Source: Spirochaetales bacterium | Lineage (GTDB): Bacteria > Spirochaetota > Leptospiria > Leptospirales > Leptonemataceae | Length of the DNA: 64,000 nt | NCBI GenBank assembly: GCA_015075425.1 | Contig: JABTUL010000001.1 | Coordinates: 1,550,001-1,614,000 of the forward strand | Direction: 5' to 3' | In this document: positions 1 to 64,000 of the stretch, piece by piece | Position numbering within the stretch: the stretch's first letter is position 1 | Layout: each line of letters starts with the position of its first letter | The notes under the pieces: model-generated | What the model was told of the DNA's origin: nothing | Databases searched by the model: none | What the model saw: the letters and a program-made list of their open reading frames with translations, nothing else | Position numbers and translations under genes: made by a program

Positions 1-1070
1 GCTTACCCAATGTGGGCAAGTCTACCATCTTCAATGCCCTCACCTCAGCCGGCGCGCAATCGGCCAACTATCCATTCTGCACGATCGAGCCCAATGTCGG
101 CATGGTCAGTGTTCCCGATCCACGGCTGGATCGTCTGGTCAGCATGATCGAACCGGCTAAAATCACGCCGGCCACATTTGAATTTGTTGATATTGCCGGA
201 CTTGTGGAAGGAGCAAGTAAAGGGGAGGGGCTGGGTAACCAGTTTCTTGCTCATATCCGCGAGACCAACGCGATTGCTCATGTGGTTCGCTGTTTTGAAA
301 ATGATGATATCATCCATGTGCGCGGAAAAATCGATCCGTTATCGGACATTGGCATTATCAATCTGGAATTGATTCTTGCAGATATGGACTCCCTGGAAAA
401 GCAATTGCAGAAACTGGAAAAAAAGGCGCGCGGTGCCGATCCAGAAAGTAAAAAATCCTATGAACTTGCCCGCCACATTCAAAAAACACTGGAGCAGGAA
501 AAACCGGCTCGCGCAACCGTTCTGAACCCGGAAGATCAGGCCCTGGTGGCGTCCTTTGGTTTATTGACCATGAAACCTGTTCTGTATGTCTGCAATGTTA
601 ATGAAGAAGATGCGGCCCGGGGCAATGCAGAGACCCGCCGCGTTGCCGATTTTGCCCGGACGGAAGGGAGCCATCACCTGATCATTTCCGGCAAAATTGA
701 AGAAGAACTCATAGGCCTGCCGCCAGCCGACAGAGAGCCCTTTCTTGAGAGTCTGTCTTTGAGCGAACCAGGATTGAATCGTTTGATCCGTTCCGGTTAC
801 GCTTTACTTGATTATATTACTTTTTTTACTGCCGGAGAGCAGGAGGTACGGGCCTGGCCCATAGCTGCTGGAACCCGGGCCCCGGCGGCTGCCGGAACCA
901 TTCACTCCGATATGGAAAGGGGGTTTATCCGGGCAGAAATCATGACCTGCGAGGATGTCTTTTCTCTGGGATCCATGAACCGGGTAAAGGAAGCCGGTCG
1001 CATGCGCCTCGAGGGTAAGGACTATGTCATGCAGGATGGTGATGTGGCCTACTTCCGATTCAACGTGTAA
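1..1070 (+). CDS. ychF: Redox-regulated ATPase/GTPase YchF (5' end outside the window)
   Basis: This is an Obg-family P-loop NTPase of the YchF/OLA1 type, a cytosolic ribosome-associated protein that generally prefers ATP. The frame is open from base 3, so the first few residues lie upstream of the window. The visible start is the Walker A motif LPNVGKST, followed by the G3 motif DIAGL near residue 60. A coiled-coil stretch lies around residues 125-160. The C-terminal TGS domain begins around [16 protein letters not shown], and the typical YchF ending VAYFRFNV is present. About 355 residues are visible against a usual 363, so little is missing. The next gene starts 29 bases downstream. Confidence 0.95.
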
Positions 1071-1099
1071 CTGATGCTTTGTTCTCAAAAGGAAATTTT

Positions 1100-1633
1100 A
1101 TGATCTATCGTGTAATGGATAAGAGTCCACAGATAGGTGAGGGTGTTTTCATCGCTCCGGATGCGAGCGTTATGGGAGATGTAGTGATCGGCCCGGAAAC
1201 ATCCATCTGGTTTGGATGTGTGGTGCGGGGTGACGTTCACCACATCCGTCTGGGAGAGCGCTGCAACATCCAGGATCTATCGCTTTTGCATGTCACCGGC
1301 GGCCGCTTCCCGCTCCTTATGGAGGATTGTGTCAGTGTGGGGCATCGCGCCCTTTTGCACGGTTGCACGCTGCGCCGCTGGTCCTTTGTGGGCATGGGAG
1401 CCATTGTGATGGACGATGCAGAGCTCGGAGAATGGGCCATGCTCGCGGCCGGAAGCCTTCTTCCCCCCGGCAAAAAAATTCCGCCGCGCATGCTGGCCAT
1501 GGGGAGTCCGGCTCGAGTTGTGCGGGAAATTACAGAGGAAGAAGAAGCTATGTTCCGTCGCACCATTGATCGCTATGTAGAATTAAAAAAAAATTATCTT
1601 TCCCCCGAATTCACAGTGCAAACCCATGCTTAG
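1100..1633 (+). CDS. Gamma-carbonic anhydrase family protein (YrdA/PaaY-like)
   Basis: This is a left-handed beta-helix hexapeptide-repeat protein of the gamma-carbonic anhydrase-like family, about 177 residues long. The three zinc-ligand histidines expected of the family are visible as His64 (LLHVTG) and His82 and His87 (GHRALLH). The hexapeptide repeats run from about residue 10 to 140 and a helix closes the C terminus. An ATG at 1100 preceded by AAAGGA is chosen over a TTG at 1079 because of the ribosome-binding site and because the family normally starts close to this Met. Metal binding looks likely; carbonic anhydrase activity itself cannot be read from sequence, since many YrdA-type proteins are inactive or uncharacterised. 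The last 8 bases overlap the next gene. Confidence 0.9.
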   Translation: MIYRVMDKSPQIGEGVFIAPDASVMGDVVIGPETSIWFGCVVRGDVHHIRLGERCNIQDLSLLHVTGGRFPLLMEDCVSVGHRALLHGCTLRRWSFVGMGAIVMDDAELGEWAMLAAGSLLPPGKKIPPRMLAMGSPARVVREITEEEEAMFRRTIDRYVELKKNYLSPEFTVQTHA

Positions 1634-2069
1634 AACCGCAGAAGATCTGCGCATTTTGCGGGGGCTTGCCCTTTTTGTTTTTGCGCTGGCTTTTATTTCC
1701 GCCATCTTTGAACCACGATTTTCCTTCTGTATGTTTTACAATCTGACCGGATTGCCCTGTCCGGGTTGCGGCTTCACCCGGTCTTTAGCAGCGCTTCTCC
1801 TGTTAGACCCGGCCCGCTCCGTTTATCTGCATCCTTTTGGTGTGCCGGGCTTTTTTGCTTTGCTCCTTCTTTTTCTGCCGGCATCGTGGCTACTGCGTCC
1901 CGGGATGCATTTGAGCCGGCTCCTTCTTGGGGGGGCGATTGTACTGATTGGCTTCGGTACAGTCCGGGCAGCGCTGCTCTTGATTGATCGGTCCTTTTAC
2001 AGCCAGTACTTCTATCCGTTTGAGGATCCAGGTTTATTTTCCGGGCTGCAGCTACTTCTGTCCCAGTAG
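1626..2069 (+). CDS. DUF2752 family membrane protein
   Basis: A 147-residue inner-membrane protein with three to four hydrophobic helices. The cysteine-rich motif LPCPGCGFTRSLAAL near residue 45 is the hallmark of the DUF2752 family. The function of that family is not known; the CPxCG pair could bind metal or be redox active. The ATG overlaps the end of the gamma-carbonic anhydrase gene by 8 bases, so translation is probably coupled. The 3' end overlaps the convergent PilZ gene by 18 bases. Confidence 0.8.
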   Translation: MLRTAEDLRILRGLALFVFALAFISAIFEPRFSFCMFYNLTGLPCPGCGFTRSLAALLLLDPARSVYLHPFGVPGFFALLLLFLPASWLLRPGMHLSRLLLGGAIVLIGFGTVRAALLLIDRSFYSQYFYPFEDPGLFSGLQLLLSQ

Positions 2070-3227
2070 GGCCCGGCGTTTGGCCAGGATGGCCTCATAT
2101 TGCTTTTCCTTCTGGTCCATATTCTGTTTGAAGCGGGCCAGATCATCCTTTCGATAGCTGGAAGACCCGCGGAATTGCAGCGATAGGTAGAGTTCTCCGG
2201 CCTGCGTGGCCCGCATCGAGCGGATGATGGCGAAAAGTGTAATCGGTGCCTGCATTCGAAAAAACAAATCAAAAGTAAAACCATTCTGTTTGGTCAGATA
2301 TCCGATGGCCTCGGGGTTACGCACGACAGCTTTCAAGCCACCACGAGAAATGTTGATCACCTGTTCTTTTTCCTGGAGGAGTACGGTGTTCGAGTCCCGA
2401 ATCTGATTGACCAGCTCTTCAGCCGTAACCTGTAAAGGTGCAATGTCCTCTGCCGTGAAAAGACGTGTTCTGCTTTGGAGCTGTATGTAACCCAGGGGAA
2501 TGCGTGACTGATCGTGGGTCAGGTAAATCACCGGAACTGCCACCTCTGAGATGATCTTTTCCTTGCGATACTCTTCGATTTTTTTCTTGAGCTTGTCTTC
2601 CAGAAAATCGGCATAGTCGAGGGTTTCGCCGGCGGAACGGTAGTGAGCCTCCACTCGTGTGTCAGTCACAAGTAGCGGCTTGCTGCTCTTGCGCATTTCA
2701 TCCCAGATGGTGCCCCGTGGGCCAAAAACATCGATCTTAACGAAATCTGCCTGCGATTTTAACTTTTGTTCATACAACCCAAAATTGACCCGGACCGATG
2801 CTGGAATGTGAAACAGGCTGGCATCGATGGTTTGTTTGCTGGTGCGGATATTGGAGATATGGACTTCATCGGGCTGGAGTGGTATGCGCGAAAAGGCCCT
2901 CTCTTTCTTTGAGATGCCGGCATGATGCACGCTGAGTAAATACATACCTTTGCTTTCTGTGGCCCGCATCACCACGCAGGAGAGCTCAATGTAGCGGCCC
3001 AGAATTCGGAATAGCTTAACCTGGTCATTTTCCTGAAGCTCCAGTGCGCCCAGATCAACAGAAAGGATGTTGGCCTCATCGAAGCCGGCGATTTTTGCTT
3101 CCCCGGGTGGATCGGAACCCTGGATGAGCAGAGTCCGTTTGGAAAGGTGGTTTTTGAGTAGATGCTGGATTTTCTCCGGTTCGACGATGATCTCCAGATC
3201 GCGGTCAGTATTTCGAGGCTCGGCCAT
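2052..3227 (-). CDS. PilZ-domain protein, DUF1577-like
   Basis: A 391-residue cytosolic protein. The C-terminal region holds a PilZ-like core with the motif NISRGGL near residue 292, matching the N/DxSxxG element of c-di-GMP-binding PilZ domains. A long N-terminal region (residues 1-270) resembles the leptospiral DUF1577 family from memory, with a highly charged helix (LEDKLKKKIEEYRKEK) in the middle. The ATG at 3227 is chosen because AGGAG lies 11 bases upstream and the longer open frame would run into the divergent gene. No clear RxxxR motif precedes the NxSxxG element at the canonical spacing, so c-di-GMP binding is uncertain. It may be a c-di-GMP effector controlling envelope or motility functions; that is an inference. 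Confidence 0.7.
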   Translation of the reverse strand: MAEPRNTDRDLEIIVEPEKIQHLLKNHLSKRTLLIQGSDPPGEAKIAGFDEANILSVDLGALELQENDQVKLFRILGRYIELSCVVMRATESKGMYLLSVHHAGISKKERAFSRIPLQPDEVHISNIRTSKQTIDASLFHIPASVRVNFGLYEQKLKSQADFVKIDVFGPRGTIWDEMRKSSKPLLVTDTRVEAHYRSAGETLDYADFLEDKLKKKIEEYRKEKIISEVAVPVIYLTHDQSRIPLGYIQLQSRTRLFTAEDIAPLQVTAEELVNQIRDSNTVLLQEKEQVINISRGGLKAVVRNPEAIGYLTKQNGFTFDLFFRMQAPITLFAIIRSMRATQAGELYLSLQFRGSSSYRKDDLARFKQNMDQKEKQYEAILAKRRALLGQK

Positions 3228-3257
3228 GGTTGGCCAGTCTCCTGTTTGCACCCCGCC

Positions 3258-3273
3258 GGGCAATGTTTTTGCA
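3258..3273 (+). promoter_or_regulatory. Candidate sigma-54 (-24/-12) promoter of the first outer-membrane paralogue
   Basis: GG at 3259-3260 and GC at 3271-3272 have the exact GG-N10-GC spacing of RpoN promoters, and the -12 box is a perfect TTGCA. The -24 box (GGGCAAT) matches TGGCACG less well. It lies 82 bases before the ATG at 3355, in the divergent gap with the PilZ gene. The stronger match before the paralogue at 4663 raises its credibility. Confidence 0.4.
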
Positions 3274-3354
3274 ACTACGGATATACTTGACGGATTTGGT
3301 GGCCCTGTTCCTGTGAAGCCGGCGGAAGTCGCGAGGTCAAGGAGAGATACACAT

Positions 3355-4563
3355 ATGAGAAATACAATACTGTCGCTTATCCTGCTCCCCGGGTTGCTTA
3401 TGGCCCAGGATGAACCCGAGTCCAGTATCTCCATCGATCAAGCCATTGTCAGCAATTATGTCTGGCGGGGAGCCGACCAGTATCCTGAGTATGCCCGGCA
3501 AAAAGGGCGCAAGCTGGGCAGTCATACGGGCGCTCTGTCCTACCAGCCTTCCCTTACTTTTAACCCGCCTTCCAGCGGCCTTTCTTTCAACATCTGGGGT
3601 AATTACGCTCTGGAAGGCAGGTCGGACCGGGACATGGACCGGGTATTGCAGACTTCACCCGGCGGTGACGACATCTGGGCGGGCCGCTACAGTAGCGACC
3701 TGGATGCAAGTTTCCGCCATTATGATGTGGATGCGGACGGAAATCCAAACGGAACCATGGACCTCTACGATGCAGCGATCCATGCAGCACGACAGCGGGT
3801 GGATGGCAGCGGTCTGGCGGGCGCCTGCACAGAACTCAGTGAAGGCGGCGATTGTCCCTGGCTTGGCCTGCCAGGGCTCTACAAGGAACCCGTGGGCACC
3901 AAACGCAAAGATGAAATCGACCTGACGCTCAGCTATGATTTTGAAACCGTTCAGGGGAATTACCGTTTTGGTATTGTCCGTTACATGCATCCAGGGCCCT
4001 TCAACCAGGAAACTTTCTTTCTGGATGAATTTTTCTTTGGTTACGCCCCGGCCATTTTTCCAGATATCTCCTTAACCGTGTGGGCGTCTACGAGCCAGTG
4101 GTTCACAACCCTGGCGTATGATCCGTCTTTTTCTTTAACCGGCGACGAAGATGGGCCCTCTGTGGGCCTGCTCCTGGCCACAAGCTACCGGGTGCAGACC
4201 AGAAGGCAGGGCTGGAGCAATAGCGATGTGGGGGTAAATTTTTCCAGCGGCGGTTTCTCCCTGGCTGTGAATGCTACCTACCGCCATAGCTGCGCTCCGT
4301 ATGACGATGACCTCAATACAGACCTGCCTTTGCACTGGCAGGGCGGGTCGAGCGACCGGGACTGCATGGTTCGGGATTTTTCGCAGACGGATGGCCTGTT
4401 AAACAGCTGGAAGAATACCGTGATCCAGAACGAGGTGCGCACGGCCCTTGGCAACGCCCTCCATCCGGACAATTTCCTGGCAAAGAATTATACCTACGTA
4501 CCGCGTCAGAAAATTCCACCGATCCTGTACTGGGTTTCCCTGGGGTATTCCATGGAGATCTGA
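3355..4563 (+). CDS. Outer-membrane beta-barrel protein, tandem paralogue 1
   Basis: A 402-residue exported protein of no family I can name. A signal peptide (MRNTILSLILLPGLLMAQ) is followed by alternating hydrophobic/aromatic strands and an aromatic last strand (YWVSLGYSMEI), typical of an outer-membrane barrel. The first strand SNYVWRGADQ recalls the start of TorF-like putative porins. Conserved loops carry four or more cysteines (ACTELSEGGDC, SCAPYDDD, RDCMV) likely to form extracellular disulfides. The ATG at 3355 has AAGGAG upstream and precedes the signal peptide. It is followed 157 bases later by a close paralogue. Substrate is unknown. Confidence 0.75.
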   Translation: MRNTILSLILLPGLLMAQDEPESSISIDQAIVSNYVWRGADQYPEYARQKGRKLGSHTGALSYQPSLTFNPPSSGLSFNIWGNYALEGRSDRDMDRVLQTSPGGDDIWAGRYSSDLDASFRHYDVDADGNPNGTMDLYDAAIHAARQRVDGSGLAGACTELSEGGDCPWLGLPGLYKEPVGTKRKDEIDLTLSYDFETVQGNYRFGIVRYMHPGPFNQETFFLDEFFFGYAPAIFPDISLTVWASTSQWFTTLAYDPSFSLTGDEDGPSVGLLLATSYRVQTRRQGWSNSDVGVNFSSGGFSLAVNATYRHSCAPYDDDLNTDLPLHWQGGSSDRDCMVRDFSQTDGLLNSWKNTVIQNEVRTALGNALHPDNFLAKNYTYVPRQKIPPILYWVSLGYSMEI

Positions 4564-4662
4564 TCTGCCTGGATTTTAAGCATTCTGTCCTGATTTGGTC
4601 ATTTTTGGCCAGAAGGCTTCGGGGGCTGCCTCTAGGTTCAGCAAATTGGTCGGGATTTAGCC

Positions 4663-4678
4663 TGGCACGGAATATGCA
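4663..4678 (+). promoter_or_regulatory. Sigma-54 (-24/-12) promoter of the second outer-membrane paralogue
   Basis: TGGCACG at 4663-4669, four spacer bases, then ATGCA at 4674-4678. The GG-N10-GC spacing is exact and only one base of the TGGCACG-N4-TTGCA consensus differs. Transcription would start near 4689, about 30 bases before the ATG at 4721. The gap between the two paralogues (4564-4720) therefore carries its own promoter. No enhancer-binding-protein site was recognised upstream. Confidence 0.65.
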
Positions 4679-4720
4679 CTGATTCTCCCGGGTCGTGAAA
4701 TGGCCCAAGAGGAGAATTCT

Positions 4721-5932
4721 ATGAAACACAGTTTTCGAATGGTGGTGGTGCTCTTCCCGGCCCTGCTTATGGCTCAGGAAGAACCGTCTTCCAGCATTAC
4801 CATCGACAACACTTTTGCCAGTGGTTACGTGTGGCGTGGGGCGGATCAGTATCCCGAGTATGCCCGTCAGAAAGGGAAAAAACAGGGTGCCCATACGGGA
4901 GCACTCTCCTACCAGCCTTCCATCACCTTTAAACCACCAACGAGTGGCCTTTCCTTCAATATCTGGGGTAATTTTGCCATGCAGGGAAGGGAAGACCGGG
5001 ACATGGATAAAGTCCTGCAAACGTCACCCGGCGGGGCCGATATCTGGGCCAGCCGCTACAGCACGGATTTCGACGCGAGCTTTCGCCACTACGATCGCGA
5101 TTCAGCCGGCAATCCCAATGGAACGATGGACCTCTACGATGCGGCGATTCACGCGGCGCGACAGCGGGTGGATGGCAGTGGTCTGGCTGGAGCCTGTACG
5201 TCTCTGAGTGCGAACGGAGATTGCCCCGGCCTTGGCCTGCCAGGACTTTATAAAGAACCGGTAGGAACCAAACGCAAGGATGAAATCGACCTGACACTGA
5301 GCTACGCATTTGAAACCAAACAGGGAAACTATAGTTTTGGTATGATTCGCTACATGCATCCAGGGCCCTTCAATCAGGAGAATTTTTATCTGGATGAGCT
5401 CTTCGTGAGCTATGCTCCTGCCGCACTGACTGATCTTTCTATCACAGCGTTTGCTGCCAATTCCGGCTGGCTGTACACGCTGGCGTATGCTCCATCCATC
5501 GCTTTGAGCGGCGATGATGATGGTCCTTCTCTTGGTTTGAAAGTGGCTACAAGCTATAGGGCCACAACTCGCCGTCAGGGTCATTCCCATTCTGATGTGG
5601 GGCTCACTTTTTCCAGTTCTGGATTTACGGCCGGTGCCTATGCTACCCAGCGCCATGGTTGCCAGTTCTTTGATGGTGATCTAAATACGGATCTGCCGCT
5701 CCATGTAGAGGGTGGCTCCAGCAATCGGGATTGCATGGTGCAGGATTTCTCTCAGACCGATGGTTTACTCAACAGCTGGAAAACAAATGTAATCCAGAGT
5801 GAAATCCGCAAAGGGCTGGGCTCGGCATTGGGTGAAGGGAATTTTATTGCAAAGAATTACACTTACACTCCGCGCCAGAAATTGCCGCCAGTGCTCTACT
5901 GGTTTACGCTGGGTTATACCGCAGAAATCTAA
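4721..5932 (+). CDS. Outer-membrane beta-barrel protein, tandem paralogue 2
   Basis: A 403-residue exported protein that aligns end to end with the preceding gene, sharing long identical runs such as RGADQYPEYARQKG, TMDLYDAAIHAARQRVDGSG and FSQTDGLLNSWK. The ATG at 4721 is chosen over one at 4700 because AGAGGAG sits 7 bases upstream and it directly precedes the signal peptide MKHSFRMVVVLFPALLMAQ. The C terminus YWFTLGYTAEI is a normal outer-membrane barrel ending. Conserved loop cysteines match those of the paralogue. The differences concentrate in the middle third (residues 210-300), in presumed loops. A terminator hairpin follows directly. Confidence 0.75.
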   Translation: MKHSFRMVVVLFPALLMAQEEPSSSITIDNTFASGYVWRGADQYPEYARQKGKKQGAHTGALSYQPSITFKPPTSGLSFNIWGNFAMQGREDRDMDKVLQTSPGGADIWASRYSTDFDASFRHYDRDSAGNPNGTMDLYDAAIHAARQRVDGSGLAGACTSLSANGDCPGLGLPGLYKEPVGTKRKDEIDLTLSYAFETKQGNYSFGMIRYMHPGPFNQENFYLDELFVSYAPAALTDLSITAFAANSGWLYTLAYAPSIALSGDDDGPSLGLKVATSYRATTRRQGHSHSDVGLTFSSSGFTAGAYATQRHGCQFFDGDLNTDLPLHVEGGSSNRDCMVQDFSQTDGLLNSWKTNVIQSEIRKGLGSALGEGNFIAKNYTYTPRQKLPPVLYWFTLGYTAEI

Positions 5933-5933
5933 C

Positions 5934-5969
5934 GGAAAAAAGCAGGCGCGCAGTAGCGCCTGCTTTCCG
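5934..5969. terminator. Bidirectional intrinsic terminator
   Basis: An 11-base-pair perfect stem (5939-5949 with 5956-5966) with a 6-base loop lies between two convergent genes. Read on the minus strand it is followed by six T residues, a good terminator for the gene ending at 5982. On the plus strand the T tract is only the end of the stem, so it would work more weakly for the gene ending at 5932. Confidence 0.8.
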
Positions 5970-5981
5970 GCATCCGGTCCT

Positions 5982-7016
5982 TTAACGAAAATCGCGCTCA
6001 AATTCCCTGGAGGGAGCCGCACCACCCGGTGCACGTCCCGACCGTTCACCGGTAAGGTGGATATCCAGGGCCACTTCAAAGAAGAGAAAACCTTTACGTG
6101 TGGTTTGAACGCTATTGAAGATGGCGTAGTCGGTCATAAATTCCAGAACAACGCCGTTGAAGTCAATGGTGTCGTCTTCTATGATGAGGGGCAAATTGTA
6201 ATAGCCAGGATAGCGGACTCGCTGCAGTTCTTCGCGGTAGCCGGTGCGCAGATGGATCTCTTCTGAGGCATCATACTGGATGCCTAAAAGCCCGCGGCTG
6301 ATGCTGATTTCATAGCCGGATTCTGCCCTGTCATAGGTAATGCGTGTTTTATCGGCGAAGCGGCCGGCAACGATCCGCTCATGGTCCATACGACCGCCCC
6401 AACTGGAAAACATAGGTGGGGAATGGGTTGCATCAAGCAGGAGTGAGACCGATTCAGTTAAAAAATACTGAATTCCCAGGCCAGCGTAAGCCGAGCGGGC
6501 CTGGCTGTACCAGGGAGAATCAAGAGCTATCATGAAGGTATCCTGGCCCACGGTTAACTCACGGTAGTTGTAAGTCATAAAATGCTGGCGCAGTCCGGCT
6601 CGCGGTGTTATGTAAAGCAGGAATGGGGTGATCTCAAATTCAAAACCTACTTCTCCTTCATAGCTCGTGGAGGCAAAATCTTCCAGCATGACCAGTGACA
6701 GACTGGGCTGGCTGGTCAGGCTGGCAAATTTGTAATCAGGACGATTGCTGATGAAGTTTCCGCCCACAAGCAGTTTGCCCGGTCCCAGGGGAAAGAGCAG
6801 GTGCAGTCCAAGGGGGCTCGCTTCTGTTTCTTTGCCCACCCATTCCAGATTCATGCGATCGGGTTTGTCGCCGATGAGCGCATCATCCAGACGCTTGCGG
6901 TTTTCCAGCTCACTGCGCAGGACGCCTGGCCAGTAGCCAAAGGTGGCCCGCAGATCCTGGGAAAACACAGGAGTAAATGAAAAAAATAGAAAAAAAACTA
7001 AATATTTCCGTTTCAA
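5982..7016 (-). CDS. Predicted outer-membrane beta-barrel protein
   Basis: A 344-residue exported protein starting with a clear signal peptide ([20 protein letters not shown]). The body has strand-like alternation and many aromatics ([28 protein letters not shown]), consistent with a barrel of about 12-14 strands. The C terminus carries a charged tail after the last strand rather than ending on an aromatic residue. I recognise no family. Its ATG overlaps the stop codon of the upstream dehydrogenase gene by 4 bases, so the two are translationally coupled. A terminator follows at 5934-5969. Confidence 0.65.
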
Positions 7017-7807
7017 ATCTTGATCCCTCCCGAGGCTTCAACCACAACTCCAGTCATAAGGTCATTCTCCGCAATGAAAACGGCCGTGTGTGCAATTTCA
7101 TCCGGCCGTCCCAGTCGCCCGATGGGGATACGTGATTGCCACTCCTCCAGAGCTTTAGCGTTCATGTCCTTTAAGACCATTTCCGTAGCAATGAATCCGG
7201 GCGCTATGCCGCAGACTCGAATCTTAAAGCGCGACAGTTCCTGGGCCCACAGCCGCGTCAGTGCGGCAACTCCAGCCTTGGCCGCAGAATAGTTGGACTG
7301 GCCCGGATTGCCGTGCATGGCAACGGAAGAAATGGGAATGATGAGACCGCCACCTGCCTCCGCCATTTGCGCGGCTGCTTCGCGGCCGGTCAAAAAAACC
7401 CCGGTGAGATTGACATCGATCACGGATTGCCACTGTTCCAGACTCATCTTTCCTTTGATTTTGCCTGTCGCTTTGTTGAAACGAATGAGCAGGCCGTCCC
7501 GAAGAATCCCGGCGTTGAGTATGGCGATATTTACCGGGCCCACCTGAGCGGCGATTTGCTCAAAGGCGCTGACTACAGACGATTCCTCAGTGACATTGCA
7601 GTCGATGCCTGTCGCATCATATCCCTGTGCGCGCAGAGTCTCTGCTGCGGCCGCAGATCCGGCCCTATCGCAAACGACAAGCCGGCCACCTCTTTCCCCG
7701 AAGGCGGCAAGCATGGCAAACCCGAGACCCCGCGCACCCCCCGTGACCAGAATGACTTGATCTTTTATTTCCATCCCTCCCATTAACGGCAAAAATTTCC
7801 GGCCCAT
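7013..7807 (-). CDS. Short-chain dehydrogenase/reductase (FabG-like)
   Basis: A classical SDR of up to 264 residues. It shows the cofactor motif TGGARGLG near residue 20, NAGI near 95, the catalytic Ser in ISSVAMHG near 150 and the catalytic Tyr-Lys pair in YSAAKAG near 164. This pattern fits NAD(P)-dependent 3-oxoacyl-ACP or hydroxyacyl-CoA reductases; the substrate is not determined. The annotated ATG has AAAAGGGG upstream; an internal ATG at 7774 (MEIKDQ) matches the usual family N terminus and is an alternative. The 3' end overlaps the start of the barrel-protein gene by 4 bases. Confidence 0.85.
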
Positions 7808-7872
7808 TCGCCCCTTTTTGCGGCTTGCCCATGCAGCCGCACCGTGATTTTTTGCCAGCGGGGTTCGAAGAG

Positions 7873-8685
7873 ATGAAAAACCGGATAAGAATGGCTGTCA
7901 GTGCAATGTGTGCAGGAGTTTTCGGGATTTTCAGTCCTTCTTTCTCGCTTCTGGGTCAGGCGCCTGCCGCGGAGCGCATCGATGTTCCCGTTCAGGAATT
8001 GATTGCCCGTGTGGATGAGAACCTGACCTTACCGGACGGCCTTTTGACCGGCCGGCTTACCGCTGTGCAGAAGACAGGGAGCACGTCAGTGTGGGATTTC
8101 CAGCTCAGCAAGAGGGAGGGAGAGCGCCTGTTTCAGTTTTCCAGCAAACAGCATGGCCTGGAATCGCGAATCCTGTACCGGGAAGAGGGTGAAGTGATCT
8201 ATCTATGGGATTCGTTGCGTAACCAGCTATTCCGCAAAAGAGATTTTGAAAAATTCCAGCCCATTATGCAAACCGGTTTTAGCTTCATAGATTTGAGCGG
8301 GTATTCGTTTCAGGCCAATTACAACGGAAAAGAGGCCGTGCTTTACAAAACGCGCGACGGAAAGATTCATACACGCCTGACTCTTTTGCCGATCGTGAGC
8401 GGTGAGTACAGTCGTCTTGTGCTCTTAACCGATCAAAAAGACAACTACCGTCCGCTGCGTGTGGATTTCCATGACCGCCAGGGAGTGCTCACCAAGACAA
8501 TGGAACTGGTCTACGGAGAGGTTCTCCTGCGGCGGAACAATGAGAAGGGTCGGCTTCCAGGGCCCAGCCAGATGGAAATGCTCAATTTAAAGACGGGAAT
8601 GATCACAAGACTGGATTACTATACACTCGATGACCGCAATCCACCCGGTGAGAAGCTTTTCGATCCTGATTACCTGAACCGTTGA
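7873..8685 (+). CDS. LolA-like outer-membrane lipoprotein-sorting family protein
   Basis: A roughly 270-residue exported protein. A signal peptide ([20 protein letters not shown] and onward) precedes a region resembling the LolA-like family that binds lipidated or hydrophobic substrates, with the pattern [20 protein letters not shown], a central [11 protein letters not shown] segment and a later GEVLL strand. The start is uncertain: TTG at 7825 and ATG at 7831 give longer forms, but 7873 begins the signal peptide. It would act in the periplasm. The stop codon overlaps the ATG of the next gene (TGATG), so it is coupled to the N-acetylglutamate synthase-like gene, although no functional link is obvious. 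Confidence 0.6.
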
Positions 8686-9644
8686 TGCTTCCTGGAGCCG
8701 TTCGTCTGGTGCTCGGGAGCATCGGACGTAGTGAAGAATACGAATATTATATCAATAAGTTTCGTGCCGCCGATGGGCTACCACTGCTTTTGTGCCCGGA
8801 CCGCAGTTGCCTTGCCTTCAAAGATCATTTGCGCACCGAGCTGGAACTGTTGCGGGAGCTTTCCATCCCTTTCCGGATTCTTGCATCGGGCCCATGGGCC
8901 GGTGAAATGGCACAGGCCACTTTACCTGAGTTTTGTCTGATTCACCCTGTTCTACTGCCTCGAGCCCTTGATGCTCTGCTGCCTCAGTATGCCCGGCTTT
9001 TCTTTTTGCGTTCCGCCGGGGGCTTTACCTGCCAGGGAAAGGACATTCTATTCTACAATACAAATGCCCCGGCGGCCATTGATGAGAAAGATGAGGCCCT
9101 GGCCCACCTGGGGGGCTCCCTGCTGTCCCGCCTTCCAGGACTCCACATTGCCGTGTGTGCGCCGCATACCATCCTGAAAGAAATTTTCACAGTCAAGGGA
9201 GCCGGGACCGTCATACGCCAGGCCAGCCGTGTGGAGAAAAGAGCCGTGGATGAAGAACTTACCCGACTGATAGAACAGAGCTTTGGCCGCAGGCTACGAT
9301 CCGGGGCGCTGTCACGTATCAGCACGGCTTATGTTGTCGATCGGGCCGGTGCTATTCTTCTGGAAGAAACACCTATGGGCCACTATCTCTCCAAATTCGC
9401 GGTGGATACCCAGGCTCGTGGGAGCGGTGTGGCTATGGATTTGTGGGAACATTGTTCGCGTGATAGGCCGAGTCTTTTCTGGAGATCCCGTCCGGGCAAT
9501 TCTATCAATCGCTGGTATGCCCGCCTGGCCGATGGTCTGCAAAAAAGTGCGGACTGGACCGTCTTCTGGCGCGGGGTTCCCCCCGACCGGATCGCGGCCA
9601 TTATCGATTTTTGTCTGGCCCGGCCTGAGGACTTTGACCCGTGA
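8685..9644 (+). CDS. N-acetylglutamate synthase-like protein with NAT domain and compact kinase-like half
   Basis: A 319-residue protein. Residues 205-315 match the NAT (DUF619) acetyltransferase domain of vertebrate/Xanthomonas-type N-acetylglutamate synthases: YLSKFAVDTQARGSGVAMD, LFWRSRPGNSINRWY and WTVFWRGV. Just before it, EIFTVKGAGTVIR is the usual end of the amino-acid kinase domain. The N-terminal part is only about 190 residues instead of the usual 280 and lacks the glycine-rich nucleotide loops, so it is probably a catalytically dead regulatory remnant. It likely acetylates glutamate with acetyl-CoA, the first step of arginine synthesis. The ATG overlaps the upstream stop; the 3' end overlaps the convergent acyltransferase gene by 44 bases. 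Confidence 0.75.
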   Translation: MLPGAVRLVLGSIGRSEEYEYYINKFRAADGLPLLLCPDRSCLAFKDHLRTELELLRELSIPFRILASGPWAGEMAQATLPEFCLIHPVLLPRALDALLPQYARLFFLRSAGGFTCQGKDILFYNTNAPAAIDEKDEALAHLGGSLLSRLPGLHIAVCAPHTILKEIFTVKGAGTVIRQASRVEKRAVDEELTRLIEQSFGRRLRSGALSRISTAYVVDRAGAILLEETPMGHYLSKFAVDTQARGSGVAMDLWEHCSRDRPSLFWRSRPGNSINRWYARLADGLQKSADWTVFWRGVPPDRIAAIIDFCLARPEDFDP

Positions 9645-10608
9645 GGAGATGGTCCCCTTCCCCAAAAATCAGGCCGATTGCCGGAAAACGGCGACCCAGA
9701 ATGGAGAGAGCCCAGGCCAGCACAAAGGAGGAAACCAGGACAACAACAAAGCGAACTTTGGGCTCGAGCATGAAGGCGGCTTCCATAAAGAATGGATGGA
9801 TGACATAGACCAGAAAGGTTGCGCGGGCCGCATGTTTTAAGTCTCTTCTTTCCCAGGGTAGCCGACGTACTGCGGCCACGCAAAATAGGCTGAATAAAGC
9901 AACTGCCGGTCGCCAGACCCGGCCGGCTTGATCGATAAGCATACCACTGCTTGCGCGAACCTCAAAATCCAGCCAGAGAAGAGCAAGGCCGATGGGGATG
10001 AGCCGGATCGCCGTTTCAGGGAGGGCAATTCTTTCCTGTCCGGCCCAGATCCCCAGTTGAAAAAAGAAAAGTCCAAAGGCAGCGTACAAAAACCAGCCGT
10101 ATCCGGGCGTTGAGGGACCCTCCAGGAAAAATCCGGAAACGAGCAGGGCGAAAATCACAGCAAAAAAGGTCAGGGCCCATGGGCCGCGGACGGGAAGCCT
10201 GCGCAGCAACGGAAACAGGAGGTACAGGTAGAGGATGAGGGCCAAAAAATACAGATGGAAGTGCGCTGACCCCAGGAGGAGGGCTTCGGCAAGGGGGAGA
10301 TCGGGATTCTTCCAGAAATAGAATATCAACGTGGATAGAAGGTAAAGAGGAGCAATTCTTCCCAATCGATTGAGATAGAAGCGCCGGACGGGGAAGGGCT
10401 CCATTTGTAGCATGGGATGGCGCACAAAGGCATAACCAGATAGATAGATAAAAAAAAGGACTGCTCCTTTTCCGGACTGATTGATGAACGCTACAAAAAA
10501 GCTCTCTGTGGTTTGCGGAAACTGGATGAAGGATTCCCAGAGCGTGTGATTGAACACTATGGCTACGGCTGACAGTATGCGCAAAAGGTCCGTCTGGGAA
10601 CGGTTCAC
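9601..10608 (-). CDS. Acyltransferase family 3 membrane protein (OafA/YrhL-like)
   Basis: A 335-residue polytopic membrane protein with about ten hydrophobic helices, beginning with the catalytic-type His in IVFNHTLW and the loop motif RFYLNRLGRIAPLYLL that defines acyltransferase-3 proteins. These enzymes transfer acyl groups to sugars of surface polysaccharides or lipids. The GTG at 10608 (VNRSQTDLLRIL) is the best start before the first helix; a longer frame exists upstream but would overlap the divergent typA coding region. The 3' end overlaps the N-acetylglutamate synthase-like gene by 44 bases. Acceptor molecule unknown. Confidence 0.8.
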   Translation of the reverse strand: MNRSQTDLLRILSAVAIVFNHTLWESFIQFPQTTESFFVAFINQSGKGAVLFFIYLSGYAFVRHPMLQMEPFPVRRFYLNRLGRIAPLYLLSTLIFYFWKNPDLPLAEALLLGSAHFHLYFLALILYLYLLFPLLRRLPVRGPWALTFFAVIFALLVSGFFLEGPSTPGYGWFLYAAFGLFFFQLGIWAGQERIALPETAIRLIPIGLALLWLDFEVRASSGMLIDQAGRVWRPAVALFSLFCVAAVRRLPWERRDLKHAARATFLVYVIHPFFMEAAFMLEPKVRFVVVLVSSFVLAWALSILGRRFPAIGLIFGEGDHLLTGQSPQAGPDKNR

Positions 10609-10689
10609 GGATGCATGGTTGTGCCCGGCCGATCGGGGGTCACTAAAATAATAGCCCTGCAGCCTGCCTTGAAATCCGTGGCGGGCAGC

Positions 10690-12510
10690 GTGGAAATTCG
10701 AAATATCAGTATCATTGCCCATGTAGATCATGGAAAAACAACGCTGGTTGATGGCCTGCTTCGCCACACCGGTGCCATAGAGGGTCGTAACAAAACCGAG
10801 CGGGTGATGGATTCCATGGATCTGGAGCGGGAACGCGGCATTACGATCCGTTCCAAGAATGCAACGGTCTATTACAAGGGAACCCAGATCAATATTATTG
10901 ATACACCGGGTCATGCAGACTTTGGCGGAGAAGTCGAACGAGTACTGAGTATGGCGGATTCCAGTCTGTTGCTGGTGGATGCTTTCGAAGGGCCCATGCC
11001 GCAAACGCGCTTTGTCCTGGATAAGAGTCTGCGTCTCGGTCACAAACCGATCGTCGTGATCAATAAAATAGACCGCGAAAACGCGGACCCCGATGGAGTT
11101 GTCGATCGCGTCTTTGACCTTTTCGATGATCTGGGAGCAAGCTCCGAACAACTGGACTTTCCCGTGTGCTACGCGTCAGCCCGGCAGGGCCTGGCCGTTC
11201 TGGATTTAAAGGATCGCGATAAACCTGCCAGCCTTGAGCCGTTGCTCGATTTGATCCTCAGTCATGTGAAACCGGCCGCGGCTCGCAGTGATCTCCCGCT
11301 ACTTTTTCAAATCATGAATCTGGAATACGATGAGTACGTAGGTCGCCTGGCCATCGGCCGGATTTTTCAGGGCAGCCTCCGCCGCGCCGATCAAGTATCT
11401 CTTTTGCGCCTGGATGGGCGTCGGGAAAGACATAAGATAACAAGAATCTACGGCTACCAGGGCCTGCTACGCAAAGAGAAAGAGGAAGCAGTTGCGGGGG
11501 ACGTGGTAGCCCTGGCCGGAATCGATGAACTTTATATAGGAGAAACCATTGCTGCTGAAGGCACAGAGCAGGGCTTGCCGCCTATTTCTGTCGATGAGCC
11601 CACCGTCAGTATGCAGTTTATGGTAAACGATTCGCCATTTGCTGGCAAAGAGGGTCAGTATGTCACGTCCCGCAATTTGAAAGAGCGTCTGGAGCGGGAA
11701 GTGCTGACGAACGTGGCCCTGAGAGTGATTTTTGATCCGGCCACCCCGGAAATGTTTCAGGTCCAGGGTCGCGGAGATTTGCATCTTTCCATTCTTATCG
11801 AAAGTTTGCGTCGCGAAGGATATGAGCTGCAGGTATCGCGACCGCAGGTGATTTTGCGCCGTGAAAACGGTAAGACTAAGGAGCCTTATGAACAGGTGGT
11901 GATCGATGTTCCGGAAGAATACGCCGGAGTTTTGATCCAGGAGTTGAATCGGCGCAAAGGTCTGATGGAATCGATGCATTCGGGAACTCACGGCGTGGCC
12001 CGAATCGAATACACCATTCCCACACGCAGTTTGATCGGATTTCGGTCCTTTCTGATTACGGAAAGCCGCGGTACAGCTGCTTTGAACAGCCGCTTTTTAG
12101 AATACCGCGACTATGCCGGAGCGATCTCCGGACGAAAGAACGGGGCACTTGTCTCATCGGAAGATGGAAAAAGCGTGGCCTATGCGCTCTTCAATATCCA
12201 GGAACGCGGTGCGCTATTCATTGGTCCCGGTGTTGCTGTCTATCGCGGGATGATCGTGGGTGAATGTGCTCGCGACACGGATCTGGATGTCAATCCCTGT
12301 AAAGAAAAGAAACTGACCAATGTGCGTGCTTCCGGGGCAGATGAAGCCATCCGCCTAACGCCGCCCATCGACATGAACCTGGAGAAATGCTTACAATTCA
12401 TGGAGGATGATGAGCTTCTGGAAGTAACGCCCGGAGCTGTTCGCCTGCGCAAGCGCTACCTGGATCCCTCTTTAAGAAAAAAACATGCCAGGGAAGTTGC
12501 CGTATCGTGA
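10690..12510 (+). CDS. typA: Translational GTPase TypA/BipA
   Basis: A ribosome-binding GTPase of about 606 residues, the family's usual length. It shows G1 [10 protein letters not shown]2 RERGITI, G3 DTPGHADF, G4 NKID, then the EF-G-like domain II, the domains III/V, and the BipA-specific C-terminal domain. It assists 50S assembly and translation under stress in known species. The GTG at 10690 (VEIRNISII) is where family homology begins; a start at 10615 or 10678 would add residues without family similarity. The gap to the divergent acyltransferase gene must hold both promoters, but no clear boxes were seen. Confidence 0.95.
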
Positions 12511-12944
12511 ATGCGGAAGCCCGTGATGGGCAGGTCCGCGAATTCTTTCGCTGTCAATTTCCTTCGCACAAAAGATTCATGCAGATGGTCCGGGACATAG
12601 TGTACAGGCTATCACTGCAGGCAGGTCTGGATGCTTCTGCGGCGTTTGATATGAAACTCATCTGTGGAGAAGCTGTAAGTAACATTATTAAACATGCCTA
12701 TGAAGAACGTGACGATGGCTCTGTATTTCTGGAATACTACGTACGTCCGGACCACGTCGAAATGCTTTTCAAAGATATGGGCCTGCAAAAACCGATTCGG
12801 CCGGATATGGCCGCGGACCTGACCGACTACAGGGAAAAGGGGCTGGGTCTTTTCCTCATCCGGGAGTTATCCGACTATCATTTTTATGACCAGAGTGGAA
12901 AAACGGGCACCACCCTTGTTATTAAGAAGAAGAGGCCTGTTTGA
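12507..12944 (+). CDS. RsbW-like ATP-binding regulatory protein (GHKL ATPase)
   Basis: A 145-residue cytosolic protein of the HATPase_c_2 type, as in anti-sigma factor serine kinases. The N-box Glu and Asn are in CGEAVSNIIKHAY, a DxG motif is in FKDMGLQKP, and the lid region GLGLFLIREL follows. Such proteins phosphorylate anti-anti-sigma factors and bind sigma factors, but no STAS-domain partner or sigma factor lies nearby. A GTG start overlaps the typA stop codon by 4 bases, and its own stop overlaps the TTG start of the ligase by 4 bases, so it lies inside a coupled operon. The target is unknown. Confidence 0.8.
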   Translation: MNAEARDGQVREFFRCQFPSHKRFMQMVRDIVYRLSLQAGLDASAAFDMKLICGEAVSNIIKHAYEERDDGSVFLEYYVRPDHVEMLFKDMGLQKPIRPDMAADLTDYREKGLGLFLIRELSDYHFYDQSGKTGTTLVIKKKRPV

Positions 12945-13798
12945 ATTTCGTTTATTCTGATTTGCAGCCGCGCAACCCGTTTTTGAATCTTGCCCTGGAT
13001 GAGGCGCTGGCCCAGGAGGTGGTGCAACTGCCGGAGTTCCGGTCTGGCTTGCGTCTGTGGGCCAATCCCGAATGTGTTGTTCTGGGCCGGACCTGCGATG
13101 TTCGCTCCAATGTCCAGATCCGTCCATTATCCGGCTCCTTGATCTCTCAACGCAGGGCAGTCTGGAGGACCAGGCCCATGATCTGCCGCCGTGTTTCAGG
13201 CGGCGGCACGGTGCTTCATGGTCCGGGTAATCTGAATTATTCTATTTTCTTAAATATCAAACATTTCCCCGGTCTGTACAATGTTCGGCGCTCCTATGAA
13301 GTTATCCTGGGCATGGTGGTGCGGTCGTTGCGCAAGCAGGGACTCTCTGTTGCCATGGCCGGCCTTTCCGATTTGATTCTGGAAGGTTCTGCCGGGGGCT
13401 GCAAAATTTCCGGGAATGCGCAGTTTCGAAAATTCGGCATGGTCGTCCACCACGGAACTCTATTGACAGGTGCTTCACTACTCCATCGAATTGCGGATAT
13501 CCTGCTCCATCCGCCCCGCGAGCCGGAGTATCGCGCGAAGCGCAGCCACGGGGAATTTCTTGCCGCGCTGCCGGACAATTTTGATATAACTTCCTTTTAC
13601 AACTGTCTATCCGCAGAAGTGGGATCGCTTGCTTCTGCCGGGGATTTAAAAGCTCTGGACGGGGAGATCCTTTCCCGGGCTTTTTTACGGGCGCGAAGAC
13701 TGGTCCGGCAATTGTATGCAAGGCCAGAATGGGTGTTTGAAGGAAGGATTCCGGACCGTGACGTGGCAGAGGAGGCAAAATGCTTGGTCAATACTTAA
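12941..13798 (+). CDS. Lipoate-protein ligase A family protein
   Basis: A 285-residue member of the LplA/BPL superfamily. It has the lipoyl-AMP-binding motif [19 protein letters not shown] near residue 85 and the catalytic Lys in GCKISGNAQ near 150. It would attach lipoate or octanoate to E2 or H-protein lysines. The region between the Val-Leu-Gly-Arg motif (residue 48) and RRVSGGG is somewhat longer than in Escherichia coli LplA. A TTG start at 12941 overlaps the upstream stop by 4 bases; the 3' end overlaps glyA by 19 bases. Sitting before glyA, it may serve glycine cleavage (H protein), an inference. Confidence 0.85.
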
Positions 13799-15036
13799 GA
13801 AATGCTGATCCCGCCGTTTTCCAGGCACTGGAAGCGGAGGATAAGAGGCAGAGCGAGACTCTGGAGATGATCGCTTCAGAGAATTTTGTGAGTCAGGCTG
13901 TACTGGAAGCCATTTCATCCACGCTAACCAACAAGTATGCAGAAGGGTATCCGGGTCGCCGCTACTACAATGGCTGCGAATTTGCGGACGTGGTGGAAAC
14001 GCTGGCCATAGAAAGAGCCCGTCAGCTTTTTGGGGCCGGCTTTGTGAATGTGCAGCCGCATTCGGGTGCGCAGGCGAACATGGCCGCTCTCATGGCTGTC
14101 CTTGAACCGGGAGCTGTCATTTTAGGTATGAATCTGGCTCACGGTGGTCATTTGACTCACGGTTCCCCGGTGAATTTTTCCGGACGACTGTACCGTCCCG
14201 TGGGCTACAATGTCAGGGAGAGCGATCAGCGCATCGACTATGATGATGTGGCCAGACTGGCCCGCGAGCACCGCCCGGCCCTGATTCTGGCCGGAGCTTC
14301 AGCCTATCCGCGGACGATTGACTTTGTCAGATTTCGGGAAATTGCCGATGAAACCGGAGCGCTGCTCATGGCCGATGTTGCCCACATAGCCGGGCTCATC
14401 GCCACCGGGGAGCATCCCACATCAATCGGCGTGGCCCACATAACAACAACAACGACGCATAAGACCCTGCGCGGTCCGCGTGGAGGCATGATTCTAACAA
14501 CAGATCAGGAGCTCGCCCGTAAAATCGACTCACGAGTATTCCCTGGCGTGCAGGGCGGACCGCTCATGCATGTCATAGCAGCCAAGGCTGTTGCCTTTGG
14601 AGAAGCCCTCCAGCCGTCCTACCGCACCTACATTCAACAGGTGAAAAAGAATGCAGCGGCCCTTGCCGATGAGCTCCAGAAGCTCGGGGCTGTGCTGGTC
14701 AGTGGCGGCACGGACAACCATCTACTTTTGCTCGATGTGCGATCCTTTGGCACAACGGGAGACGTTGCCGCCGATCTGTTGCATGAGGCCGGAATTACAG
14801 CAAACAAGAATGGAATCCCCTATGACCCGCATCCACCGCGCATCACCAGCGGTGTCAGGCTCGGTTCGCCCGCGCTCACGACAAGGGGTCTTAAAGAAGA
14901 TGAGTTTCGGGAAATCGGGCGGATCATCGTGGATTTATTAAAGAACCTGTCCGATGAGAACCGCGTCCCCAAATCCCGTCAGAGGGTGGCGGAGCTGGCT
15001 CGTAAATTTCCGATGGATCGTTTCAGGCTTTCATAA
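13780..15036 (+). CDS. glyA: Serine hydroxymethyltransferase
   Basis: A PLP-dependent enzyme of 418 residues, the usual length, converting serine and tetrahydrofolate to glycine and 5,10-methylene-THF. The PLP lysine is in [15 protein letters not shown], and [22 protein letters not shown] and [12 protein letters not shown] are typical family segments. The ATG lies inside the end of the upstream ligase gene, so translation is coupled. It is the last gene of the typA cluster; infC begins after a 51-base gap. Confidence 0.97.
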
Positions 15037-15087
15037 AATGCTTGCAAACCCCATTGCTTTGTTTTTCTGCCCATACAGCGAGGTGTA

Positions 15088-15696
15088 ATGTCAAAAAAAC
15101 GCAGTACGGATACAAGAGAAAAGGGACCAAGAGTCAATCGTCAGATTGATAATCCCAAAGTGCGGATCGTCGTGGACGGTGAGGGGGTGAGAATACTCGA
15201 TACCCGCCAGGCACTGGCAATGGCAGAAGAGCAGGGTCTGGACCTGGTAGAAGTTTCTGGCAACCAGGATCCGCCCATTTGCAAGATCATCGATTTTGGT
15301 AAGTGGAAATTTGAGCAGCAAAAAAAGAAGAAAGGCCAGGCCAAGAATCAGCACATCATTCACATCAAAGAGATAAAAATGCGGCCCAAGATTGGCACGC
15401 ATGATTACGAAATCAAAAAGAGACAGGCGGTCGAATTCTTGACCAAAGGAGATAAGGTCAAGGTATCCCTGCGCTTTAGAGGAAGGGAGATCACCCATCC
15501 AGAGCTGGGGATGAAGGTACTGGAAAAACTGGCTCTGGATGTTGCTGACATGGCCAACGTAGAAACTCCGGCCAAAATGGAAGGTAAGCAGATTGTAATG
15601 GTTCTGGGACTCAAGCCCGGAGTGCGGCGCAAGCCAGGCCCTGGTAATTCAGCCGAGTCTTCCGGGCAAAAAGAAGAAGCTGACCAAAAAGCTTGA
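15088..15696 (+). CDS. infC: Translation initiation factor IF-3
   Basis: A 202-residue IF-3 with the N-domain (VNRQIDNPKVRIV, GLDLVEVS, CKIIDFGKWK), a lysine-rich linker and the C-domain (KEIKMRPKIGTHDYEIK). It keeps the fMet-tRNA anticodon/start codon check on the 30S subunit. The start is an ordinary ATG at 15088 with AGGTG upstream, not the AUU or AUC codon that gives infC autoregulation in enterobacteria. A C-terminal tail of about 20 residues rich in Gly, Ser and Lys extends beyond the conserved fold. First gene of infC-rpmI-rplT. Confidence 0.96.
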   Translation: MSKKRSTDTREKGPRVNRQIDNPKVRIVVDGEGVRILDTRQALAMAEEQGLDLVEVSGNQDPPICKIIDFGKWKFEQQKKKKGQAKNQHIIHIKEIKMRPKIGTHDYEIKKRQAVEFLTKGDKVKVSLRFRGREITHPELGMKVLEKLALDVADMANVETPAKMEGKQIVMVLGLKPGVRRKPGPGNSAESSGQKEEADQKA

Positions 15697-15725
15697 CAGT
15701 GTCCCTCTTTTGAAAAACTTGTTTT

Positions 15726-15926
15726 ATGCCCAAGTTAAAGACCAATAAATCAGCGGCCAAACGGTTTCGGGTTACGGGATCGGGTCGTGTGAAGCGGGCT
15801 CGGGCTTTCAAAAATCATATCTTAACCAAGAAATCCAAGCAAAGGAAGAGGCGGTTACGGCAGGGTGCCATCATTGAAAAGGTCGACATGCCCAATATCC
15901 GCCTGCTCCTCCCTTACGGTAATTAG
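15726..15926 (+). CDS. rpmI: 50S ribosomal protein L35
   Basis: A 66-residue basic protein with the full L35 pattern ([29 protein letters not shown], and the C-terminal LLPY). It is part of the large ribosomal subunit and lies in the conserved order infC-rpmI-rplT, 29 bases after infC and 2 bases before rplT. No L20-binding leader structure was recognised in the short gaps. Confidence 0.96.
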
Positions 15927-15928
15927 TC

Positions 15929-16270
15929 ATGCGCGCGCGGAACGGATCCATCCACAAGAATCGACGTCAGAAATTACTCAAAAGCAATAAAGGCTACAGG
16001 GGGGCCAGGTCTCGCCTGATGAAGGTTGCCCATGAGGCCTTCATGCGTGCCGGGGTGCACGGCTATTCCGGACGGAAGCAGAAGAAGCGTCAGTATCGCA
16101 GCTTGTGGATTGTGCGCATCAATGCAGCGGCCCGGGAGCAGGGAATATCCTATTCTGCTTTGATGGCCCGCCTGAGTAAGAAGCATGCTCAGATCAACCG
16201 CAAAATGCTTGCGGAGATGGCCGTATCCGAACCCGAATCATTCAAAAGCCTTGTCTCTTCCGTGCGCTGA
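15929..16270 (+). CDS. rplT: 50S ribosomal protein L20
   Basis: A 113-residue basic protein with the L20 pattern RRQKLLKSNKGYRGARSRL and RINAAAREQGISYS. It binds 23S rRNA early in 50S assembly. It ends the infC operon. The 118 bases that follow (16271-16388) contain no gene or hairpin I can identify and presumably hold the promoter of the coiled-coil gene; pheS, a common next gene, is absent. Confidence 0.96.
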   Translation: MRARNGSIHKNRRQKLLKSNKGYRGARSRLMKVAHEAFMRAGVHGYSGRKQKKRQYRSLWIVRINAAAREQGISYSALMARLSKKHAQINRKMLAEMAVSEPESFKSLVSSVR

Positions 16271-16388
16271 AGACGGCCGCGCTAAATTCGTCGCTACAAA
16301 AAAAACTGCTTGTTTCTCATCGCTCTGCCGTCAATAGAGCTATGGCGCCCGTCCACGCGGCTGTGAGCGTCAGGTAATAGGAGCAAGA

Positions 16389-17225
16389 ATGATCAGCATA
16401 GAACAACTCAATGAACTTGAGGACCGGATTGTCCGGGCCCTTGAGCTGATTGGTGACCTGCGTACGGAAAATGCCCGCCTCGAATCGGAAAATGAAAGTC
16501 TTCGTTCCGAACATGACGAGTTGAAAGCGGCGCTGGAAAGCAAAGACAGGGAATTCCTGAGCGTAAAACAGGAGCTTGATAGCACCGGTGCGCAACTCCG
16601 TGAACTGCGCGAAAAAGAAGAACTCCTCGAACGCAAGATCAATGATATGCTGGGTCGACTGGCTCATGTGGAAGCGGGAAAATCGGGTGCGAGTGCCAGA
16701 CCGGCCATCGCAGCAGCGGCCACGCCTGTAGCGGCGGTCGCGGCAGCTGTAACCGCGCCGGCCATCGCAGCAGCGGCTAACGAACCTGCCCGCGGGCCGC
16801 TCCTCGGTGCAGAAGAAACCATCATTATTGATGACGAAGATGAAGAGCCCGTTGTTGCGCCACCGGCTGCTGCCCCGGCAACTGCCGTAGCTTCACAGGA
16901 CGATGAAAGTGTTGTAATCATTGAAGACGATCTGCCCGCACCGGCAACATCTGTCGCTGCACCGGCCGCCAGCGCTGCCGCTGCAATTGCGCCGGCCGCT
17001 GTTCCAGCGCCGGCCGACGAAGAAGAGATCATCATCCTGGATGAAGAAGACGATGATATTGTTTTGACCGATGAGGCACCGGCCCCCGCAGCGGCACCGG
17101 CAGCAGCGGCTATGGGTGATGTCGATGAAATCATTCTTGATGATGAAGATGATGCCCTGGGCGTGTTTGACGTCGATGACGAAGACGACTTCCTGATCGT
17201 CGAGGACGATAGTCCAGAAAAATGA
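16389..17225 (+). CDS. ZapB-like coiled-coil protein with acidic-motif repeats
   Basis: A 278-residue protein. Residues 1-95 form a continuous coiled coil (heptads with Leu, many Glu/Arg) like cell-division ZapB proteins. Residues 100-278 are low-complexity Ala/Pro linkers separating five hydrophobic-acidic motifs: ETIIIDDEDEE, ESVVIIEDD, EEIIILDEEDDDIV, DEIILDDEDD and DDFLIVEDD. The spacing and repeated form suggest a multivalent interaction tail. The stop overlaps the zapA start by 4 bases, strongly linking it to the Z-ring. The ATG has AGGAGCAAG just upstream. The family assignment of the N-terminal half rests on context and coiled-coil form only. Confidence 0.6.
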   Translation: MISIEQLNELEDRIVRALELIGDLRTENARLESENESLRSEHDELKAALESKDREFLSVKQELDSTGAQLRELREKEELLERKINDMLGRLAHVEAGKSGASARPAIAAAATPVAAVAAAVTAPAIAAAANEPARGPLLGAEETIIIDDEDEEPVVAPPAAAPATAVASQDDESVVIIEDDLPAPATSVAAPAASAAAAIAPAAVPAPADEEEIIILDEEDDDIVLTDEAPAPAAAPAAAAMGDVDEIILDDEDDALGVFDVDDEDDFLIVEDDSPEK

Positions 17226-17533
17226 AAGCCGCTCCTGTTCGAGCTACCGTTCAGATCCTCGGGGAACGCTATACGATTCGCGGTGAAGCAGATCCCGAGT
17301 ACATCGGTGAGGTCGGTCGCATGGTTGACAACCGGATGAGGGAGATGCAAAATATGGCACCCAATCTCTCTTCGCGCAAGCTGGCAGTGCTTGCTGCCAT
17401 CAACATGGCGGATGAACTGCTGCAAATGCGAAATGCCGGGCCCTCCCTGGAGGATCAGGAGGTATCCCTCCGGACCAGACGGCTGATCAATTTGCTGGAT
17501 GAAGGGCTGGTGGGCGACACACTGGCGCTATAA
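17222..17533 (+). CDS. zapA: Cell division protein ZapA
   Basis: A 103-residue ZapA: the N-terminal globular part (VQILGERYTIRGEADPEYIGEV) with the typical LGxxYxI motif, then a C-terminal helical dimerisation segment. ZapA bundles FtsZ filaments at the Z-ring. The ATG overlaps the upstream coiled-coil gene by 4 bases. Downstream comes a probable 6S RNA and then the 5-formyl-THF cyclo-ligase gene, the same zapA-ssrS-fau order known in many Proteobacteria. Confidence 0.85.
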   Translation: MKAAPVRATVQILGERYTIRGEADPEYIGEVGRMVDNRMREMQNMAPNLSSRKLAVLAAINMADELLQMRNAGPSLEDQEVSLRTRRLINLLDEGLVGDTLAL

Positions 17534-17545
17534 AAGCGGGAACCA

Positions 17546-17708
17546 GGACGCCGACTTATAGGCTTTTTCAGGACCGGGTTTACCAGGTGGGTTACCTGCT
17601 ATCTGCTTTTGCCTTCCTGAAACGTGCAGGTGTGGCAGCGGCCGACAGACTCAGTGTCCCTGAAAATTTTACTTTGTGGTCCAAAAAGATATAACGACTC
17701 GCGCGTCC
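17546..17708 (+). ncRNA. ssrS: Probable 6S RNA
   Basis: The gap between zapA and the 5-formyl-THF cyclo-ligase gene folds as a long interrupted hairpin of about 163 bases. Paired blocks are 17546-17550 with 17704-17708, 17556-17560 with 17690-17694, 17563-17568 with 17683-17688, and 17571-17575 with 17678-17682, around an open centre, plus an apical stem 17594-17599 with 17626-17631. This matches the size and plan of 6S RNA, which mimics an open promoter and binds RNA polymerase holoenzyme. Synteny with zapA and fau is the classic ssrS location. I paired it by eye; no covariance search was run. Confidence 0.6.
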
Positions 17709-17738
17709 CAGTCCCCGATTGTAGTGGGGGTCGGACTG
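17709..17738 (+). terminator. Hairpin after the 6S-like RNA
   Basis: CAGTCC at 17709-17714 pairs with GGACTG at 17733-17738, with further C/G pairing inside. It directly follows the closing stem of the 6S-like RNA. No T tract follows, so it may be a processing or stability element instead of a true intrinsic terminator. Confidence 0.35.
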
Positions 17739-17757
17739 CCCCGATGTCAAGCCTTTC

Positions 17758-18291
17758 ATGACTAAATCGCAAGCACGACAAACGGCCCGGGCCATATGGA
17801 AGAGCACGCTCTGGCCGGATCTGTGGCCGGAGAGGTTGCAGGTGGCAATCGCTGGTTGTCGGCGGCTGCTTGCTTACTACCCCCTTGCCGATGAGCTACC
17901 GCTCCAGCAGTTCTTTAAACGGCTGGAGCAGCCGATCTATTTGCCGGTCATCGCCGGCAAATCGCTGACTTTTCGTCTTTACAGGGATGAGATGGGACAA
18001 CTTCTACCCTTAATGCCCGGTCCATACGGGGTTTTAGAACCAGCTGAGGGTCCGTTCCTCCAGGAAGTAACGGAAGAGGATGCCGTTCTACTGCCCGCTC
18101 TTGGCTGTAACCCGCAAGGAGTTCGCCTGGGCCGGGGAGGCGGGTATTATGATCGCAGCCGCGATTTTTTGAGCCGCGGCCGCAAAATGGCTCTTCTTCC
18201 AGAGGGATGTACGGGACTTTCTTTTCCCGCAGAGGCACATGATATGCGATTGGACCTGGTTTTAACCGAAAATAAAACTGTCTTCTTTTGA
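17758..18291 (+). CDS. fau: 5-formyltetrahydrofolate cyclo-ligase
   Basis: A 177-residue enzyme that converts 5-formyl-THF to 5,10-methenyl-THF with ATP. The family motif LGRGGGYYDR is present near residue 122 and the C-terminal DLVLTE is typical. It is a little short at the N terminus against the usual 180-200 residues but looks complete. It follows the probable 6S RNA gene, as in many bacteria, where the two are co-transcribed. cheW begins 8 bases after its stop. Confidence 0.9.
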   Translation: MTKSQARQTARAIWKSTLWPDLWPERLQVAIAGCRRLLAYYPLADELPLQQFFKRLEQPIYLPVIAGKSLTFRLYRDEMGQLLPLMPGPYGVLEPAEGPFLQEVTEEDAVLLPALGCNPQGVRLGRGGGYYDRSRDFLSRGRKMALLPEGCTGLSFPAEAHDMRLDLVLTENKTVFF

Positions 18292-18299
18292 AGTAAGCA

Positions 18300-18794
18300 A
18301 TGGATCTAATACAGGCCAATAAAGACATTTTGAGCAAAATCACCCGTGCCCTGGATAATCCGGATACGCGAACACGGGGTCAGCAGATTCTGCTTTTTGA
18401 ATCGAGCGAGCAGGATTTTGGAATTTCGATCCTGGAAACCCATGAAATCTTAAAGCCTGTAGCGATCACCAGGCTCCCCAATGTTGAACCGGAAATACTG
18501 GGAATGATCAATCTACGGGGAAACATTATCCCGGTGATTGATCTGGGACGCAAATTTTTTTCAAAATATACCAGGATCACCCCTCTGTGCCGGATCATCA
18601 TCTGCCACCAGAACGAGAGTCACTACTCGGGTTTTCTGGTGGATCGCATCGGTCGTGTCGTCACTCTTGAGGATGACGGCAATGAATGGCCGGAGGTCGG
18701 TGACTACAGTGGCGGCTATTTTCGGGGGGTCGGGCGTAATTCCGGCAGGGTCTATCTGATGCTCGACCTGAGCGTCCTTTTGAGCAGGCAATAA
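18300..18794 (+). CDS. cheW: Chemotaxis coupling protein CheW
   Basis: A 164-residue CheW: two SH3-like beta subdomains with the conserved segments FGISILETHEILKP, LPNVEPEILGMINLRGNIIPVIDL and GFLVDRIGRVV. It links chemoreceptors to CheA under the inner membrane. An N-terminal extension of about 25 residues precedes the fold. The stop codon is immediately followed by the GTG start of cheA, so the two are translationally coupled. Confidence 0.95.
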   Translation: MDLIQANKDILSKITRALDNPDTRTRGQQILLFESSEQDFGISILETHEILKPVAITRLPNVEPEILGMINLRGNIIPVIDLGRKFFSKYTRITPLCRIIICHQNESHYSGFLVDRIGRVVTLEDDGNEWPEVGDYSGGYFRGVGRNSGRVYLMLDLSVLLSRQ

Positions 18795-21710
18795 GTGGAT
18801 CGATACGTTGAGCTTTTCCTGGAAGAAGCCCAGGAACACATTGAAACACTGAGTGAAAGTCTCATTGCTCTGGAACGCGATCCGACCAATGGGCCCATCA
18901 TCCAGGATATTTTTCGGGTCGCTCATACCCTCAAGTCTTCAGCAGCATTCATCCATCAAGACCAGCTTTCGCAGCTGGCCCATAAAATGGAGGATGTCTT
19001 TCAACAGGTAAAGGATCAAACGATGCCGGTTGAAGGCAACCTGATTACGACACTTTTTACCTGTCTGGATCGAATCAAGCAGGCGGTGGCCGGAATTGAA
19101 CAGGGCGATGCCAGTCCGGTAACCTATGATGATCTCTTAATGGCCCTCGACACCCTGCTGGAAAGAAAAGAAAAGGACAGAAACAGGGTTGCCACCCCTG
19201 CCGCAGAAGCTGTCCCTGTGGATTCCCGGAAACAGGAAACATCACAGGCAAGGCCCACTTCCGGTCCTCCCGTTCTGACGGCCACCGAAGAAGAAGCATT
19301 GCGAAACATGGCGCGTGATCAGGCCATTTTTTCCGGCTACGCCCGGCTCGATGCCGATTCACCCATGAAAAACCTGCGGCTCATTTTGCTTCTTGAAAAT
19401 TTGCGCAAGCTGGGCACAATATTTCTTTCGCGGCCTTCCGCGCAGGACCTGGAAGGGGAAAGTCGCTTCTCTGAGATTTACTACATTTTTTATGGCAAAG
19501 TAAACAGGAAAAAATTGATCGCGGCCTCTCAGATTGATATGGTGGAAGAAGTTCGCGTACAGGAGTATCAGAATGCTACCCGGGCTGCCAGTGCTGAAGA
19601 CGGGCGACTGCAACAAAGAAACATAAAAGTTTCATCTGAAAAAATAGATTATTTATTGAATAATGTGGGTGAACTGGTCATCACCAATTCTGGTTTGCAG
19701 AAAATCTATGAAGATCTGGCTGTGGCCCTGGGAGATCACTCCATCCTTGCCGATTTGAAAAACAAAATTGATCAGGCCGGTCGTATCGCTCGCGATCTGC
19801 AGACCGGGATTATGAAAACCCGGATGATTCCCGTTGGGTTGGTGTTCCATCGCTTTATGCGGCCGGCCAGGGATCTGGCACTTGAGCTCGGGAAAAAAGT
19901 GGACATAGAACTGGAAGGAGAAGAGACCGAGCTTGATAAAAACATTGTAGACGCGCTGTCCGAGCCATTCCTCCATCTTCTGCGCAACGCCATCGATCAT
20001 GCCATTGAAAAGCCCGAAGAACGCTTGAGCAAAGGCAAAAAGCCAGCCGGGCAGATCCGATTGTCAGCCTACCAATCCGGGAGCAGCGTTTTTGTTGAGT
20101 TCACCGACGACGGCCGGGGACTCCATCCAGAAATCATTTTGAAGAAAGCCATCGAAAGAAAGCTCATTGAACCGGGAAGCTCACTGCAACCGGCAGAAAT
20201 CCACGAATTGATCTTTCACCCCGGATTCTCCACGGCAGAAACGGTGACCGACATCAGTGGTCGGGGAGTGGGAATGAGCGTGGTAAAGAAGATGGTTCAG
20301 GAGTTCAATGGAAACATCCAGATTCGCAGCGAAATCGATCGTGGTTCTACTTTTGTATTATCTTTTCCGCTGACCCTGGCAATTGTTTCTGCCATTCTTA
20401 TTCATATCGCTGATGAGGCTTACGCCTTCCCCCTGGCCGACGTGGTCGAGACCATCCGTATTGCCGCAGACGAGATAACTACCCTGGAAGGGCGCGATAT
20501 TTTCAATTTGCGTGGCGAAATTCTGCCGGTATTCAATCTGGGTGGTCTTCTGGGTCGTAAAACGGCTCCAGGTTCTGATCTGCCGGTCCTTGTTGTCAAT
20601 GCGGGCAACAGAAAAATCGGCTTCATTGTCGATGGGATGATAGGCAAGCGTGAAATTGTGATCAAGAATCTGGAGAAGAATTTCCGGCAGGTGCCAGGAT
20701 TGATCGGGGCCACACTCATGGGCGATGGTTCGATCATCCCGGTGCTGGATGTAAACGGGCTCTTACAGATGGCCCGCTCGCGTAGCGAAGGCCCACAGAA
20801 GGCTGCCACCGAGCCTGAGTCGGTGGCAGCGCTCCTTTCCTACAATGAAGCCGTTCGTTCAGCGCGTGCTCAGCGGGAGCGGACCGTTAGTGAGCAGATC
20901 AGGCCGCGGACGGCAATGGAACCAAAGCCTGAAGTGCGAGCCGCTTTGATAGAGCCCCGTCCGGAAGCTCCCCCAAAGGATCTGACGGCAGACTCTCCGG
21001 TTAAACGGAATGGTGAACACAGTCATAGTGGGCCTGATGTGGTTGAAGTGCAAAAACAGTTAGATCAGGAAAGAATGGAAAGGTTGGAAAGAGTCCAGGA
21101 AGGAGCCCGCCCAGCGTTCCTTTCCAGCCTCAGCACGCCACAAAAAGTCGCTCTGGATGATTTTCTCAATGCCGGCCTGCTTTCCGCCGGGCAGGTCCTT
21201 TCACAACTTCTGGGCAGCAACGTGGACGTCAGTGTTCCTGATTTGCAGCTTATTGATGACAATCGGATCCAAGAATATCTGCCTCCAGGGGAAATCATTG
21301 TTCTGCATCTTGATACAGCAGAATCCGATTTTCATTTGCAGATCATGCTTGTATTTGACCGGACCATGGCATTACGTGCCGCGGCGGATTTGATGGGCAT
21401 GGGCCAGGATCAAGCATCGCTGGATACCATTCAAACGATGGACCTCGAGTCAGTGCTCAGTGAACTTACCAATATTGTCGGTGCCAGTGTCTTCAATGCC
21501 CTGGCCAATCGACTGGGGGTGGCCATCAAGCCATCCGTTCCTGTGTTTCGTCGCTATGGAGATCCAGCGCCGCTCATCCAGAGTCAGACAGGCGATTATC
21601 GTATTTTGTATGCAGGCGTTGACTTCTTCCGCGAAGGCTCTGAGTTCCTGAGCCGCCTGTTTGTCCTGATTCCGGACGCAGCGTTCCGGAAGATACTGGA
21701 TAAAATTTAA
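18795..21710 (+). CDS. cheA: CheA histidine kinase fused to a CheC-type phosphatase domain
   Basis: A 971-residue chemotaxis kinase. Order: Hpt domain (1-105) with phospho-accepting His44 in RVAHTLKSS; a P2-like ferredoxin-fold domain (165-255); dimerisation helices (275-335); HATPase with N-box LLRNAIDHAIE near 395 and G-boxes DDGRGLHPE and GRGVGMSVV; a CheW-like regulatory domain (525-656); a charged Pro/Glu-rich linker (657-780); and a CheC-like domain (782-971). The CheC part has both active-site helices, with Asp789-x-x-Asn792 and Glu890-x-x-Asn893 matching the D/ExxN signature of CheC phosphatases. It would phosphorylate CheY and CheB and may also dephosphorylate CheY-P. GTG start directly after cheW. 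Confidence 0.9.
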   Translation: MDRYVELFLEEAQEHIETLSESLIALERDPTNGPIIQDIFRVAHTLKSSAAFIHQDQLSQLAHKMEDVFQQVKDQTMPVEGNLITTLFTCLDRIKQAVAGIEQGDASPVTYDDLLMALDTLLERKEKDRNRVATPAAEAVPVDSRKQETSQARPTSGPPVLTATEEEALRNMARDQAIFSGYARLDADSPMKNLRLILLLENLRKLGTIFLSRPSAQDLEGESRFSEIYYIFYGKVNRKKLIAASQIDMVEEVRVQEYQNATRAASAEDGRLQQRNIKVSSEKIDYLLNNVGELVITNSGLQKIYEDLAVALGDHSILADLKNKIDQAGRIARDLQTGIMKTRMIPVGLVFHRFMRPARDLALELGKKVDIELEGEETELDKNIVDALSEPFLHLLRNAIDHAIEKPEERLSKGKKPAGQIRLSAYQSGSSVFVEFTDDGRGLHPEIILKKAIERKLIEPGSSLQPAEIHELIFHPGFSTAETVTDISGRGVGMSVVKKMVQEFNGNIQIRSEIDRGSTFVLSFPLTLAIVSAILIHIADEAYAFPLADVVETIRIAADEITTLEGRDIFNLRGEILPVFNLGGLLGRKTAPGSDLPVLVVNAGNRKIGFIVDGMIGKREIVIKNLEKNFRQVPGLIGATLMGDGSIIPVLDVNGLLQMARSRSEGPQKAATEPESVAALLSYNEAVRSARAQRERTVSEQIRPRTAMEPKPEVRAALIEPRPEAPPKDLTADSPVKRNGEHSHSGPDVVEVQKQLDQERMERLERVQEGARPAFLSSLSTPQKVALDDFLNAGLLSAGQVLSQLLGSNVDVSVPDLQLIDDNRIQEYLPPGEIIVLHLDTAESDFHLQIMLVFDRTMALRAAADLMGMGQDQASLDTIQTMDLESVLSELTNIVGASVFNALANRLGVAIKPSVPVFRRYGDPAPLIQSQTGDYRILYAGVDFFREGSEFLSRLFVLIPDAAFRKILDKI

Positions 21711-21711
21711 T

Positions 21712-22719
21712 ATGAAACAGGTGCTCATCATCGACGACTCTCGCCTGTTTCGCCGGGTGACCGTTGACATTCTGGCAGATCTTCCTGGAGTCCAGGTTCA
21801 TGAAGCGGCCAATGGTGAAGCCGGCCTTGCCGTACTCGAGAAGGAAGCCATTGATCTGGTCGTTCTGGATGTGGAAATGCCGGTCATGGATGGGCTGGAA
21901 ACCCTGCGGATGATAAAGAAAAAGGGACTTGCTGTTCCCGTGATCATGCAAAGCGCGCTTACGCGGGCCGGTGCAGAAATCACTCTGCAGGCTCTGGAAC
22001 TCGGGGCTGCCGATTTCATACCCAAGCCCGCCCAGGGACAGGATCCGATGGAACTGCGGGATCTACTGCTTGAGAAGGTTCGGGCCTTCCTGGGACTGGA
22101 CCAGGCCCCGGAACCGCGCCTGGTCAGAAAAAGGGAGCAGCGGGAATCGCGCTTTGACCTGCTGGTTATTGGTTCGTCAACCGGCGGGCCCCAGGCCCTG
22201 CAGCTTATTTTCCAGCGATTGCCCGCTGATTTCACCATACCGATTCTTGTGGTGCAGCACATGCCCCCGGTTTTTACCCGGGCGTTCGCGGACCGATTGA
22301 ATTCCATTTCCCCGCTGACTGTGATGGAGGCCCGGGATGGTCTGCGGCTTTCCGCCGGGCAGGCCTATCTGGCTCAGGGAGGATTTCATCTGGCATTGAG
22401 CGGTCACGCCGATGACTGTCAGCTGAGGATATCGGATGCGCCGCCGCTTCATTCCCATCGACCCAGCATTGATTTTACCATTTATGATGCCGTATCTATC
22501 TATGGCGGCAGAATCATGGGCCTGATTATGACCGGTATGGGACGGGATGGAGTCGATGGTATGGGAATGATTTATGGTGCCGGGGGGTTGACTCTGGCCC
22601 AGGATGAACCATCGAGTGTCATTTATGGCATGAATCGGCGCGCTGTAGAAGCCGGAGTGATCGATCAGGTGCTGGCTCTGGGGGATATTCCCGAACAACT
22701 GGTCAAACACAGCGCTTGA
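21712..22719 (+). CDS. cheB: Chemotaxis protein-glutamate methylesterase/deamidase CheB
   Basis: A 335-residue response regulator-enzyme. The receiver domain (1-120) has the acidic pair and the phospho-acceptor Asp in LVVLDVEMPVMDG. The methylesterase domain (145-335) has catalytic Ser in IGSSTGGPQ, His in VVQHMPP and Asp in MGRDGVDGM. It removes methyl groups from chemoreceptor glutamates for adaptation. It begins one base after the cheA stop. The matching methyltransferase CheR and the receptors are not in this window. Confidence 0.95.
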   Translation: MKQVLIIDDSRLFRRVTVDILADLPGVQVHEAANGEAGLAVLEKEAIDLVVLDVEMPVMDGLETLRMIKKKGLAVPVIMQSALTRAGAEITLQALELGAADFIPKPAQGQDPMELRDLLLEKVRAFLGLDQAPEPRLVRKREQRESRFDLLVIGSSTGGPQALQLIFQRLPADFTIPILVVQHMPPVFTRAFADRLNSISPLTVMEARDGLRLSAGQAYLAQGGFHLALSGHADDCQLRISDAPPLHSHRPSIDFTIYDAVSIYGGRIMGLIMTGMGRDGVDGMGMIYGAGGLTLAQDEPSSVIYGMNRRAVEAGVIDQVLALGDIPEQLVKHSA

Positions 22720-22772
22720 CAGGGGAAGTAAGGTCTGGACACAAGTAGGAATCGAGGGAAAGAGGCGGTAAC

Positions 22773-23132
22773 GTGGCCCGAGTATTGATAGTGGATGATG
22801 CTAAGTTTATGCGGACCCTGGTGCGTGAGGCCCTGGAATCTGTGGGCCACGAAATTGTGGGAGAAGCTGAGAATGGCAATGTGGCCATTGAACTCTACAA
22901 ACAACTGCATCCGGATCTCATTACCATGGATATCACCATGCGGGAAAAAGACGGCCTGGACGCTGCTCGTGAAATTCTGGCCCTTGATGGAAGCGCTCGT
23001 GTCATTATGGTAACGGCACTTGGACAGGAAGATTTGCTGGCCCGGGCCATAAAAATGGGTGTGAAAGATTTTGTGGTAAAGCCCTTTCCCCCGGAACGGT
23101 TGCAGGCCGCTGCTAAAAAAGCCCTCTCTTGA
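22773..23132 (+). CDS. cheY: Chemotaxis response regulator CheY
   Basis: A 119-residue single-domain receiver: acidic pair in LIVDDAKFMR, phospho-acceptor Asp in LITMDITM, the switch Thr in MVTALGQ and the conserved Lys in FVVKPF. It carries the signal from CheA to the flagellar switch. A GTG at 22773 is used. It starts 53 bases after cheB and its stop overlaps the scpA ATG (TGATG), tying chemotaxis to the segregation genes in one transcript. Confidence 0.93.
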   Translation: MARVLIVDDAKFMRTLVREALESVGHEIVGEAENGNVAIELYKQLHPDLITMDITMREKDGLDAAREILALDGSARVIMVTALGQEDLLARAIKMGVKDFVVKPFPPERLQAAAKKALS

Positions 23133-23893
23133 TGCAAGCAGCTGCGACTGAATTTAAGGGATTCAGTGTGTCCTGGACCGGTCAGGACGGAGCAGAAGAA
23201 AGTGGCCCGCTTGAGTTGCTCTGGCAATTAATCGAAAGTTACCGCGTTGACATCTTTGACATTTCTCTGATTCAGATCACAAGTGATTTCATTCATTTTC
23301 TGCGATCCTCAGAGGATTTGCAAATTGAGCTGGCTTCGTCCTTTTCCGTAATGGCCGCCCGACTCCTCTACTACAAAAGCAAAGCCCTCCTTCCCGATCC
23401 CGGTTTTGAAGATTCTGAAGAAGATCCCAGGTTACCTCCGGAGCTCATTGAACAATTACTGGAATACCGTAAGTTCCAGATGGCCGGTGAACGAATGCGT
23501 GAGCTGGAAACCGTGGTGACGGGCATTGTCAGCCGACCGGCCAGCGGTCTTCGGGAGGTGGAGGGTGAATGGCTGGATGTGTCCTTGCTGGAACTGCTCC
23601 GCGCCTACCAGGGCTTGATAGAGAGAGTATCGATATCTCCCGCAGCGCTGGAAATCGAGCAGGAAGAAGTATCTGTTGAAGAGCGCATGGATCAGATCCG
23701 CATGCTGCTTCTGGATGCCGTTTCTTTTTCTTTTCATGATCTTTTTGAAAATTTTTTGATGGCCAGCAAGATGGAGATCATTGCGTCCTTTCTGGCTCTG
23801 CTTGAACTCGTGAAACTCGGTGAAGTTCTGGTCCGTCAATCCGTTGCTTGCGGAGAAATTACCGTCTTTAAGAAGGAAATTACGATCAACTGA
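23132..23893 (+). CDS. scpA: Segregation and condensation protein A
   Basis: A 253-residue kleisin that bridges SMC heads. Family features are the N-terminal LLWQLIESYRVDIFDISLIQIT, the helix FLRSSEDLQIELASSFSVMAARLLYYKSKALLP and a C-terminal winged helix (FSFHDLFENFLMASKMEIIASFLALLELVKLGEV). The ATG overlaps the cheY stop codon. scpB follows after 41 bases. Its smc partner is not in this window. Confidence 0.93.
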   Translation: MQAAATEFKGFSVSWTGQDGAEESGPLELLWQLIESYRVDIFDISLIQITSDFIHFLRSSEDLQIELASSFSVMAARLLYYKSKALLPDPGFEDSEEDPRLPPELIEQLLEYRKFQMAGERMRELETVVTGIVSRPASGLREVEGEWLDVSLLELLRAYQGLIERVSISPAALEIEQEEVSVEERMDQIRMLLLDAVSFSFHDLFENFLMASKMEIIASFLALLELVKLGEVLVRQSVACGEITVFKKEITIN

Positions 23894-23934
23894 AAAGTAC
23901 TTGCCCGCAACTCTGCAAAAGAAATGAGACATAA

Positions 23935-24558
23935 ATGGCAGCGGAAGAAATCGACTCCGTAAGCATTACCGTAGAAGATCCGGCAGATGCTGGCTTACCT
24001 GCCGAGCGAGTTCTCTCGTCTGAAGAGAAGCTGCATTTTAAGGGCCTTGTTGAGGCTCTCCTTTTTACCGCGTCAGAGCCGCTCTCTATTGCTTCTTTAG
24101 CGCGCAGACTGCAACTGGATAAAACTTCCCTAAGAGAGCTGGCCGATGAACTTGTCGATGAGTATCAAGCTCGCGATGGCGGAGTGAAATTATTTGAAAT
24201 TGCGGGGGGCTACCAGTTCTTAACCTCAGAAAAGTACGCTGCGCAGTTGCGAGATCTGACCGCAGCGGATCGTCGCGAAACCCTTTCGCGCAGCACGCTG
24301 GAAACGCTGGCCATCATTGCCTACCGGCAACCCATCACCCTGCCGGAGATCGATGAAATCCGCGGGGTGGGGTCGCGTGCCCTCGTTTCCACCCTGCTTG
24401 CCCGTAAATTGATCAAACCCCAGGGTTACCGTCCGGTCCCGGGACGGCCCACGCTTTACGTGACATCTCGTCAATTTCTGGAGCATTTCCGGCTTAATTC
24501 TCTGACGGATTTGCCTGTCCTGGAAGATGTCAAAGAATTAAAATTTGATGATTTTTAA
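23935..24558 (+). CDS. scpB: Segregation and condensation protein B
   Basis: A 207-residue protein with tandem winged helices: LVEALLFTASEPLSIASLARRLQL, then TLETLAIIAYRQPITLPEIDEIRGV, both diagnostic of ScpB. It dimerises and binds ScpA in the bacterial condensin complex. A 35-residue acidic N-terminal extension precedes the first winged helix. The stop codon shares one base with the pheA ATG. Confidence 0.94.
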   Translation: MAAEEIDSVSITVEDPADAGLPAERVLSSEEKLHFKGLVEALLFTASEPLSIASLARRLQLDKTSLRELADELVDEYQARDGGVKLFEIAGGYQFLTSEKYAAQLRDLTAADRRETLSRSTLETLAIIAYRQPITLPEIDEIRGVGSRALVSTLLARKLIKPQGYRPVPGRPTLYVTSRQFLEHFRLNSLTDLPVLEDVKELKFDDF

Positions 24559-25661
24559 TGTCTGATATCGAATCCGAACGCAAAGCTATCGATACCATTG
24601 ATCAGGAGCTTGTTCGGCTGCTTCTGGATCGCGCACGCTGTGTCATGAAGATCGGTGAACTCAAGCGTGAGAAAACAACGGCCCTGTACCGACCCGAACG
24701 CGAAAAGGCAGTGTATGATCGCGTGCGCGCTCTGGCCCGGTCTCTTGCGCCTGATCTACCGCACAATGAAACGTTTATTGTGAATACTTACAGGGAAATA
24801 ATGTCCGGTGCACTGGCCCTGGAAGGGGGATTGCGGGTTGCTTACCTGGGGCCGGAGGGTAGTTTTTCTGGCGAAGCGGCGCGCAATCGATTCGGAAGTT
24901 TTGTTGAGGGAATTTCTGTGCCGTCCATTGCAGAAGTATTTCGCTCTGTGGAAACGGGCCGCGCCGACTACGGGATTGTTCCGGTTGAAAACTCCCTGCG
25001 CGGGTCCATAGGTCCAACCATGGACCAATTTTTACAATCCGATCTCATCATATATGCAGAACACTATGAAAAGATCCGGTTGCATTTGCTTTCACCAAAA
25101 GAGGATAGATCTCCCGTGCGCATCCTGTATTCCATGCGCGAAGCACGGGAGCAATGCACCCTGTGGCTGCAGCAGAATCTCAACTACGGCGCTCTGGAAA
25201 TGCGGGAGGTGGAAAGCACAGCCCGTGCAGCGCAGATTTTATCCCGGGAACAGGAAAAGGGGTCAGCGGCAATCGCTTCCGAAGCTGCAGCACGTATTTA
25301 TGATCTGGCGATCCGTCAGGCTGATATTCAAGATAGCGGCAATAACTGTACTCGCTTTGTGATAGTTGGCAAACATCAGGCCCGGGAATCGGGTGAAGAT
25401 CGTACTTCGATCATTGTGGGCCTGCATGACCGACCGGGCAGTCTCTTCGCGCTTCTCAAGCATTTCAACGATGCAACCATCAATCTTACCCGGATTGAGT
25501 CACGTGTCTCGCGGCGAGCCTACGGAGATTACTATTTTTTTATTGATTTTATGGGTCACCAGGAAGAAGAACGGGTGAGACTCATCCTCAACAAAATTGA
25601 AGCAGAGAGTGCCTTCCTGAAAGTTCTGGGAAGTTATCCCTGCAGTGTGCTGCCGGAATGA
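24558..25661 (+). CDS. pheA: Bifunctional chorismate mutase/prephenate dehydratase
   Basis: A 367-residue enzyme for phenylalanine synthesis. Residues 1-85 are an AroQ-type chorismate mutase (IDTIDQELVRLLLDRARCVMKIGELKR). Residues 95-275 are the prephenate dehydratase (AYLGPEGSFSGEAA, VPVENSLRGSI, and the Thr-Arg-Phe motif in NCTRFVIVG). Residues 285-360 are a feedback ACT domain (GRPGS-type loop as DRPGSLFALLKHF and the ESR motif in LTRIESRVS). It overlaps scpB by 1 base and tyrA by 4. Confidence 0.95.
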   Translation: MSDIESERKAIDTIDQELVRLLLDRARCVMKIGELKREKTTALYRPEREKAVYDRVRALARSLAPDLPHNETFIVNTYREIMSGALALEGGLRVAYLGPEGSFSGEAARNRFGSFVEGISVPSIAEVFRSVETGRADYGIVPVENSLRGSIGPTMDQFLQSDLIIYAEHYEKIRLHLLSPKEDRSPVRILYSMREAREQCTLWLQQNLNYGALEMREVESTARAAQILSREQEKGSAAIASEAAARIYDLAIRQADIQDSGNNCTRFVIVGKHQARESGEDRTSIIVGLHDRPGSLFALLKHFNDATINLTRIESRVSRRAYGDYYFFIDFMGHQEEERVRLILNKIEAESAFLKVLGSYPCSVLPE

Positions 25662-26494
25662 TCTTTCCGGAAGTGCTGATCTATGGCATGGGCATGATGG
25701 GTGCATCGCTCGCTCATGCCCTGCGACAGCAGGGATGTAGCGTTGACGGCGTGGTCCGTACACAGACCAGTCAGAAAGAAATTGAAAGATTGAACCTTGC
25801 GCGACAGGTGCTCTTGAGTCCGCAAATTACTCTGGAGCAATTCGATGATTACGATCTGATTGTCCTTTGCATCCCGATTGCCCAGGAACTGGAATTGCTG
25901 GCCCGGCTGAAAGGCCGCGTGCTCATTACGAACATTTCCTCAACGGCAGCAGCGGCCAGACAGTATTACAATAGTCCGCTGCGATTTGTCGCTTCTCATC
26001 CCATGTGCGGATCGGATTTATCCGGTCCGCAGGCTTTTGTTCCCGATCTGTACGCCGGGAAACTCTGTTTCATTATTGATGGCGCAAATCAGGCAGAGGA
26101 TCAGGAAAAAATCAGCGCTTTCTGGCAGAGCATTGGCATGAAAACTTTTGCCATTGGAGCGGCCGACCATGATTCCATGCTCGCTTACGTAAGTCACGGT
26201 CCGCATATCCTCAGTAGCCTCCTCGTGCACTGGGCCCGCCCGGCGCTGCGCTATGCAGAAGGCTCCCCGCTGGGCGTGACCGGCGGCGGTTTTAAGGACA
26301 TGGCCCGCATCGCCGGATCAAATCCGGAAATGTGGGCCAGCATTATCGAATCCAACAAGGAAGAGCTGCGCCGTGCACTGCTGGATTTTGAACAAAGTCT
26401 GCATGAAGTCCTCACCCATCTTGATGATGGGCCGGAATTCTGGATCGACTTTCAAAAGAAAGCAAGGTTGGCCAGGGATGAGCTTTATGGTTGA
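25658..26494 (+). CDS. tyrA: Prephenate dehydrogenase
   Basis: A 278-residue NAD(P)-dependent enzyme of tyrosine synthesis. The cofactor motif IYGMGMMGASLA is at the N terminus, the substrate-site His is in ASHPMCGSDLSGP, and a second active-site segment YVSHGPHILSSLL follows near 180, then the C-terminal helical dimerisation domain. There is no ACT or regulatory domain. The ATG overlaps the pheA stop (ATGA). Distinguishing prephenate from arogenate dehydrogenase is not possible from sequence. Confidence 0.92.
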   Translation: MIFPEVLIYGMGMMGASLAHALRQQGCSVDGVVRTQTSQKEIERLNLARQVLLSPQITLEQFDDYDLIVLCIPIAQELELLARLKGRVLITNISSTAAAARQYYNSPLRFVASHPMCGSDLSGPQAFVPDLYAGKLCFIIDGANQAEDQEKISAFWQSIGMKTFAIGAADHDSMLAYVSHGPHILSSLLVHWARPALRYAEGSPLGVTGGGFKDMARIAGSNPEMWASIIESNKEELRRALLDFEQSLHEVLTHLDDGPEFWIDFQKKARLARDELYG

Positions 26495-27149
26495 TCCTTT
26501 TGTGATAGCGATTGATGGCCCGGCCGGTTCCGGCAAAAGCACCGTTGCTCGTCTTCTGGCCCAAAGTCTGGGTGCTGTGCATGCCGATTCGGGGGCGATC
26601 TACAGGAGTTTTACCTTTGCACTCATGGAGCATTTGCCTGGCCCTGTTGAGCAACTGGTGGGCCAGGTCGACCCTTCCCGGCTGGATGTTTTCGTCAGAC
26701 TGGAGGAGGGACGCCAGGTCCAGGGCGTTGGGATGCGTGTCCTGGATCAGGAAATCCGCACCCGTGCAGTCACCGGAAACATTCGTCACGTCGCCTCCGA
26801 TCCGCGTTACCGGGCACGCGTCGATGAAATGCTGCGCGATTTTGCGAGGACCGCCAGCCTTGTTGTTGATGGACGTGACATCGGTACCGTCGTTTTTCCG
26901 ACAACGCCTTATAAGTTCTATCTGGACGCATCGGTAGAAGTGCGGGCTGCCCGACGGTTGGCGGAAACGACAGAGAATGTGACTCTCGCAGAACTCATGG
27001 CTGACGTGGCCCGGCGGGATCAGAGTGACCGCGAGCGTCCGGTTGCCCCTCTGCGGCAGGCCCCTGATGCGATTTATATTGACACCTCTTCTCTGGCCAT
27101 AAATGCTGTCGTGCAGAGGATTCTTTCATACTTACAGGTTCAATTCTAA
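26487..27149 (+). CDS. cmk: Cytidylate kinase
   Basis: A 220-residue NMP kinase that phosphorylates CMP and dCMP. It has the P-loop DGPAGSGKSTVARLLA, the ADSGAIYR motif, the VVDGRDIGTVVFP segment and the lid region RRDQSDRERPVAPL. The length from the ATG at 26487 matches the family; an ATG at 26478 would add three residues. The start overlaps the end of tyrA. cmk followed by rpsA is a widespread arrangement and is present here. Confidence 0.95.
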   Translation: MVDPFVIAIDGPAGSGKSTVARLLAQSLGAVHADSGAIYRSFTFALMEHLPGPVEQLVGQVDPSRLDVFVRLEEGRQVQGVGMRVLDQEIRTRAVTGNIRHVASDPRYRARVDEMLRDFARTASLVVDGRDIGTVVFPTTPYKFYLDASVEVRAARRLAETTENVTLAELMADVARRDQSDRERPVAPLRQAPDAIYIDTSSLAINAVVQRILSYLQVQF

Positions 27150-27179
27150 GAACTCTTATCACGCAGTCTATTGAGCGTT

Positions 27180-28853
27180 ATGCAAACACCCAGAAACCCG
27201 TTCGACATTCAGCCCCAGGAACTTGAAGATTTCCCCAGAAGTTTGGAAGAGACGGCCGCAGTTGAACCGGTTCGCAAGGGCCAGATTATCCTGGCGGAAG
27301 TGCACTCCTGGGATGATAAAGATATTTTTCTAACAATCAATCATAAACAAACCGGCAGCTGTCCTCGCAAAGAATTTGTGGAGCTCCCCGATCCCGGATC
27401 AACAATTCCCGTAATGGTGGAAAACGTTCCAGTGGAAGGGATCATCGCTCTTTCCCGTAAGAGCGCACTCCTTGCTCAGAGTAAGCAAGCTCTGGTAGAA
27501 GCGTATGAGGCCGGATCGCAATTAACAGGTAAAGTGCAGAGACATTTTCGCAATGGCCTGATCATTGATTTTGGCGGTCTGCATCTGCACATGCCGGAAG
27601 GCGAGATTGATCTACGGCCCCGCTACCGGCCGGCTGTGGGCACGGAAATCGATTTCAAGGTCCTGTCTTTGAAGGGTCGGTCTGCCAGCGTCAGTCGTCG
27701 GCAGATCCTTCTTGAGCGCAATGATGCGCTATGGAATGAGTTTAGCGCTGTCCATAAAGAAGGTGATGAGATTGAAGCGGAAGTGCAGAGGCTGGTCACT
27801 TTTGGCGTTTTCCTCAAGCTACCTTTTGAACTGGAAGGGCTCTTACATCAGACGGATATCAGCTGGCGCAAATTTGCTCCGTTTAAAGATCGTTTCAGCC
27901 CAGGTCAGAAGGTGACCGTCAAGATATTGAAGCTTGATAAAGAAAATAACAGAATTTCTCTGGGACTGCGACAGATGATGCAGGATCCCTGGGAATGGGC
28001 TCGTGACAATATAAAGGAGGGTGCTGATGTGGAAGGCCGGGTCATCAGTACTACAGACTATGGGGCCTTCCTGGAAATTCGGGAAGGTCTGGATGGCATG
28101 ATCCACAGCTCAGAAATGAGCTGGGCCCGGAGGCCGCTTCCGCCGCAACACTATCTTCAGGTGGGTCAGACGACGATGGCCCGGGTGATCAGCATAGATT
28201 TTGACAAAAAGCGCATCGCTTTGAGCCTCAGGGAGATGAAGGCCGATCCCTGGAAAGATCTGGCCCGTCGTTTGAAAAAAGGGGACGTTCTTGAAGGGAC
28301 TGTGCAGCGAATCAGCAAGCTGGGAGCCAGTGTGGAAATCGAACCCGACGTGGAGGGTCTGATTTACTACAACGATTACAGCTGGGATGAAAAACCGGAC
28401 CGCAGCCTGCTAAAGCTTGGAGAAAAGGTCAAATGCAAACTTCTGGAATGCAAGCCGGAGGAGCGTAAACTGACACTCGGTCTCAAGCAGTTGCAACCCG
28501 GTCCGCATGAAATGTTTCGACGCAAGGTGCGCAACGGGCAAGCAGTCGAATGCACCATTAAAGCAATCAATGACAAAGGGATAGAGGTTTCTATCACTCA
28601 GGACAATCTGTCCGGGTGGATTCCCCGCAAAAATATACCGGTGACGGAGGAAGTCCGCCTGCAGGAAAAGTATCAGGTGGGCATGCCACTGAAAGCGTCC
28701 CTGAGCGGCGTTAATGTGGAGGAACGCCGCATCACTCTTTCCATCCGGGACTTTGAAAAGCAAAAAGATCGCGAGATTCTCAGGCAATACATCAAGAAGG
28801 ATGAATCACCGTCAACGGCCAGCCTGGGGTCGCTGCTCAAAAAAAAGTTATAG
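27180..28853 (+). CDS. rpsA: 30S ribosomal protein S1
   Basis: An approximately 557-residue protein with about six consecutive S1 OB-fold repeats. The best preserved carry the motif GAFLEI..GLDGMIHSSEMSW and GVFLKLPFELEGLLHQTDISW. The first two repeats are more divergent, as is usual for S1, where they bind the ribosome. S1 helps recruit mRNA to the 30S subunit. The ATG at 27180 or a TTG at 27171 may be the start. It lies 21-30 bases after cmk and 1 base before the TPR protein. Confidence 0.92.
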   Translation: MQTPRNPFDIQPQELEDFPRSLEETAAVEPVRKGQIILAEVHSWDDKDIFLTINHKQTGSCPRKEFVELPDPGSTIPVMVENVPVEGIIALSRKSALLAQSKQALVEAYEAGSQLTGKVQRHFRNGLIIDFGGLHLHMPEGEIDLRPRYRPAVGTEIDFKVLSLKGRSASVSRRQILLERNDALWNEFSAVHKEGDEIEAEVQRLVTFGVFLKLPFELEGLLHQTDISWRKFAPFKDRFSPGQKVTVKILKLDKENNRISLGLRQMMQDPWEWARDNIKEGADVEGRVISTTDYGAFLEIREGLDGMIHSSEMSWARRPLPPQHYLQVGQTTMARVISIDFDKKRIALSLREMKADPWKDLARRLKKGDVLEGTVQRISKLGASVEIEPDVEGLIYYNDYSWDEKPDRSLLKLGEKVKCKLLECKPEERKLTLGLKQLQPGPHEMFRRKVRNGQAVECTIKAINDKGIEVSITQDNLSGWIPRKNIPVTEEVRLQEKYQVGMPLKASLSGVNVEERRITLSIRDFEKQKDREILRQYIKKDESPSTASLGSLLKKKL

Positions 28854-28854
28854 T

Positions 28855-29577
28855 ATGTCAAGAAATCGTACCCGTAGAGAAAGAAAATCAGAAGTAGTGG
28901 AATTTGACCCGCTGCGTGAATATGAAAAGGGAACCGCTGAATACTATGTAGCGTCGCTCTTCTTTACCATCCGGGCCCATTACAGGCTGGTCCTTGGCAG
29001 CCTGCTGGGAGTTGTTCTGGTAGGTTTGGCGCTGGCCATTTTTGTTACTGTCCGTGAAAATACAGCAAGGGCAGGCCAGGTGGCTTTCGAGAAACTTTTG
29101 AAAGAGCCGGTCATGCAAGCGGAAGGAGCGGAAAAAACGGCTCTGACCCGGCTTGAGGAATTCCTTGCCCGGCACAGCGATCACGCATCCCGCGAGCGTA
29201 CCCGGGTGTACCGAATTCATTATCTGCGCAAATCAGGTGAGCTGTACCGGGCAGCAGAAGAATCCATTCATCTGGCACGTGAGTTTCAGAACGCACCGCT
29301 CGGAATTTATTTTGCCGCTCTTGCCGGTTATCTGTATGAGCAGGATGGTAAATGGCCTGAATCCCAGGAAGCTTTCAATCTGGCTTTGAGTTCCATGCCT
29401 GAAGATACGGAAGTAAAAGGGCAGGTGTTGCTCGGACTCGGTCGCGGACTTCTGCATATGGGTCGGAAAAACGATGCAACCAGCGCTTTTGAAAAGGTGC
29501 TGGCTTTACCGGAATCCATGGCCCCGGATGATGTGCGCCTGCTGGCCGTAGCCTACCTGCTTAAAGCCGCTCCATGA
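28855..29577 (+). CDS. Membrane-anchored TPR protein
   Basis: A 240-residue protein: a charged cytosolic N terminus of about 45 residues, one transmembrane helix (LVLGSLLGVVLVGLALAIF) and a C-terminal TPR-type helical region (residues 85-238) likely in the periplasm. The layout resembles YfgM-type tetratricopeptide proteins, which act as chaperone adaptors at the Sec translocon, but similarity is by layout only. The ATG at 28855 is 1 base after the rpsA stop, and its stop overlaps the hisG start by 4 bases. Confidence 0.7.
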   Translation: MSRNRTRRERKSEVVEFDPLREYEKGTAEYYVASLFFTIRAHYRLVLGSLLGVVLVGLALAIFVTVRENTARAGQVAFEKLLKEPVMQAEGAEKTALTRLEEFLARHSDHASRERTRVYRIHYLRKSGELYRAAEESIHLAREFQNAPLGIYFAALAGYLYEQDGKWPESQEAFNLALSSMPEDTEVKGQVLLGLGRGLLHMGRKNDATSAFEKVLALPESMAPDDVRLLAVAYLLKAAP

Positions 29578-30203
29578 GCTTTACCATTGCCCTGCCGGCC
29601 GGGCGCATGGCGCTGGAAGCGTTGGCCTTCCTCACCCGATCCGGGATTGCCGAGTTTGATGAAAATCGGCCTGAGCGTGCTTTGAGTTTTATGGATCGGC
29701 AGGGTTTTTTTCGTATAGTACTGGCTCGCAGTCAGGATGTTCCTGTGTATGTGATTCGCGGTGGTGCCGATGCCGGTGTAACCGGGCGCGACGTTCTGTC
29801 CGAACATGGCATTGAGCTGCCCACACCGCTGGCGCTCGGTTTTGGGTTATGCAGGCTGTCTGTGGCCGCCCACGATCCAGACTGTCTTAAGAAAAAGCAT
29901 GTTCGGGTGGCTACCAAATACCCGTCACTTGCTCAGGACTTCTTTTTTCGAAATGGTCTTTCCTGTGAAATCATTAAATTGCATGGTTCTATTGAAATAG
30001 CTCCAGCTCTGGGTATGGCCGATTGCATTGTTGATCTGGTCAGCTCCGGACAGACTTTGCGTGACAACCACCTGGTGGAGGTTGCTACCATTCTCGAAAG
30101 CCAGGCGATGTTTTTTGTAGGCCGTTCTACTTATGCGCTTAAAACAGAGGCTCTCTCTCGCATTCTTATGCAGATGCAATCGGCACTCAGCTTAAAAGGT
30201 TGA
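29574..30203 (+). CDS. hisG: ATP phosphoribosyltransferase, short form (HisG)
   Basis: A 209-residue catalytic subunit of the first enzyme in histidine synthesis. Motifs are IALPAGRM, the VIRGGADAGVTGRDVL segment near 60 and the PRPP-binding ELAP-like loop in SIEIAPALGMADCIVDLVSSGQTLRDN. It lacks the C-terminal regulatory domain of the long form, so by family knowledge it needs a HisZ partner; none is in this window. The ATG overlaps the TPR gene stop (ATGA). Confidence 0.93.
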   Translation: MSFTIALPAGRMALEALAFLTRSGIAEFDENRPERALSFMDRQGFFRIVLARSQDVPVYVIRGGADAGVTGRDVLSEHGIELPTPLALGFGLCRLSVAAHDPDCLKKKHVRVATKYPSLAQDFFFRNGLSCEIIKLHGSIEIAPALGMADCIVDLVSSGQTLRDNHLVEVATILESQAMFFVGRSTYALKTEALSRILMQMQSALSLKG

Positions 30204-30234
30204 CGCTTCCCGGAGCCGTCATCATCTTTTCATT

Positions 30235-31311
30235 GTGGCCGCCAAGATCACCCATATAGAAGTCTTAAAACAGGCCAGCATTCTTCTCGAACATGGCAGT
30301 GCTGAACAACAGGATCTGGCGGAAATGCTGGGTCGTAAGAAGTACCTGCGTTTTGCCGGTCTGGGAGCCGTGGCCCCGGATATATTTTATTTTTATCATA
30401 TATTTAGCAGAAGAAAAGCTCGCAGGGCGCAGTACTGGGGCAACGCACTGCATCATCGCCTGGTATTCGAGTTTGTGCAGGCTCTGCTGGACCATGCGCG
30501 TCAGGAAGAGGATCTGGACAGGAAGTGGAAAAAGATGGCTTTTGCTCTGGGTTATCTCTGTCATTGCGCGGTAGATATTGTCACACATCCGTATATTTTT
30601 TATATAACAGGAGATTACTATTCCAGCGACGCTGTCCGCGCTGAAGAAGCGCAGATCAATCATCTACGGGTAGAATACACGCTGGATGCCTATCTAATTC
30701 ATGAACGCTGGCGATTGCATCCTTACCAGTATCACTTTCTGCAATATGCCGATTGCCGGGAGCGCGGCCCGGACGGAACTTATCGGCTGGATCTGGATAT
30801 CTGGCAGATGATGGTGTCTTCGCTCCAGCGTGTTTTCAAACAGGATTTTGCTGATCACTACATTGGTTCGGTTCGTGAAATTGTACCCGGTGATATCATC
30901 AATGAATCATTTCTGGGTTTTCTGCGGTTCAATCAGATCGTAGATTCCCGATTCCTGATTGTGCGCCTGTTACTGCGGCTCATCGATTTTTTGACTCTGC
31001 GCCGTTTGAAGATCCGCAATTTAATCCTGCCGGTGCCGGCAGCCATTGATCGCCGGCTGGCCAATGAAGAGAAGAGAACCTGGAAGTATCCGGGTGATCC
31101 AACGATCACTTCCAGCGAAAGCTTCATGGATCTGGTTCACAAGGCGGGCCGAGCATCTGCCGATGCCATGACAGAAGCCTACCAGTATCTGAACGGCAGA
31201 GCCAATTTGAAGGATCTGCGAGCCAAGTATCTGGGCTTCAATCTGGATACAGGGCTGCGATCGGAATCCATTGAGATGGTCGAATTCGATGTCATCCCCG
31301 AAAGCAGCTGA
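30235..31311 (+). CDS. Zinc-dependent phospholipase C-like protein
   Basis: A 358-residue protein. The N-terminal 200 residues contain the His/Asp pattern of the PF00882-type zinc-dependent phospholipase C fold: GAVAPDIFYF, NALHHRLVFEFV, LGYLCHCAVDIVTHPYI. No signal peptide is visible, so it would be cytosolic, unlike secreted phospholipases. The C-terminal 150 residues are helical with a basic segment (LIDFLTLRRLKIRN). A GTG at 30235 is used. Substrate unknown. The end overlaps the next gene by 23 bases. Confidence 0.7.
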   Translation: MAAKITHIEVLKQASILLEHGSAEQQDLAEMLGRKKYLRFAGLGAVAPDIFYFYHIFSRRKARRAQYWGNALHHRLVFEFVQALLDHARQEEDLDRKWKKMAFALGYLCHCAVDIVTHPYIFYITGDYYSSDAVRAEEAQINHLRVEYTLDAYLIHERWRLHPYQYHFLQYADCRERGPDGTYRLDLDIWQMMVSSLQRVFKQDFADHYIGSVREIVPGDIINESFLGFLRFNQIVDSRFLIVRLLLRLIDFLTLRRLKIRNLILPVPAAIDRRLANEEKRTWKYPGDPTITSSESFMDLVHKAGRASADAMTEAYQYLNGRANLKDLRAKYLGFNLDTGLRSESIEMVEFDVIPESS

Positions 31312-31693
31312 CCATCCCGTCGTACTTTTTGATGGTGACTGCAACCTCTGTACCGGAAGTGTACAGCTGCTGCTGCGCCTGGACCGTTCCAGGCGGCTGC
31401 GTTATGCTTCCCTTCAGGGCCAGTTTGCCAGAAGTATGCGTACAGCCGCGACTGATGCAATGCTCCTGTGGGATCAAGGAACCCTTTACGAAGGTTATGC
31501 GGCAGTTATGCGACTGGGCGTTATTCTGGGATTGCCAGGACAGGCTCTGTACCGCAGAGCCCGCTGGCCGATTTTCGCATTCCTGGGTCAGAGGCTGTAT
31601 CGTCTGGTTGCGAGGCACCGATACCGTCTATTGGGTCGGCGAAAGACATGCCTTGTGCCGGATGAAGCGCTAAAATCCCTGTTCTATGATTGA
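31289..31693 (+). CDS. DCC-family thiol-disulfide oxidoreductase-like protein
   Basis: A 134-residue DUF393 protein with the family signature [14 protein letters not shown] near residue 10, where Asp-Cys-x-x-Cys forms a thioredoxin-like active site. The C-terminal part is basic and hydrophobic ([24 protein letters not shown]), as usual. The ATG at 31289 lies inside the upstream gene, so the two are coupled. The 3' end overlaps the convergent pyrB gene by 10 bases. Its physiological partner is unknown. Confidence 0.8.
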
Positions 31694-32625
31694 CCTTCCG
31701 GAAAATTTCCCAGACAGAGGAGTAGCAGGGTCATGCGGACCGTGACACCGTAGCCTGCCTGACGAAAGTAGGCCGCGTTAGGTAAATCATCGACATCGGT
31801 GGAGAGCTCGCTGACCCGGGGCAATGGATGCATGATCAGGGTGTTGCGCCGCGAAGCCTGCACAAAGGCCCGGTTAATGCTGTATGAATTTTTTAAACGA
31901 TCAAATTCATTTTTATCAACGAATCGCTCTTCCTGAATCCGGGTCACGTATGCTACATCGCAGTCCCACATCTCTTTCATATCTTCCGTCTCTTCAAAAG
32001 AAACGTTTTGCTTGCGCAGGCTTTTTTTATAGGATTCCGGCAGGGCAAGATCAAGTGGCGAAATAAAAATCATTTCCACATTGTAGTGTTGCAATAAGTG
32101 GATCAAACTGTGGATGGTCCGGCCAAATTTCAGATCACCGATGAATGCAATACGCAGGCCATCCGGGCTGCCACGCTCGCGAAAAATCGTATAAAGGTCA
32201 AGCAAGGCCTGGGTGGGATGTTGACCGGTTCCATCGCCGGCATTGATGACCGGAATGGAAACAGCAGCCGCAGCAATCCGGCTGCTGCCTTCGACAGGAT
32301 GGCGGATGACCGCAATGTCTGAATAGGCTTCAACCATCTTCATGGTGTCGTAAAGAGTTTCGCCCTTACTGATGGAGGAAAATTGAAAACCAACGGTGGT
32401 GATGACCTGACCGCCCAGGCGGAGCATGGCCGTCTCAAAGCTGAGTCGCGTCCGGGTTGACGATTCAAAGAACAGGGAAGCGAGAATCTTTCCTTCCAGC
32501 ATTCCAAAGATGTCCTCACGCCTTTGCTCTTCCAGCTTTTCTGCCTGACGCAAAAAGAAATCGAGATCCTGACGCGAAAATTGATTGGTATCGAGGATAT
32601 ATCGGAAGGGTGGAGGGCCGGCCAC
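31684..32625 (-). CDS. pyrB: Aspartate carbamoyltransferase catalytic subunit
   Basis: A 313-residue enzyme of pyrimidine synthesis joining carbamoyl phosphate and aspartate. The carbamoyl phosphate motif [13 protein letters not shown] is near residue 52, HPVE and [17 protein letters not shown] follow near 110-135, and the C-terminal HPLPRVSEL binds aspartate. A GTG at 32625 is the only usual start after an in-frame stop, although the only good ribosome-binding match lies too far upstream (about 20 bases). No pyrI follows. The 233 bases upstream hold a perfect palindrome. Confidence 0.93.
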
Positions 32626-32680
32626 AAAGCAGGAAAGTGGATCAGCCTTCTCCTGTCAATTCCGGCGATCAGAGCCGCTC

Positions 32681-32701
32681 CTCTTATGGCAGCCATAAGA
32701 G
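32681..32701. repeat. 21-base perfect palindrome upstream of pyrB
   Basis: CTCTTATGGC at 32681-32690 and its exact reverse complement at 32692-32701 flank a single central base. It lies 56 bases before the pyrB start in the 233-base gap between the MORN gene and pyrB. The one-base centre does not suit an RNA hairpin terminator and fits a dimeric repressor operator better. The remainder of the gap (32626-32858) shows nothing else convincing. Confidence 0.5.
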
Positions 32702-32858
32702 CGCAGCGGGATTCCGTCTTGAAAACTCAAAAACCGCGCAAAGGAGAGGCCCTGCTTCAGGCACCTTTCGCAGGCAAAAGGCTGCGGTGTCAGAAAGCAA
32801 AAGCGCGCATCCACGACATCATACGGCTGAATGTACACGGTAAGCCAGATGGATAAAA

Positions 32859-33614
32859 CTAATCCCACTTAGTTCCCAGGCCCGCCGGGACTTTGTCGGG
32901 AACAGGTCCTGATTCCATGCTTTCCAGGACGGCGGCCGGGTTACTGGTATCGCGGGCAAAGTTCTTAGAATCGGCTGGTGGCATACTGGAAAGGCGGGGA
33001 ACGCGGGGTTGATCAAAGGTCTGGCTCTGGCAGGGGCCATTGGCGAAAATGCAGATGTACCAGGATCCGGCCCGGACATCCGATAGGAATTGTCCTTTCT
33101 GATGGATTTTCCCGTTTTCGAAATAGTATTCCCAGGGGCCGTGAGCCTGACCGTACTCGTAGTTGCCGCGGTAAAAAACCTGACCATTAGCGTAGTAATT
33201 GACCCAGGCACCGTGCTTCTTGCCACGAACGTAATTGCCTTCGCTTTCCTTTTTTCCGGAAGAGAAAAAATAATTCCAGGGACCGTCTTTCAGTCCGGAT
33301 TTATACGCACCGGAAGCGAGCAAATAGCCACTGCTGGCATAGATTTCCCAGTTGCCATGCATTTTTCCGGCGTCATAGGGCCCCCGGGCGCGCAGTTTCC
33401 CTTTTTCTGTGAAGAATTCCCAATCTCCCTGACGCTTTGCCGATTTGAGCGGGCCGCGGGCCTTCAGCTGGCCTGAGGCGTACCACACCCCCTCCATTGC
33501 TGCAGTGCGCTGAACCCAGAGACCGGAAGAATGCTTTACGGCATCAGACGGTACACCGGCCGGCATACCATGCAGGGCGGCGGCCAGCAAAAAGAGACAG
33601 GCAAAACGTATCAT
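32859..33614 (-). CDS. Secreted MORN-repeat protein
   Basis: A 251-residue exported protein. A signal peptide (MIRFACLFLLAAALHGMPA) is followed by seven MORN-type repeats of about 22 residues, each built on G-x-W-x-x-Y/F-x-x-x-G (GDWEFFTEKG, GNWEIYASSG, GPWNYFFSSG, GAWVNYYANG, GPWEYYFENG). A Pro/Ser-rich tail of about 60 residues follows. Such repeats occur in bacterial YwqK-like proteins; their role outside the cytosol is not established. The ATG at 33614 is chosen because it begins the signal peptide. The dnaA-like gene ends 38 bases upstream. Confidence 0.75.
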   Translation of the reverse strand: MIRFACLFLLAAALHGMPAGVPSDAVKHSSGLWVQRTAAMEGVWYASGQLKARGPLKSAKRQGDWEFFTEKGKLRARGPYDAGKMHGNWEIYASSGYLLASGAYKSGLKDGPWNYFFSSGKKESEGNYVRGKKHGAWVNYYANGQVFYRGNYEYGQAHGPWEYYFENGKIHQKGQFLSDVRAGSWYICIFANGPCQSQTFDQPRVPRLSSMPPADSKNFARDTSNPAAVLESMESGPVPDKVPAGLGTKWD

Positions 33615-33652
33615 AAGGCTATCATCGGTCAACTTAAGATTCCCATGAGGGG

Positions 33653-34849
33653 TCAGCCAAGTTCCATGGCAATTTCTTCCAGCTGTCGAGCCAGAAAAAA
33701 GTCATTCTTCAGCCGACTTTCAATTCTTTTTCTGCCGTGGATCACAGCCGTATGGTCCCGCCGGCCAATCAGCCGGGCAATTTCCGAAAGGGTCAATGAC
33801 GTTTTTTTACACAAAAGATAGGTTGCGACCTGCCTGGCTTCGACTGTACGGCGGTCCCGGCCAGGTCCACCCAGAGCGGCCAGCGAAATATCATAAAACA
33901 GGGCGACGGCCCGCATGATTTCTGTGGGCTCCAGTGAGCGGGCCGGTCGCAACCGGGCGATGAGTCCGCTCAGATCCCCCTTGCCGGAGGCCTTGATCTG
34001 AAGTAATGCTCCCTGCAGTGAGCGAATATCGCCCGGAAGGCCCAAACAGAGTTCTTCAAGCTCTTTCTGCGTGAGTTGGATGGAGTGGCGCTCTGCCATG
34101 AAAGCCAGAAGTTTGAGCCTTGCGTCGCCGCAGGGGTAGGACATTTCCAGCCGACTGGCCGTTTGCAGGCGCGAAGCCAGGGATTTTTCGAGTTCGAGGT
34201 CGGGCAGGTCTACATCCGATAGCAAAAGGAGCCGCTGGCCGCGTCCTGAAAAGTCATCAATTAAGTTAATGAGTTCCTCCTGGGTCCGTCCGGCCGATTT
34301 TTTGATGAACTGAAAATCATCCAGGATCAGGTCAGAGGATCTCAGGTTTTGTCTCCAGTTCAGGATATCGCGAGTCCGGCAGGCGCGCGCAAAGCCAGAA
34401 TAGAACTCTTCCATTCTGATGAGCCGCGCCCCCTGTTGCTGCAGGGATAAGGCCAGAGTACTTTTTCCCGAGCCCGTGCGCCCGTAAATCAGGGTGATCG
34501 CTGAAGGCCACTGGCCGTTCTGTAAAGTAGCAATTGCCGGTGGCAGAGCCTCCTGGCAAATGTCCGGTTTTTTCTCCACAAGGAAAAGCGATTTTTGCGG
34601 GGCGACGACCATGAGCGGTGCATCCCCCAGCGTTTTTTCCAGAAGCTGCCAGTATCTGCGGCGGATATGATTGCTCGCGTGACTGTCGGGAGTGATCAAC
34701 ACCAGACGTCCGCGATCTTCGTCAGCCTTGAGGGGGCTGATAAAGGTCGAGAAAAAGGGTTCCGGGATGCTCGTGCGCAGCTCCCTTTTGCATTGTTCCC
34801 AAAGAAGTTGCGGCGCGCTTCGCAGAGCGGGTTCAGTATTATGTCTCAT
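33653..34849 (-). CDS. DnaA-family replication initiator (divergent DnaA or paralogue)
   Basis: A 398-residue DnaA-type protein. Domain I (LWEQCKRELRTSIPEPFFSTFISPL) is followed by almost no domain II. The AAA+ domain has Walker A GRTGSGKS (residues 123-130; usual DnaA has GKTH), Walker B LILDDFQF near 175-180, and a sensor-2 Arg in GDIRSLQGAL. Domain IV has the DnaA-box-binding signature GRRDHTAVIHGRKRI. It should bind DnaA boxes and ATP. dnaN, recF and gyrB are absent nearby, which is unusual for the main dnaA. The start is uncertain: ATG 34849, or in-frame GTG and TTG up to 34897. Confidence 0.75.
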   Translation of the reverse strand: MRHNTEPALRSAPQLLWEQCKRELRTSIPEPFFSTFISPLKADEDRGRLVLITPDSHASNHIRRRYWQLLEKTLGDAPLMVVAPQKSLFLVEKKPDICQEALPPAIATLQNGQWPSAITLIYGRTGSGKSTLALSLQQQGARLIRMEEFYSGFARACRTRDILNWRQNLRSSDLILDDFQFIKKSAGRTQEELINLIDDFSGRGQRLLLLSDVDLPDLELEKSLASRLQTASRLEMSYPCGDARLKLLAFMAERHSIQLTQKELEELCLGLPGDIRSLQGALLQIKASGKGDLSGLIARLRPARSLEPTEIMRAVALFYDISLAALGGPGRDRRTVEARQVATYLLCKKTSLTLSEIARLIGRRDHTAVIHGRKRIESRLKNDFFLARQLEEIAMELG

Positions 34850-34928
34850 TAGATCGTTCAGAATGTCCACTTTATAGATGAGGACCGTGCCCGGCAAGCG
34901 AAGAAGGATGCACAGGCAATAAAAAAAT

Positions 34929-34948
34929 CGGGGATAAGTTGCGAATAA
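34929..34948 (-). promoter_or_regulatory. Two DnaA-box-like 9-mers before the dnaA-like gene
   Basis: On the minus strand TTATTCGCA (34948-34940) and TTATCCCCG (34937-34929) lie two bases apart, 80-100 bases before the dnaA-like start. They differ from TTATCCACA at two and three positions. They might be autoregulatory sites; two imperfect matches in a short AT-rich gap could also be chance. Confidence 0.25.
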
Positions 34949-34961
34949 GCCTTCGCCGCTC

Positions 34962-35999
34962 TTAAATGATTTTAAATGCTTTGAGAGATCGGTACATGAT
35001 CTGTATCGTGACCATAATCATCGCAGCCAGCGGAATGGCGATAACCATGCCCATAATTCCCAGAAGATCACTGAATGTAATGAAGGCCAGAATGGCAATC
35101 AGCGGATGGATATCCACGGAGCGAGCCAGAAGCACCGGTTGATTGAATACATTGTCCACCAGCTGCGCCGCGGCGAAGGCCAGCAGAGTCGGTACAAGAA
35201 GATCGCTGGAAGCCGCTGCGAGAAAGAGGGCCGGCAAAAGACCGGCCAGAGGGCCAATGTAGGGCAGGGCATTGAGGGAGGCTCCAATCAAAGCAGCAAT
35301 CGGTGCGTAAGGCAGTCCGATGATCCCGTAACCGGTAAGAAGAATGACAAAAATAATGAGCCACTGAAGCATCATGCCCAGCAGGTAGCTTGAGATTTGC
35401 CGGCGAATCCGGTAAGCCAGTTGCAGGGTCATTTCAAAGTAGCGATTGGGCACCATGGAAAGGATGCTCCGGAACAGTTCTGGACCCTGCAGCAGGAAGA
35501 TTACAAGGATTATAGGTGTGATGATGCTGGAAGTGAAAAGTACGGGCAGGTAGGAAGGGAGTTTTTCCAGCGTGCTGGCGACCGGTTCCTTGAGCAAATT
35601 GAGAACATAGCCGATTTCGAGTTTGGCGGCACCTTCAAAGCCGGGAAATGTCTCCTGCACTCTTGTGCGAATAAGATCCAGGGCTTCTTTCAGCCGTGCG
35701 ACGTAGATGTCGGACTGCTCCATCATGACCCGAAATTCGGCCATGAGGAAGGGAGTGCTCAGCCGAATGGTCCAGTAGATGGCAAGGCCCGTCATGGACA
35801 GAATAAAAAAAACAGCAAGGATGCGAGGAATGCCAAAACCCTCGAGACCGTTTACGGCCGGTGTAAGCAGGAAAGCAAGTATCAGGGCGAAGAGAAACTG
35901 CACGGCAAGAGCAGTCAGTCCGTAGGTAACGAGCGCGACAAAGCCCAGAACGATAGCAATGAAAAGCAGACGAACGATATGCGTTGAGAAATCCTGCAT
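34962..35999 (-). CDS. AI-2E family transporter (YdiK/PerM-like permease)
   Basis: A 345-residue inner-membrane protein with eight predicted helices, arranged as two N-terminal pairs, a soluble central region (residues 90-155) and four C-terminal helices, the standard plan of AI-2E family permeases. Conserved C-terminal segments PYIGPLAGLLPAL and DNVFNQPVLLARSVDIHPLIAILAFI are present. Members export diverse small molecules or act as ion/proton antiporters; the substrate cannot be inferred. The ATG overlaps the stop of the cyclic-nucleotide-binding gene (TGATG). Confidence 0.9.
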   Translation of the reverse strand: MQDFSTHIVRLLFIAIVLGFVALVTYGLTALAVQFLFALILAFLLTPAVNGLEGFGIPRILAVFFILSMTGLAIYWTIRLSTPFLMAEFRVMMEQSDIYVARLKEALDLIRTRVQETFPGFEGAAKLEIGYVLNLLKEPVASTLEKLPSYLPVLFTSSIITPIILVIFLLQGPELFRSILSMVPNRYFEMTLQLAYRIRRQISSYLLGMMLQWLIIFVILLTGYGIIGLPYAPIAALIGASLNALPYIGPLAGLLPALFLAAASSDLLVPTLLAFAAAQLVDNVFNQPVLLARSVDIHPLIAILAFITFSDLLGIMGMVIAIPLAAMIMVTIQIMYRSLKAFKII

Positions 36000-36508
36000 C
36001 AACCGTTCCGGGTAACACGCTCCAGGCGATCCAGCTCCTGGTTTGTGGCCACCAGGCGGCTGCCCAGAAGACGCGCTACGTTCAGAAGAATGAGACTGGC
36101 CAGGCGCGGCCGGCGGGCCAGCACGCTCAGAAGATCGGGGCGATAAAAGCCCATCAGTCGGGAGTAGCTACGGGCCCGAGCCGAGGCTGAGCGGGGCATG
36201 TCGTCAAGCAGGGCAAGTTCTCCGAAAAAATCCCCTGTATTGAGCACGGCAAAGGTGTGACTGTGCTCTCTGTCCTGTCGATAGATCTCCACGCTCCCTT
36301 CGAGAATGATGTACATCCCGACACCCGGCTCACCTCGCCGGAAGACATGTTCATTTTCCTTGAAGTGCCTGATATGACTCAGGCTGCGAATCCAGGACAG
36401 GCCGCGTTCCGGGATGCCCTCGAAAACGGGCACACTCTTCATGAGTTCCAGATCGTTTTGCTGTCTTGGAAGCATAGGATAAATGCTACTCCAGAGCGGT
36501 TCGGCCAT
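35999..36508 (-). CDS. Cyclic nucleotide-binding domain protein
   Basis: A 169-residue cytosolic protein made almost wholly of one cNMP-binding (CRP/cAMP-receptor-like) domain: FKENEHVFRRGEPGVGMYIILEGSVEIY, then the phosphate-binding cassette GDFFGELALLDDMPRSASARA. The cassette has the Gly-Glu and Arg residues needed to bind cAMP or cGMP. No helix-turn-helix DNA-binding domain follows, only a short helix. It may sense cNMP and regulate the coupled AI-2E permease, an inference. The ATG at 36508 is chosen because the longer frame runs into the tRNA-Pro gene. Confidence 0.8.
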   Translation of the reverse strand: MAEPLWSSIYPMLPRQQNDLELMKSVPVFEGIPERGLSWIRSLSHIRHFKENEHVFRRGEPGVGMYIILEGSVEIYRQDREHSHTFAVLNTGDFFGELALLDDMPRSASARARSYSRLMGFYRPDLLSVLARRPRLASLILLNVARLLGSRLVATNQELDRLERVTRNG

Positions 36509-36595
36509 ACTCAAATATCGGTGTGGTTTGAGAGGGAGAACAGCCGCTTCATTTTTTAATAGACTGGTCGCTTGTTCTGACGGGACTGGCGGCTG

Positions 36596-36667
36596 CGGGA
36601 TGTAGCGCAGGGGTAGCGCATCTGCTTTGGGAGCAGAGGGTCGTTGGTTCAAATCCAATCATCCCGA
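36596..36667 (+). tRNA. tRNA-Pro (anticodon TGG)
   Basis: A 72-base cloverleaf. The acceptor stem pairs CGGGATG (36596-36602) with CATCCCG (36660-36666) and has discriminator A. The anticodon loop TTTGGGA carries TGG. The T arm GTTGGTTCAAATCCAAT is canonical. CCA is not encoded. First of five tRNA genes in a row. Confidence 0.95.
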
Positions 36668-36669
36668 AG

Positions 36670-36743
<74 letters not shown>

Positions 36744-36752
36744 GGATAATAC

Positions 36753-36825
36753 GGCGGGTGTAGCTCAGGGGTAGAGCATCAGATTGTGGCTCTGGTGGTC
36801 GCGGGTTCAAATCCCGTCACTCGCC
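36753..36825 (+). tRNA. tRNA-His (anticodon GTG)
   Basis: A 73-base cloverleaf including the extra G(-1) at 36753, which pairs with discriminator C at 36825, the identity element of bacterial tRNA-His. The acceptor stem is GCGGGTG with CACTCGC. The anticodon loop TTGTGGC carries GTG. CCA is not encoded. A 98-base spacer with nothing recognisable separates it from tRNA-Leu. Confidence 0.95.
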
Positions 36826-36923
36826 CATGCGGACCGCTGGTGCGTATTGTGTTTGACGCGGCGCACTTGCGGATTTTGCTGGATTTTTCACCTTTCGATC
36901 CTCTTTGGATTGAAAAATGGTAC

Positions 36924-37005
<82 letters not shown>

Positions 37006-37009
37006 AAGC

Positions 37010-37081
<72 letters not shown>

Positions 37082-37112
37082 TTTTTTTTGCCTTCAGGAA
37101 AACGTAAGCCGA

Positions 37113-38441
37113 ATGGACTATAAACTCAAGAAAAATGATGATGCAACGGTCGATATCACGGTTAAACACAATCGCCAGGAAGTAGAGGCTGCCTACCGTA
37201 AAGCTTATGAAAAGGCCCGCGCAAAAGTAAAGTTACCGGGGTTTCGTCCGGGCAAAGCGCCGGTGGATCTTATAGAAAAGCATCTGGGAGAATCCGTTGC
37301 CGAAGATGCAGCACGCATTCTCCTGGTAGACACTTTGCGAGATCTGGTCAATGACCTGGATCCCGCTCCCATCGATGTACCGGAGTTTGCAGTGGAGGAA
37401 TTTGACCGCAGCAAAGGTGCCACCTACAAAGGGAAGTATGATACGGCACCTGTGGTCAAGCTGGGTAAATACCGCAAAATAAAAATCCAGAAGAGGACGC
37501 TACAAATACCCGAGGAAATCATTGCAGAGGAACTGGGGAAATTGCAGCGCAAGCATGGCGCGCTCCGGCTCAAAGAAGAAGGGACGGTGGCAAGGGATGA
37601 TTTTGTCACGGTGAACCTGAAAATTTCCGATGAAGGTGAGATCCTGTTCGAGCGGCCGGAGTATCAGTTTCAGGCCGGCACGCTGGAAGTCAACATACCG
37701 GACCTGAGCCGGGAAACGATGGGCAAATCGGCTCAGGCTACCTTTGCTTACACGGCGGACTTCCCCAATACCTTCCCGGACGAAAGTCTGGCCGGCCGCA
37801 CCCTCCTGGTAGAAGGAACCATCGTGCGTGTTGAAGAGCTGGACCTGCCTGAACTCAATGATGATTTTGCCCGGGACGTTGGTGACTTTGAAAATCTGGC
37901 CGCCCTCCGCGAGAAAATTCAGGGGGAAATGCGAGAGCACGGAGAAAATCTGCTGCGCCAGGAGCTGGAAGAGGGTTTGATCACCTCCATAGTTGCGGAT
38001 TCTCGCATCGTTGTCCCGGGGACCATGATACGATCAGCAGTGGAACGTCGTCTGGAGAGTATCGCGCAGCGGACCGGAAGAAAATTGAGTTTAACAGAGC
38101 TCGCCGAACTGATCGACAGAGACGCAAAAGAACTGGAAGCAGAAATGCGCAAGGAAGCCGAGCGCACCGTGGCCCGTCAGATAGCCATTCTTGAAATCAT
38201 TAAGAAGGAAAAGATCGCTGTTTCTGAGGATGATATCGATGGAGAACTCAAGGAAGCTTTTGCCGGTTACCTGGCAGGTGATCAATTGGAGAAGCTTCTT
38301 ACTGATGAGAAACTCCGGGATGACGCCCGGGGCCGGCGGCTCTTCAAAAAATGTATGGACTGGTTGATTGAAAATGCCAATCTTATCCAGGAAAAGACCG
38401 TTACTTTTAAAGAACTCATCAAAGAACAGGAGCAAACTTGA
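37113..38441 (+). CDS. tig: Trigger factor
   Basis: A 442-residue ribosome-bound chaperone and prolyl isomerase that meets nascent chains. The ribosome-binding signature GFRPGKAP is near residue 45, the FKBP-type PPIase domain spans about 150-245, and the helical C-terminal arms form the rest. The length matches the family. It begins 31 bases after tRNA-Gly, and the stop codon overlaps the clpP ATG, so tig-clpP-clpX form the usual quality-control operon. Confidence 0.96.
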
Positions 38442-39058
38442 TGGCCGTCATTCCCGTAGTAATTGAACAAACTCCCCGCGGCGGAGAGCGTCATTATGAT
38501 ATTTATTCCCGTCTGTTAAAGGATAGAATCATTTTCCTCGGTAGCCCGATTGACGATGGCTACGCCAATGCCATCATAGCACAACTTCTCTTTCTTGCCG
38601 CTGAAGATCCCGAGAAGGATGTATATATCTACATCAATTCTCCAGGGGGCTACATCAGTTCCGGGCTGGCCATCTATGATACTATGTGCTACATCGAACC
38701 GGATATCCGCACCATTTGCATTGGACAGGCGTCGAGCATTGCCTCGCTGCTTCTGGCCGCCGGGACGCCGGGTAAGCGGTCGGCTCTGCCCAATTCCCGG
38801 GTTATGATGCATCAACCCCTGGGTGGGGCTCAGGGACAATCCCGGGACATCGAGATCCAGGCCCATCAAATCATCAAGATCCGGGAACGGCTGAATTTGA
38901 TCTATGCCCAGAAAACCGGCAAATCTCTGGAGCAAATTGAAAAGGATACGGATCGGGACTATTTCATGAGCGCTGAAGAAGCGCGGGCGTACGGCCTCAT
39001 TGACAATGTAATTGACTCCTCTGGCCGTAAGAAGGAAAAAGCCAGTAGCGAGGCGTAA
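38441..39058 (+). CDS. clpP: ATP-dependent Clp protease proteolytic subunit
   Basis: A 205-residue serine protease subunit. The catalytic Ser is in [14 protein letters not shown], His in [10 protein letters not shown] and Asp in [12 protein letters not shown]. The N terminus [26 protein letters not shown] is standard. It forms the tetradecameric chamber that ClpX feeds. The ATG at 38441 overlaps the tig stop (TGATG). Confidence 0.97.
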
Positions 39059-40345
39059 ATGGCTGTACGCAAGAAAAGCGACCGGGAAAAACTGCATTGT
39101 TCCTTCTGTGGAAAAGAACAGGAGTCGGTAAAACGGCTGGTGGCCGGGCCGGGCGTATACATCTGTGATGAATGCATAGAGCTTTGCAATGAAATCATTG
39201 CGGAAGAGGGGGAACAGGAAGTCGATTCCGTTCTGATCTCTGATCTTCCCAAGCCCATGGAGATCAAGACCATTCTTGATCAATATGTGATCGGGCAGGA
39301 TGAAGCCAAGAAAGCACTTTCTGTGGCTGTCTACAATCACTACAAGCGCATCAATCAAAATGCTCGCAAAAGCGATGTAGAGCTAGATAAGTCCAACATT
39401 TTACTCATCGGGCCCACCGGGACCGGTAAAACCCTTCTCGCGCAGACGCTGGCCCGGATTCTCAAGGTTCCCTTTGCTATCGTCGATGCAACGGCCCTCA
39501 CCGAGGCCGGATACGTGGGGGAAGATGTAGAAAACATTTTACTCAAGCTGATTCAAAATGCCGATGGCGATATCAAGAAAGCAGAAGTTGGTATTATATA
39601 TATTGATGAAATTGATAAAATTTCAAGAAAAGTAGATAATCCATCCATTACCCGCGATGTATCTGGAGAGGGAGTCCAGCAGGCTCTGCTGAAGATCATC
39701 GAGGGGACAGTAGCCAATGTTCCACCCCAGGGGGGGCGCAAGCATCCTCACCAGGATTTCCTGACCATCGATACCCGGAATATTCTTTTTATCTGCGGCG
39801 GTGCCTTTGTGGGCCTCGAAAAAATTGTAGAGCATCGCATTTCGCGGAAGTCTATCGGCTTTGATGCAGAGAAAGCGGGCAAGCGTGCCAAAGACGAACT
39901 GATGAGTCAGGTTCTGCCTGACGATTTGCTCAAGTTTGGTTTGATTCCCGAATTTATCGGTCGCCTGCCCATCGTGGCATCTCTTGCCGGACTTACGGTT
40001 GAGGTTCTCAAGCGTATTTTCATTGAGCCACGCAATTCCATTTACAAACAATACCAGCGTATCTTTGAGCTGGAGAATGTGAAACTCAAATTCACTGATG
40101 ATGCCATCGATCGCATTGCCGAACTGGCCATCAAAAGGGAAGCCGGTGCGCGCGGCCTGCGCAGCATCGTTGAGCATATTATGATGGAACTCATGTATGA
40201 GATTCCTTCCCGCACAGACATTGAGCAAATCGTTATTACTCCGGGTGTGATCGAAAAAAACGATCAGGCCGTGTACATCTTCAAGAAAGACAACAAGAAG
40301 GCCAAGCTTCCCCCGGGCACCATGCAACAGGAGAAGGGCGCCTGA
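39059..40345 (+). CDS. clpX: ATP-dependent Clp protease ATPase subunit ClpX
   Basis: A 428-residue AAA+ unfoldase. The N-terminal zinc finger has Cys pairs in CSFCGKEQ and CDECIELC. Walker A is [15 protein letters not shown], Walker [12 protein letters not shown], and the pore loop lies in [13 protein letters not shown]. It delivers substrates to ClpP. The ATG directly follows the clpP stop. A 43-base gap with only a weak inverted repeat separates it from the convergent epimerase gene. Confidence 0.97.
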
Positions 40346-40388
40346 GTTTCTGAGTGCTTAAGCTGCGGGCCCGGTGGAGGGCTACCGC

Positions 40389-41426
40389 TTAGAAAAATAC
40401 TTTAAAGAATTTAAGTATGCCCTGTTTCCAGGGAACGCGGTGGCTTACTCCACTTGTGTTTTCAAAGTTTTGTAAATTAGCCAGGTACCATTCGTAATTG
40501 CGCACCAGTGCGTCTTTATTGGAAAAGCGCGGTCTGTAGCCCAGCTGTCGCTCCGCTTTCTCAATGGAAACAAAGGAATCCTTGTGGGCCGTTTCATAAA
40601 CCCATTTGTAAAGCGGGGACAGGCGGAACAATTCCAGGATGCGCAGAGTCCAGATCAAAGGCCAGGCCGGAAAACCAATGATCCGCCTGCCAAATCCAGC
40701 CCTATCGAGAACTGCCTGATAGTCCTCTTTCATTGTAGTAAACTCCCGGGCACCGATGTTGTACGTATCATTGGCAACGGGCTCATCGAGAGTCGCACAG
40801 AGGTAGATGGCTTCACAGAGGTCCTCAACATCCAGTAACTGATAACGGTTCTTTCCGCTACCGATCATGGGGAAATTTTTGCCATCTTTGGCCCAATCGT
40901 AAAAAAGGGCGAAAACCCCGAGCCGTTCCGGTCCTATAAAGGACTTGGGCCGGATGATGGCAACGCACATACCTTTCTTCCGGTATTCGAGACAGATTTC
41001 TTCAGCTGCAATTTTGGCCTGACCGTACGGACCCACGCCATCAAGCTTATCTTCTTCGAGCAGGGGGTGGTGATCGGGGATTCCGTAGACGGCTGTGCTG
41101 GAAATATGGATGAAGCGTTTGCAACCGGCCTTGTGGGCGGCCTCTATTACGTTGCGCGTCCCATCAATATCAGTCGTAAAAATTTCTTCTTTTGTGTAAA
41201 GGGGCAGTGCTGCGGCCGTATGCACGACAAGCTGGACACCTTCCATGGCCTTCCAGAGGAGTTCCCGGTCGCGAATGTCCCCCTGAACCACAGTCACCTG
41301 GTTTTTTTCCGGATAATCAAACGTTGCCAGGTCCAGGGAAATGATATCCTTCTCTCCTTTTTGAAAGAAATGCCGGATGAGGTTGATGCCCAGAAATCCG
41401 GCACCGCCGGTGATAAGAATCTTCAC
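40389..41426 (-). CDS. NAD-dependent epimerase/dehydratase (extended SDR)
   Basis: A 345-residue extended short-chain dehydrogenase. The NAD motif GGAGFLG is at residues 7-13, the catalytic Ser is in HISSTAVYG and the Tyr-Lys pair in YGQAKIA. Substrates of such enzymes are NDP-sugars, sterols or isoprenoid-like alcohols; the region after residue 270 (WPLIWTLRILELFRLSPLYKWV) is hydrophobic and could sit against the membrane. It is transcribed with the amidase gene upstream, 76 bases away. Substrate unknown. Confidence 0.85.
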   Translation of the reverse strand: MKILITGGAGFLGINLIRHFFQKGEKDIISLDLATFDYPEKNQVTVVQGDIRDRELLWKAMEGVQLVVHTAAALPLYTKEEIFTTDIDGTRNVIEAAHKAGCKRFIHISSTAVYGIPDHHPLLEEDKLDGVGPYGQAKIAAEEICLEYRKKGMCVAIIRPKSFIGPERLGVFALFYDWAKDGKNFPMIGSGKNRYQLLDVEDLCEAIYLCATLDEPVANDTYNIGAREFTTMKEDYQAVLDRAGFGRRIIGFPAWPLIWTLRILELFRLSPLYKWVYETAHKDSFVSIEKAERQLGYRPRFSNKDALVRNYEWYLANLQNFENTSGVSHRVPWKQGILKFFKVFF

Positions 41427-41502
41427 GCCTGAATCCTCCGCATTGGACTGAAAGTCAAAATCCAGGCCAGGGGTTGGCCATCAAGGAAAAGAATCACCGG
41501 CT

Positions 41503-43179
41503 TCAAGCCAGAAGATCAAAAAACACTTCCGGACGCCTGCGTTCGACCGTAGCCTCCATGAGGCGAGCGATGCGCAAAAGATGATGCTCCTCCCAATGCC
41601 GGCCCATTACCTGGCCGGCGATGGGCAGCCCCTTCTCATTGTAGGCCAGAGGAAAGGAAAGAGCCGGCAGACCCACAAAATTTCCCGCATAAATGAAGCG
41701 CATGATTTCCGTAAGCGTACTCAGGTCCGATTCGCCACGTGGCAGGGCCGCCGGCCGTATGGGCGGTGCTACGATGCCGGTCGCCGGAGTGAAGATGATG
41801 TCAACTTTTTTAAAGAGTTCATCAAAGATAGAGATCATCCGGGTACGTTGCCGCTGGGCCATGATATAATCCAGGCTGCCAAAAGTTCTGGCCAGTGCCA
41901 GATTGACCCGGACGTCCAGGCCAAAATCCGCGCGATGGCTGTCATAGAATTCATCCATGGATTGAGCCATTTCTGATGCGATGGTTATGGCGTGGGCCAC
42001 CCTCATTTCTTCCAGCCCGGCAATTTCAATGTCCACAATTCTGGCACCCAGTGCCGTGAAGGTTTCTATGGCTTTTTTACTTTCCCTGACGATCTCAGGC
42101 GTCGCATGCTCCAAAAATTCCGGATAGATTCCGACGGTCAAATCAGCAAGATCGGATCGATCCCATTGCTCCAGATGAACGGCCGGCTGCAGGAGCGACG
42201 GACGATAAGCCTCATCCTTACCGGCCATGAGTGCATAAAGAATGGCCGTGTCCGTGGCCGTTGCCCCCAGGGGGCCCACATGAGCCACGCTCCAGCACAG
42301 AGGGTAAGCCCCCGTTTCACTGATTCGTCCAAGAGTCGCCTTCAGGCCAAAAACACCGCAGAAAGCAGCGGGGATGCGGATGGATCCACCCCCGTCCGCG
42401 CCCACAGCCACCGGCGCGAGTCCGGCGGCAACTGCGGCCCCGGAGCCGCTTGACGAGCCCCCGGTGTGATGATCCAGGTGGTAGGGATTGCGAGTGCAGC
42501 CCCAGTGCGGATTGAGGCCGGTAACACCAATCCCAATTTCATGCATGTTGAGCTTTCCGCCCAGCAGGGCACCTGCCGAACGCAGACGGCTGACGACTTC
42601 GGCATCCTGGAGGGCTACAGTCTTACCCAGAAACCTGGTGCCCACGGATGTGGGATACCCTGCTTGATCCAGCTCGTCTTTTACGAGAACGGGAACTCCA
42701 TCCAGCACACTGAGAGGCTTTCCAGCCTTCCAGCGTTCTGTTGCGGCGCGAGCCTGCTGCAGGACGTCCTCTGGATGGCAAACAGTTACTGCCCGGAGAG
42801 GACGCCCTCCCTGATTGGATGATTCGATCGCTTTGAGCAAGCGCTCGGCAACAATCAGGGGGGATAATCCCTCCGCATAGGCCCGGGCATAATCCAGCAC
42901 AGAAGGAAAGTGAAAACCACGGGCAGTGGCCGGCTTAAGATTCGAAAGATCGCTTATGCGAATCACGTCCGGTTGTGCCGCTGCTGGATCTGCGGCGCGG
43001 ACCGGTAAGCAGGTAGGATCGTCGGTCATGATCCGGGAACGAAAGGCGGTGATACCGGCGTCGCGAAACAGGGGTGGCAAAATCAGACTGCGCAGGAAAG
43101 ATTCCAGCAGTCGGGTAAATATTCGCAGCGGCAGTCCGGAAAGTCGGACTACCCGGACACTTTTTAGATCATAAGCCAT
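41503..43179 (-). CDS. Amidase (amidase-signature family, FAAH-like)
   Basis: A 558-residue amidase-signature hydrolase. The Ser-cisSer-Lys triad is visible as Lys in [11 protein letters not shown], the cis-Ser in the [10 protein letters not shown] loop, and the nucleophile in [16 protein letters not shown]. An N-terminal hydrophobic helix (residues 10-35) may tether it to the membrane, as in fatty-acid amide hydrolases. The ATG at 43179 has GGGGAG 10 bases upstream. Neighbours give no clue to the amide cleaved. GatA is excluded as likely because gatB and gatC are absent and the protein is longer than GatA. Confidence 0.88.
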
Positions 43180-43213
43180 AGATAAGCTCTCCCCGGCCGG
43201 CCATGCTGACAAC

Positions 43214-44353
43214 TCAAAAAGAAAAGCGGTAGGAAAACTCTGCCCGGTCGCCCCCTGCCGGGACAAGAAGGGATACGCCGGCGGACTTATGGGCCAGCAC
43301 GTCGTAAGTGTTGAAGGCATACAGACCGCCCAGTACTGCCAGGCCCAGGTTGAGCCGATTGGCCTGAGCCGCTAATGTCGCCCGCTGTCTGCCAAAATAC
43401 AGGTAGTTGAGCGCAAAACCCTGGTCGCTGCGGAGCAATAGGAGCGGCAGAACCGGGCGTTCATAGGCTGCTTGATAGGTCTGGTAGGTCCTGTAGTTCC
43501 AGAGAGTGTAGGTGAGGAGCAGGGCGGTGCTACCGGAAAGGGCTAAAGAGCGGCCTTTCTGACCGCGCTCCCATTGTGCGAGGCCCGGTGCCAGAAAGGG
43601 AAGAGGTGAAAAATTCCGCCAGCGGCCAGGCGATGAACTCCCTGATTTCTCTTCCCGGGTGATTTCCCTGACCTCTGGTTTTACTTCCGGTTTGATTTGC
43701 TGTTCCTTTTGCGGTTTTACTTCCTCATCAGGCTTTAAGATTTCTTCGGTTTGCTTTTTGAGCTCTGCTTCCTGTTTGCTCACTTCCGCGATCTCTTCTA
43801 CCGGGGGTGCAGTTTCGCGAACTTCCTGGACTTTTTCCTGGACCAGGCGGGCTTCTTCTTCCTGCTTTTTTCGGGCCCGGGCCAATTCTTCTTCCTGGCG
43901 GGCTATGCTCTCTTTTTCCAGCAAAGCCCTCCGTTTTACTTCGGCCTGCTGATCGGCCCTTTCTCTGGCAAGTCTCTCTCTCTCCCGACGGGCCCGCGAG
44001 AGCTCCTCTTCATATGCTTTGCGCTGGCGTTCTCTTTCTTCCCGTGCTTTTTTTTGCTTCTCTGCTTCCTCTTTCTTCCGGCGTTCTTCTTCGCGCTTCT
44101 CTTTTTCTTCCTGTTCCGCAGACCAGGGACCATAGCTGATCCGTGTTACACCGGATCGTGGCACAAGACGAGAGCCGCTTGCGGTCTGGATGGTCACAGA
44201 GCTGCCCGATATCCCGGATATGTTTCCATGGATTTTTTGGCCGTTACGCAGGTGAATTGTATCGGCGAGGATTACGTGTGGCACAATACAGCACAGAAGA
44301 AAAAGAAGTCTGCCCACCCTGACCAGCCGGCCATGACTCGGGGGAGGTGTCAA
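43214..44353 (-). CDS. Exported coiled-coil protein with N-terminal DTxxLRxG domain
   Basis: A 379-residue protein. A hydrophobic leader ends at PHVILA, followed by a small beta domain (DTIHLRNGQKIHGNISGISG, to about residue 75). Residues 78-235 are an extremely Glu/Arg/Lys-rich single coiled coil. The C-terminal 140 residues contain a hydrophobic segment with PLPFLAPGLAQW and TALLLTYTLWNYRTYQ, recalling DUF5683-type envelope proteins. The same DTxxLRxG domain starts the protein at 51193. It may span the periplasm. The start overlaps yqgE's end closely (adjacent bases). Function unknown. Confidence 0.65.
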   Translation of the reverse strand: MTPPPSHGRLVRVGRLLFLLCCIVPHVILADTIHLRNGQKIHGNISGISGSSVTIQTASGSRLVPRSGVTRISYGPWSAEQEEKEKREEERRKKEEAEKQKKAREERERQRKAYEEELSRARRERERLARERADQQAEVKRRALLEKESIARQEEELARARKKQEEEARLVQEKVQEVRETAPPVEEIAEVSKQEAELKKQTEEILKPDEEVKPQKEQQIKPEVKPEVREITREEKSGSSSPGRWRNFSPLPFLAPGLAQWERGQKGRSLALSGSTALLLTYTLWNYRTYQTYQAAYERPVLPLLLLRSDQGFALNYLYFGRQRATLAAQANRLNLGLAVLGGLYAFNTYDVLAHKSAGVSLLVPAGGDRAEFSYRFSF

Positions 44354-44959
44354 TCAATTGAGCGCGGGATTCTGGTTGGATTCTGCAAAATATTTATAAA
44401 TTCCGCCCTTGGCACGCAAAGCATCCCGCCAGCCCAGGTCGGGTTCTGGATGAAATACAATACTATCTCTGGCCGGATGGATAATCCAGGAGCCCTGCTG
44501 CATTTCTTTCTCCAGCTGTCCGGCACCCCAGCCTGCATATCCCAGAAAAAGATGGATGCTTGGCCGGTCATCAGCCGGGATGGTCTGCCACTCTTCATCT
44601 TTGAAGAAATGTTCAATTCGATTGAAAAAGGGTTCAAAATAGACGTTGGCAACTGCCTGGATCTTACCCGGTTCTTCCCTCTGATCAGGAAGATCAGAAT
44701 GGAGAACAAACAGGTATTCCTGCTGTACGGGCCCCCCCACATAAATGGGAGTTGACCGGGCCCGCTCTGAGCTATGGCGATCCAGCACATCTGAGAGCGA
44801 AAGATGGGAGCGCCGGTTAACGATCAGCCCAAAAGCGCCCTCGCTGTTATGCTCGAGCATAAGAACAACGGTCTGAAAAAAATTGGGATCAGGCATATTG
44901 CTCTCAGAGATGAGGAAGTAACCCTTGAGGCTTCCCGGCGAGCTGCTCTCTGTGGCCAT
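44354..44959 (-). CDS. YqgE/AlgH family protein
   Basis: A 201-residue cytosolic protein of the YqgE family (UPF0301), with the segments LKGYFLISESNMPDPNFFQTVVLM, GAFGLIVNRRS, VYVGGPVQ-like IYVGGPVQQEYLF and LGYAGWGAGQLEKE. The family is widespread but its biochemical role is not settled. It lies 31 bases downstream of prfC on the same strand and directly before the coiled-coil envelope gene. Confidence 0.92.
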   Translation of the reverse strand: MATESSSPGSLKGYFLISESNMPDPNFFQTVVLMLEHNSEGAFGLIVNRRSHLSLSDVLDRHSSERARSTPIYVGGPVQQEYLFVLHSDLPDQREEPGKIQAVANVYFEPFFNRIEHFFKDEEWQTIPADDRPSIHLFLGYAGWGAGQLEKEMQQGSWIIHPARDSIVFHPEPDLGWRDALRAKGGIYKYFAESNQNPALN

Positions 44960-44990
44960 TGCCGTAGGATTTCTGCGCCGGCTCCTGCAA

Positions 44991-46583
44991 TCAAGTAGAT
45001 TTCATAGAAATGGGTGGATGCTCAAAAAGAGCAAGGTTTGGTTTTTCTTTTATCAGATTGTTTAAACGGTACTGGCTTTTAAAAAAGACGATGGGCCGGC
45101 CCTCGGCATCGCGCGCAAGTAAATCATAGCTGGAAAAGTGTTGCAGATCTTCTTCACGGGTCCAGCGAGAACACTCATACGCCAGAGTTTCAATTCGATT
45201 GGGCGCCCCGTACTCTTCTTCCAGCCTGCGACTGAACACTTCAAATTGCAGCTGTCCGACCGCTCCAATCACCGATGATCCATCGGCCATGGAGAAAACT
45301 TGAACCACTCCTTCCTCCGCAAGCTCCGTTAATCCTTTGCGAAACGCTTTGAGTTTACCCGTATCTAAGGGAATGATCCGGGCAAACATTTCCGGTGCAA
45401 AAATGGGAAAGGGGGGGAGGCCCACATCCGGCCCCGAGCTCAGAATATCACCGAGCTTGTAAGTGCCTGGATTGATCAGTCCGATGATGTCCCCGGCAAA
45501 AGCCTCATCGATCGTGGTGCGTTCCTGACCAAAGAAAGCGACAGGACTGTTGAGGCGGACCGATTTTTGCAGCCGGGCAAGGTTTGCATTCATTCCCCGT
45601 TCAAAGGCTCCGGAGAGTATGCGGACAAAGGCTACACGATCCCGGTGTTTCTGATTCATGTTTGCTTGCAGCTTGAAAACGAAGGCGGCAAATCCTGCCT
45701 CAGCGGGCGATAGACTTTTACCATCGGCGAGACGAACGGGTCCCGGCCGCGGAGCCATAGCCATGAAATGATTCAGAAATAGTTCAATGCCAAAATTCGT
45801 GACCGCACTGCCAAAAAAAACGGGAGTGATCTGACAGGACAGAAAGGCACTCTCTTCAAACGGCGGCAGGGCTTCGCGAACCAGATCCAGGCCCTCCATG
45901 AAGCGATCGTAATCTTCTGTGTACATCATGCTTTTGAGTTCTGGATCATCGAGTCCTTTGACATGAAAGGGGGCCTTGAATGCCCCACCCTGGACGCGTT
46001 CGAAGCTGTACACCTGCTTTGCTAAAATATCGTAAACCCCTTTGAAGTCCTGCCCGGAACCCATGGGCCAGAGGATGGGAACGGCCGTGATGGCAAGCAC
46101 CTTCTCCACCTCATCGAGCAGTTCAAAGGGATCGCGGGCGGGCCGGTCCATCTTATTGATAAAAGTTACCACGGGAATATTGCGCTCCCGGCATACATGG
46201 AAGAGCTTGATGGTTTGTGGTTCCACGCCCCGTGCCCCGTCGAGGAGCATGACGGCGCAGTCCGCGGCGAGCAGCGTACGGTAAGTATCCTCAGAAAAAT
46301 CCTGATGGCCCGGAGTATCGAGCAGATTGAACACGCAATTATTGTATTCGAATTGCAGCGCTGCCGTTGAGATGGAGATTCCACGTTCTTTTTCGATGGT
46401 CATCCAGTCGGAGCGGGTGGTTTTTCCATCGCGCCTTGCACGCACATGCCCGGCAAGCTGAATGGCACCGCCGTAAAGCAGCAGCTTTTCCGTGAGAGTC
46501 GTTTTCCCGGCATCGGGATGGGCAATGATGGCAAAGGAACGCCGCCGCTCAATTTCTGCTTTGATTTTTTCACTGGACAGCAT
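44991..46583 (-). CDS. prfC: Peptide chain release factor 3
   Basis: A 530-residue translational GTPase that recycles RF1 and RF2 after termination. Motifs are AHPDAGKTTLTEKLLL (G1), KERGISIS (G2), DTPGHQDF (G3) and NKMD (G4), with the RF3-specific DWMTIEKERG and IAHPDAG. The ATG at 46583 gives the family length; the longer open frame adds 39 unrelated residues overlapping the divergent gene. Its start lies 34 bases from the divergent gene at 46618. Confidence 0.95.
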   Translation of the reverse strand: MLSSEKIKAEIERRRSFAIIAHPDAGKTTLTEKLLLYGGAIQLAGHVRARRDGKTTRSDWMTIEKERGISISTAALQFEYNNCVFNLLDTPGHQDFSEDTYRTLLAADCAVMLLDGARGVEPQTIKLFHVCRERNIPVVTFINKMDRPARDPFELLDEVEKVLAITAVPILWPMGSGQDFKGVYDILAKQVYSFERVQGGAFKAPFHVKGLDDPELKSMMYTEDYDRFMEGLDLVREALPPFEESAFLSCQITPVFFGSAVTNFGIELFLNHFMAMAPRPGPVRLADGKSLSPAEAGFAAFVFKLQANMNQKHRDRVAFVRILSGAFERGMNANLARLQKSVRLNSPVAFFGQERTTIDEAFAGDIIGLINPGTYKLGDILSSGPDVGLPPFPIFAPEMFARIIPLDTGKLKAFRKGLTELAEEGVVQVFSMADGSSVIGAVGQLQFEVFSRRLEEEYGAPNRIETLAYECSRWTREEDLQHFSSYDLLARDAEGRPIVFFKSQYRLNNLIKEKPNLALFEHPPISMKST

Positions 46584-46617
46584 CCAGGTCAGGTTTTCAA
46601 AGGAAGGCAGTCGAGCA

Positions 46618-47148
46618 ATGAAATCCTGGCAGCCGGAACAGATCAAAAGATCGGATCTCAAAAAGGCAGATGAGCAAAAGAAAGCAAATCTGCAGAACAA
46701 TGGTTCGGCAACGCCAGCGCCCGGAATAAACCTCCCGACTGATGCAGAGCCATGGGCTCCGGATCAAGAGTTTGGTTCCGTAGATTTTGCCCATGATCAA
46801 AAAAGCGGTCGAGCATCATTTAAAGAACAGCCGGTCAGCGGTTCGCTGCGTCAGACGTCTGATTTGCAAAATTACCAGCGCGGAATCCTTGCCGATTTTG
46901 TCCGGCAATATTCAAGCGCAGTCATTCATCGACTGCGCAGTCTCTACTTTCAAAAAGCAACTTCCGATGTTCATCCGCATGAAGAGATTGTTGCCGTTCT
47001 TGGCAGTCTGGATGAAGCAACGCTGATTGAGCTTTTGACCATCCTGAGCCCGGCCGAACGCAAGAACATGTTTGCACTGGTGCGAAAGTACCGGGTGCGA
47101 CCAGCCTTAATCAGCGTATTCATGGAAAAGGTTCGTAGCAGTCTGTAG
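46618..47148 (+). CDS. Hypothetical protein
   Basis: A 176-residue soluble protein that I do not recognise. The first 85 residues are polar, Gln/Asn/Lys-rich and probably disordered. The C-terminal 90 residues look folded and helical (RGILADFVRQYSSAVIHRLRSLYF, then IVAVLGSLDEATLIELLTILSPAERKNMFALVRKY). The ATG at 46618 has AAGGAAGG about 10 bases upstream. It is divergent from prfC across 34 bases, and its end overlaps the convergent SrkA-like gene by 42 bases. Confidence 0.6.
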   Translation: MKSWQPEQIKRSDLKKADEQKKANLQNNGSATPAPGINLPTDAEPWAPDQEFGSVDFAHDQKSGRASFKEQPVSGSLRQTSDLQNYQRGILADFVRQYSSAVIHRLRSLYFQKATSDVHPHEEIVAVLGSLDEATLIELLTILSPAERKNMFALVRKYRVRPALISVFMEKVRSSL

Positions 47149-48102
47149 ATTTTCGATTCTCTCCCGTTGTTCTTCTAAATCCAGAGTTGCCTCTTCCCAG
47201 TAGCTGTCCTGACCAAAATGCGGGAAAGCCGCCGGAAAGGCCGGGTCTTCCCAGCGCCGGGCTATCCAGCCGGAATAATGAATGTAACGCAGAGCCCGGA
47301 GAGTTTCGATGAGTAGAGGCCACGCTGGATCAAAATGGCGGAATTCTTCATATCCGGCTATGAAATCGCTCAGATGCTCAACGAATTCCGGATCACCGGC
47401 GGGCGGAAGTAGCATCCAGAAATCCTGGATGGCCGGTCCATTCAGGCTATCATCAAAATCCAGACAAAAGTAACCCTGCCCACTGAGGAGTAGATTTCCC
47501 CGGTGAAAATCTCCGTGGATGCGCAGATGAGGTACTGATTGTATTTGTCCGCTATAAATTCTTCCCAGGAGTTCTGCAAGTTCGATGTAACGCCTGCGCA
47601 GAGAGCCAGGCAAAAAAGGATCAATATAGCTGAGAGCCTGGCGGACATAGGTCGCTTCACAGAGCGTGCGGCGATGATGGAAGGGATGATCGGCTCCTGT
47701 TGTGTGCAGGCGAGAAAGAAAGCGGCCCAGCATGGTTCGATCCGTTGCGTTGAGTTCTTCCGGTGCGCGGCCCCCTGTACGCTCCCAGATGGCAAAATAG
47801 ATGCCCTGGTGCTCCGATAGACTCCCTGAATTTCCCGGGGAAAAAAGAAGGGGTGCGCAGACAGGTATTTCTGCTTTTTTTAGCTCAAAAAGAAAAGCAT
47901 GCTCCTCTTCGATTTCCTCCCGCTTCCAGCGGCCCGGACGGTAAAATTTGACAATCAAATGCTCCCCGGATTCAAGCCGAACATCGAATACCCGGTTTTC
48001 AAAACTATTGAGTTGCAGGCAATGTCCACTGGGTTCGAATCCGGCATTTTCGACTGCCCGCAGGACTTCATGAACGTCAATCCGGTAGAAGTGTTCGTTC
48101 AG
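47107..48102 (-). CDS. SrkA/RdoA-like stress-response kinase with a CTG start codon
   Basis: A 331-residue kinase of the APH/YihE type. From a CTG at 48102 the N terminus reads LNEHFYRIDVHEVLRAV and continues to LNSFENRVFDV and VKFYRPGRW, the conserved N-lobe of SrkA. The catalytic loop is HGDFHRGNLL and the metal Asp is in CLDFDDS. No ATG, GTG or TTG exists upstream between an in-frame stop and 47958, and a start at 47958 would remove the nucleotide-binding N-lobe. The CTG overlaps the upstream stop as CTGA and has AAGGGG 6 bases before it. SrkA phosphorylates Ser/Thr in stress responses in E. coli; the target here is unknown. Confidence 0.8.
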   Translation of the reverse strand: MNEHFYRIDVHEVLRAVENAGFEPSGHCLQLNSFENRVFDVRLESGEHLIVKFYRPGRWKREEIEEEHAFLFELKKAEIPVCAPLLFSPGNSGSLSEHQGIYFAIWERTGGRAPEELNATDRTMLGRFLSRLHTTGADHPFHHRRTLCEATYVRQALSYIDPFLPGSLRRRYIELAELLGRIYSGQIQSVPHLRIHGDFHRGNLLLSGQGYFCLDFDDSLNGPAIQDFWMLLPPAGDPEFVEHLSDFIAGYEEFRHFDPAWPLLIETLRALRYIHYSGWIARRWEDPAFPAAFPHFGQDSYWEEATLDLEEQRERIENLQTATNLFHEYAD

Positions 48103-48698
48103 GGTTGCCCCTTGAGTTGGGCCAGGAGTAGCAGGCGGTCCGTCTGCTCAAGGGGGCGAAGGACCAGGTAGAGAGCCAGATAGATGGCCCTGGCCGGCGC
48201 TTTCCAATGGAGAGACTCGGGTCCGTCGCAGGTGCTCTGGCGGGAATACCCGGAGAGAAAGGCAAGCCAGGATTTCTGGCTGCTTTCTATAGATTTTTTC
48301 CGGAGAGCGACATAAGCGCGGACATGAGGTTCATCGAGTGGTGGGCGGGTCTTCTTTCCAGCCTCCAGCAAAAAAAGTTGTAGCTGGTCGTTCAAGGCGA
48401 GAGCTATGCGATGCTGGTCTTTTGCGGCTTCGCTGTACTGGGAGCCCAGGAGCACAGGACTCCGGGAGGAGCAAATAGCCTGGTGCATTTGGGCCGCCTG
48501 TTCTCTGGCATGTATTTCCGACGCTTTTTCCTGGTCCACAGCCGCCTGCAATACCGCCCGGCGGTCGAGATCGGGTAAACTGAAGGCAAAATCTGAACCT
48601 GCGCCATTCAAAAAAAGGGGGCCCGGCCCCGGCAGAGGTGGCAGCTGTGCGGACAGTTCCGCTGCCGCACAAATCGCTATACAGAGCATGCGAGCCAT
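48099..48698 (-). CDS. Exported hypothetical protein
   Basis: A 199-residue protein with a signal peptide (MARMLCIAICAAAELSAQ), then a Pro/Gly-rich stretch and a long helical region (residues 45-190) with paired Cys near 75 and 157. No family recognised. It is coupled to the SrkA-like kinase by a 4-base CTGA overlap. Its start lies only 14 bases from the divergent tolC start, so the two 5' regions must overlap. Confidence 0.6.
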   Translation of the reverse strand: MARMLCIAICAAAELSAQLPPLPGPGPLFLNGAGSDFAFSLPDLDRRAVLQAAVDQEKASEIHAREQAAQMHQAICSSRSPVLLGSQYSEAAKDQHRIALALNDQLQLFLLEAGKKTRPPLDEPHVRAYVALRKKSIESSQKSWLAFLSGYSRQSTCDGPESLHWKAPARAIYLALYLVLRPLEQTDRLLLLAQLKGQP

Positions 48699-48712
48699 AA
48701 TTCCTGACCATC

Positions 48713-50296
48713 ATGCAACGTTCGTTGTTTCCTGCCCTTCTTTTTTATTCCTCCCTTCTGCTTTTTTCCCCCGGGACTGTTCAGGCAGAAGGGATTACAC
48801 CGTATGCTCCCCTGCCAGTGGATTCAGATGGCCGGGCCGTGAAATTGACTCTTGAGCAAATCATCAAGTTTGTTCTCGAGCATAATATTTCCGTACGCCT
48901 GGACAAGTATGATATTGTTAAGAGTGACACGGCAGAACGCAAAGAAAATTCTAAGTACGCACCGGTAGTGGGTGGCGGCATTTCTGCCTCTCGCAGTGTG
49001 AGCAATCGCACCCGATCCTCCATCTTCCAGGGAACAGACCAGAGCAAGAATAAGAATTATCTCTATGTGGAGAAGGCGTTTTCCAGCGGCACTTTCCTGC
49101 GCGTAGAAGGTTCCGATGTACGCGAGGACTCCAATGCCGGAAAAGAGACGCTGACCCAGACCAGTGCTTTTGCCGGACTCAGCCGGCCGCCGCAACATAC
49201 GGGGTCCGTCGCTGTAACTCTCCAGCAGGAATTCGTTAAAAATGCTTTTGGGTATTCGCAGCGTAGAATCGATCAGATGGCCCGCAACAATGCAGCCATG
49301 CAGCGGCAATCCCTGACCCAGAAACTAAGCCAGCTGGTTGTGGAAACCATGGTAGATTACTGGCAACTCTCCACTGCGGAATGGAATGTTAAAACAGCAA
49401 CCATGCTTCTTGAAAATGTCCGTAATATTCGAAATGTGACCATCAATAAACGAACTCTGGGGTTGGCGGAATACTTTGAAGTACAGCAATGGGATGCCCT
49501 TGCAGCTCAGTCGGAATCGAGTTTAAAGCAGGCCGTCCTGCAGCGCGATCAATTGCGGCGCAATCTTTTGCGTGTGATGAATCTATCTCCCGAAACCCGG
49601 CTGACCGGCGCGACAGAATTGCGCGAAGAGCTGCCGCCCGGTGTAAATCTGGAGCGCGATGTGGAACTGGCCATGGAAAATCGGCCGGATCTTAAAAATC
49701 TTGAACTACAGATGCGCAATTCACGGATGCAACTGGAAATTGCGGAGAACAACAGGCAACCTAGTGTTACTCTTGGTGGCACCTATGCCAGTCGCGATTA
49801 CGGACGTCACGGAAATACAGCATTCAACCAGGTCGGTACCAATCGCTATCCGGAGTATCAGGTGGAACTCAAGGCTTCGTATCCTTTATGGGATGAGGGC
49901 AATCGTGTGGATGCGCGTAATGCACGGATCGACCTGCGCAAAAGCAAGCTGGAAGAAGATCTCCTGCGCCGCCAGGTTGCCGATGAAGTGCGTTCAGCGA
50001 TCGATGAGATGAATACATCGCACTCGATTTTAGCCAACGCCAGGCGGGCACTCGATCGCAATGAAAATTACTATCAGGGGCTTTTGTATCGTTACGGGCA
50101 GGGCCGATTCACGGCCGTCGCCTTAAAGAATGCTCTGGATGCCGTGGCTCAGTCGCGTAACTACCTGGCAGAGGCCCTCATCCAGTTTAACATATCTCTG
50201 GTGCGCTATGATCTGGCCCGGAACATGGTCTGGAAACGCTACAATATTGATATTGATAAAGTCATTGGAGAGTTGCAGGGAAGCGTTTCTGATTGA
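48713..50296 (+). CDS. TolC family outer-membrane efflux protein
   Basis: A 527-residue outer-membrane channel subunit. A signal peptide (ending SPGTVQAEG) is followed by two repeats of the TolC fold: long helices with LTLEQIIKFVLEHNISVRLDKYDI and later LRRNLLRVMNLSPETR and VELAMENRPDLKNLELQM, the classical OEP pattern, separated by strand regions. It would form a trimer spanning the outer membrane and periplasm for type I secretion or RND efflux. No inner-membrane pump or adaptor is nearby. Its end overlaps the convergent glycosyltransferase gene by 35 bases. Confidence 0.9.
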   Translation: MQRSLFPALLFYSSLLLFSPGTVQAEGITPYAPLPVDSDGRAVKLTLEQIIKFVLEHNISVRLDKYDIVKSDTAERKENSKYAPVVGGGISASRSVSNRTRSSIFQGTDQSKNKNYLYVEKAFSSGTFLRVEGSDVREDSNAGKETLTQTSAFAGLSRPPQHTGSVAVTLQQEFVKNAFGYSQRRIDQMARNNAAMQRQSLTQKLSQLVVETMVDYWQLSTAEWNVKTATMLLENVRNIRNVTINKRTLGLAEYFEVQQWDALAAQSESSLKQAVLQRDQLRRNLLRVMNLSPETRLTGATELREELPPGVNLERDVELAMENRPDLKNLELQMRNSRMQLEIAENNRQPSVTLGGTYASRDYGRHGNTAFNQVGTNRYPEYQVELKASYPLWDEGNRVDARNARIDLRKSKLEEDLLRRQVADEVRSAIDEMNTSHSILANARRALDRNENYYQGLLYRYGQGRFTAVALKNALDAVAQSRNYLAEALIQFNISLVRYDLARNMVWKRYNIDIDKVIGELQGSVSD

Positions 50297-51134
50297 GTTC
50301 CAGGACAATCTTTTCCATTTCCCTCGAGAATTCTGTCAGATCAATTCCGCCGTAGCGGCGCTCGATTTGTTGAACGATTTTCCACCTGCCCAGGGCTGCC
50401 CGGCGGGCTTCTGCCTGCCAGGGGGCTTCTGGATCTTTCAAGTAGGTGAGTAAAGCGCGTAAACGGTAGCAGTCCAGGTTATGGCTGGCACTGAGCTGCG
50501 GCCAGTTCCCGCTCCTTTTGATGGTCAGTTTTTCCGGCACGAGCCCTGCGACTCGGGTTTTCAGAAGCCGTAAAAAAAATTCAAAATCTTCGCAGACAGG
50601 GTAGGCTGGATCAAAGCCCCCGCTGGCTAAAAAAACTGTTCTACGGATCAAAAGGGAGCTGGGTGAAATCATGCAATTCGAAAGGGATGCGCGCAGAAAT
50701 CGGCCTGTTGAAGGACGGAGCGACTCCGGTACCGTCAGCCCCTTTTTGCTGCGCAGCCAGCTTTCTTCATTGTGGCAAACGCTGAGCTGCGGGCGTTTCT
50801 TTAGATAAGCGAACAGCCTCTCCAGCCGCTCTTTTTGCCAGATATCATCAGAATCGAGGAAGGCCAGCCAGCTGCTGCGGGCAAGTGTAGCACCCAGATT
50901 CCGGGCGCTGCCCGGTCCTGTCCCTTCTCCACGCACAAAGTGTAGCTGACAGTTTTCTATTGATCTATATCTGGCTTTGAGTTCCAGGGCTTCGCTTTCA
51001 TCGTAATCGTCCATGATCACAAGGAGCTCGGCGGGACAGAGACTCTGGCCCAGGACGGATTCCATGGCCTCGCCGAGCAGCTCGCGGCGGCCGCGTACCG
51101 GTATGATGGCCGCAGTATTATGTCCTGGTTCCAT
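50262..51134 (-). CDS. Glycosyltransferase family 2
   Basis: A 290-residue GT-A type glycosyltransferase. The nucleotide-sugar site begins AAIIPVRGRRELLGEAMESVLGQS, the metal-binding DxD motif is in AFLDSDDIWQ, and CEDFEFFLRL is the acceptor-side motif. It likely adds sugars to a surface glycan. The ATG at 51134 is chosen because the fold begins there; the longer frame overlaps the divergent gene at 51193. Donor and acceptor unknown. Confidence 0.85.
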   Translation of the reverse strand: MEPGHNTAAIIPVRGRRELLGEAMESVLGQSLCPAELLVIMDDYDESEALELKARYRSIENCQLHFVRGEGTGPGSARNLGATLARSSWLAFLDSDDIWQKERLERLFAYLKKRPQLSVCHNEESWLRSKKGLTVPESLRPSTGRFLRASLSNCMISPSSLLIRRTVFLASGGFDPAYPVCEDFEFFLRLLKTRVAGLVPEKLTIKRSGNWPQLSASHNLDCYRLRALLTYLKDPEAPWQAEARRAALGRWKIVQQIERRYGGIDLTEFSREMEKIVLELNQKRFPATLQ

Positions 51135-51192
51135 GAAAAACGAAAATCCGTTCTTGTAGACAACCTGTTCGGGCTGCCGATGCTGATATCCG

Positions 51193-52662
51193 GTGCGTTT
51201 GCTTTTCTCCATAGCGCTGATTTGCCAGGCCACGGCTCTTCTGGCCGACACCGTCATTCTGCGCGACGGACGGATCATCGAAGGGTCGATTCGCGAAATG
51301 AGCGCCGTTCATCTGACTGTGGAATTGCCCGATGGCCGGGTTGTCACTCTGGAAAAAAGTAAAGTGCGTCGCATTGGCTACGGCCCGGTGAAGACCGCCC
51401 CCGAGCCTCGTCCAGAGGTGGTCCCTCCGGAGGCACCGCGTTTTGACCCGCTGGGCCAGAGAGAGGATTTCGATTTTTACCGCCTGCCACCGCCCGCGCC
51501 TTTGTCCCCTCCACCGATTCCTGAAATGCGACCGATCGAGCCAGCTGGACCGGCTCCGGTTCAGCCCACTCCGTTCTTTAAAGAAGTGGCGCCCCGCGAA
51601 AGTCCGGCCAAAACGTCGCGGCCGGCCATCCAGTGGGATGGCAGCGGGCTGGGACTGGAACTTTCCGGCGGCTCTGGGCGCTATGATTCCTTTTTGCCGG
51701 CCTGGGAATCGGGCCTTGAACGGTTCCGATTCCTGTACGCGCGCGTTTTTTACCCGGATGGGGGGGCAAGCCCGAAGCTCAGATCGCCCTGGCAATTTCC
51801 GGAAGAAAGCCGGGCACGGCTCAAAGCCCTGTACAGCAAAAATGGAATTCATGCTGAACTTGAGGGATCGACAGGCAAGAGCCGACCCTATTACAAAAGC
51901 GTAACGTTGCCCCTGGAAGGAGATTCCAGGCCTGTTTTTGAAACGGCTAAGATCAATCGGCTACGCCGGGAAGATATCCTTGCGAGATTTGGTGCCAGCT
52001 TCTCCCTGGCTGGCTGGACAATGCGGCCCCTTGTGGGTTACGGTCACAGGACCATCGTAAATAGAATTCATTCCACATCCTTGAATGTATCGAGCCTGCA
52101 ACTGCCCGGCGGGATACCCGAGCTCTGGGATTATACATCCAGCCTGGACCGCTCCCAGGAAGCGCGCCTCAAGGGCCCGCTGGCAGCCGTGCAGCTGGAA
52201 TGGAAGAATGAACCATTTTCCCTCGAGGGCGGTCTGGAATACCAGAATTTTCGCGGAGATTTTCGTTCGCGGGATCGTCGGCAGGTTCTGGTCGTGGAAA
52301 CATTACAGGATCTGCTGCAATTTGACATAAATCAGAAGCGCAAACCCATTTACTACCAGGCCTTTGTATCCGAGGAGCAGAGCAGTCGGCTCTCCCTTTC
52401 CGGGTGGGTTGCCTCATTCACGGCGGGCTGGCTCTTTGCTCCCGGACGTAAGCTGTTCTTGCGCCTGGAAGGTATGCAGATGATTGCCAGGCATAGCAAA
52501 GTGCGGCTCACCGAATCCCTTGTTACCCGGGAAGGGACGATCCTTGTCGCTTCTGAAGAAGATCTGATTCGGAAACGGCTTCTGGATTCTGTGGCCGCCG
52601 GTTTTATGAAGGGTACGGATCGTCACGGCCTTTTGAGTGCGGGCCTACAGTTTTCCTTTTGA
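51193..52662 (+). CDS. Envelope protein with N-terminal DTxxLRxG domain and predicted barrel
   Basis: A 489-residue exported protein. A GTG start is followed by a signal peptide (RLLFSIALICQATALLA) and the small domain DTVILRDGRIIEGSIREMSA, the same as in the protein at 43214. A Pro-rich linker (residues 65-130) leads to a region of about 350 residues with strand alternation and an aromatic end (LSAGLQFSF), typical of an outer-membrane barrel. The small domain may be a periplasmic module binding a common partner. Family and function unknown. Confidence 0.65.
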   Translation: MRLLFSIALICQATALLADTVILRDGRIIEGSIREMSAVHLTVELPDGRVVTLEKSKVRRIGYGPVKTAPEPRPEVVPPEAPRFDPLGQREDFDFYRLPPPAPLSPPPIPEMRPIEPAGPAPVQPTPFFKEVAPRESPAKTSRPAIQWDGSGLGLELSGGSGRYDSFLPAWESGLERFRFLYARVFYPDGGASPKLRSPWQFPEESRARLKALYSKNGIHAELEGSTGKSRPYYKSVTLPLEGDSRPVFETAKINRLRREDILARFGASFSLAGWTMRPLVGYGHRTIVNRIHSTSLNVSSLQLPGGIPELWDYTSSLDRSQEARLKGPLAAVQLEWKNEPFSLEGGLEYQNFRGDFRSRDRRQVLVVETLQDLLQFDINQKRKPIYYQAFVSEEQSSRLSLSGWVASFTAGWLFAPGRKLFLRLEGMQMIARHSKVRLTESLVTREGTILVASEEDLIRKRLLDSVAAGFMKGTDRHGLLSAGLQFSF

Positions 52663-52707
52663 ATAATTGACAATTGACAGCCTGCCGGGCCATTCCCTCT
52701 TGGAAGA

Positions 52708-53622
52708 ATGCTGCTCAAGAAGGTCCAGCGTTTGCTCGGTGAGATTCTGGTGGAATCCCTCAACACCGATCAAATCAATCACCTGGCCCGGGATGTGGAT
52801 CCGGCCTTCAACCTTGCGGCCATTTCCGGTTTTGGGGAAAAAATCAGCGTTCCCCGCAAAGTTGCTGTGGATTGCATTTTGCGTTTCTTCCGCACCGAAG
52901 AGAGTTTGGTAAGGTTCATTGGCTATGCGATTTCCCGCAATGGACAGGGGATGAGCGGCGGCGTGGTTCAGCTGCGCCGGGTAGAGGAGCTGATCCGACT
53001 GCTTGCGGAAATGAACTGGATCTACAGCCAGCAAAAGCATGTCTTCTTAAAAGATCAATCCCGGGTGCGGACAAGTGATTGGGGATTCTTACAGAAAGGA
53101 GAAGAATACTTTCATAGTTTTGTGAGCATTGATATCGTGTCCTCTTCCATGCTGGTGGAAACCAACGTAAAAGGAGACGTCACCACAACTTTCTCCAACC
53201 TGCGCAACTACATCAATCAGTACGTGGAAACGGCAAACGGAAGAATATGGTTCTGGCATGGCGACGGTGGACTGGCAACCTTTTTTGGCGATGAATGTGT
53301 TCCCCAATCAGTTCAGGCCATCGTATCGATTCTATCCTACCTGCCGGTTTTTAATATAGCCCAGAATGAATTGCGCCCGGAAAATGATGTTAAACTTCGC
53401 TGTGGCCTGCATTGTGGAACTGCCATCTATGACCCGCAAATCAGTAACATAGCCAGTGCTGATATGCAACTGGCTCAGGCTGTAGAGAAACACTGTGCGG
53501 CTGCCAATCAGGTCGCCATAACCCAGACGGCCCTCTTTCATCTGCGTCCGGAGATGCGTGCTCTGTTTCACGAAGACAGTGAATATCAGGGGCTCAAGAT
53601 ATTCACCTTTGCCCCACAGTAG
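52708..53622 (+). CDS. Class III cyclase-homology protein, probably degenerate
   Basis: A 304-residue soluble protein. The N-terminal 125 residues are helical and unrecognised. Residues 130-300 resemble a class III adenylate/guanylate cyclase: first metal Asp in FVSIDIVSSS, the GDG motif in WHGDGGLATFF, and RCGLHCGTAIY as the later strand. The transition-state Asn and Arg expected in the VNxAARLE motif are replaced (ADMQLAQAVE), so catalysis is doubtful. It is followed 9 bases later by a receiver-cyclase-like gene. Probably a pseudo-enzyme sensor or a cyclase of unusual chemistry. Confidence 0.65.
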   Translation: MLLKKVQRLLGEILVESLNTDQINHLARDVDPAFNLAAISGFGEKISVPRKVAVDCILRFFRTEESLVRFIGYAISRNGQGMSGGVVQLRRVEELIRLLAEMNWIYSQQKHVFLKDQSRVRTSDWGFLQKGEEYFHSFVSIDIVSSSMLVETNVKGDVTTTFSNLRNYINQYVETANGRIWFWHGDGGLATFFGDECVPQSVQAIVSILSYLPVFNIAQNELRPENDVKLRCGLHCGTAIYDPQISNIASADMQLAQAVEKHCAAANQVAITQTALFHLRPEMRALFHEDSEYQGLKIFTFAPQ

Positions 53623-53631
53623 AGAGATTGT

Positions 53632-54669
53632 ATGGATATATTAATTATAGACTCTGATCGGGGAATCCAGAATTACTACCGAAATCTCCTCGAGTCGGAG
53701 TTTCGCAGTGTTCATGTGCGTTTTGCCATGGGCATGAATGAAGCTGCGGAAACTCTGGCGGCCAACAGACCGGATCTGGTGCTCACGGAGATTTTTCTCG
53801 AAGAAGGCAGTATCTTTGATTTCCTGGGTGCCCTGGTGAAAATGAAAATTCCGGTAATCATCGTCAGCGAGAATTATTCAGAGCGTCTGATTGTAGAATG
53901 TATCCGCGCCGGTGCTCTTGATTTTCTTTCCAAGCGTTTTATCAAACTCGGAATCCTGCCGCTACTCATCAAACGGGCCCTGCTGGAAGGAGATCGCTGG
54001 AGTAAAATTCAGGAAGTGGCTCTGGGTATTCTCCATCGTCCCGAGTATGTAGCCCTGAATCGTAAAATTCAAGGGTTTCTGAAATCGGAGGAGCTGGAGA
54101 AAAATCGGCGGGATATCTCAAGGGGAGTGGTGCGCTCCGTTGAATATGTGGAAGGGCAGAACTATCAGGTAATATTTGTTTATGTGCAGTTTCATCCAAC
54201 GGCCGAGCACCGGCAGCTGGAAAGCACCCAGAGGCTGGCCATTCAACAGCGGGTCCTCAGCGGGGCTATAGAGATGGCAGAAAAGCTTGGCGGTCAACTC
54301 TGGACCCTCAAGGAAGATGGATGTTTCTTTGCTTTTGATGGCGATGATGCTCTGGAGGCTGCCCTTGCAGCCATACAGATTCATGCCAGCCTGAATGTAT
54401 TTGCGCTCACTCAGGAGAATTTGCGTGAGGCACCCATGGTGAACATAGGCATTGCCCGCGGGCAGACGGTGTACCGGGTCAACAAGGGGGATATCTACTG
54501 CGAGGCATTGAACTTAAGCGCGCACATGGCCATCTATTCCCGTGCGCCGAATCAAATCCTGATCACCGAAGACCTCTTTACAGCTCTGGGGGCGCGGGCG
54601 CAGAAGTATTTTTTTCGCACGGATCCTTTTGAGGGTCATCCCTGCTATTCTTATGAACCCATCGCTTGA
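53632..54669 (+). CDS. Non-canonical receiver domain fused to a cyclase-like domain
   Basis: A 345-residue protein. Residues 1-120 form a receiver domain (acidic pair in LIIDSDRG, Lys in FLSKRF), but the phospho-acceptor Asp is replaced by Glu53 in LVLTEIF. Residues 160-340 resemble a class III cyclase that lacks the first metal Asp (FVYVQFHP in its place) but keeps Asn in ALNLSAHM, with His instead of the catalytic Arg. So it cannot be phosphorylated in the standard way and is probably not a cyclase. It forms a pair with the upstream gene. Its end overlaps the convergent ATPase gene by 19 bases. Confidence 0.7.
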   Translation: MDILIIDSDRGIQNYYRNLLESEFRSVHVRFAMGMNEAAETLAANRPDLVLTEIFLEEGSIFDFLGALVKMKIPVIIVSENYSERLIVECIRAGALDFLSKRFIKLGILPLLIKRALLEGDRWSKIQEVALGILHRPEYVALNRKIQGFLKSEELEKNRRDISRGVVRSVEYVEGQNYQVIFVYVQFHPTAEHRQLESTQRLAIQQRVLSGAIEMAEKLGGQLWTLKEDGCFFAFDGDDALEAALAAIQIHASLNVFALTQENLREAPMVNIGIARGQTVYRVNKGDIYCEALNLSAHMAIYSRAPNQILITEDLFTALGARAQKYFFRTDPFEGHPCYSYEPIA

Positions 54670-55331
54670 GAACGGGTAGGACGATAATTCGTATCCAGCG
54701 GAAATTCGATTCGCGCAATGGTTCTACTGTCTGTTTTGAAAACCCGGAAATGTTCGGCGGGAAAGCCCAGATCGCGAATCAAAAAAACGATCATGGCCAG
54801 ACCCAGTCCCCTTCCTTCCAGATCATCGCCATACGCTTTGAAAAATTCCATCACATCTTTTACATCCATTGCGCCGGCTAACTTGGCGCGGATGCGATTT
54901 TCTTCTTCGGGAACAAGGACAGTGTTGTTTTCCACAAAAATGAGCAACCGACGCGCATCCAGGTCGATTTCCAGACTGACGTGCAGATCCAGATCCTGCA
55001 TGGCCCGGGCGTAGTTTTCCCGGTCAATGGCCGGGTAGGCGGTACTGAATCCTTCAATTCCGCGGGCGTAATCTTCCGGATCATCAATGCACAGACCCAT
55101 GCGTTCGAAGTAGATCCTTTTGATGTTGGCCTTGATGGCATTGCCAATGAGTTCCATGACCACCTGATACAGCGTGGTGGCCAGCCCCTCGATTTTAAGA
55201 CGATTTTCCAGATCCTCAAAGGAATCCTTCATCCGTCCGGCAATGGTTTCATCTACGACGTGAAAAATCAGAGACTGCTTCTCCGGTCGCACATACAGTC
55301 TTGTTTCAAAGGCGTGGTGCTTTGCAAGCAA
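54651..55331 (-). CDS. GHKL ATPase-domain protein (histidine kinase-like)
   Basis: A 226-residue protein with the HATPase fold: N-box Glu-Asn in VVMELIGNAIKAN, G1-like VENNTVL and G2 DLEGRGLGLAMIVFLIRDLG. No dimerisation/phospho-acceptor His domain is visible, so it is not a complete histidine kinase; it may be an ATP-dependent switch. A TTG start directly follows the lipoprotein gene's stop codon, so the two are coupled. The gene converges with the receiver-cyclase-like gene, suggesting a shared pathway. Confidence 0.7.
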   Translation of the reverse strand: MLAKHHAFETRLYVRPEKQSLIFHVVDETIAGRMKDSFEDLENRLKIEGLATTLYQVVMELIGNAIKANIKRIYFERMGLCIDDPEDYARGIEGFSTAYPAIDRENYARAMQDLDLHVSLEIDLDARRLLIFVENNTVLVPEEENRIRAKLAGAMDVKDVMEFFKAYGDDLEGRGLGLAMIVFLIRDLGFPAEHFRVFKTDSRTIARIEFPLDTNYRPTRSQAMGS

Positions 55332-56042
55332 TTAAAGAGCTTGTTCCAGGAGCGCTTTTTCTTCAGGGCTGAGATTCTGGTACAGCGGGCTTTTCTTAAG
55401 CTCTCGAATTCTCCGGGACAGGTAAGGGGCATCATCGGCCATGATGTCTATCCCCACAAATCCCAGCAGGAAGTCCAGAAGCTCGCCCAGGTTCAGACCG
55501 ATTTTCAGGCCAGCATAGAGGCCCAGAGTGATTTCCAGCTGGGTGTAGTAGTAAAGGGGTGCGAGTTCTTTGCGATTGTAGAGCAGGCGCCTGGATTTCT
55601 GAAGGGGAATACTCGTGCCAAAGGGGGAGCGGGCCCGGAATTCTTTGCCACGCCGGGCTGTCAGCGCATCCGATACAGGCGGGGCTTCCTTTACCGGGCC
55701 GGACAGGATTCCTGTGGCTGTCGCGGCCTGGTCCTTGTCTTTTTTTTCTGCGGGTAAAAGATCTGACGGGGGTGCGGAGGAGTAGTAGTCGGCTCCCATA
55801 AAAAGGGCGGCAAATTCTGCTGTATAGTAACTGTCGAGCGAGCCACCCCGTAACCCGTAAGCCACGCCGGGACTTTTGTAATGAGCACCGAATTTCAGCG
55901 GTCCCAGGCGCAGAGCAGCACCGTAGTTTCCGGTACTTCCCTCAACTGTAAGTATATCCATGGCATCTCTTCCACGGTTCTGCCAGTAGGTACTCTGGCA
56001 TTGCAAAAGAAGGGCAAAAACAATTAAGGTGGGAAATTTCAT
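55332..56042 (-). CDS. Putative lipoprotein of leptospiral type
   Basis: A 236-residue protein. The hydrophobic leader MKFPTLIVFALLLQC ends in a Cys consistent with a loose spirochaete lipobox (LLLQC). Downstream, YWQNRGRDAMDI and GAALRLGPLKFGAHY resemble a motif set I associate with leptospiral lipoproteins. The C-terminal 90 residues contain an amphipathic or hydrophobic stretch (LEITLGLYAGLKIGLNLGELLDFLLGF). Its ATG overlaps the stop of the zinc-ribbon gene by 4 bases. Function unknown. Confidence 0.6.
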   Translation of the reverse strand: MKFPTLIVFALLLQCQSTYWQNRGRDAMDILTVEGSTGNYGAALRLGPLKFGAHYKSPGVAYGLRGGSLDSYYTAEFAALFMGADYYSSAPPSDLLPAEKKDKDQAATATGILSGPVKEAPPVSDALTARRGKEFRARSPFGTSIPLQKSRRLLYNRKELAPLYYYTQLEITLGLYAGLKIGLNLGELLDFLLGFVGIDIMADDAPYLSRRIRELKKSPLYQNLSPEEKALLEQAL

Positions 56043-56425
56043 TCAAATCCCTGGGGGTAACACAGACTGCAGCCGCGCATGGATAGCGATTTACGGTCCT
56101 GGCGCGGATCGGAATAGGCTACCAGAGCTTGAGCCTGACTCAGGACGGCTCTACACACAGGACAGGTGCGCTTGCGTGGTTTTTTTTCCGTAAGACAATA
56201 GGGGCATCCTTTGATGGTTGTGCGCACTTCAACATTGCCCAGCTCCATCACTGAGGAGCGCAGTTTTTCTCCTTTTTCCAGCTCCGTATGGCAGAGCGGA
56301 CAGCGGGGTTTCTTGCGTACCTCTGCGGGTTTTTGCACTGCCGATTGGATGGGAAAGAGCATCCAGAAGAGGAAGGCGCAGATCCCGGCCAGCGCACCGA
56401 TTAGATACAGATAGTTTGTATCCAC
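56039..56425 (-). CDS. Membrane-anchored zinc-ribbon protein
   Basis: A 128-residue protein: one N-terminal transmembrane helix (YLIGALAGICAFLFWMLF), then four CxxC pairs (CPLC, CPYC, CPVC, CSLC), enough for two zinc ribbons. No enzymatic motif is visible. It is the first gene of the coupled minus-strand trio zinc ribbon, lipoprotein, GHKL ATPase. The 78-base gap to the divergent trpS presumably holds its promoter. Confidence 0.65.
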   Translation of the reverse strand: MDTNYLYLIGALAGICAFLFWMLFPIQSAVQKPAEVRKKPRCPLCHTELEKGEKLRSSVMELGNVEVRTTIKGCPYCLTEKKPRKRTCPVCRAVLSQAQALVAYSDPRQDRKSLSMRGCSLCYPQGFE

Positions 56426-56503
56426 AGGGACCGGTCTCTGAGTTGTTCCTGCCCGCCCAATCTTTTTTCTTTTCCTGGAGACTTCTTTTTACAGGCTGGT
56501 CCT

Positions 56504-57460
56504 GTGCGAGTACTGAGCGGCATTCAACCCAGTGGACGACTGCATCTGGGCAACTACTTTGCGATGATGAAGCGCATGATCCACTGGCAGGAGAAGAGTG
56601 AACTTTTTTGCTTCATCGCTTCTTATCATGCACAGACAACACTGCGCGACGGAAAGGAGCTTCGGTTGCATACGATGGAGGCTGCTCGAGATTTTTTAGC
56701 GCTTGGCCTGGATCCGAAAAAGTCCGTTTTCTGGGTGCAGAGTGATGTTCCCGAAGTGCATGAGCTGGCCTGGATTTTAGCCCAATCGATTACCGTACCG
56801 CAACTGGAGCTGGGCCATTCTTACAAAGATAAGGTTTCTGCGGGAATGGCGCCAGGTGCGGGTCTCTTCTTCTATCCAGTGCTCATGGCCGCTGATATTC
56901 TGGGTTTTCGGGCTACAAGCGTTCCTGTGGGTCGCGATCAAAAACAGCACCTGGAAATGGCCCGGGACATCTGCCGGCGTTTCAATAATGAATATGGAGA
57001 GCTTTTCACTCTGCCGGAAGCAGATATCGCTCTTGAGGTGGCTCTGGTCCCAGGCATCGATGGGCGCAAGATGAGCAAAAGTTACAACAATACCATTCCA
57101 GTCTTTGGCTCAACGGCAGAAATCAAGAAGCAGGTCATGTCCATTGTTACCGATTCAAAGGGCATGGACGAGCCCAAGAGTCGCGAAGGGCCACTCTATG
57201 AAATCTTTCAGCTATTCCTGGATGAAGCGGGCCGCCGTGCTCTCGATGAAAAGTTTGCCGCCCGCGGTGTGGGCTACGGCCATATCAAAAAAGATCTGCT
57301 GCAGACCATTGAAACCCATTTTGCCGAATGCCGGGAACGCCGGGCGGCGTTGACGGATGAAGTGGTGCGTGCAATCATGGAGCGCGGTGCACAGCGGGCC
57401 CGGGCGGTAATCCGTCCGCTTCTTGACCAGGCCCGGGCCCTGACCGGCCTGGCCTATTGA
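56504..57460 (+). CDS. trpS: Tryptophanyl-tRNA synthetase
   Basis: A 318-residue class I synthetase charging tRNA-Trp. The HIGH-type motif is GRLHLGNYF, the KMSKS loop is GRKMSKSYNN, and GIQPSGRLHLGN at the N terminus is diagnostic. A GTG start at 56504 is used, with GGAG 22 bases upstream being too far for a normal ribosome-binding site. No T-box or tryptophan leader was seen. Its end overlaps the convergent gene by 7 bases. Confidence 0.95.
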   Translation: MRVLSGIQPSGRLHLGNYFAMMKRMIHWQEKSELFCFIASYHAQTTLRDGKELRLHTMEAARDFLALGLDPKKSVFWVQSDVPEVHELAWILAQSITVPQLELGHSYKDKVSAGMAPGAGLFFYPVLMAADILGFRATSVPVGRDQKQHLEMARDICRRFNNEYGELFTLPEADIALEVALVPGIDGRKMSKSYNNTIPVFGSTAEIKKQVMSIVTDSKGMDEPKSREGPLYEIFQLFLDEAGRRALDEKFAARGVGYGHIKKDLLQTIETHFAECRERRAALTDEVVRAIMERGAQRARAVIRPLLDQARALTGLAY

Positions 57461-57834
57461 TTCTGGATGGATTCCAGGATTCCGGCTGTCGACCCGATAA
57501 GAACTGCAAAGAGGATCGCCGCAGCCATCAAGAGAGACAGGATCAAAAAAGCCAGGCCCAGGATCCGAAACGAGCGCAACATTTCACGCAATGCCTGGTC
57601 TGCCAGATCCGGATCCCGACTCAGACTGTAGGCCCGGGCCATCCCGCCACCGCGGTAAAGAGCGAGCCCGGAGAGGATGGTGGGAAGTCCAATGGGAATG
57701 GTAAATATGGGTAAACAGTAAAGGATACCGCCAATGATCTGCAAAATCCCGAAGAACTGAGTCCAGCCGGCTCCTTTGATTTCTACCCGTGCCGCATGTT
57801 GAACGGCCGGAGCGCTGTAGGCATTCTCATTCAT
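57454..57834 (-). CDS. DUF5362-like membrane protein
   Basis: A 126-residue protein with two to three hydrophobic helices (QFFGILQIIGGILYCLPIF and LGLAFLILSLLMAAAILFAVLIG) separated by an Arg-rich loop. The layout and GILQIIGGILYCLPIF segment resemble the small DUF5362 membrane family; this is a tentative match. It overlaps the MaoC gene by 4 bases, so it is coupled to it. Confidence 0.55.
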   Translation of the reverse strand: MNENAYSAPAVQHAARVEIKGAGWTQFFGILQIIGGILYCLPIFTIPIGLPTILSGLALYRGGGMARAYSLSRDPDLADQALREMLRSFRILGLAFLILSLLMAAAILFAVLIGSTAGILESIQNQ

Positions 57835-58985
57835 GAGCGTTTCTTGATTAGAAGGCGCCGTTCGATTTCAAATATCTTGGCTCCGATCTTTTCCTTGCCC
57901 ATGGATTTTTTATCATTTTCCTTAATGAAGAGGTCAGCTCCAAACTCTTTAAGAGCTTCCGCGGTCTGCATGTTCTTGACCCCAATCAACTGAATCTGTA
58001 GAACACCGGTTCCGGGTAGAGGACCCTCGCTTTTTTTTAAGATGCGCGAAATGCTGCCTACGGTGTCGCCGCTGATGGCTGGCTGGGTATGATAGCCTTC
58101 GGTGTAGCCCAGATCCCAGAGCATATTTTCGCTGGTATCGCGGCTGGCAAGGCCGGCCAGCCAGCCAAAAACCAGACCACCATAGACGATCGGTTCTCCA
58201 CTCATCGGCCCGGACTGAGCTTTTGAATAGAGTCGATCGTAATGCAGGGGATGGGTATTGCCCATTCTGTAGGTCCAGGGAACGTGTTCATCGGTAATGG
58301 TGCGCATATTGCCGTGGACGATGATCTGTCCTTCGCGAAAATCTTCAAAAAAGGTATTCCTTCCCGTAGCTTCTGGCATGGCCTGGGGATTCAGTGGAGG
58401 AAGTTCCAGCAGGGGATTTTCCTGAGCCGGGAAGGGTGTTTCCTGACGCGGACGCTCCTTTTGTGCTGGACCTGTTTTGACCAGGATTTTCCGCTCGTAT
58501 TGTAAGACAACTTTACCATTTTGATTGATTCCCAGAGTGCGCACATGGACAATCCCTGGCTGTCCTTCTCCACGATCCTTGCGGGAAAGGACCAGGGATC
58601 GCGCCGATAGTGTGTCACCGGGGTAAACCGGTTCCAGAAAGGCTACGTTGTAATAGCCCAGATTGGCCACGGCTTTTTCCGAATTGTTCTGCACGCCCAG
58701 GGAAAGAACGATGTTGAATACCTGCAGCGGGTGAACCAGAAGATCGGAAAAGCCGATCGAGCGCGCATATACCGCTGACAGAAAGAGGGGACAGGCATCG
58801 TGAAAGACGGTGGCGTACTCCTGGGCAAAGCTACGATCCACGGTGAAGGCTCGCGGATGGGCAAAGACTTCGCCTGGTGTGAATTCATGCAAATAGCGGC
58901 CGTATTCCGGCCGACTGATGCTTTCCGGTTCATAGGGGACGGATGGGGATAGCTCACTGATGGGCGGCCAGGGAAGGGTACTCAT
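57831..58985 (-). CDS. MaoC-like double hot-dog dehydratase
   Basis: A 384-residue cytosolic protein built of two MaoC-type hot-dog domains. The N-terminal half has FTPGEVFAHPRAFTVDRSFAQEYA and LLVHPLQVFNIVL; the C-terminal half has FEDFREGQIIVHGNMRTITDEHVPW and PLHYDRLYSKAQSG, where HGxxRTIT resembles (R)-specific enoyl-CoA hydratases or beta-methylmalyl-CoA/mesaconyl-CoA hydratase. It could hydrate an acyl-CoA intermediate; no neighbouring carbon-metabolism genes identify the substrate. The ATG is 30 bases after the YihY-propeller gene. Confidence 0.8.
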   Translation of the reverse strand: MSTLPWPPISELSPSVPYEPESISRPEYGRYLHEFTPGEVFAHPRAFTVDRSFAQEYATVFHDACPLFLSAVYARSIGFSDLLVHPLQVFNIVLSLGVQNNSEKAVANLGYYNVAFLEPVYPGDTLSARSLVLSRKDRGEGQPGIVHVRTLGINQNGKVVLQYERKILVKTGPAQKERPRQETPFPAQENPLLELPPLNPQAMPEATGRNTFFEDFREGQIIVHGNMRTITDEHVPWTYRMGNTHPLHYDRLYSKAQSGPMSGEPIVYGGLVFGWLAGLASRDTSENMLWDLGYTEGYHTQPAISGDTVGSISRILKKSEGPLPGTGVLQIQLIGVKNMQTAEALKEFGADLFIKENDKKSMGKEKIGAKIFEIERRLLIKKRS

Positions 58986-59015
58986 AAGGGCAAAATCGGT
59001 AAGCCCTCCCTCTGA

Positions 59016-61394
59016 TCAATTCCCTTTTGCACTTTCATCCTCGCGATGCAGAAGGTCTGCGATGGTTGTTTCTGCGCGACCATCAAGAGCTGCCAGCAGC
59101 CTTTGCTGGATACGCAGAAGCCGGGAACGGAAGCGGTTGGGGCTTGAGTCACGGGGGATACTCAGAGCTTTTTCAAACAAAGCGACGTAAACATCACGAA
59201 AGCTGATGTCCCCGGGAGGCCGGGAGGGAAAGAATTCTTCCGTGTCATGGTCGTAAGAGAACATCCTTTTTTCCAGCAGCTTCTCCCTTGTATGATCCAG
59301 GCGGCTGGCATTGTTGCCAAAGATTTCCAGGGCCGCCTGGTTGGTCAGCGGTTTGTTATCTTCGTAAACAGAGGAATAAATCCTGGTAAGCAGCGAAAGA
59401 GAATTCCAGAGCAGATATTTCTCCGGATCATCAGAATCTTCAGAGATACCATAGCGGAATAAATAGGGATGTTGAACAACGTAAGCCACTTCCAGCCCGA
59501 ACAGAATGATCTGTGTGGAGGTCAAAATAACAATCATACCCACCGGGACAATGGCCCAGACGCCCCAGATGTATCCGGTAGAAGAAAAGCCCATGACCCA
59601 GGTCTGGAAAACGGCATAAAAAACGATGAGCGTGGCAGACGTGATCATACTGCCATAGAAGGCCGCACCCAGACTGACCCGCGCATGTGGTAGAAATTTA
59701 TAGAGAGTAAAGAAAATAAAAAGAATGAACAGATAGAATGTAGCGTACAGAGCTCCTTTCAATAGAAAGGCCTTCATGGCCGGGAAACGGGAAACGGGAT
59801 TGATCTGTAGCTCGACCAGAGATCGTCCAAAATCGTCGACCTTTTCCGAGCGCTCAATCCTTTCAATGGCGTAAAGGCTCTCATCCTGACCGGAAAGAAA
59901 AATCCGATTCCCGGCCGGCAGCGCGGAGTAAAGCGGATGTTCAATGGTTGCGCCTGACGGCCGGTGCCAGGTCAGGCCGTGATCAAAGGTAAAGCGTAAG
60001 AGGTCGCTATTTCCCAGGAGAAAGCCGGAACCATCGCTCTGGATATGGACCTGCTCTATGATGCTTTTGGGTGGCGCATTGAGTGCCGGGTAGTAGAGCC
60101 TGCCATCACGATGAATCCACAGCGAGTTGTCCGTGCCGGCAAAAACCACATGACCCAGCCCGTCAGAAGTCATCACCTGGAGGCGGGCCAGCCTTGAGCC
60201 GAATCGTTCTTCAAAGGGTCCAAGCCAGGTGCGTCCCAGGTCAGGCGAGTACAGGTAGCGAGCATTTCCCAGAAGGTAGAGTCCGTCGGGATGGATGGTA
60301 TCCTCCCGTCCGGTTGCAAAATAGGTCAGCCGGGAATACACAGAATCCAGGGCGGTCATTTCCAGCCTTTCTTCATAAAAGGTCAGGAAACAGGAGAATG
60401 ACCCGAGGGCGGCAAGAAGGGCCAGGCGGCCATCGGGTAGCAAAATCATATCCTCCAGATAGGCTTCGCGTATTTCTGTATCGATCTTAAAAATAATGCT
60501 GTAATGATTCCAGTTTTCTCCACGGTTGGCTGAATAAAACAATTTGCCGTTGCGGGCAATGACATACACTCGTTCGTCTGCCGCCGTTACTTTCTGTAAG
60601 TTGACAAAATCTCCCGGAGAGAGATCTTCTGGCGGTATATTCCCCTTAAGAATCTCCCAGGCGGATCCAGTCTGTCCGCTGTGGTAGTCCACGTAAATGC
60701 TGCGAAAAGGGGCACTGCGATCGATCTTTTTTTCCAGGTCCAGGAGTTTCAGGCCGGCCGGTGAATAGTGGCGCAGGATGCCATCTGTTCCCAGAACCCA
60801 TTGTTCACTGGCATCCCCGGCAAGGCTCACCAGGTCCGGTGGTTTGAATTTGTTCAGAGAATACTGAAAACCTCCGGTAGATAGAATCAGTGTGGCGGGA
60901 AGAAATACTATAGAAGCTATATAGATGGAAAAACGGTACAGCAGAGGGCGCGCCTTGCGGGCCCGGAAAATTTGATTGAAACTGTCCTCCATGTGGCGCA
61001 ATATATTGGCTGCCGTAAACACCATGAAGAGTCCGGCAGCTCCGGCAATTGTATTGGCCCGGGAAAGAATCTCATCCAGGATTTGAAGAACTTCGCTGGC
61101 GTCCATGATACCATAGGCTGCCATGAACCGGGCCAGATTGGCTCGAATCGTTTCGCGGTCCACTTCCGCATATTTAACCAGAACAGTGAGCAGCGGAATG
61201 ATGGACATGAGTAGCGAATAGGCGATGGCATTGGCCCGGTTGAGGCAATCATCGATGAGGAATTTTTTCCAGGCTGCATGCAGGATGGCGTAAACGCGTC
61301 CGGCACGACGCAGGGTCGGGCGGGCCGTCGATTCCTGGCGCAGTTTTTGCAGATAGTAGCGCAGCTGGGAACGTCGTTCAGAGAATCGTTTCAT
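59016..61394 (-). CDS. YihY/BrkB membrane protein split by a beta-propeller insertion
   Basis: A 792-residue inner-membrane protein. Residues 35-180 and 540-660 together form the YihY/BrkB permease: AIAYSLLMSIIPLLTVLV, GLFMVFTAANILRHMEDSFN and, near 565, YKFLPHARVSLGAAFYGS with four more helices. Between them, residues about 185-535 are a soluble extracytoplasmic domain with Asp-box/BNR signatures SANRGENW, SPDLGRTW and FDHGLTW, typical of a beta-propeller. The C-terminal tail (660-792) is cytosolic. The ATG at 61394 overlaps the upstream gene by 17 bases. YihY's own substrate is not known. Confidence 0.85.
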   Translation of the reverse strand: MKRFSERRSQLRYYLQKLRQESTARPTLRRAGRVYAILHAAWKKFLIDDCLNRANAIAYSLLMSIIPLLTVLVKYAEVDRETIRANLARFMAAYGIMDASEVLQILDEILSRANTIAGAAGLFMVFTAANILRHMEDSFNQIFRARKARPLLYRFSIYIASIVFLPATLILSTGGFQYSLNKFKPPDLVSLAGDASEQWVLGTDGILRHYSPAGLKLLDLEKKIDRSAPFRSIYVDYHSGQTGSAWEILKGNIPPEDLSPGDFVNLQKVTAADERVYVIARNGKLFYSANRGENWNHYSIIFKIDTEIREAYLEDMILLPDGRLALLAALGSFSCFLTFYEERLEMTALDSVYSRLTYFATGREDTIHPDGLYLLGNARYLYSPDLGRTWLGPFEERFGSRLARLQVMTSDGLGHVVFAGTDNSLWIHRDGRLYYPALNAPPKSIIEQVHIQSDGSGFLLGNSDLLRFTFDHGLTWHRPSGATIEHPLYSALPAGNRIFLSGQDESLYAIERIERSEKVDDFGRSLVELQINPVSRFPAMKAFLLKGALYATFYLFILFIFFTLYKFLPHARVSLGAAFYGSMITSATLIVFYAVFQTWVMGFSSTGYIWGVWAIVPVGMIVILTSTQIILFGLEVAYVVQHPYLFRYGISEDSDDPEKYLLWNSLSLLTRIYSSVYEDNKPLTNQAALEIFGNNASRLDHTREKLLEKRMFSYDHDTEEFFPSRPPGDISFRDVYVALFEKALSIPRDSSPNRFRSRLLRIQQRLLAALDGRAETTIADLLHREDESAKGN

Positions 61395-62124
61395 CGGGCT
61401 TGAAGTTCCTGTGGGTTGGATAGACTTCCACAAAATCGATTTCGCTGATTGCCACACGGCCATGGTGCACGTCACCCGGGTAGAAATCTATGAATTCCAG
61501 GCGAAGCCACAATTGAGCCACATGTACCGGAAAGACAGGCGAGTCAGGCACTGCCGGCAAATCCAGAGGGAAGTGCTGTCCCTGCGGTCGATCTTCCAGG
61601 ACGATTTTTTTGCGGTACAGAAACTCAGGCGCACCAGGCAACTTGAACTCACGGTCAGGATCCACCAGTTGCTGGGAGAAAAAAATGAGCTCAATCGTGC
61701 GCGGTCTTGCATACTGACGAAAAGCACCTCGAGCCTGGTTGCCGGGGTAGATGATCAGCTCCCGAACTTTGTTTTTGCGCGGCGGCGAATCCGGGTAATG
61801 GGTGGGGGAAAGCTCGAACATCAGATAGTGCATGTTCGTGGGCGGAATGGGCCCCGCCTCTTTCCCGCTGCGCACATCTGAGCCTTCACGTGTATCCCAC
61901 CAGGCGGTCTCGATATTATGGTCGAAAACAAAAGCCGGCTCTATGTCCGGAGATCTGAGCATGGAACGACTGAAAACAATGCGCGGGTACAGCTCCGTTA
62001 GTCCGCTCGCTCTTTTGTATGCCCGCGATAGCAACAGAGTCTGGCTGAAAAGAAAGACTGTGAGCACGAGTGCGGTCAGAAGAACTGGGCTGGACAGCAA
62101 TGATAAGTTGAAGCGACCTGGCAC
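61378..62124 (-). CDS. Membrane-anchored discoidin-like domain protein
   Basis: A 248-residue protein: an N-terminal anchor helix (LLSSPVLLTALVLTVFLFSQTLLL), then a beta-rich domain with FDHNIETAWWDTREGSD, VRELIIYPGNQ, ARPRTIELIFFSQ and a final EIDFVEVYP strand. That set is typical of F5/8 type C (discoidin) folds that bind glycans. It would be exposed in the periplasm. It is coupled to the YihY-propeller gene by a 17-base overlap, so the two may work together. The assignment is by fold-like pattern only. Confidence 0.6.
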   Translation of the reverse strand: MPGRFNLSLLSSPVLLTALVLTVFLFSQTLLLSRAYKRASGLTELYPRIVFSRSMLRSPDIEPAFVFDHNIETAWWDTREGSDVRSGKEAGPIPPTNMHYLMFELSPTHYPDSPPRKNKVRELIIYPGNQARGAFRQYARPRTIELIFFSQQLVDPDREFKLPGAPEFLYRKKIVLEDRPQGQHFPLDLPAVPDSPVFPVHVAQLWLRLEFIDFYPGDVHHGRVAISEIDFVEVYPTHRNFKPDETIL

Positions 62125-62147
62125 GGCAACATGTTTTCCTCAGGGTC

Positions 62148-63527
62148 ATGGCTGTAAATAATCAAAATCCCATAGGTCGCCTGGAAAAGGCAGGCATGGT
62201 TCTGCTTTTTTTGGGTTTTCCGCTTTCCGTAAGTCTTTCCCAGCTGGGTCTCTTCATAACGGTTGTCTCCTGGCTTTATGGTTATGGAGCGGGCCGCCTT
62301 TCTGTCATCAGCCGTTTGCCTGCCGCACTGTGGGCCGCTCTTTTGATTTATCTTTCTTTGTTTGGTTCTTTATTACTTGCCCTCGTCTCTTCTCCTGAGC
62401 CCTGGCAAACGTTTGTCCGTGGCTTCAAAACCGAACAAAAAGATGTATTGTTGCTGTCGGCGGCCATCTGGGCTTACCACCGCAGCCAGGACAATTCCAG
62501 CCGCCGGCTGATTCTGCGTTTTTTCCAGGCCAGTGCCTGGCTATTGCTTCTCAGCGGTTTTTTCAGTATTTTCAGCAAGTACCGATTCAGTAAAATTTTT
62601 TATCACCTGCAGCATGGTTGGGAAGGTTCCGGGCTGGCCCGATTTCAGCATCATGCCGGAACCCTATTCAGCACGCCGGAATTTTCTTTGCATCTGTATA
62701 TGCCCATCGGCTTTATGAATACGCATTTGACCTATGCGGCTCTGCTCAGTTTCTTTCTTTGTGCGTATATATTTCGCTTTCTAAATGTATTTCTCCGGCA
62801 GCCTTCGCGGATACGCCATCAATCGGTATTTTTTAATTTTCTTTATCTCTTTCTCGGGTTTGTTGTCCTTTTGCTCAACAACGGTCGATCGGCCATGCTG
62901 GGTTTGTTCGTCGCAGTCCTGATGGGACTGGTGTTTTTTACGGCCCGTCGCTGGAAAAAAAAGATACTCTGGCTTACCCTGCCGCTTCTGGCCGGCGCGA
63001 TGCTCCTTGGTGGACTTTTCTTCGTATCCGGTAAAATACATGATCGCCTGGAAAATCTGGTGCACTCTGCGCTGGGCGAAAGCAAGCATACGGATTACCA
63101 GAGGCTCTTTGTCTGGCAGATCGCTCTGGATATATGGCAGAACGACCCTTTGAGCGGAGCGGGGCCCGGCAACTTTGTACCGCGGGCCAATGAAGCTGTG
63201 GTTCGCTACAGTCAGGAGAAGCCGCGACTCTGGTATGCCTATCAGGTCATCCAGCGCGGTCATGCACACAATGATTTCTTGCATCTTCTGGCCATAGGTG
63301 GTCTTTGCGCGGCGGCCTTCTATCTGTTATTTTTTAGCAAGCTCCTGCATGCTTCTTTCCAGTGGCCCATCAGAGGATGGAAGTATGCGTGCTTTCGATT
63401 CAGTCCCCTGGTGCTCCTTTTTGCGGGTCTTTTGCAGTGCTATTTCCAGGACGATGAAACAGTGATGCCCTTTTTTTTGCTGACCGGCTTTTTGCTCGGT
63501 GCAACCACCCGCCAGCGAGAGACTTGA
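62148..63527 (+). CDS. O-antigen ligase family protein
   Basis: A 459-residue polytopic protein with about ten to twelve helices. The Wzy_C/WaaL signature is present: [17 protein letters not shown] in a membrane segment and the large periplasmic loop motif [16 protein letters not shown] near residue 385. Members join O-antigen or other glycans to lipid carriers. It lies 23 bases from the divergent discoidin-like gene and 55 bases before secA. The exact glycan is not determined. Confidence 0.85.
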
Positions 63528-63582
63528 GGCGCGGCGCTTCAAAAGTCATTTACGGCTGTCAGGATCGCCCCACTGTGGCAAT

Positions 63583-64000
63583 ATGCTGGACAAAGTCCTT
63601 AAGATCGTTTTTGGCTCCAAACACGAGCGTGACATCCGTCAACTCCGCCCCATCGTCGAAGAAATCAATGATCTGGAAAAAGCCTGTCAGGCCTTAAGCG
63701 ATGAAGAACTCTCCGCCTCCACTGCCTTTTTTCGCGAGCGGATCGCCAAAGGAGAAAGCCTGGAAGATCTTCTACCCGAGGCTTTTGCCCGGGTCCGGGA
63801 AGCATCGTGGCGGAGCCTCGGCATGCGCCACTTTAACGTCCAGCTGATCGGCGGGATGGTGCTCCACCAGGGAAAGATTGCGGAAATGAAAACAGGGGAA
63901 GGAAAGACCCTGACCTCGACTCTGGCCGTTTATCTGAATGCTCTTTCTGGAAAGGGTGTGCATGTCGTCACTGTAAACGATTATCTGGCCCGTCGTGATG
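63583..64000 (+). CDS. secA: Preprotein translocase ATPase SecA (3' end outside the window)
   Basis: The first 139 residues of SecA are visible. They show the N-terminal helix [23 protein letters not shown], the segment [24 protein letters not shown], Walker A in [10 protein letters not shown], and [12 protein letters not shown]. SecA drives protein export through SecYEG. The ATG at 63583 matches the family start. The frame runs off the window, so no stop codon is seen. Confidence 0.95.

Follow-up and report, generated by a model that had tools for sequence, protein, structure and literature searches.

The gene at 18795-21710 of the window (the whole stretch of 64,000 nucleotides analysed here) raises the question of whether a chemotaxis kinase, CheA, and a phosphatase acting on its product, CheY-P, have been combined in one protein. 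We favour this interpretation, with a probability of roughly three in four: judging from its sequence and a structural model, the protein would be a receptor-array CheA carrying a CheC-type CheY-P phosphatase that acts through a single site and is held on a flexible linker.

The gene starts with GTG, abuts the stop codon of cheW and forms a single uninterrupted frame of 971 codons. The features of the locus are as follows.

18300-18794, + strand: cheW, adaptor (Pfam CheW, E = 2.8e-30; open reading frame list)
18795-21710, + strand: gene for the cheA-cheC fusion, 971 aa from a GTG start (open reading frame list, Pfam; architecture common to 26 members of the order)
18804-19085, + strand: Hpt (P1) domain, residues 4-97, with phosphoacceptor His44 in AHTLKS (Pfam Hpt, E = 2.8e-17; motif position)
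19344-19565, + strand: P2 response-regulator-binding domain, residues 184-257 (Pfam P2, E = 1.3e-10)
19617-20771, + strand: kinase core with dimerisation, ATPase and CheW-like (P5) domains, residues 275-659, and N, G1 and G2 boxes (Pfam; motif positions)
20772-21128, + strand: linker, residues about 660-778, charged and of low complexity, variable in sequence among relatives (without a Pfam match)
21129-21707, + strand: CheC-like domain, residues about 779-971 (Pfam CheC, PDB matches, predicted fold with pLDDT 88.3)
21159-21170, + strand: first-site position, Asp789-Phe-Leu-Asn792, whose acid is not kept by relatives (alignment with T. maritima CheC; column counts)
21462-21473, + strand: second site, Glu890-Leu-Thr-Asn893, with Glu890 and Asn893 present in every one of 63 fused proteins (alignment columns)
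21712-22719, + strand: cheB, receiver and methylesterase (Pfam CheB_methylest, E = 5.9e-60; Response_reg, E = 4.2e-25)
22773-23132, + strand: cheY, single receiver domain (Pfam Response_reg, E = 1.3e-28; position kept in relatives from both families of the order)

The order cheW-cheA-cheB-cheY-scpA-scpB is conserved across both families of the order. The kinase part is that of a CheA, with Hpt, P2, dimerisation, HATPase and CheW domains found in that order. H-kinase_dim (275-342), HATPase_c (392-527) and CheW (534-659) all score above the Pfam cut-offs, and the motifs (the phosphoacceptor histidine and the N, G1 and G2 boxes) are intact at 43, 395, 438 and 489.

The tail matches the Pfam CheC family at residues 885-918 (E = 8e-7, 29.3 bits against a cut-off of 22), and its CheX score lies below the cut-off (18.5 bits against 27). 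In a sequence search of the PDB the C-terminal 205 residues matched T. maritima FliY (4hyn, E = 7.9e-6) and T. maritima CheC (1xkr, E = 5.7e-5), in each case over both halves of the tail; Asp789/Asn792 and Glu890/Asn893 align onto the two ExxN motifs of the latter. The sequence-only reading, which had described a standard CheA followed by a CheC domain and whose residue numbers for the motifs are exact, had suggested comparing a predicted structure of the tail with CheC. An AlphaFold2 model built from 26 aligned sequences has the CheC fold (mean pLDDT 88.3; TM score 0.79 to 1xkr), in agreement with Pfam and the PDB sequence matches. Foldseek ranked FliY, a haloarchaeal CheC-like protein, CheC and the CheC-CheD complex 2f9z first, with FliM and CheX after them. 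The Pfam score and the structure match rule out a CheX identity for the tail. A chance fusion or assembly artefact is also ruled out, since 25 further genomes of the order have the same architecture, each on a contig of its own.

How far the fusion extends among spirochaetes was examined in 30 genomes of the order, 48 of the class and 46 of a second class. Matches to the tail were found in 27 of the 30 order genomes, and 26 proteins with the fusion, that of the window and 25 from other genomes, were aligned. The fused domain is present in 45 of the 48 class genomes with E values of 5e-50 or better. Of the remaining three, G001 and G002 gave no CheA match and G021, which is 78% complete, has CheAs of 741 and 724 residues only. 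From Pfam, our first impression was that the long CheAs of family f6 (871-1010 residues) lack the domain, since most members are missed by the CheC model; this had to be discarded, as these proteins end in a CheC domain with ExTN and an intact second site. In the phylum search the second class carries the fusion in 44 of 46 genomes and in all 30 of the good ones, and families f8, f9, f26, f27 and f28 have more divergent forms. In five representatives Pfam found every one of the five CheA domains, and in four of them CheC or CheX as well; L182 (G041, family f6) has neither match and its tail was recognised by alignment only. Confinement of the fusion to the order is thereby ruled out, and the proposal that CheA-CheC fusions be sought in other spirochaetes has led to the class, a second class and five further families. 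The fusion is the rule across large parts of the phylum and merits a biochemical test. CheAs of families f7 and f20 (L186, L187 and L188) have a tail of 75-79 residues past the CheW domain and no CheC domain; these tails are possibly the linker that remained after loss of CheC.

Two active-site helices had been assigned to the tail, and here the alignment separates them. Glu890 and Asn893 of the second are invariant in all 63 fused proteins (26 of the order, 18 more from the class, 19 from spirochaetes outside it), even though identity to the window's domain drops to 17% within the class. The first did not stand up. A Glu-x-x-Asn is found at the second site and not at the first, where the other 25 members of the order have Ser (19), Ala (2), Gly (2), Asn (1) or Thr (1) at residue 789; an acid there together with Asn792 occurs in the window's protein alone among the 63. 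Asn792 is kept in 24 of 26 proteins of the order, in none of the 18 from the rest of the class and in 15 of the 19 from other spirochaetes. The simplest reading of these columns is that there is one working site, that Asp789 is a late or chance substitution and that the first catalytic position has degenerated throughout the lineage. That Asp789/Asn792 and Glu890/Asn893 are both catalytic in the window's protein is a quite improbable alternative. The alignment of both motifs with those of T. maritima CheC and the retention of Asn792 within the order speak for it, but the acid is missing from the other members of the order, the pair is unique to this protein and aspartate has a shorter side chain than the glutamate it replaces.

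By analogy with the protein families involved, we picture a single-site enzyme working as follows. The P1-P5 part would phosphorylate CheY, as well as CheB, like other CheAs. The single helix with Glu890 and Asn893 would insert into the active site of phosphorylated CheY and speed hydrolysis, as in CheC and CheX, and the cheY product encoded at 22773-23132 would be the substrate of both halves. Tethering of the phosphatase to the kinase would mean that CheY-P is made and destroyed at one place, with fast turnover near the array. Catalysis and the role of CheY-P as the substrate are suggested by family membership, and the consequence for signalling is likewise an inference. If the tail is active, a single protein of the receptor array would both make and remove the signal, whereas E. 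coli and B. subtilis rely on separate phosphatases for the removal (CheZ in the former, CheC and FliY in the latter). This could bear on how far CheY-P reaches in long, thin spirochaete cells.

Some observations count against a phosphatase. The middle domain of FliM shares the fold of the tail and is not known to be a phosphatase, so the fold alone does not prove function; and the tail of the window seems to be the fastest-evolving of its subgroup. A non-catalytic domain of the FliM type is nevertheless disfavoured by the invariant Glu and Asn of the second site. The tail might instead be mainly a docking module that keeps CheY-P, CheD or another array protein in place and has hardly any phosphatase activity or none, much like the middle domain of FliM, or CheC when it acts on CheD. 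The fold is shared with FliM and with CheC in the CheC-CheD complex, CheD genes are present in 43 of the 48 class genomes and the first catalytic position is degenerate, all of which would suit such a role. We nevertheless think it unlikely, as Glu890 and Asn893 are among the few invariant residues, and the Glu and Asn of ExxN are the catalytic residues of CheC and CheX. Furthermore, the CheC helix that begins with Asp-Met/Tyr would be the CheD contact, and this helix start, seen in T. maritima and Clostridium CheC, is out of register in the window's protein and its order; most members of the second class do have it. Very improbable, in our estimate, is a tail that dephosphorylates the receiver of CheB or a regulator of another pathway rather than CheY: cheB, with its receiver domain, is indeed the next gene, but PMC10782961 describes both CheC and CheX as phosphatases of CheY, and cheY lies in the same operon.

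The single-site CheY-P phosphatase joined to CheA is therefore the reading we retain. The union of kinase and phosphatase in one protein had been put forward from the sequence, and the sequence, the predicted fold and the invariance of Glu890 and Asn893 support it, with the exception of the first of the two supposed active-site helices. The built-in off switch proposed with it is plausible. As had been stated, no CheD, CheZ or separate CheC was found within the 64 kb of the window, and the search for CheX gave no match there either. CheZ is also absent from the genome and from all 48 class genomes. Outside the window the genome has a pair of CheX-type genes (G000 C2:305266 and C2:243989), one CheD gene each on C4 and C1, and two further CheAs, 687 and 528 residues long, both without a CheC tail. 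These CheX and CheD genes mean that off switches other than the fused domain are possible, and the CheX-type genes in particular may supply one.

At L176:6764-9180 (G000:C1 about 2227764-2230180) a 522-residue dimerisation/kinase protein lies beside a separate 284-residue protein with an Hpt-like start; the pair looks like a split CheA, with a CheW-like protein upstream and a CheB-like protein and CheD downstream. Stand-alone CheC genes at L123:4844-5897 (G018) and L124:5463-6457 (G028) lie directly downstream of a receiver-like (CheY-type) gene; both are remote from the main operon, and both genomes have the fusion as well.

Among known proteins, T. maritima CheC (1xkr, 2f9z) has the fold and the second ExxN site in common with the tail. 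It is a stand-alone protein with two ExxN sites; one of these remains in the fused domain, whose helix beyond Pro916 is also different. FliY (4hyn), a CheC-FliN fusion, likewise joins a CheC domain to a chemotaxis or motor part, but it sits at the flagellar motor and the CheC domain of the window on the kinase. CheX (1xko, 1squ; 3hzh with CheY) belongs to the CheC superfamily, as does the tail, and has one ExxN site per chain; it is about 150 residues long and a weaker structural match (query TM about 0.5). In Rhodobacter sphaeroides chemotaxis a bifunctional kinase-phosphatase, said to have been described by Porter and coworkers in 2008, reportedly both makes and removes the phosphate of a response regulator; we take this kinase to be CheA3, with a phosphatase part that is presumably not CheC-like.

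The architecture is already published for Leptospirae, where CheC or CheX fused to CheA of the F1 class was reported and a dual kinase/phosphatase function was proposed as possible (Berry, Andrianova and Zhulin 2023, PMC10782961). The window's protein, with a CheC domain on a CheA, fits this description in architecture, group and proposed function; the F1 class is taken from that paper for the Leptospirae fusions, and class membership is suggested by relatives in the order (Leptospiraceae/Leptospirales MAGs). The bacterial set behind that study comprised 14,796 GTDB v.95 RefSeq genomes in MIST 3.0 and, being drawn from RefSeq, may have missed metagenome-only lineages. Its main text is concerned with Leptospirae only and does not discuss active sites. 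What our alignments add is the conservation of one of the two sites and a wider spread, into a second class and five families. A literature search mainly outside the subscription journals brought up no other work on CheA-CheC.

In a tree of 60 kinase cores the 41 fused sequences are split from 19 non-fused ones, which include paralogues from the same genomes, on one branch with support of 96/97. A tree of CheC domains, to which seven stand-alone CheC/FliY sequences were added, gives the same split with weaker support (90/91), and the window's order groups with the second class in both trees, which are unrooted and based on sampling of our own choice. Since both trees divide fused from non-fused sequences on one branch, the kinase and CheC parts appear to share one line of descent. 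The pattern is consistent with a single old fusion event, though it is no proof of one, and the fusion is probably older than earlier reported. It is a long shot that one old fusion, now in at least two classes and several further families, created a tethered single-site phosphatase whose activity depends on the state into which the receptors bring the kinase, with the array switching between making and destroying CheY-P.

The CheC domain of the window (21129-21707) has the longest end branch of its subgroup in the CheC tree (1.38) and seems to be evolving faster than its close relatives. In the kinase tree L122 (G008), L204 (G007) and L116 (G042) represent a second CheA with a CheC tail; it is divergent and groups separately from the main fused lineage.

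Follow-up and report, generated by a model that had tools for sequence, protein, structure and literature searches.

A Ycf48-like beta-propeller inserted into a YihY/BrkB membrane protein of spirochaetes and its predicted periplasmic placement

Background

YihY/BrkB proteins (PF03631) form a large and widespread family, which we found in 10 of 14 control genomes and for which we know of no agreed function. The locus described here raises the question of what a beta-propeller is doing in the middle of such a protein. It lies in a window of 64,000 nucleotides, the whole stretch of DNA that was analysed, from a Spirochaetales bacterium (GCA_015075425.1, contig JABTUL010000001.1, positions 1,550,001 to 1,614,000), in which an earlier note, made from the sequence alone, had read one gene product (P0001 in the following) as a YihY/BrkB permease interrupted by a propeller. 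The family itself is known; as far as open-access titles and abstracts in a single library show, where no description of a propeller in a YihY protein was found, the domain architecture is undescribed.

Among the E. coli members of the family, the suppressor mutation of YhjD is usually cited as R134C. Excerpts of one study (PMC3219608) report that YhjD bound rough LPS in vitro, co-purified with LptB, and was connected to LPS-transport phenotypes.

Results

A YihY/BrkB membrane domain split in two

P0001 is encoded by a single open frame of 792 codons plus stop (Table 1). Its YihY/BrkB membership follows from a PF03631 score of 96.9 bits against a cut-off of 33.7, distributed over two stretches that cover profile positions 3-132 and 157-257 and each exceed the curated cut-off, while residues ~174-540 between them have no BrkB match; these two pieces were the sole matches of the family search in the 4.1 Mb host genome. 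In contrast, E. coli YihY (290 aa) is matched in one piece (2-257 of 259), as is E. coli YhjD (337 aa), which agrees with the view of the earlier note that an ordinary YihY protein is a continuous domain of ~290 residues. P0001 resembles both E. coli proteins in having six long helices in its AlphaFold2 model, and an alignment with YihY and YhjD among its members shows no variation at P67, P569, G611, and L631, but P0001 differs from the two E. coli proteins by an insert of ~350 residues between long helices 3 and 4 and by an additional C-terminal domain. No solved structure of a YihY/BrkB membrane domain was found by sequence search.

By the model boundaries (184-537) the insert comprises 354 residues in P0001, and its length is 318-390 residues in 53 family members if cut at residues 182-541 of P0001. 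Asp boxes, defined by the strict pattern S/T-x-D/N-x-G-x-x-W/F, number three in P0001 and between 2 and 7 in every one of the 54 insert proteins examined (P0001 included), compared with a mean of 0.04 per sequence in shuffled controls (20 shuffles each). The earlier reading of a YihY/BrkB protein interrupted between membrane helices by about 350 residues with three Asp boxes was hence borne out in all of its parts. Chance or artefact was rejected as an explanation, since the order of parts is identical in 54 proteins of 580-900 aa and one profile spans the insert, and a single open frame in the window as well as in relatives likewise speaks against two genes joined by a sequencing error. Furthermore, neither P0001 nor its relative L103 had a match in PADLOC, which argues against a role in defence.

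Table 1. Positions within the window of the P0001 gene, its parts and the gene upstream of it
Feature	Position	Strand	Basis
Whole gene, YihY/BrkB protein with inserted beta-propeller (P0001)	59016..61394	-	Open frame; PF03631 in two pieces
Long membrane helix 1, residues 50-75	61170..61247	-	AlphaFold2/DSSP; BrkB N-half
Long membrane helix 2, residues 113-142	60969..61058	-	AlphaFold2/DSSP
Long membrane helix 3, residues 151-183, insert immediately after	60846..60944	-	AlphaFold2/DSSP
Inserted seven-bladed propeller, residues 184-537, predicted periplasmic	59784..60845	-	Model strands 188-535; PDB matches; charge counts
Asp box 1, residues 288-295 (SANRGENW)	60510..60533	-	Strict pattern
Asp box 2, residues 383-390 (SPDLGRTW)	60225..60248	-	Strict pattern
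Asp box 3, residues 469-476 (TFDHGLTW), W476 invariant in 53 family members	59967..59990	-	Strict pattern; alignment
Long membrane helix 4, residues 539-567	59694..59780	-	AlphaFold2/DSSP; BrkB C-half
Long membrane helix 5, residues 575-604	59583..59672	-	AlphaFold2/DSSP
Long membrane helix 6, residues 608-641	59472..59573	-	AlphaFold2/DSSP
C-terminal winged-helix-like domain, residues 657-790, predicted cytosolic	59025..59426	-	Model secondary structure; family profile Rrf2-like (4cic, 1.5e-6)
Upstream gene, membrane-anchored F5/8-type-C-like protein, last 17 bases overlap propeller gene start (counted from ATG at 61394)	61378..62124	-	Conserved neighbour in the window's family only

The insert is predicted to fold as a Ycf48-like propeller

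The AlphaFold2 model of P0001 (alignment of 32 sequences, mean pLDDT 75.9, pTM 0.58) is ordered as three long helices, a beta-domain at residues 188-535, three further long helices, and the C-terminal domain, and the model of L103 was better, with a mean pLDDT of 81.5 and propeller blocks mostly near 90. For both models, Foldseek placed Ycf48 at the top by E-value (P0001: 8am5_S, E 3.4e-9; L103: 5ojr_B, E 5.0e-13, TM 0.70 by target length). VIA-align comparisons, made with the propeller part alone, gave nearly tied Z-values for the 50 best rows, of ~24-25 for P0001 and 25-27 for L103, and these rows included the first propellers of GH74 xyloglucanases, virginiamycin B lyase, WD40-type propellers, and the designed seven-bladed protein 7big, which was aligned to the L103 model over 268 of 286 residues (Z 25.3, rmsd 2.8). 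Against PDB sequences, the family profile likewise reached Ycf48 (2xbg, E 4.4e-30), and at E 0.001 or better PF14870 (Ycf48) was present in 30 and PF03631 in all of 34 members; P0001 itself does not reach the curated PF14870 cut-off (18 vs 27 bits), and L103 scores 92.6 bits.

Structure prediction thus returned a propeller, as the earlier note had expected, and not some other fold, in two AlphaFold2 models and in PDB matches to seven-bladed propellers. Seven blades are well supported for the predicted fold, the number being taken from the seven-bladed targets together with the strand list rather than counted in the coordinates. The likeness to Ycf48/HCF136 (PF14870; 2xbg, 5ojp, 8am5) therefore lies in a seven-bladed Asp-box propeller on a non-cytosolic side of the membrane, here by prediction; the difference is that Ycf48 is free-standing, whereas the propeller of P0001 sits inside a polytopic membrane protein.

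Across 53 members, the mean frequency of the top residue was 0.42-0.62 in the six long helices, 0.33 in the propeller, and 0.29 in the C-terminal domain. Conservation within the propeller peaks at Asp-box and turn residues (e.g. G283, G292, G502, W476) and, outside the repeats, mainly at P186 and D225. Judged by alignment conservation, these 53 members share no set of acidic, arginine, and tyrosine residues, and apart from D225 no conserved polar site was evident in the propeller. Since conservation is low outside its Asp-box and glycine/tryptophan positions, the propeller shows no obvious conserved site at which one particular partner would dock.

The propeller is predicted to face the periplasm

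Mean counts of K+R and D+E were 3.0 and 0.7 for the TM2-TM3 loop, 2.0 and 0.3 for TM4-TM5, 0.6 and 0.0 for TM5-TM6, and 4.0 and 5.9 for TM1-TM2. Three long helices on each side of the insert, together with the K+R-rich TM2-TM3 and TM4-TM5 loops, predict a periplasmic location, so that the periplasm-facing propeller of the earlier note agrees with both lines of evidence. A cytosolic insert is disfavoured by the helix count as well as by the charge counts.

The C-terminal domain and the propeller are separable modules

Residues 657-790 of P0001, a domain that the earlier note had not picked out, are modelled as helix-rich with two short strands. With the family profile A3, the C-terminal domain matched the Rrf2-type protein 4cic in the PDB (E 1.5e-6, and 6.3e-7 with insertless rows in the profile), and CymR was also matched, weakly. 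P0001 alone had no match to Rrf2 PF02082 at E up to 10, and PF02082 matched 1 of 34 members at E 0.001. The protein is hence similar to Rrf2/BadM-type regulators at the level of the family profile, but unlike them it is fused to a membrane protein, has no single-sequence match, and contains no cysteine in this domain, whereas cluster-binding Rrf2 proteins carry cysteine. The best NCBIfam match of P0001, below cut-off, was PRK04214, annotated as 'ribonuclease BN/unknown domain fusion protein'; loci of this kind (L135-L179) share with P0001 a membrane domain followed by the same kind of C-terminal domain, but none of the 45 has the propeller.

The C-terminal domain is missing from 14 of the 54 insert proteins, its presence requires at least three changes on the tree among 53 insert rows, and the corresponding region was matched, to some length, in all 45 insertless relatives labelled as non-spirochaete. 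Propeller and C-terminal domain, each of which can be missing without the other, are therefore separable modules, and as neither end depends on the other, this weighs against a simple sensor-to-regulator relay. In one genome, a separate frame of 143 aa (G018:C96:156069-156398) resembles the C-terminal domain, and the propeller protein of that genome lacks it.

Spread of the architecture through the phylum

A protein search in 41 genomes, the host's own included, gave matches in 39. Within the class, the family profile matched 45 of 48 genomes, one of them (G165) in the propeller region only and a few as fragments only, and 29 of the 30 with a completeness of 90% or more and a contamination of 5% or less. 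The homology search for the same insertion and its phylogenetic spread, which the earlier note had proposed, found 75 genomes, out of 392 searched in the phylum, with a single match that spans the insert (counted by eye among the matches listed); they belong to 12 family codes (f1-f5, f11, f22, f30, f34, f38, f40, f46). Among the matches listed, insert fragments occurred in seven further genomes (G008, G012, G026, G028, G196, G206, G216), and 228 of the 392 genomes matched in some way, many with hits confined to the BrkB halves or to propeller-like stretches.

A wider scan of one genome per species (84,980 bacterial and archaeal species) yielded 419 confirmed relatives, the best 80 of which were kept. 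Thirty-five of these 80 loci were labelled as spirochaete (34) or as uncultured bacterium (1, L112), and 33 of them contain one frame across the insert (32 spirochaete-labelled and the uncultured one; L127 is cut by the contig end), the remaining two being a contig-edge fragment (L132) and a broken frame (L133). The insert was absent from all 45 loci labelled otherwise among the best 80 of 419, and an insert-bearing protein should outscore an insertless one in such a scan. The architecture is real and conserved across much of the phylum, a point absent from the earlier note.

The propeller was gained once and naturally removed once

A tree of 102 rows was computed from the core with the insert removed, by a quick search that left some long branches and from which no deep order is claimed. 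It comprised 53 of the 54 insert proteins (the truncated L009 was left out), 24 insertless rows of the phylum (L045, L049, L085, L089, L091, and L093-L097 were unused), every second (23) of the 45 insertless loci with other labels, and the two E. coli proteins. On this core tree, the insert proteins share ancestry with insertless YihY/BrkB members, among which the 53 insert rows and the insertless L047 (genome G136) form one group with an SH-aLRT of 100. L047 nests within the insert clade beside three insert-bearing relatives (SH-aLRT 100), and grouping all insert rows without L047 was rejected by the AU test (p 0.034). One flank of L047 carries a TonB-C-like gene, a c7 cluster gene, and EF-G, and the other flank c10 and c8 cluster genes, the same set as around its insert-bearing relatives; its frame (L047/L202) passes from the end of the third helix directly into the fourth.

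The nesting of L047, the AU test, and the gene order shared with its insert-bearing kin indicate a loss in G136, where the whole propeller has naturally been removed in frame at a syntenic locus. Comparison with YihY relatives lacking the insert, another suggestion of the earlier note, thus provided insertless relatives of which one occupies the same locus. The history of the insert is most simply one gain and one loss: the propeller was gained once, early in one spirochaete branch, and long kept there. Several independent insertions are unsupported, as the tree needs two changes for the 53 insert rows of 102.

Two proteins of another spirochaete family (f13), L084 (frame of 604 aa, G145) and L085 (frame of 567 aa, G162), carry a different insertion of roughly 120-130 residues between helices 5 and 6, which is the other predicted periplasmic loop; periplasmic elaboration of YihY/BrkB proteins may have happened twice. 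Furthermore, other propeller-like frames in the host genome match the insert part of the profile (G000:C1:219728-220132 and G000:C2:901028-901822), and are possible kin of the donor of the propeller.

Gene neighbours hint at the envelope

Of 19 loci in the window's family, 11 have a gene for an F5/8-type-C-like protein immediately upstream in the same orientation, which either overlaps the propeller gene or lies within 45 bases of it. PF25302 exceeded its cut-off in one copy (L182, 29.1 vs 27 bits), and the window's own copy had no Pfam match. A profile of this protein matched 9 genomes out of 149, of which 8 belong to the window's family; the copy in G006 adjoins the propeller gene, whereas those in G002, G014, and G017 are on contigs apart from it. 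A Wzy_C O-antigen ligase-like gene is divergently oriented in the window's family. In other orders (e.g. L109-L131), a convergent gene downstream, with a TonB-C-like end, is the usual neighbour (21 of 55 loci), often followed by EF-G. As neighbours differ between lineages, the context hints at a role in the envelope and names no partner. Elsewhere in the window, two adjacent frames (52708-53622 and 53632-54669) look by eye like nucleotide cyclases, the second of which starts like a response regulator.

Discussion

Our best reading, which is tentative and to which we assign a probability of roughly 0.4, is that the insert is a periplasmic docking module on a probably lipid-handling inner-membrane YihY/BrkB protein, built from a Ycf48-like propeller gained once. 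The helical part would handle an envelope lipid or glycolipid, reminiscent of E. coli YhjD and LPS, a link that we infer from one E. coli paralogue distant from the insert clade (its end branch on our tree measures 4.27). The propeller would sit at the periplasmic mouth of the helical domain and act as a docking platform; the partner that it holds would most likely be a protein or peptide from the machinery that builds the envelope, with a glycan less likely. Since one relative lacks the propeller at this locus, the domain would raise efficiency or specificity and not be required for the basic activity.

The docking platform is proposed by analogy to Ycf48. Excerpts of one publication (PMC8038367) describe Ycf48 as a lumenal lipoprotein and photosystem II assembly factor that interacts with its membrane-protein client D1, and its seven-bladed propeller family as proteins that 'frequently mediate protein-protein interactions'. 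As Ycf48 is the nearest solved relative both by sequence profile and by Foldseek E-value, docking of a peptide or protein appears at least as likely as glycan binding, and Asp boxes by themselves are no indicator of the latter.

The propeller might instead be a glycan or glycolipid receptor which recognises the sugar of an envelope glycolipid, e.g. an LPS precursor, and presents it at, or gates it into, the membrane domain, close to what the earlier note had in mind. Such a role would fit the excerpted YhjD data on LPS (PMC3219608), the F5/8-type-C-like and divergent Wzy_C O-antigen ligase-like neighbours in the window's family, and the position of GH74 xyloglucanase propellers at or near the top of the VIA comparison, albeit within 1 Z of propellers that bind no glycan. 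But Ycf48 outranks the glycosidases both by sequence profile and by Foldseek E-value, the F5/8-like neighbour hardly occurs outside the window's family (to which 8 of the 9 matched genomes belong, 149 searched), and D225 aside no conserved polar site is evident. Glycan binding and gating, which the sequence relationship does not favour, seem doubtful to us.

A passive spacer or structural cap, which binds no ligand and only serves to shield or brace the protein on its periplasmic side, would be in line with the low conservation of the propeller and its clean loss in G136. A useless domain should have been lost more often, though, and the insert is kept in 75 genomes from 12 family codes (among the matches listed), with the family profile present in all but one of the 30 good-quality genomes of the class; we therefore consider a mere spacer improbable.

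We find it decidedly improbable, too, that the protein is a transmembrane sensor, in which the propeller would sense a signal and relay it via the helices to a cytosolic winged helix acting on DNA or protein. The model does unite in a single chain a module on the periplasmic side, the helices, and a cytosolic end resembling a winged helix, the family profile reaches Rrf2-type regulators, and Foldseek lists the periplasmic portion of the hybrid sensor BT4663 at rank 48. These points are opposed by the separability of the two ends, seen in insert proteins that do without the winged helix and in insertless relatives that retain it, and by a C-terminal domain which in P0001 has neither cysteine nor an Rrf2 match of its own. 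Lastly, a periplasmic hydrolase (sialidase- or GH74-like) tethered to the membrane protein would account for the Asp boxes and for the weaker hits of the family profile among PDB sequences of GH74 enzymes and sialidases, but is highly improbable, as the top conserved insert positions are glycines, tryptophan, and Asp-box residues with no conserved acidic/arginine/tyrosine set seen in 53 members, and as Pfam and NCBIfam gave P0001 no enzyme family over cut-off.

Returning to the docking module on a lipid-handling protein, one further step, which we regard as unlikely, is that the propeller would be a built-in periplasmic receptor passing an envelope component or its carrier to or from the membrane domain, turning the protein into a two-part lipid or glycolipid mover. 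If this were true, the partner could be fished out with the propeller as bait, and the G136 lineage, from which the propeller was excised, would have lost or replaced that partner.

Conclusions

The natural deletion in G136 indicates that the chain tolerates the loss of its propeller, which makes a clean laboratory deletion of the propeller a sensible experiment. A soluble, well-predicted periplasmic domain that was fused once and has been widely kept is, in addition, a usable bait for partners of the membrane part. In this way, the propeller gives a concrete handle on the role that the large YihY/BrkB family plays outside the cell membrane.
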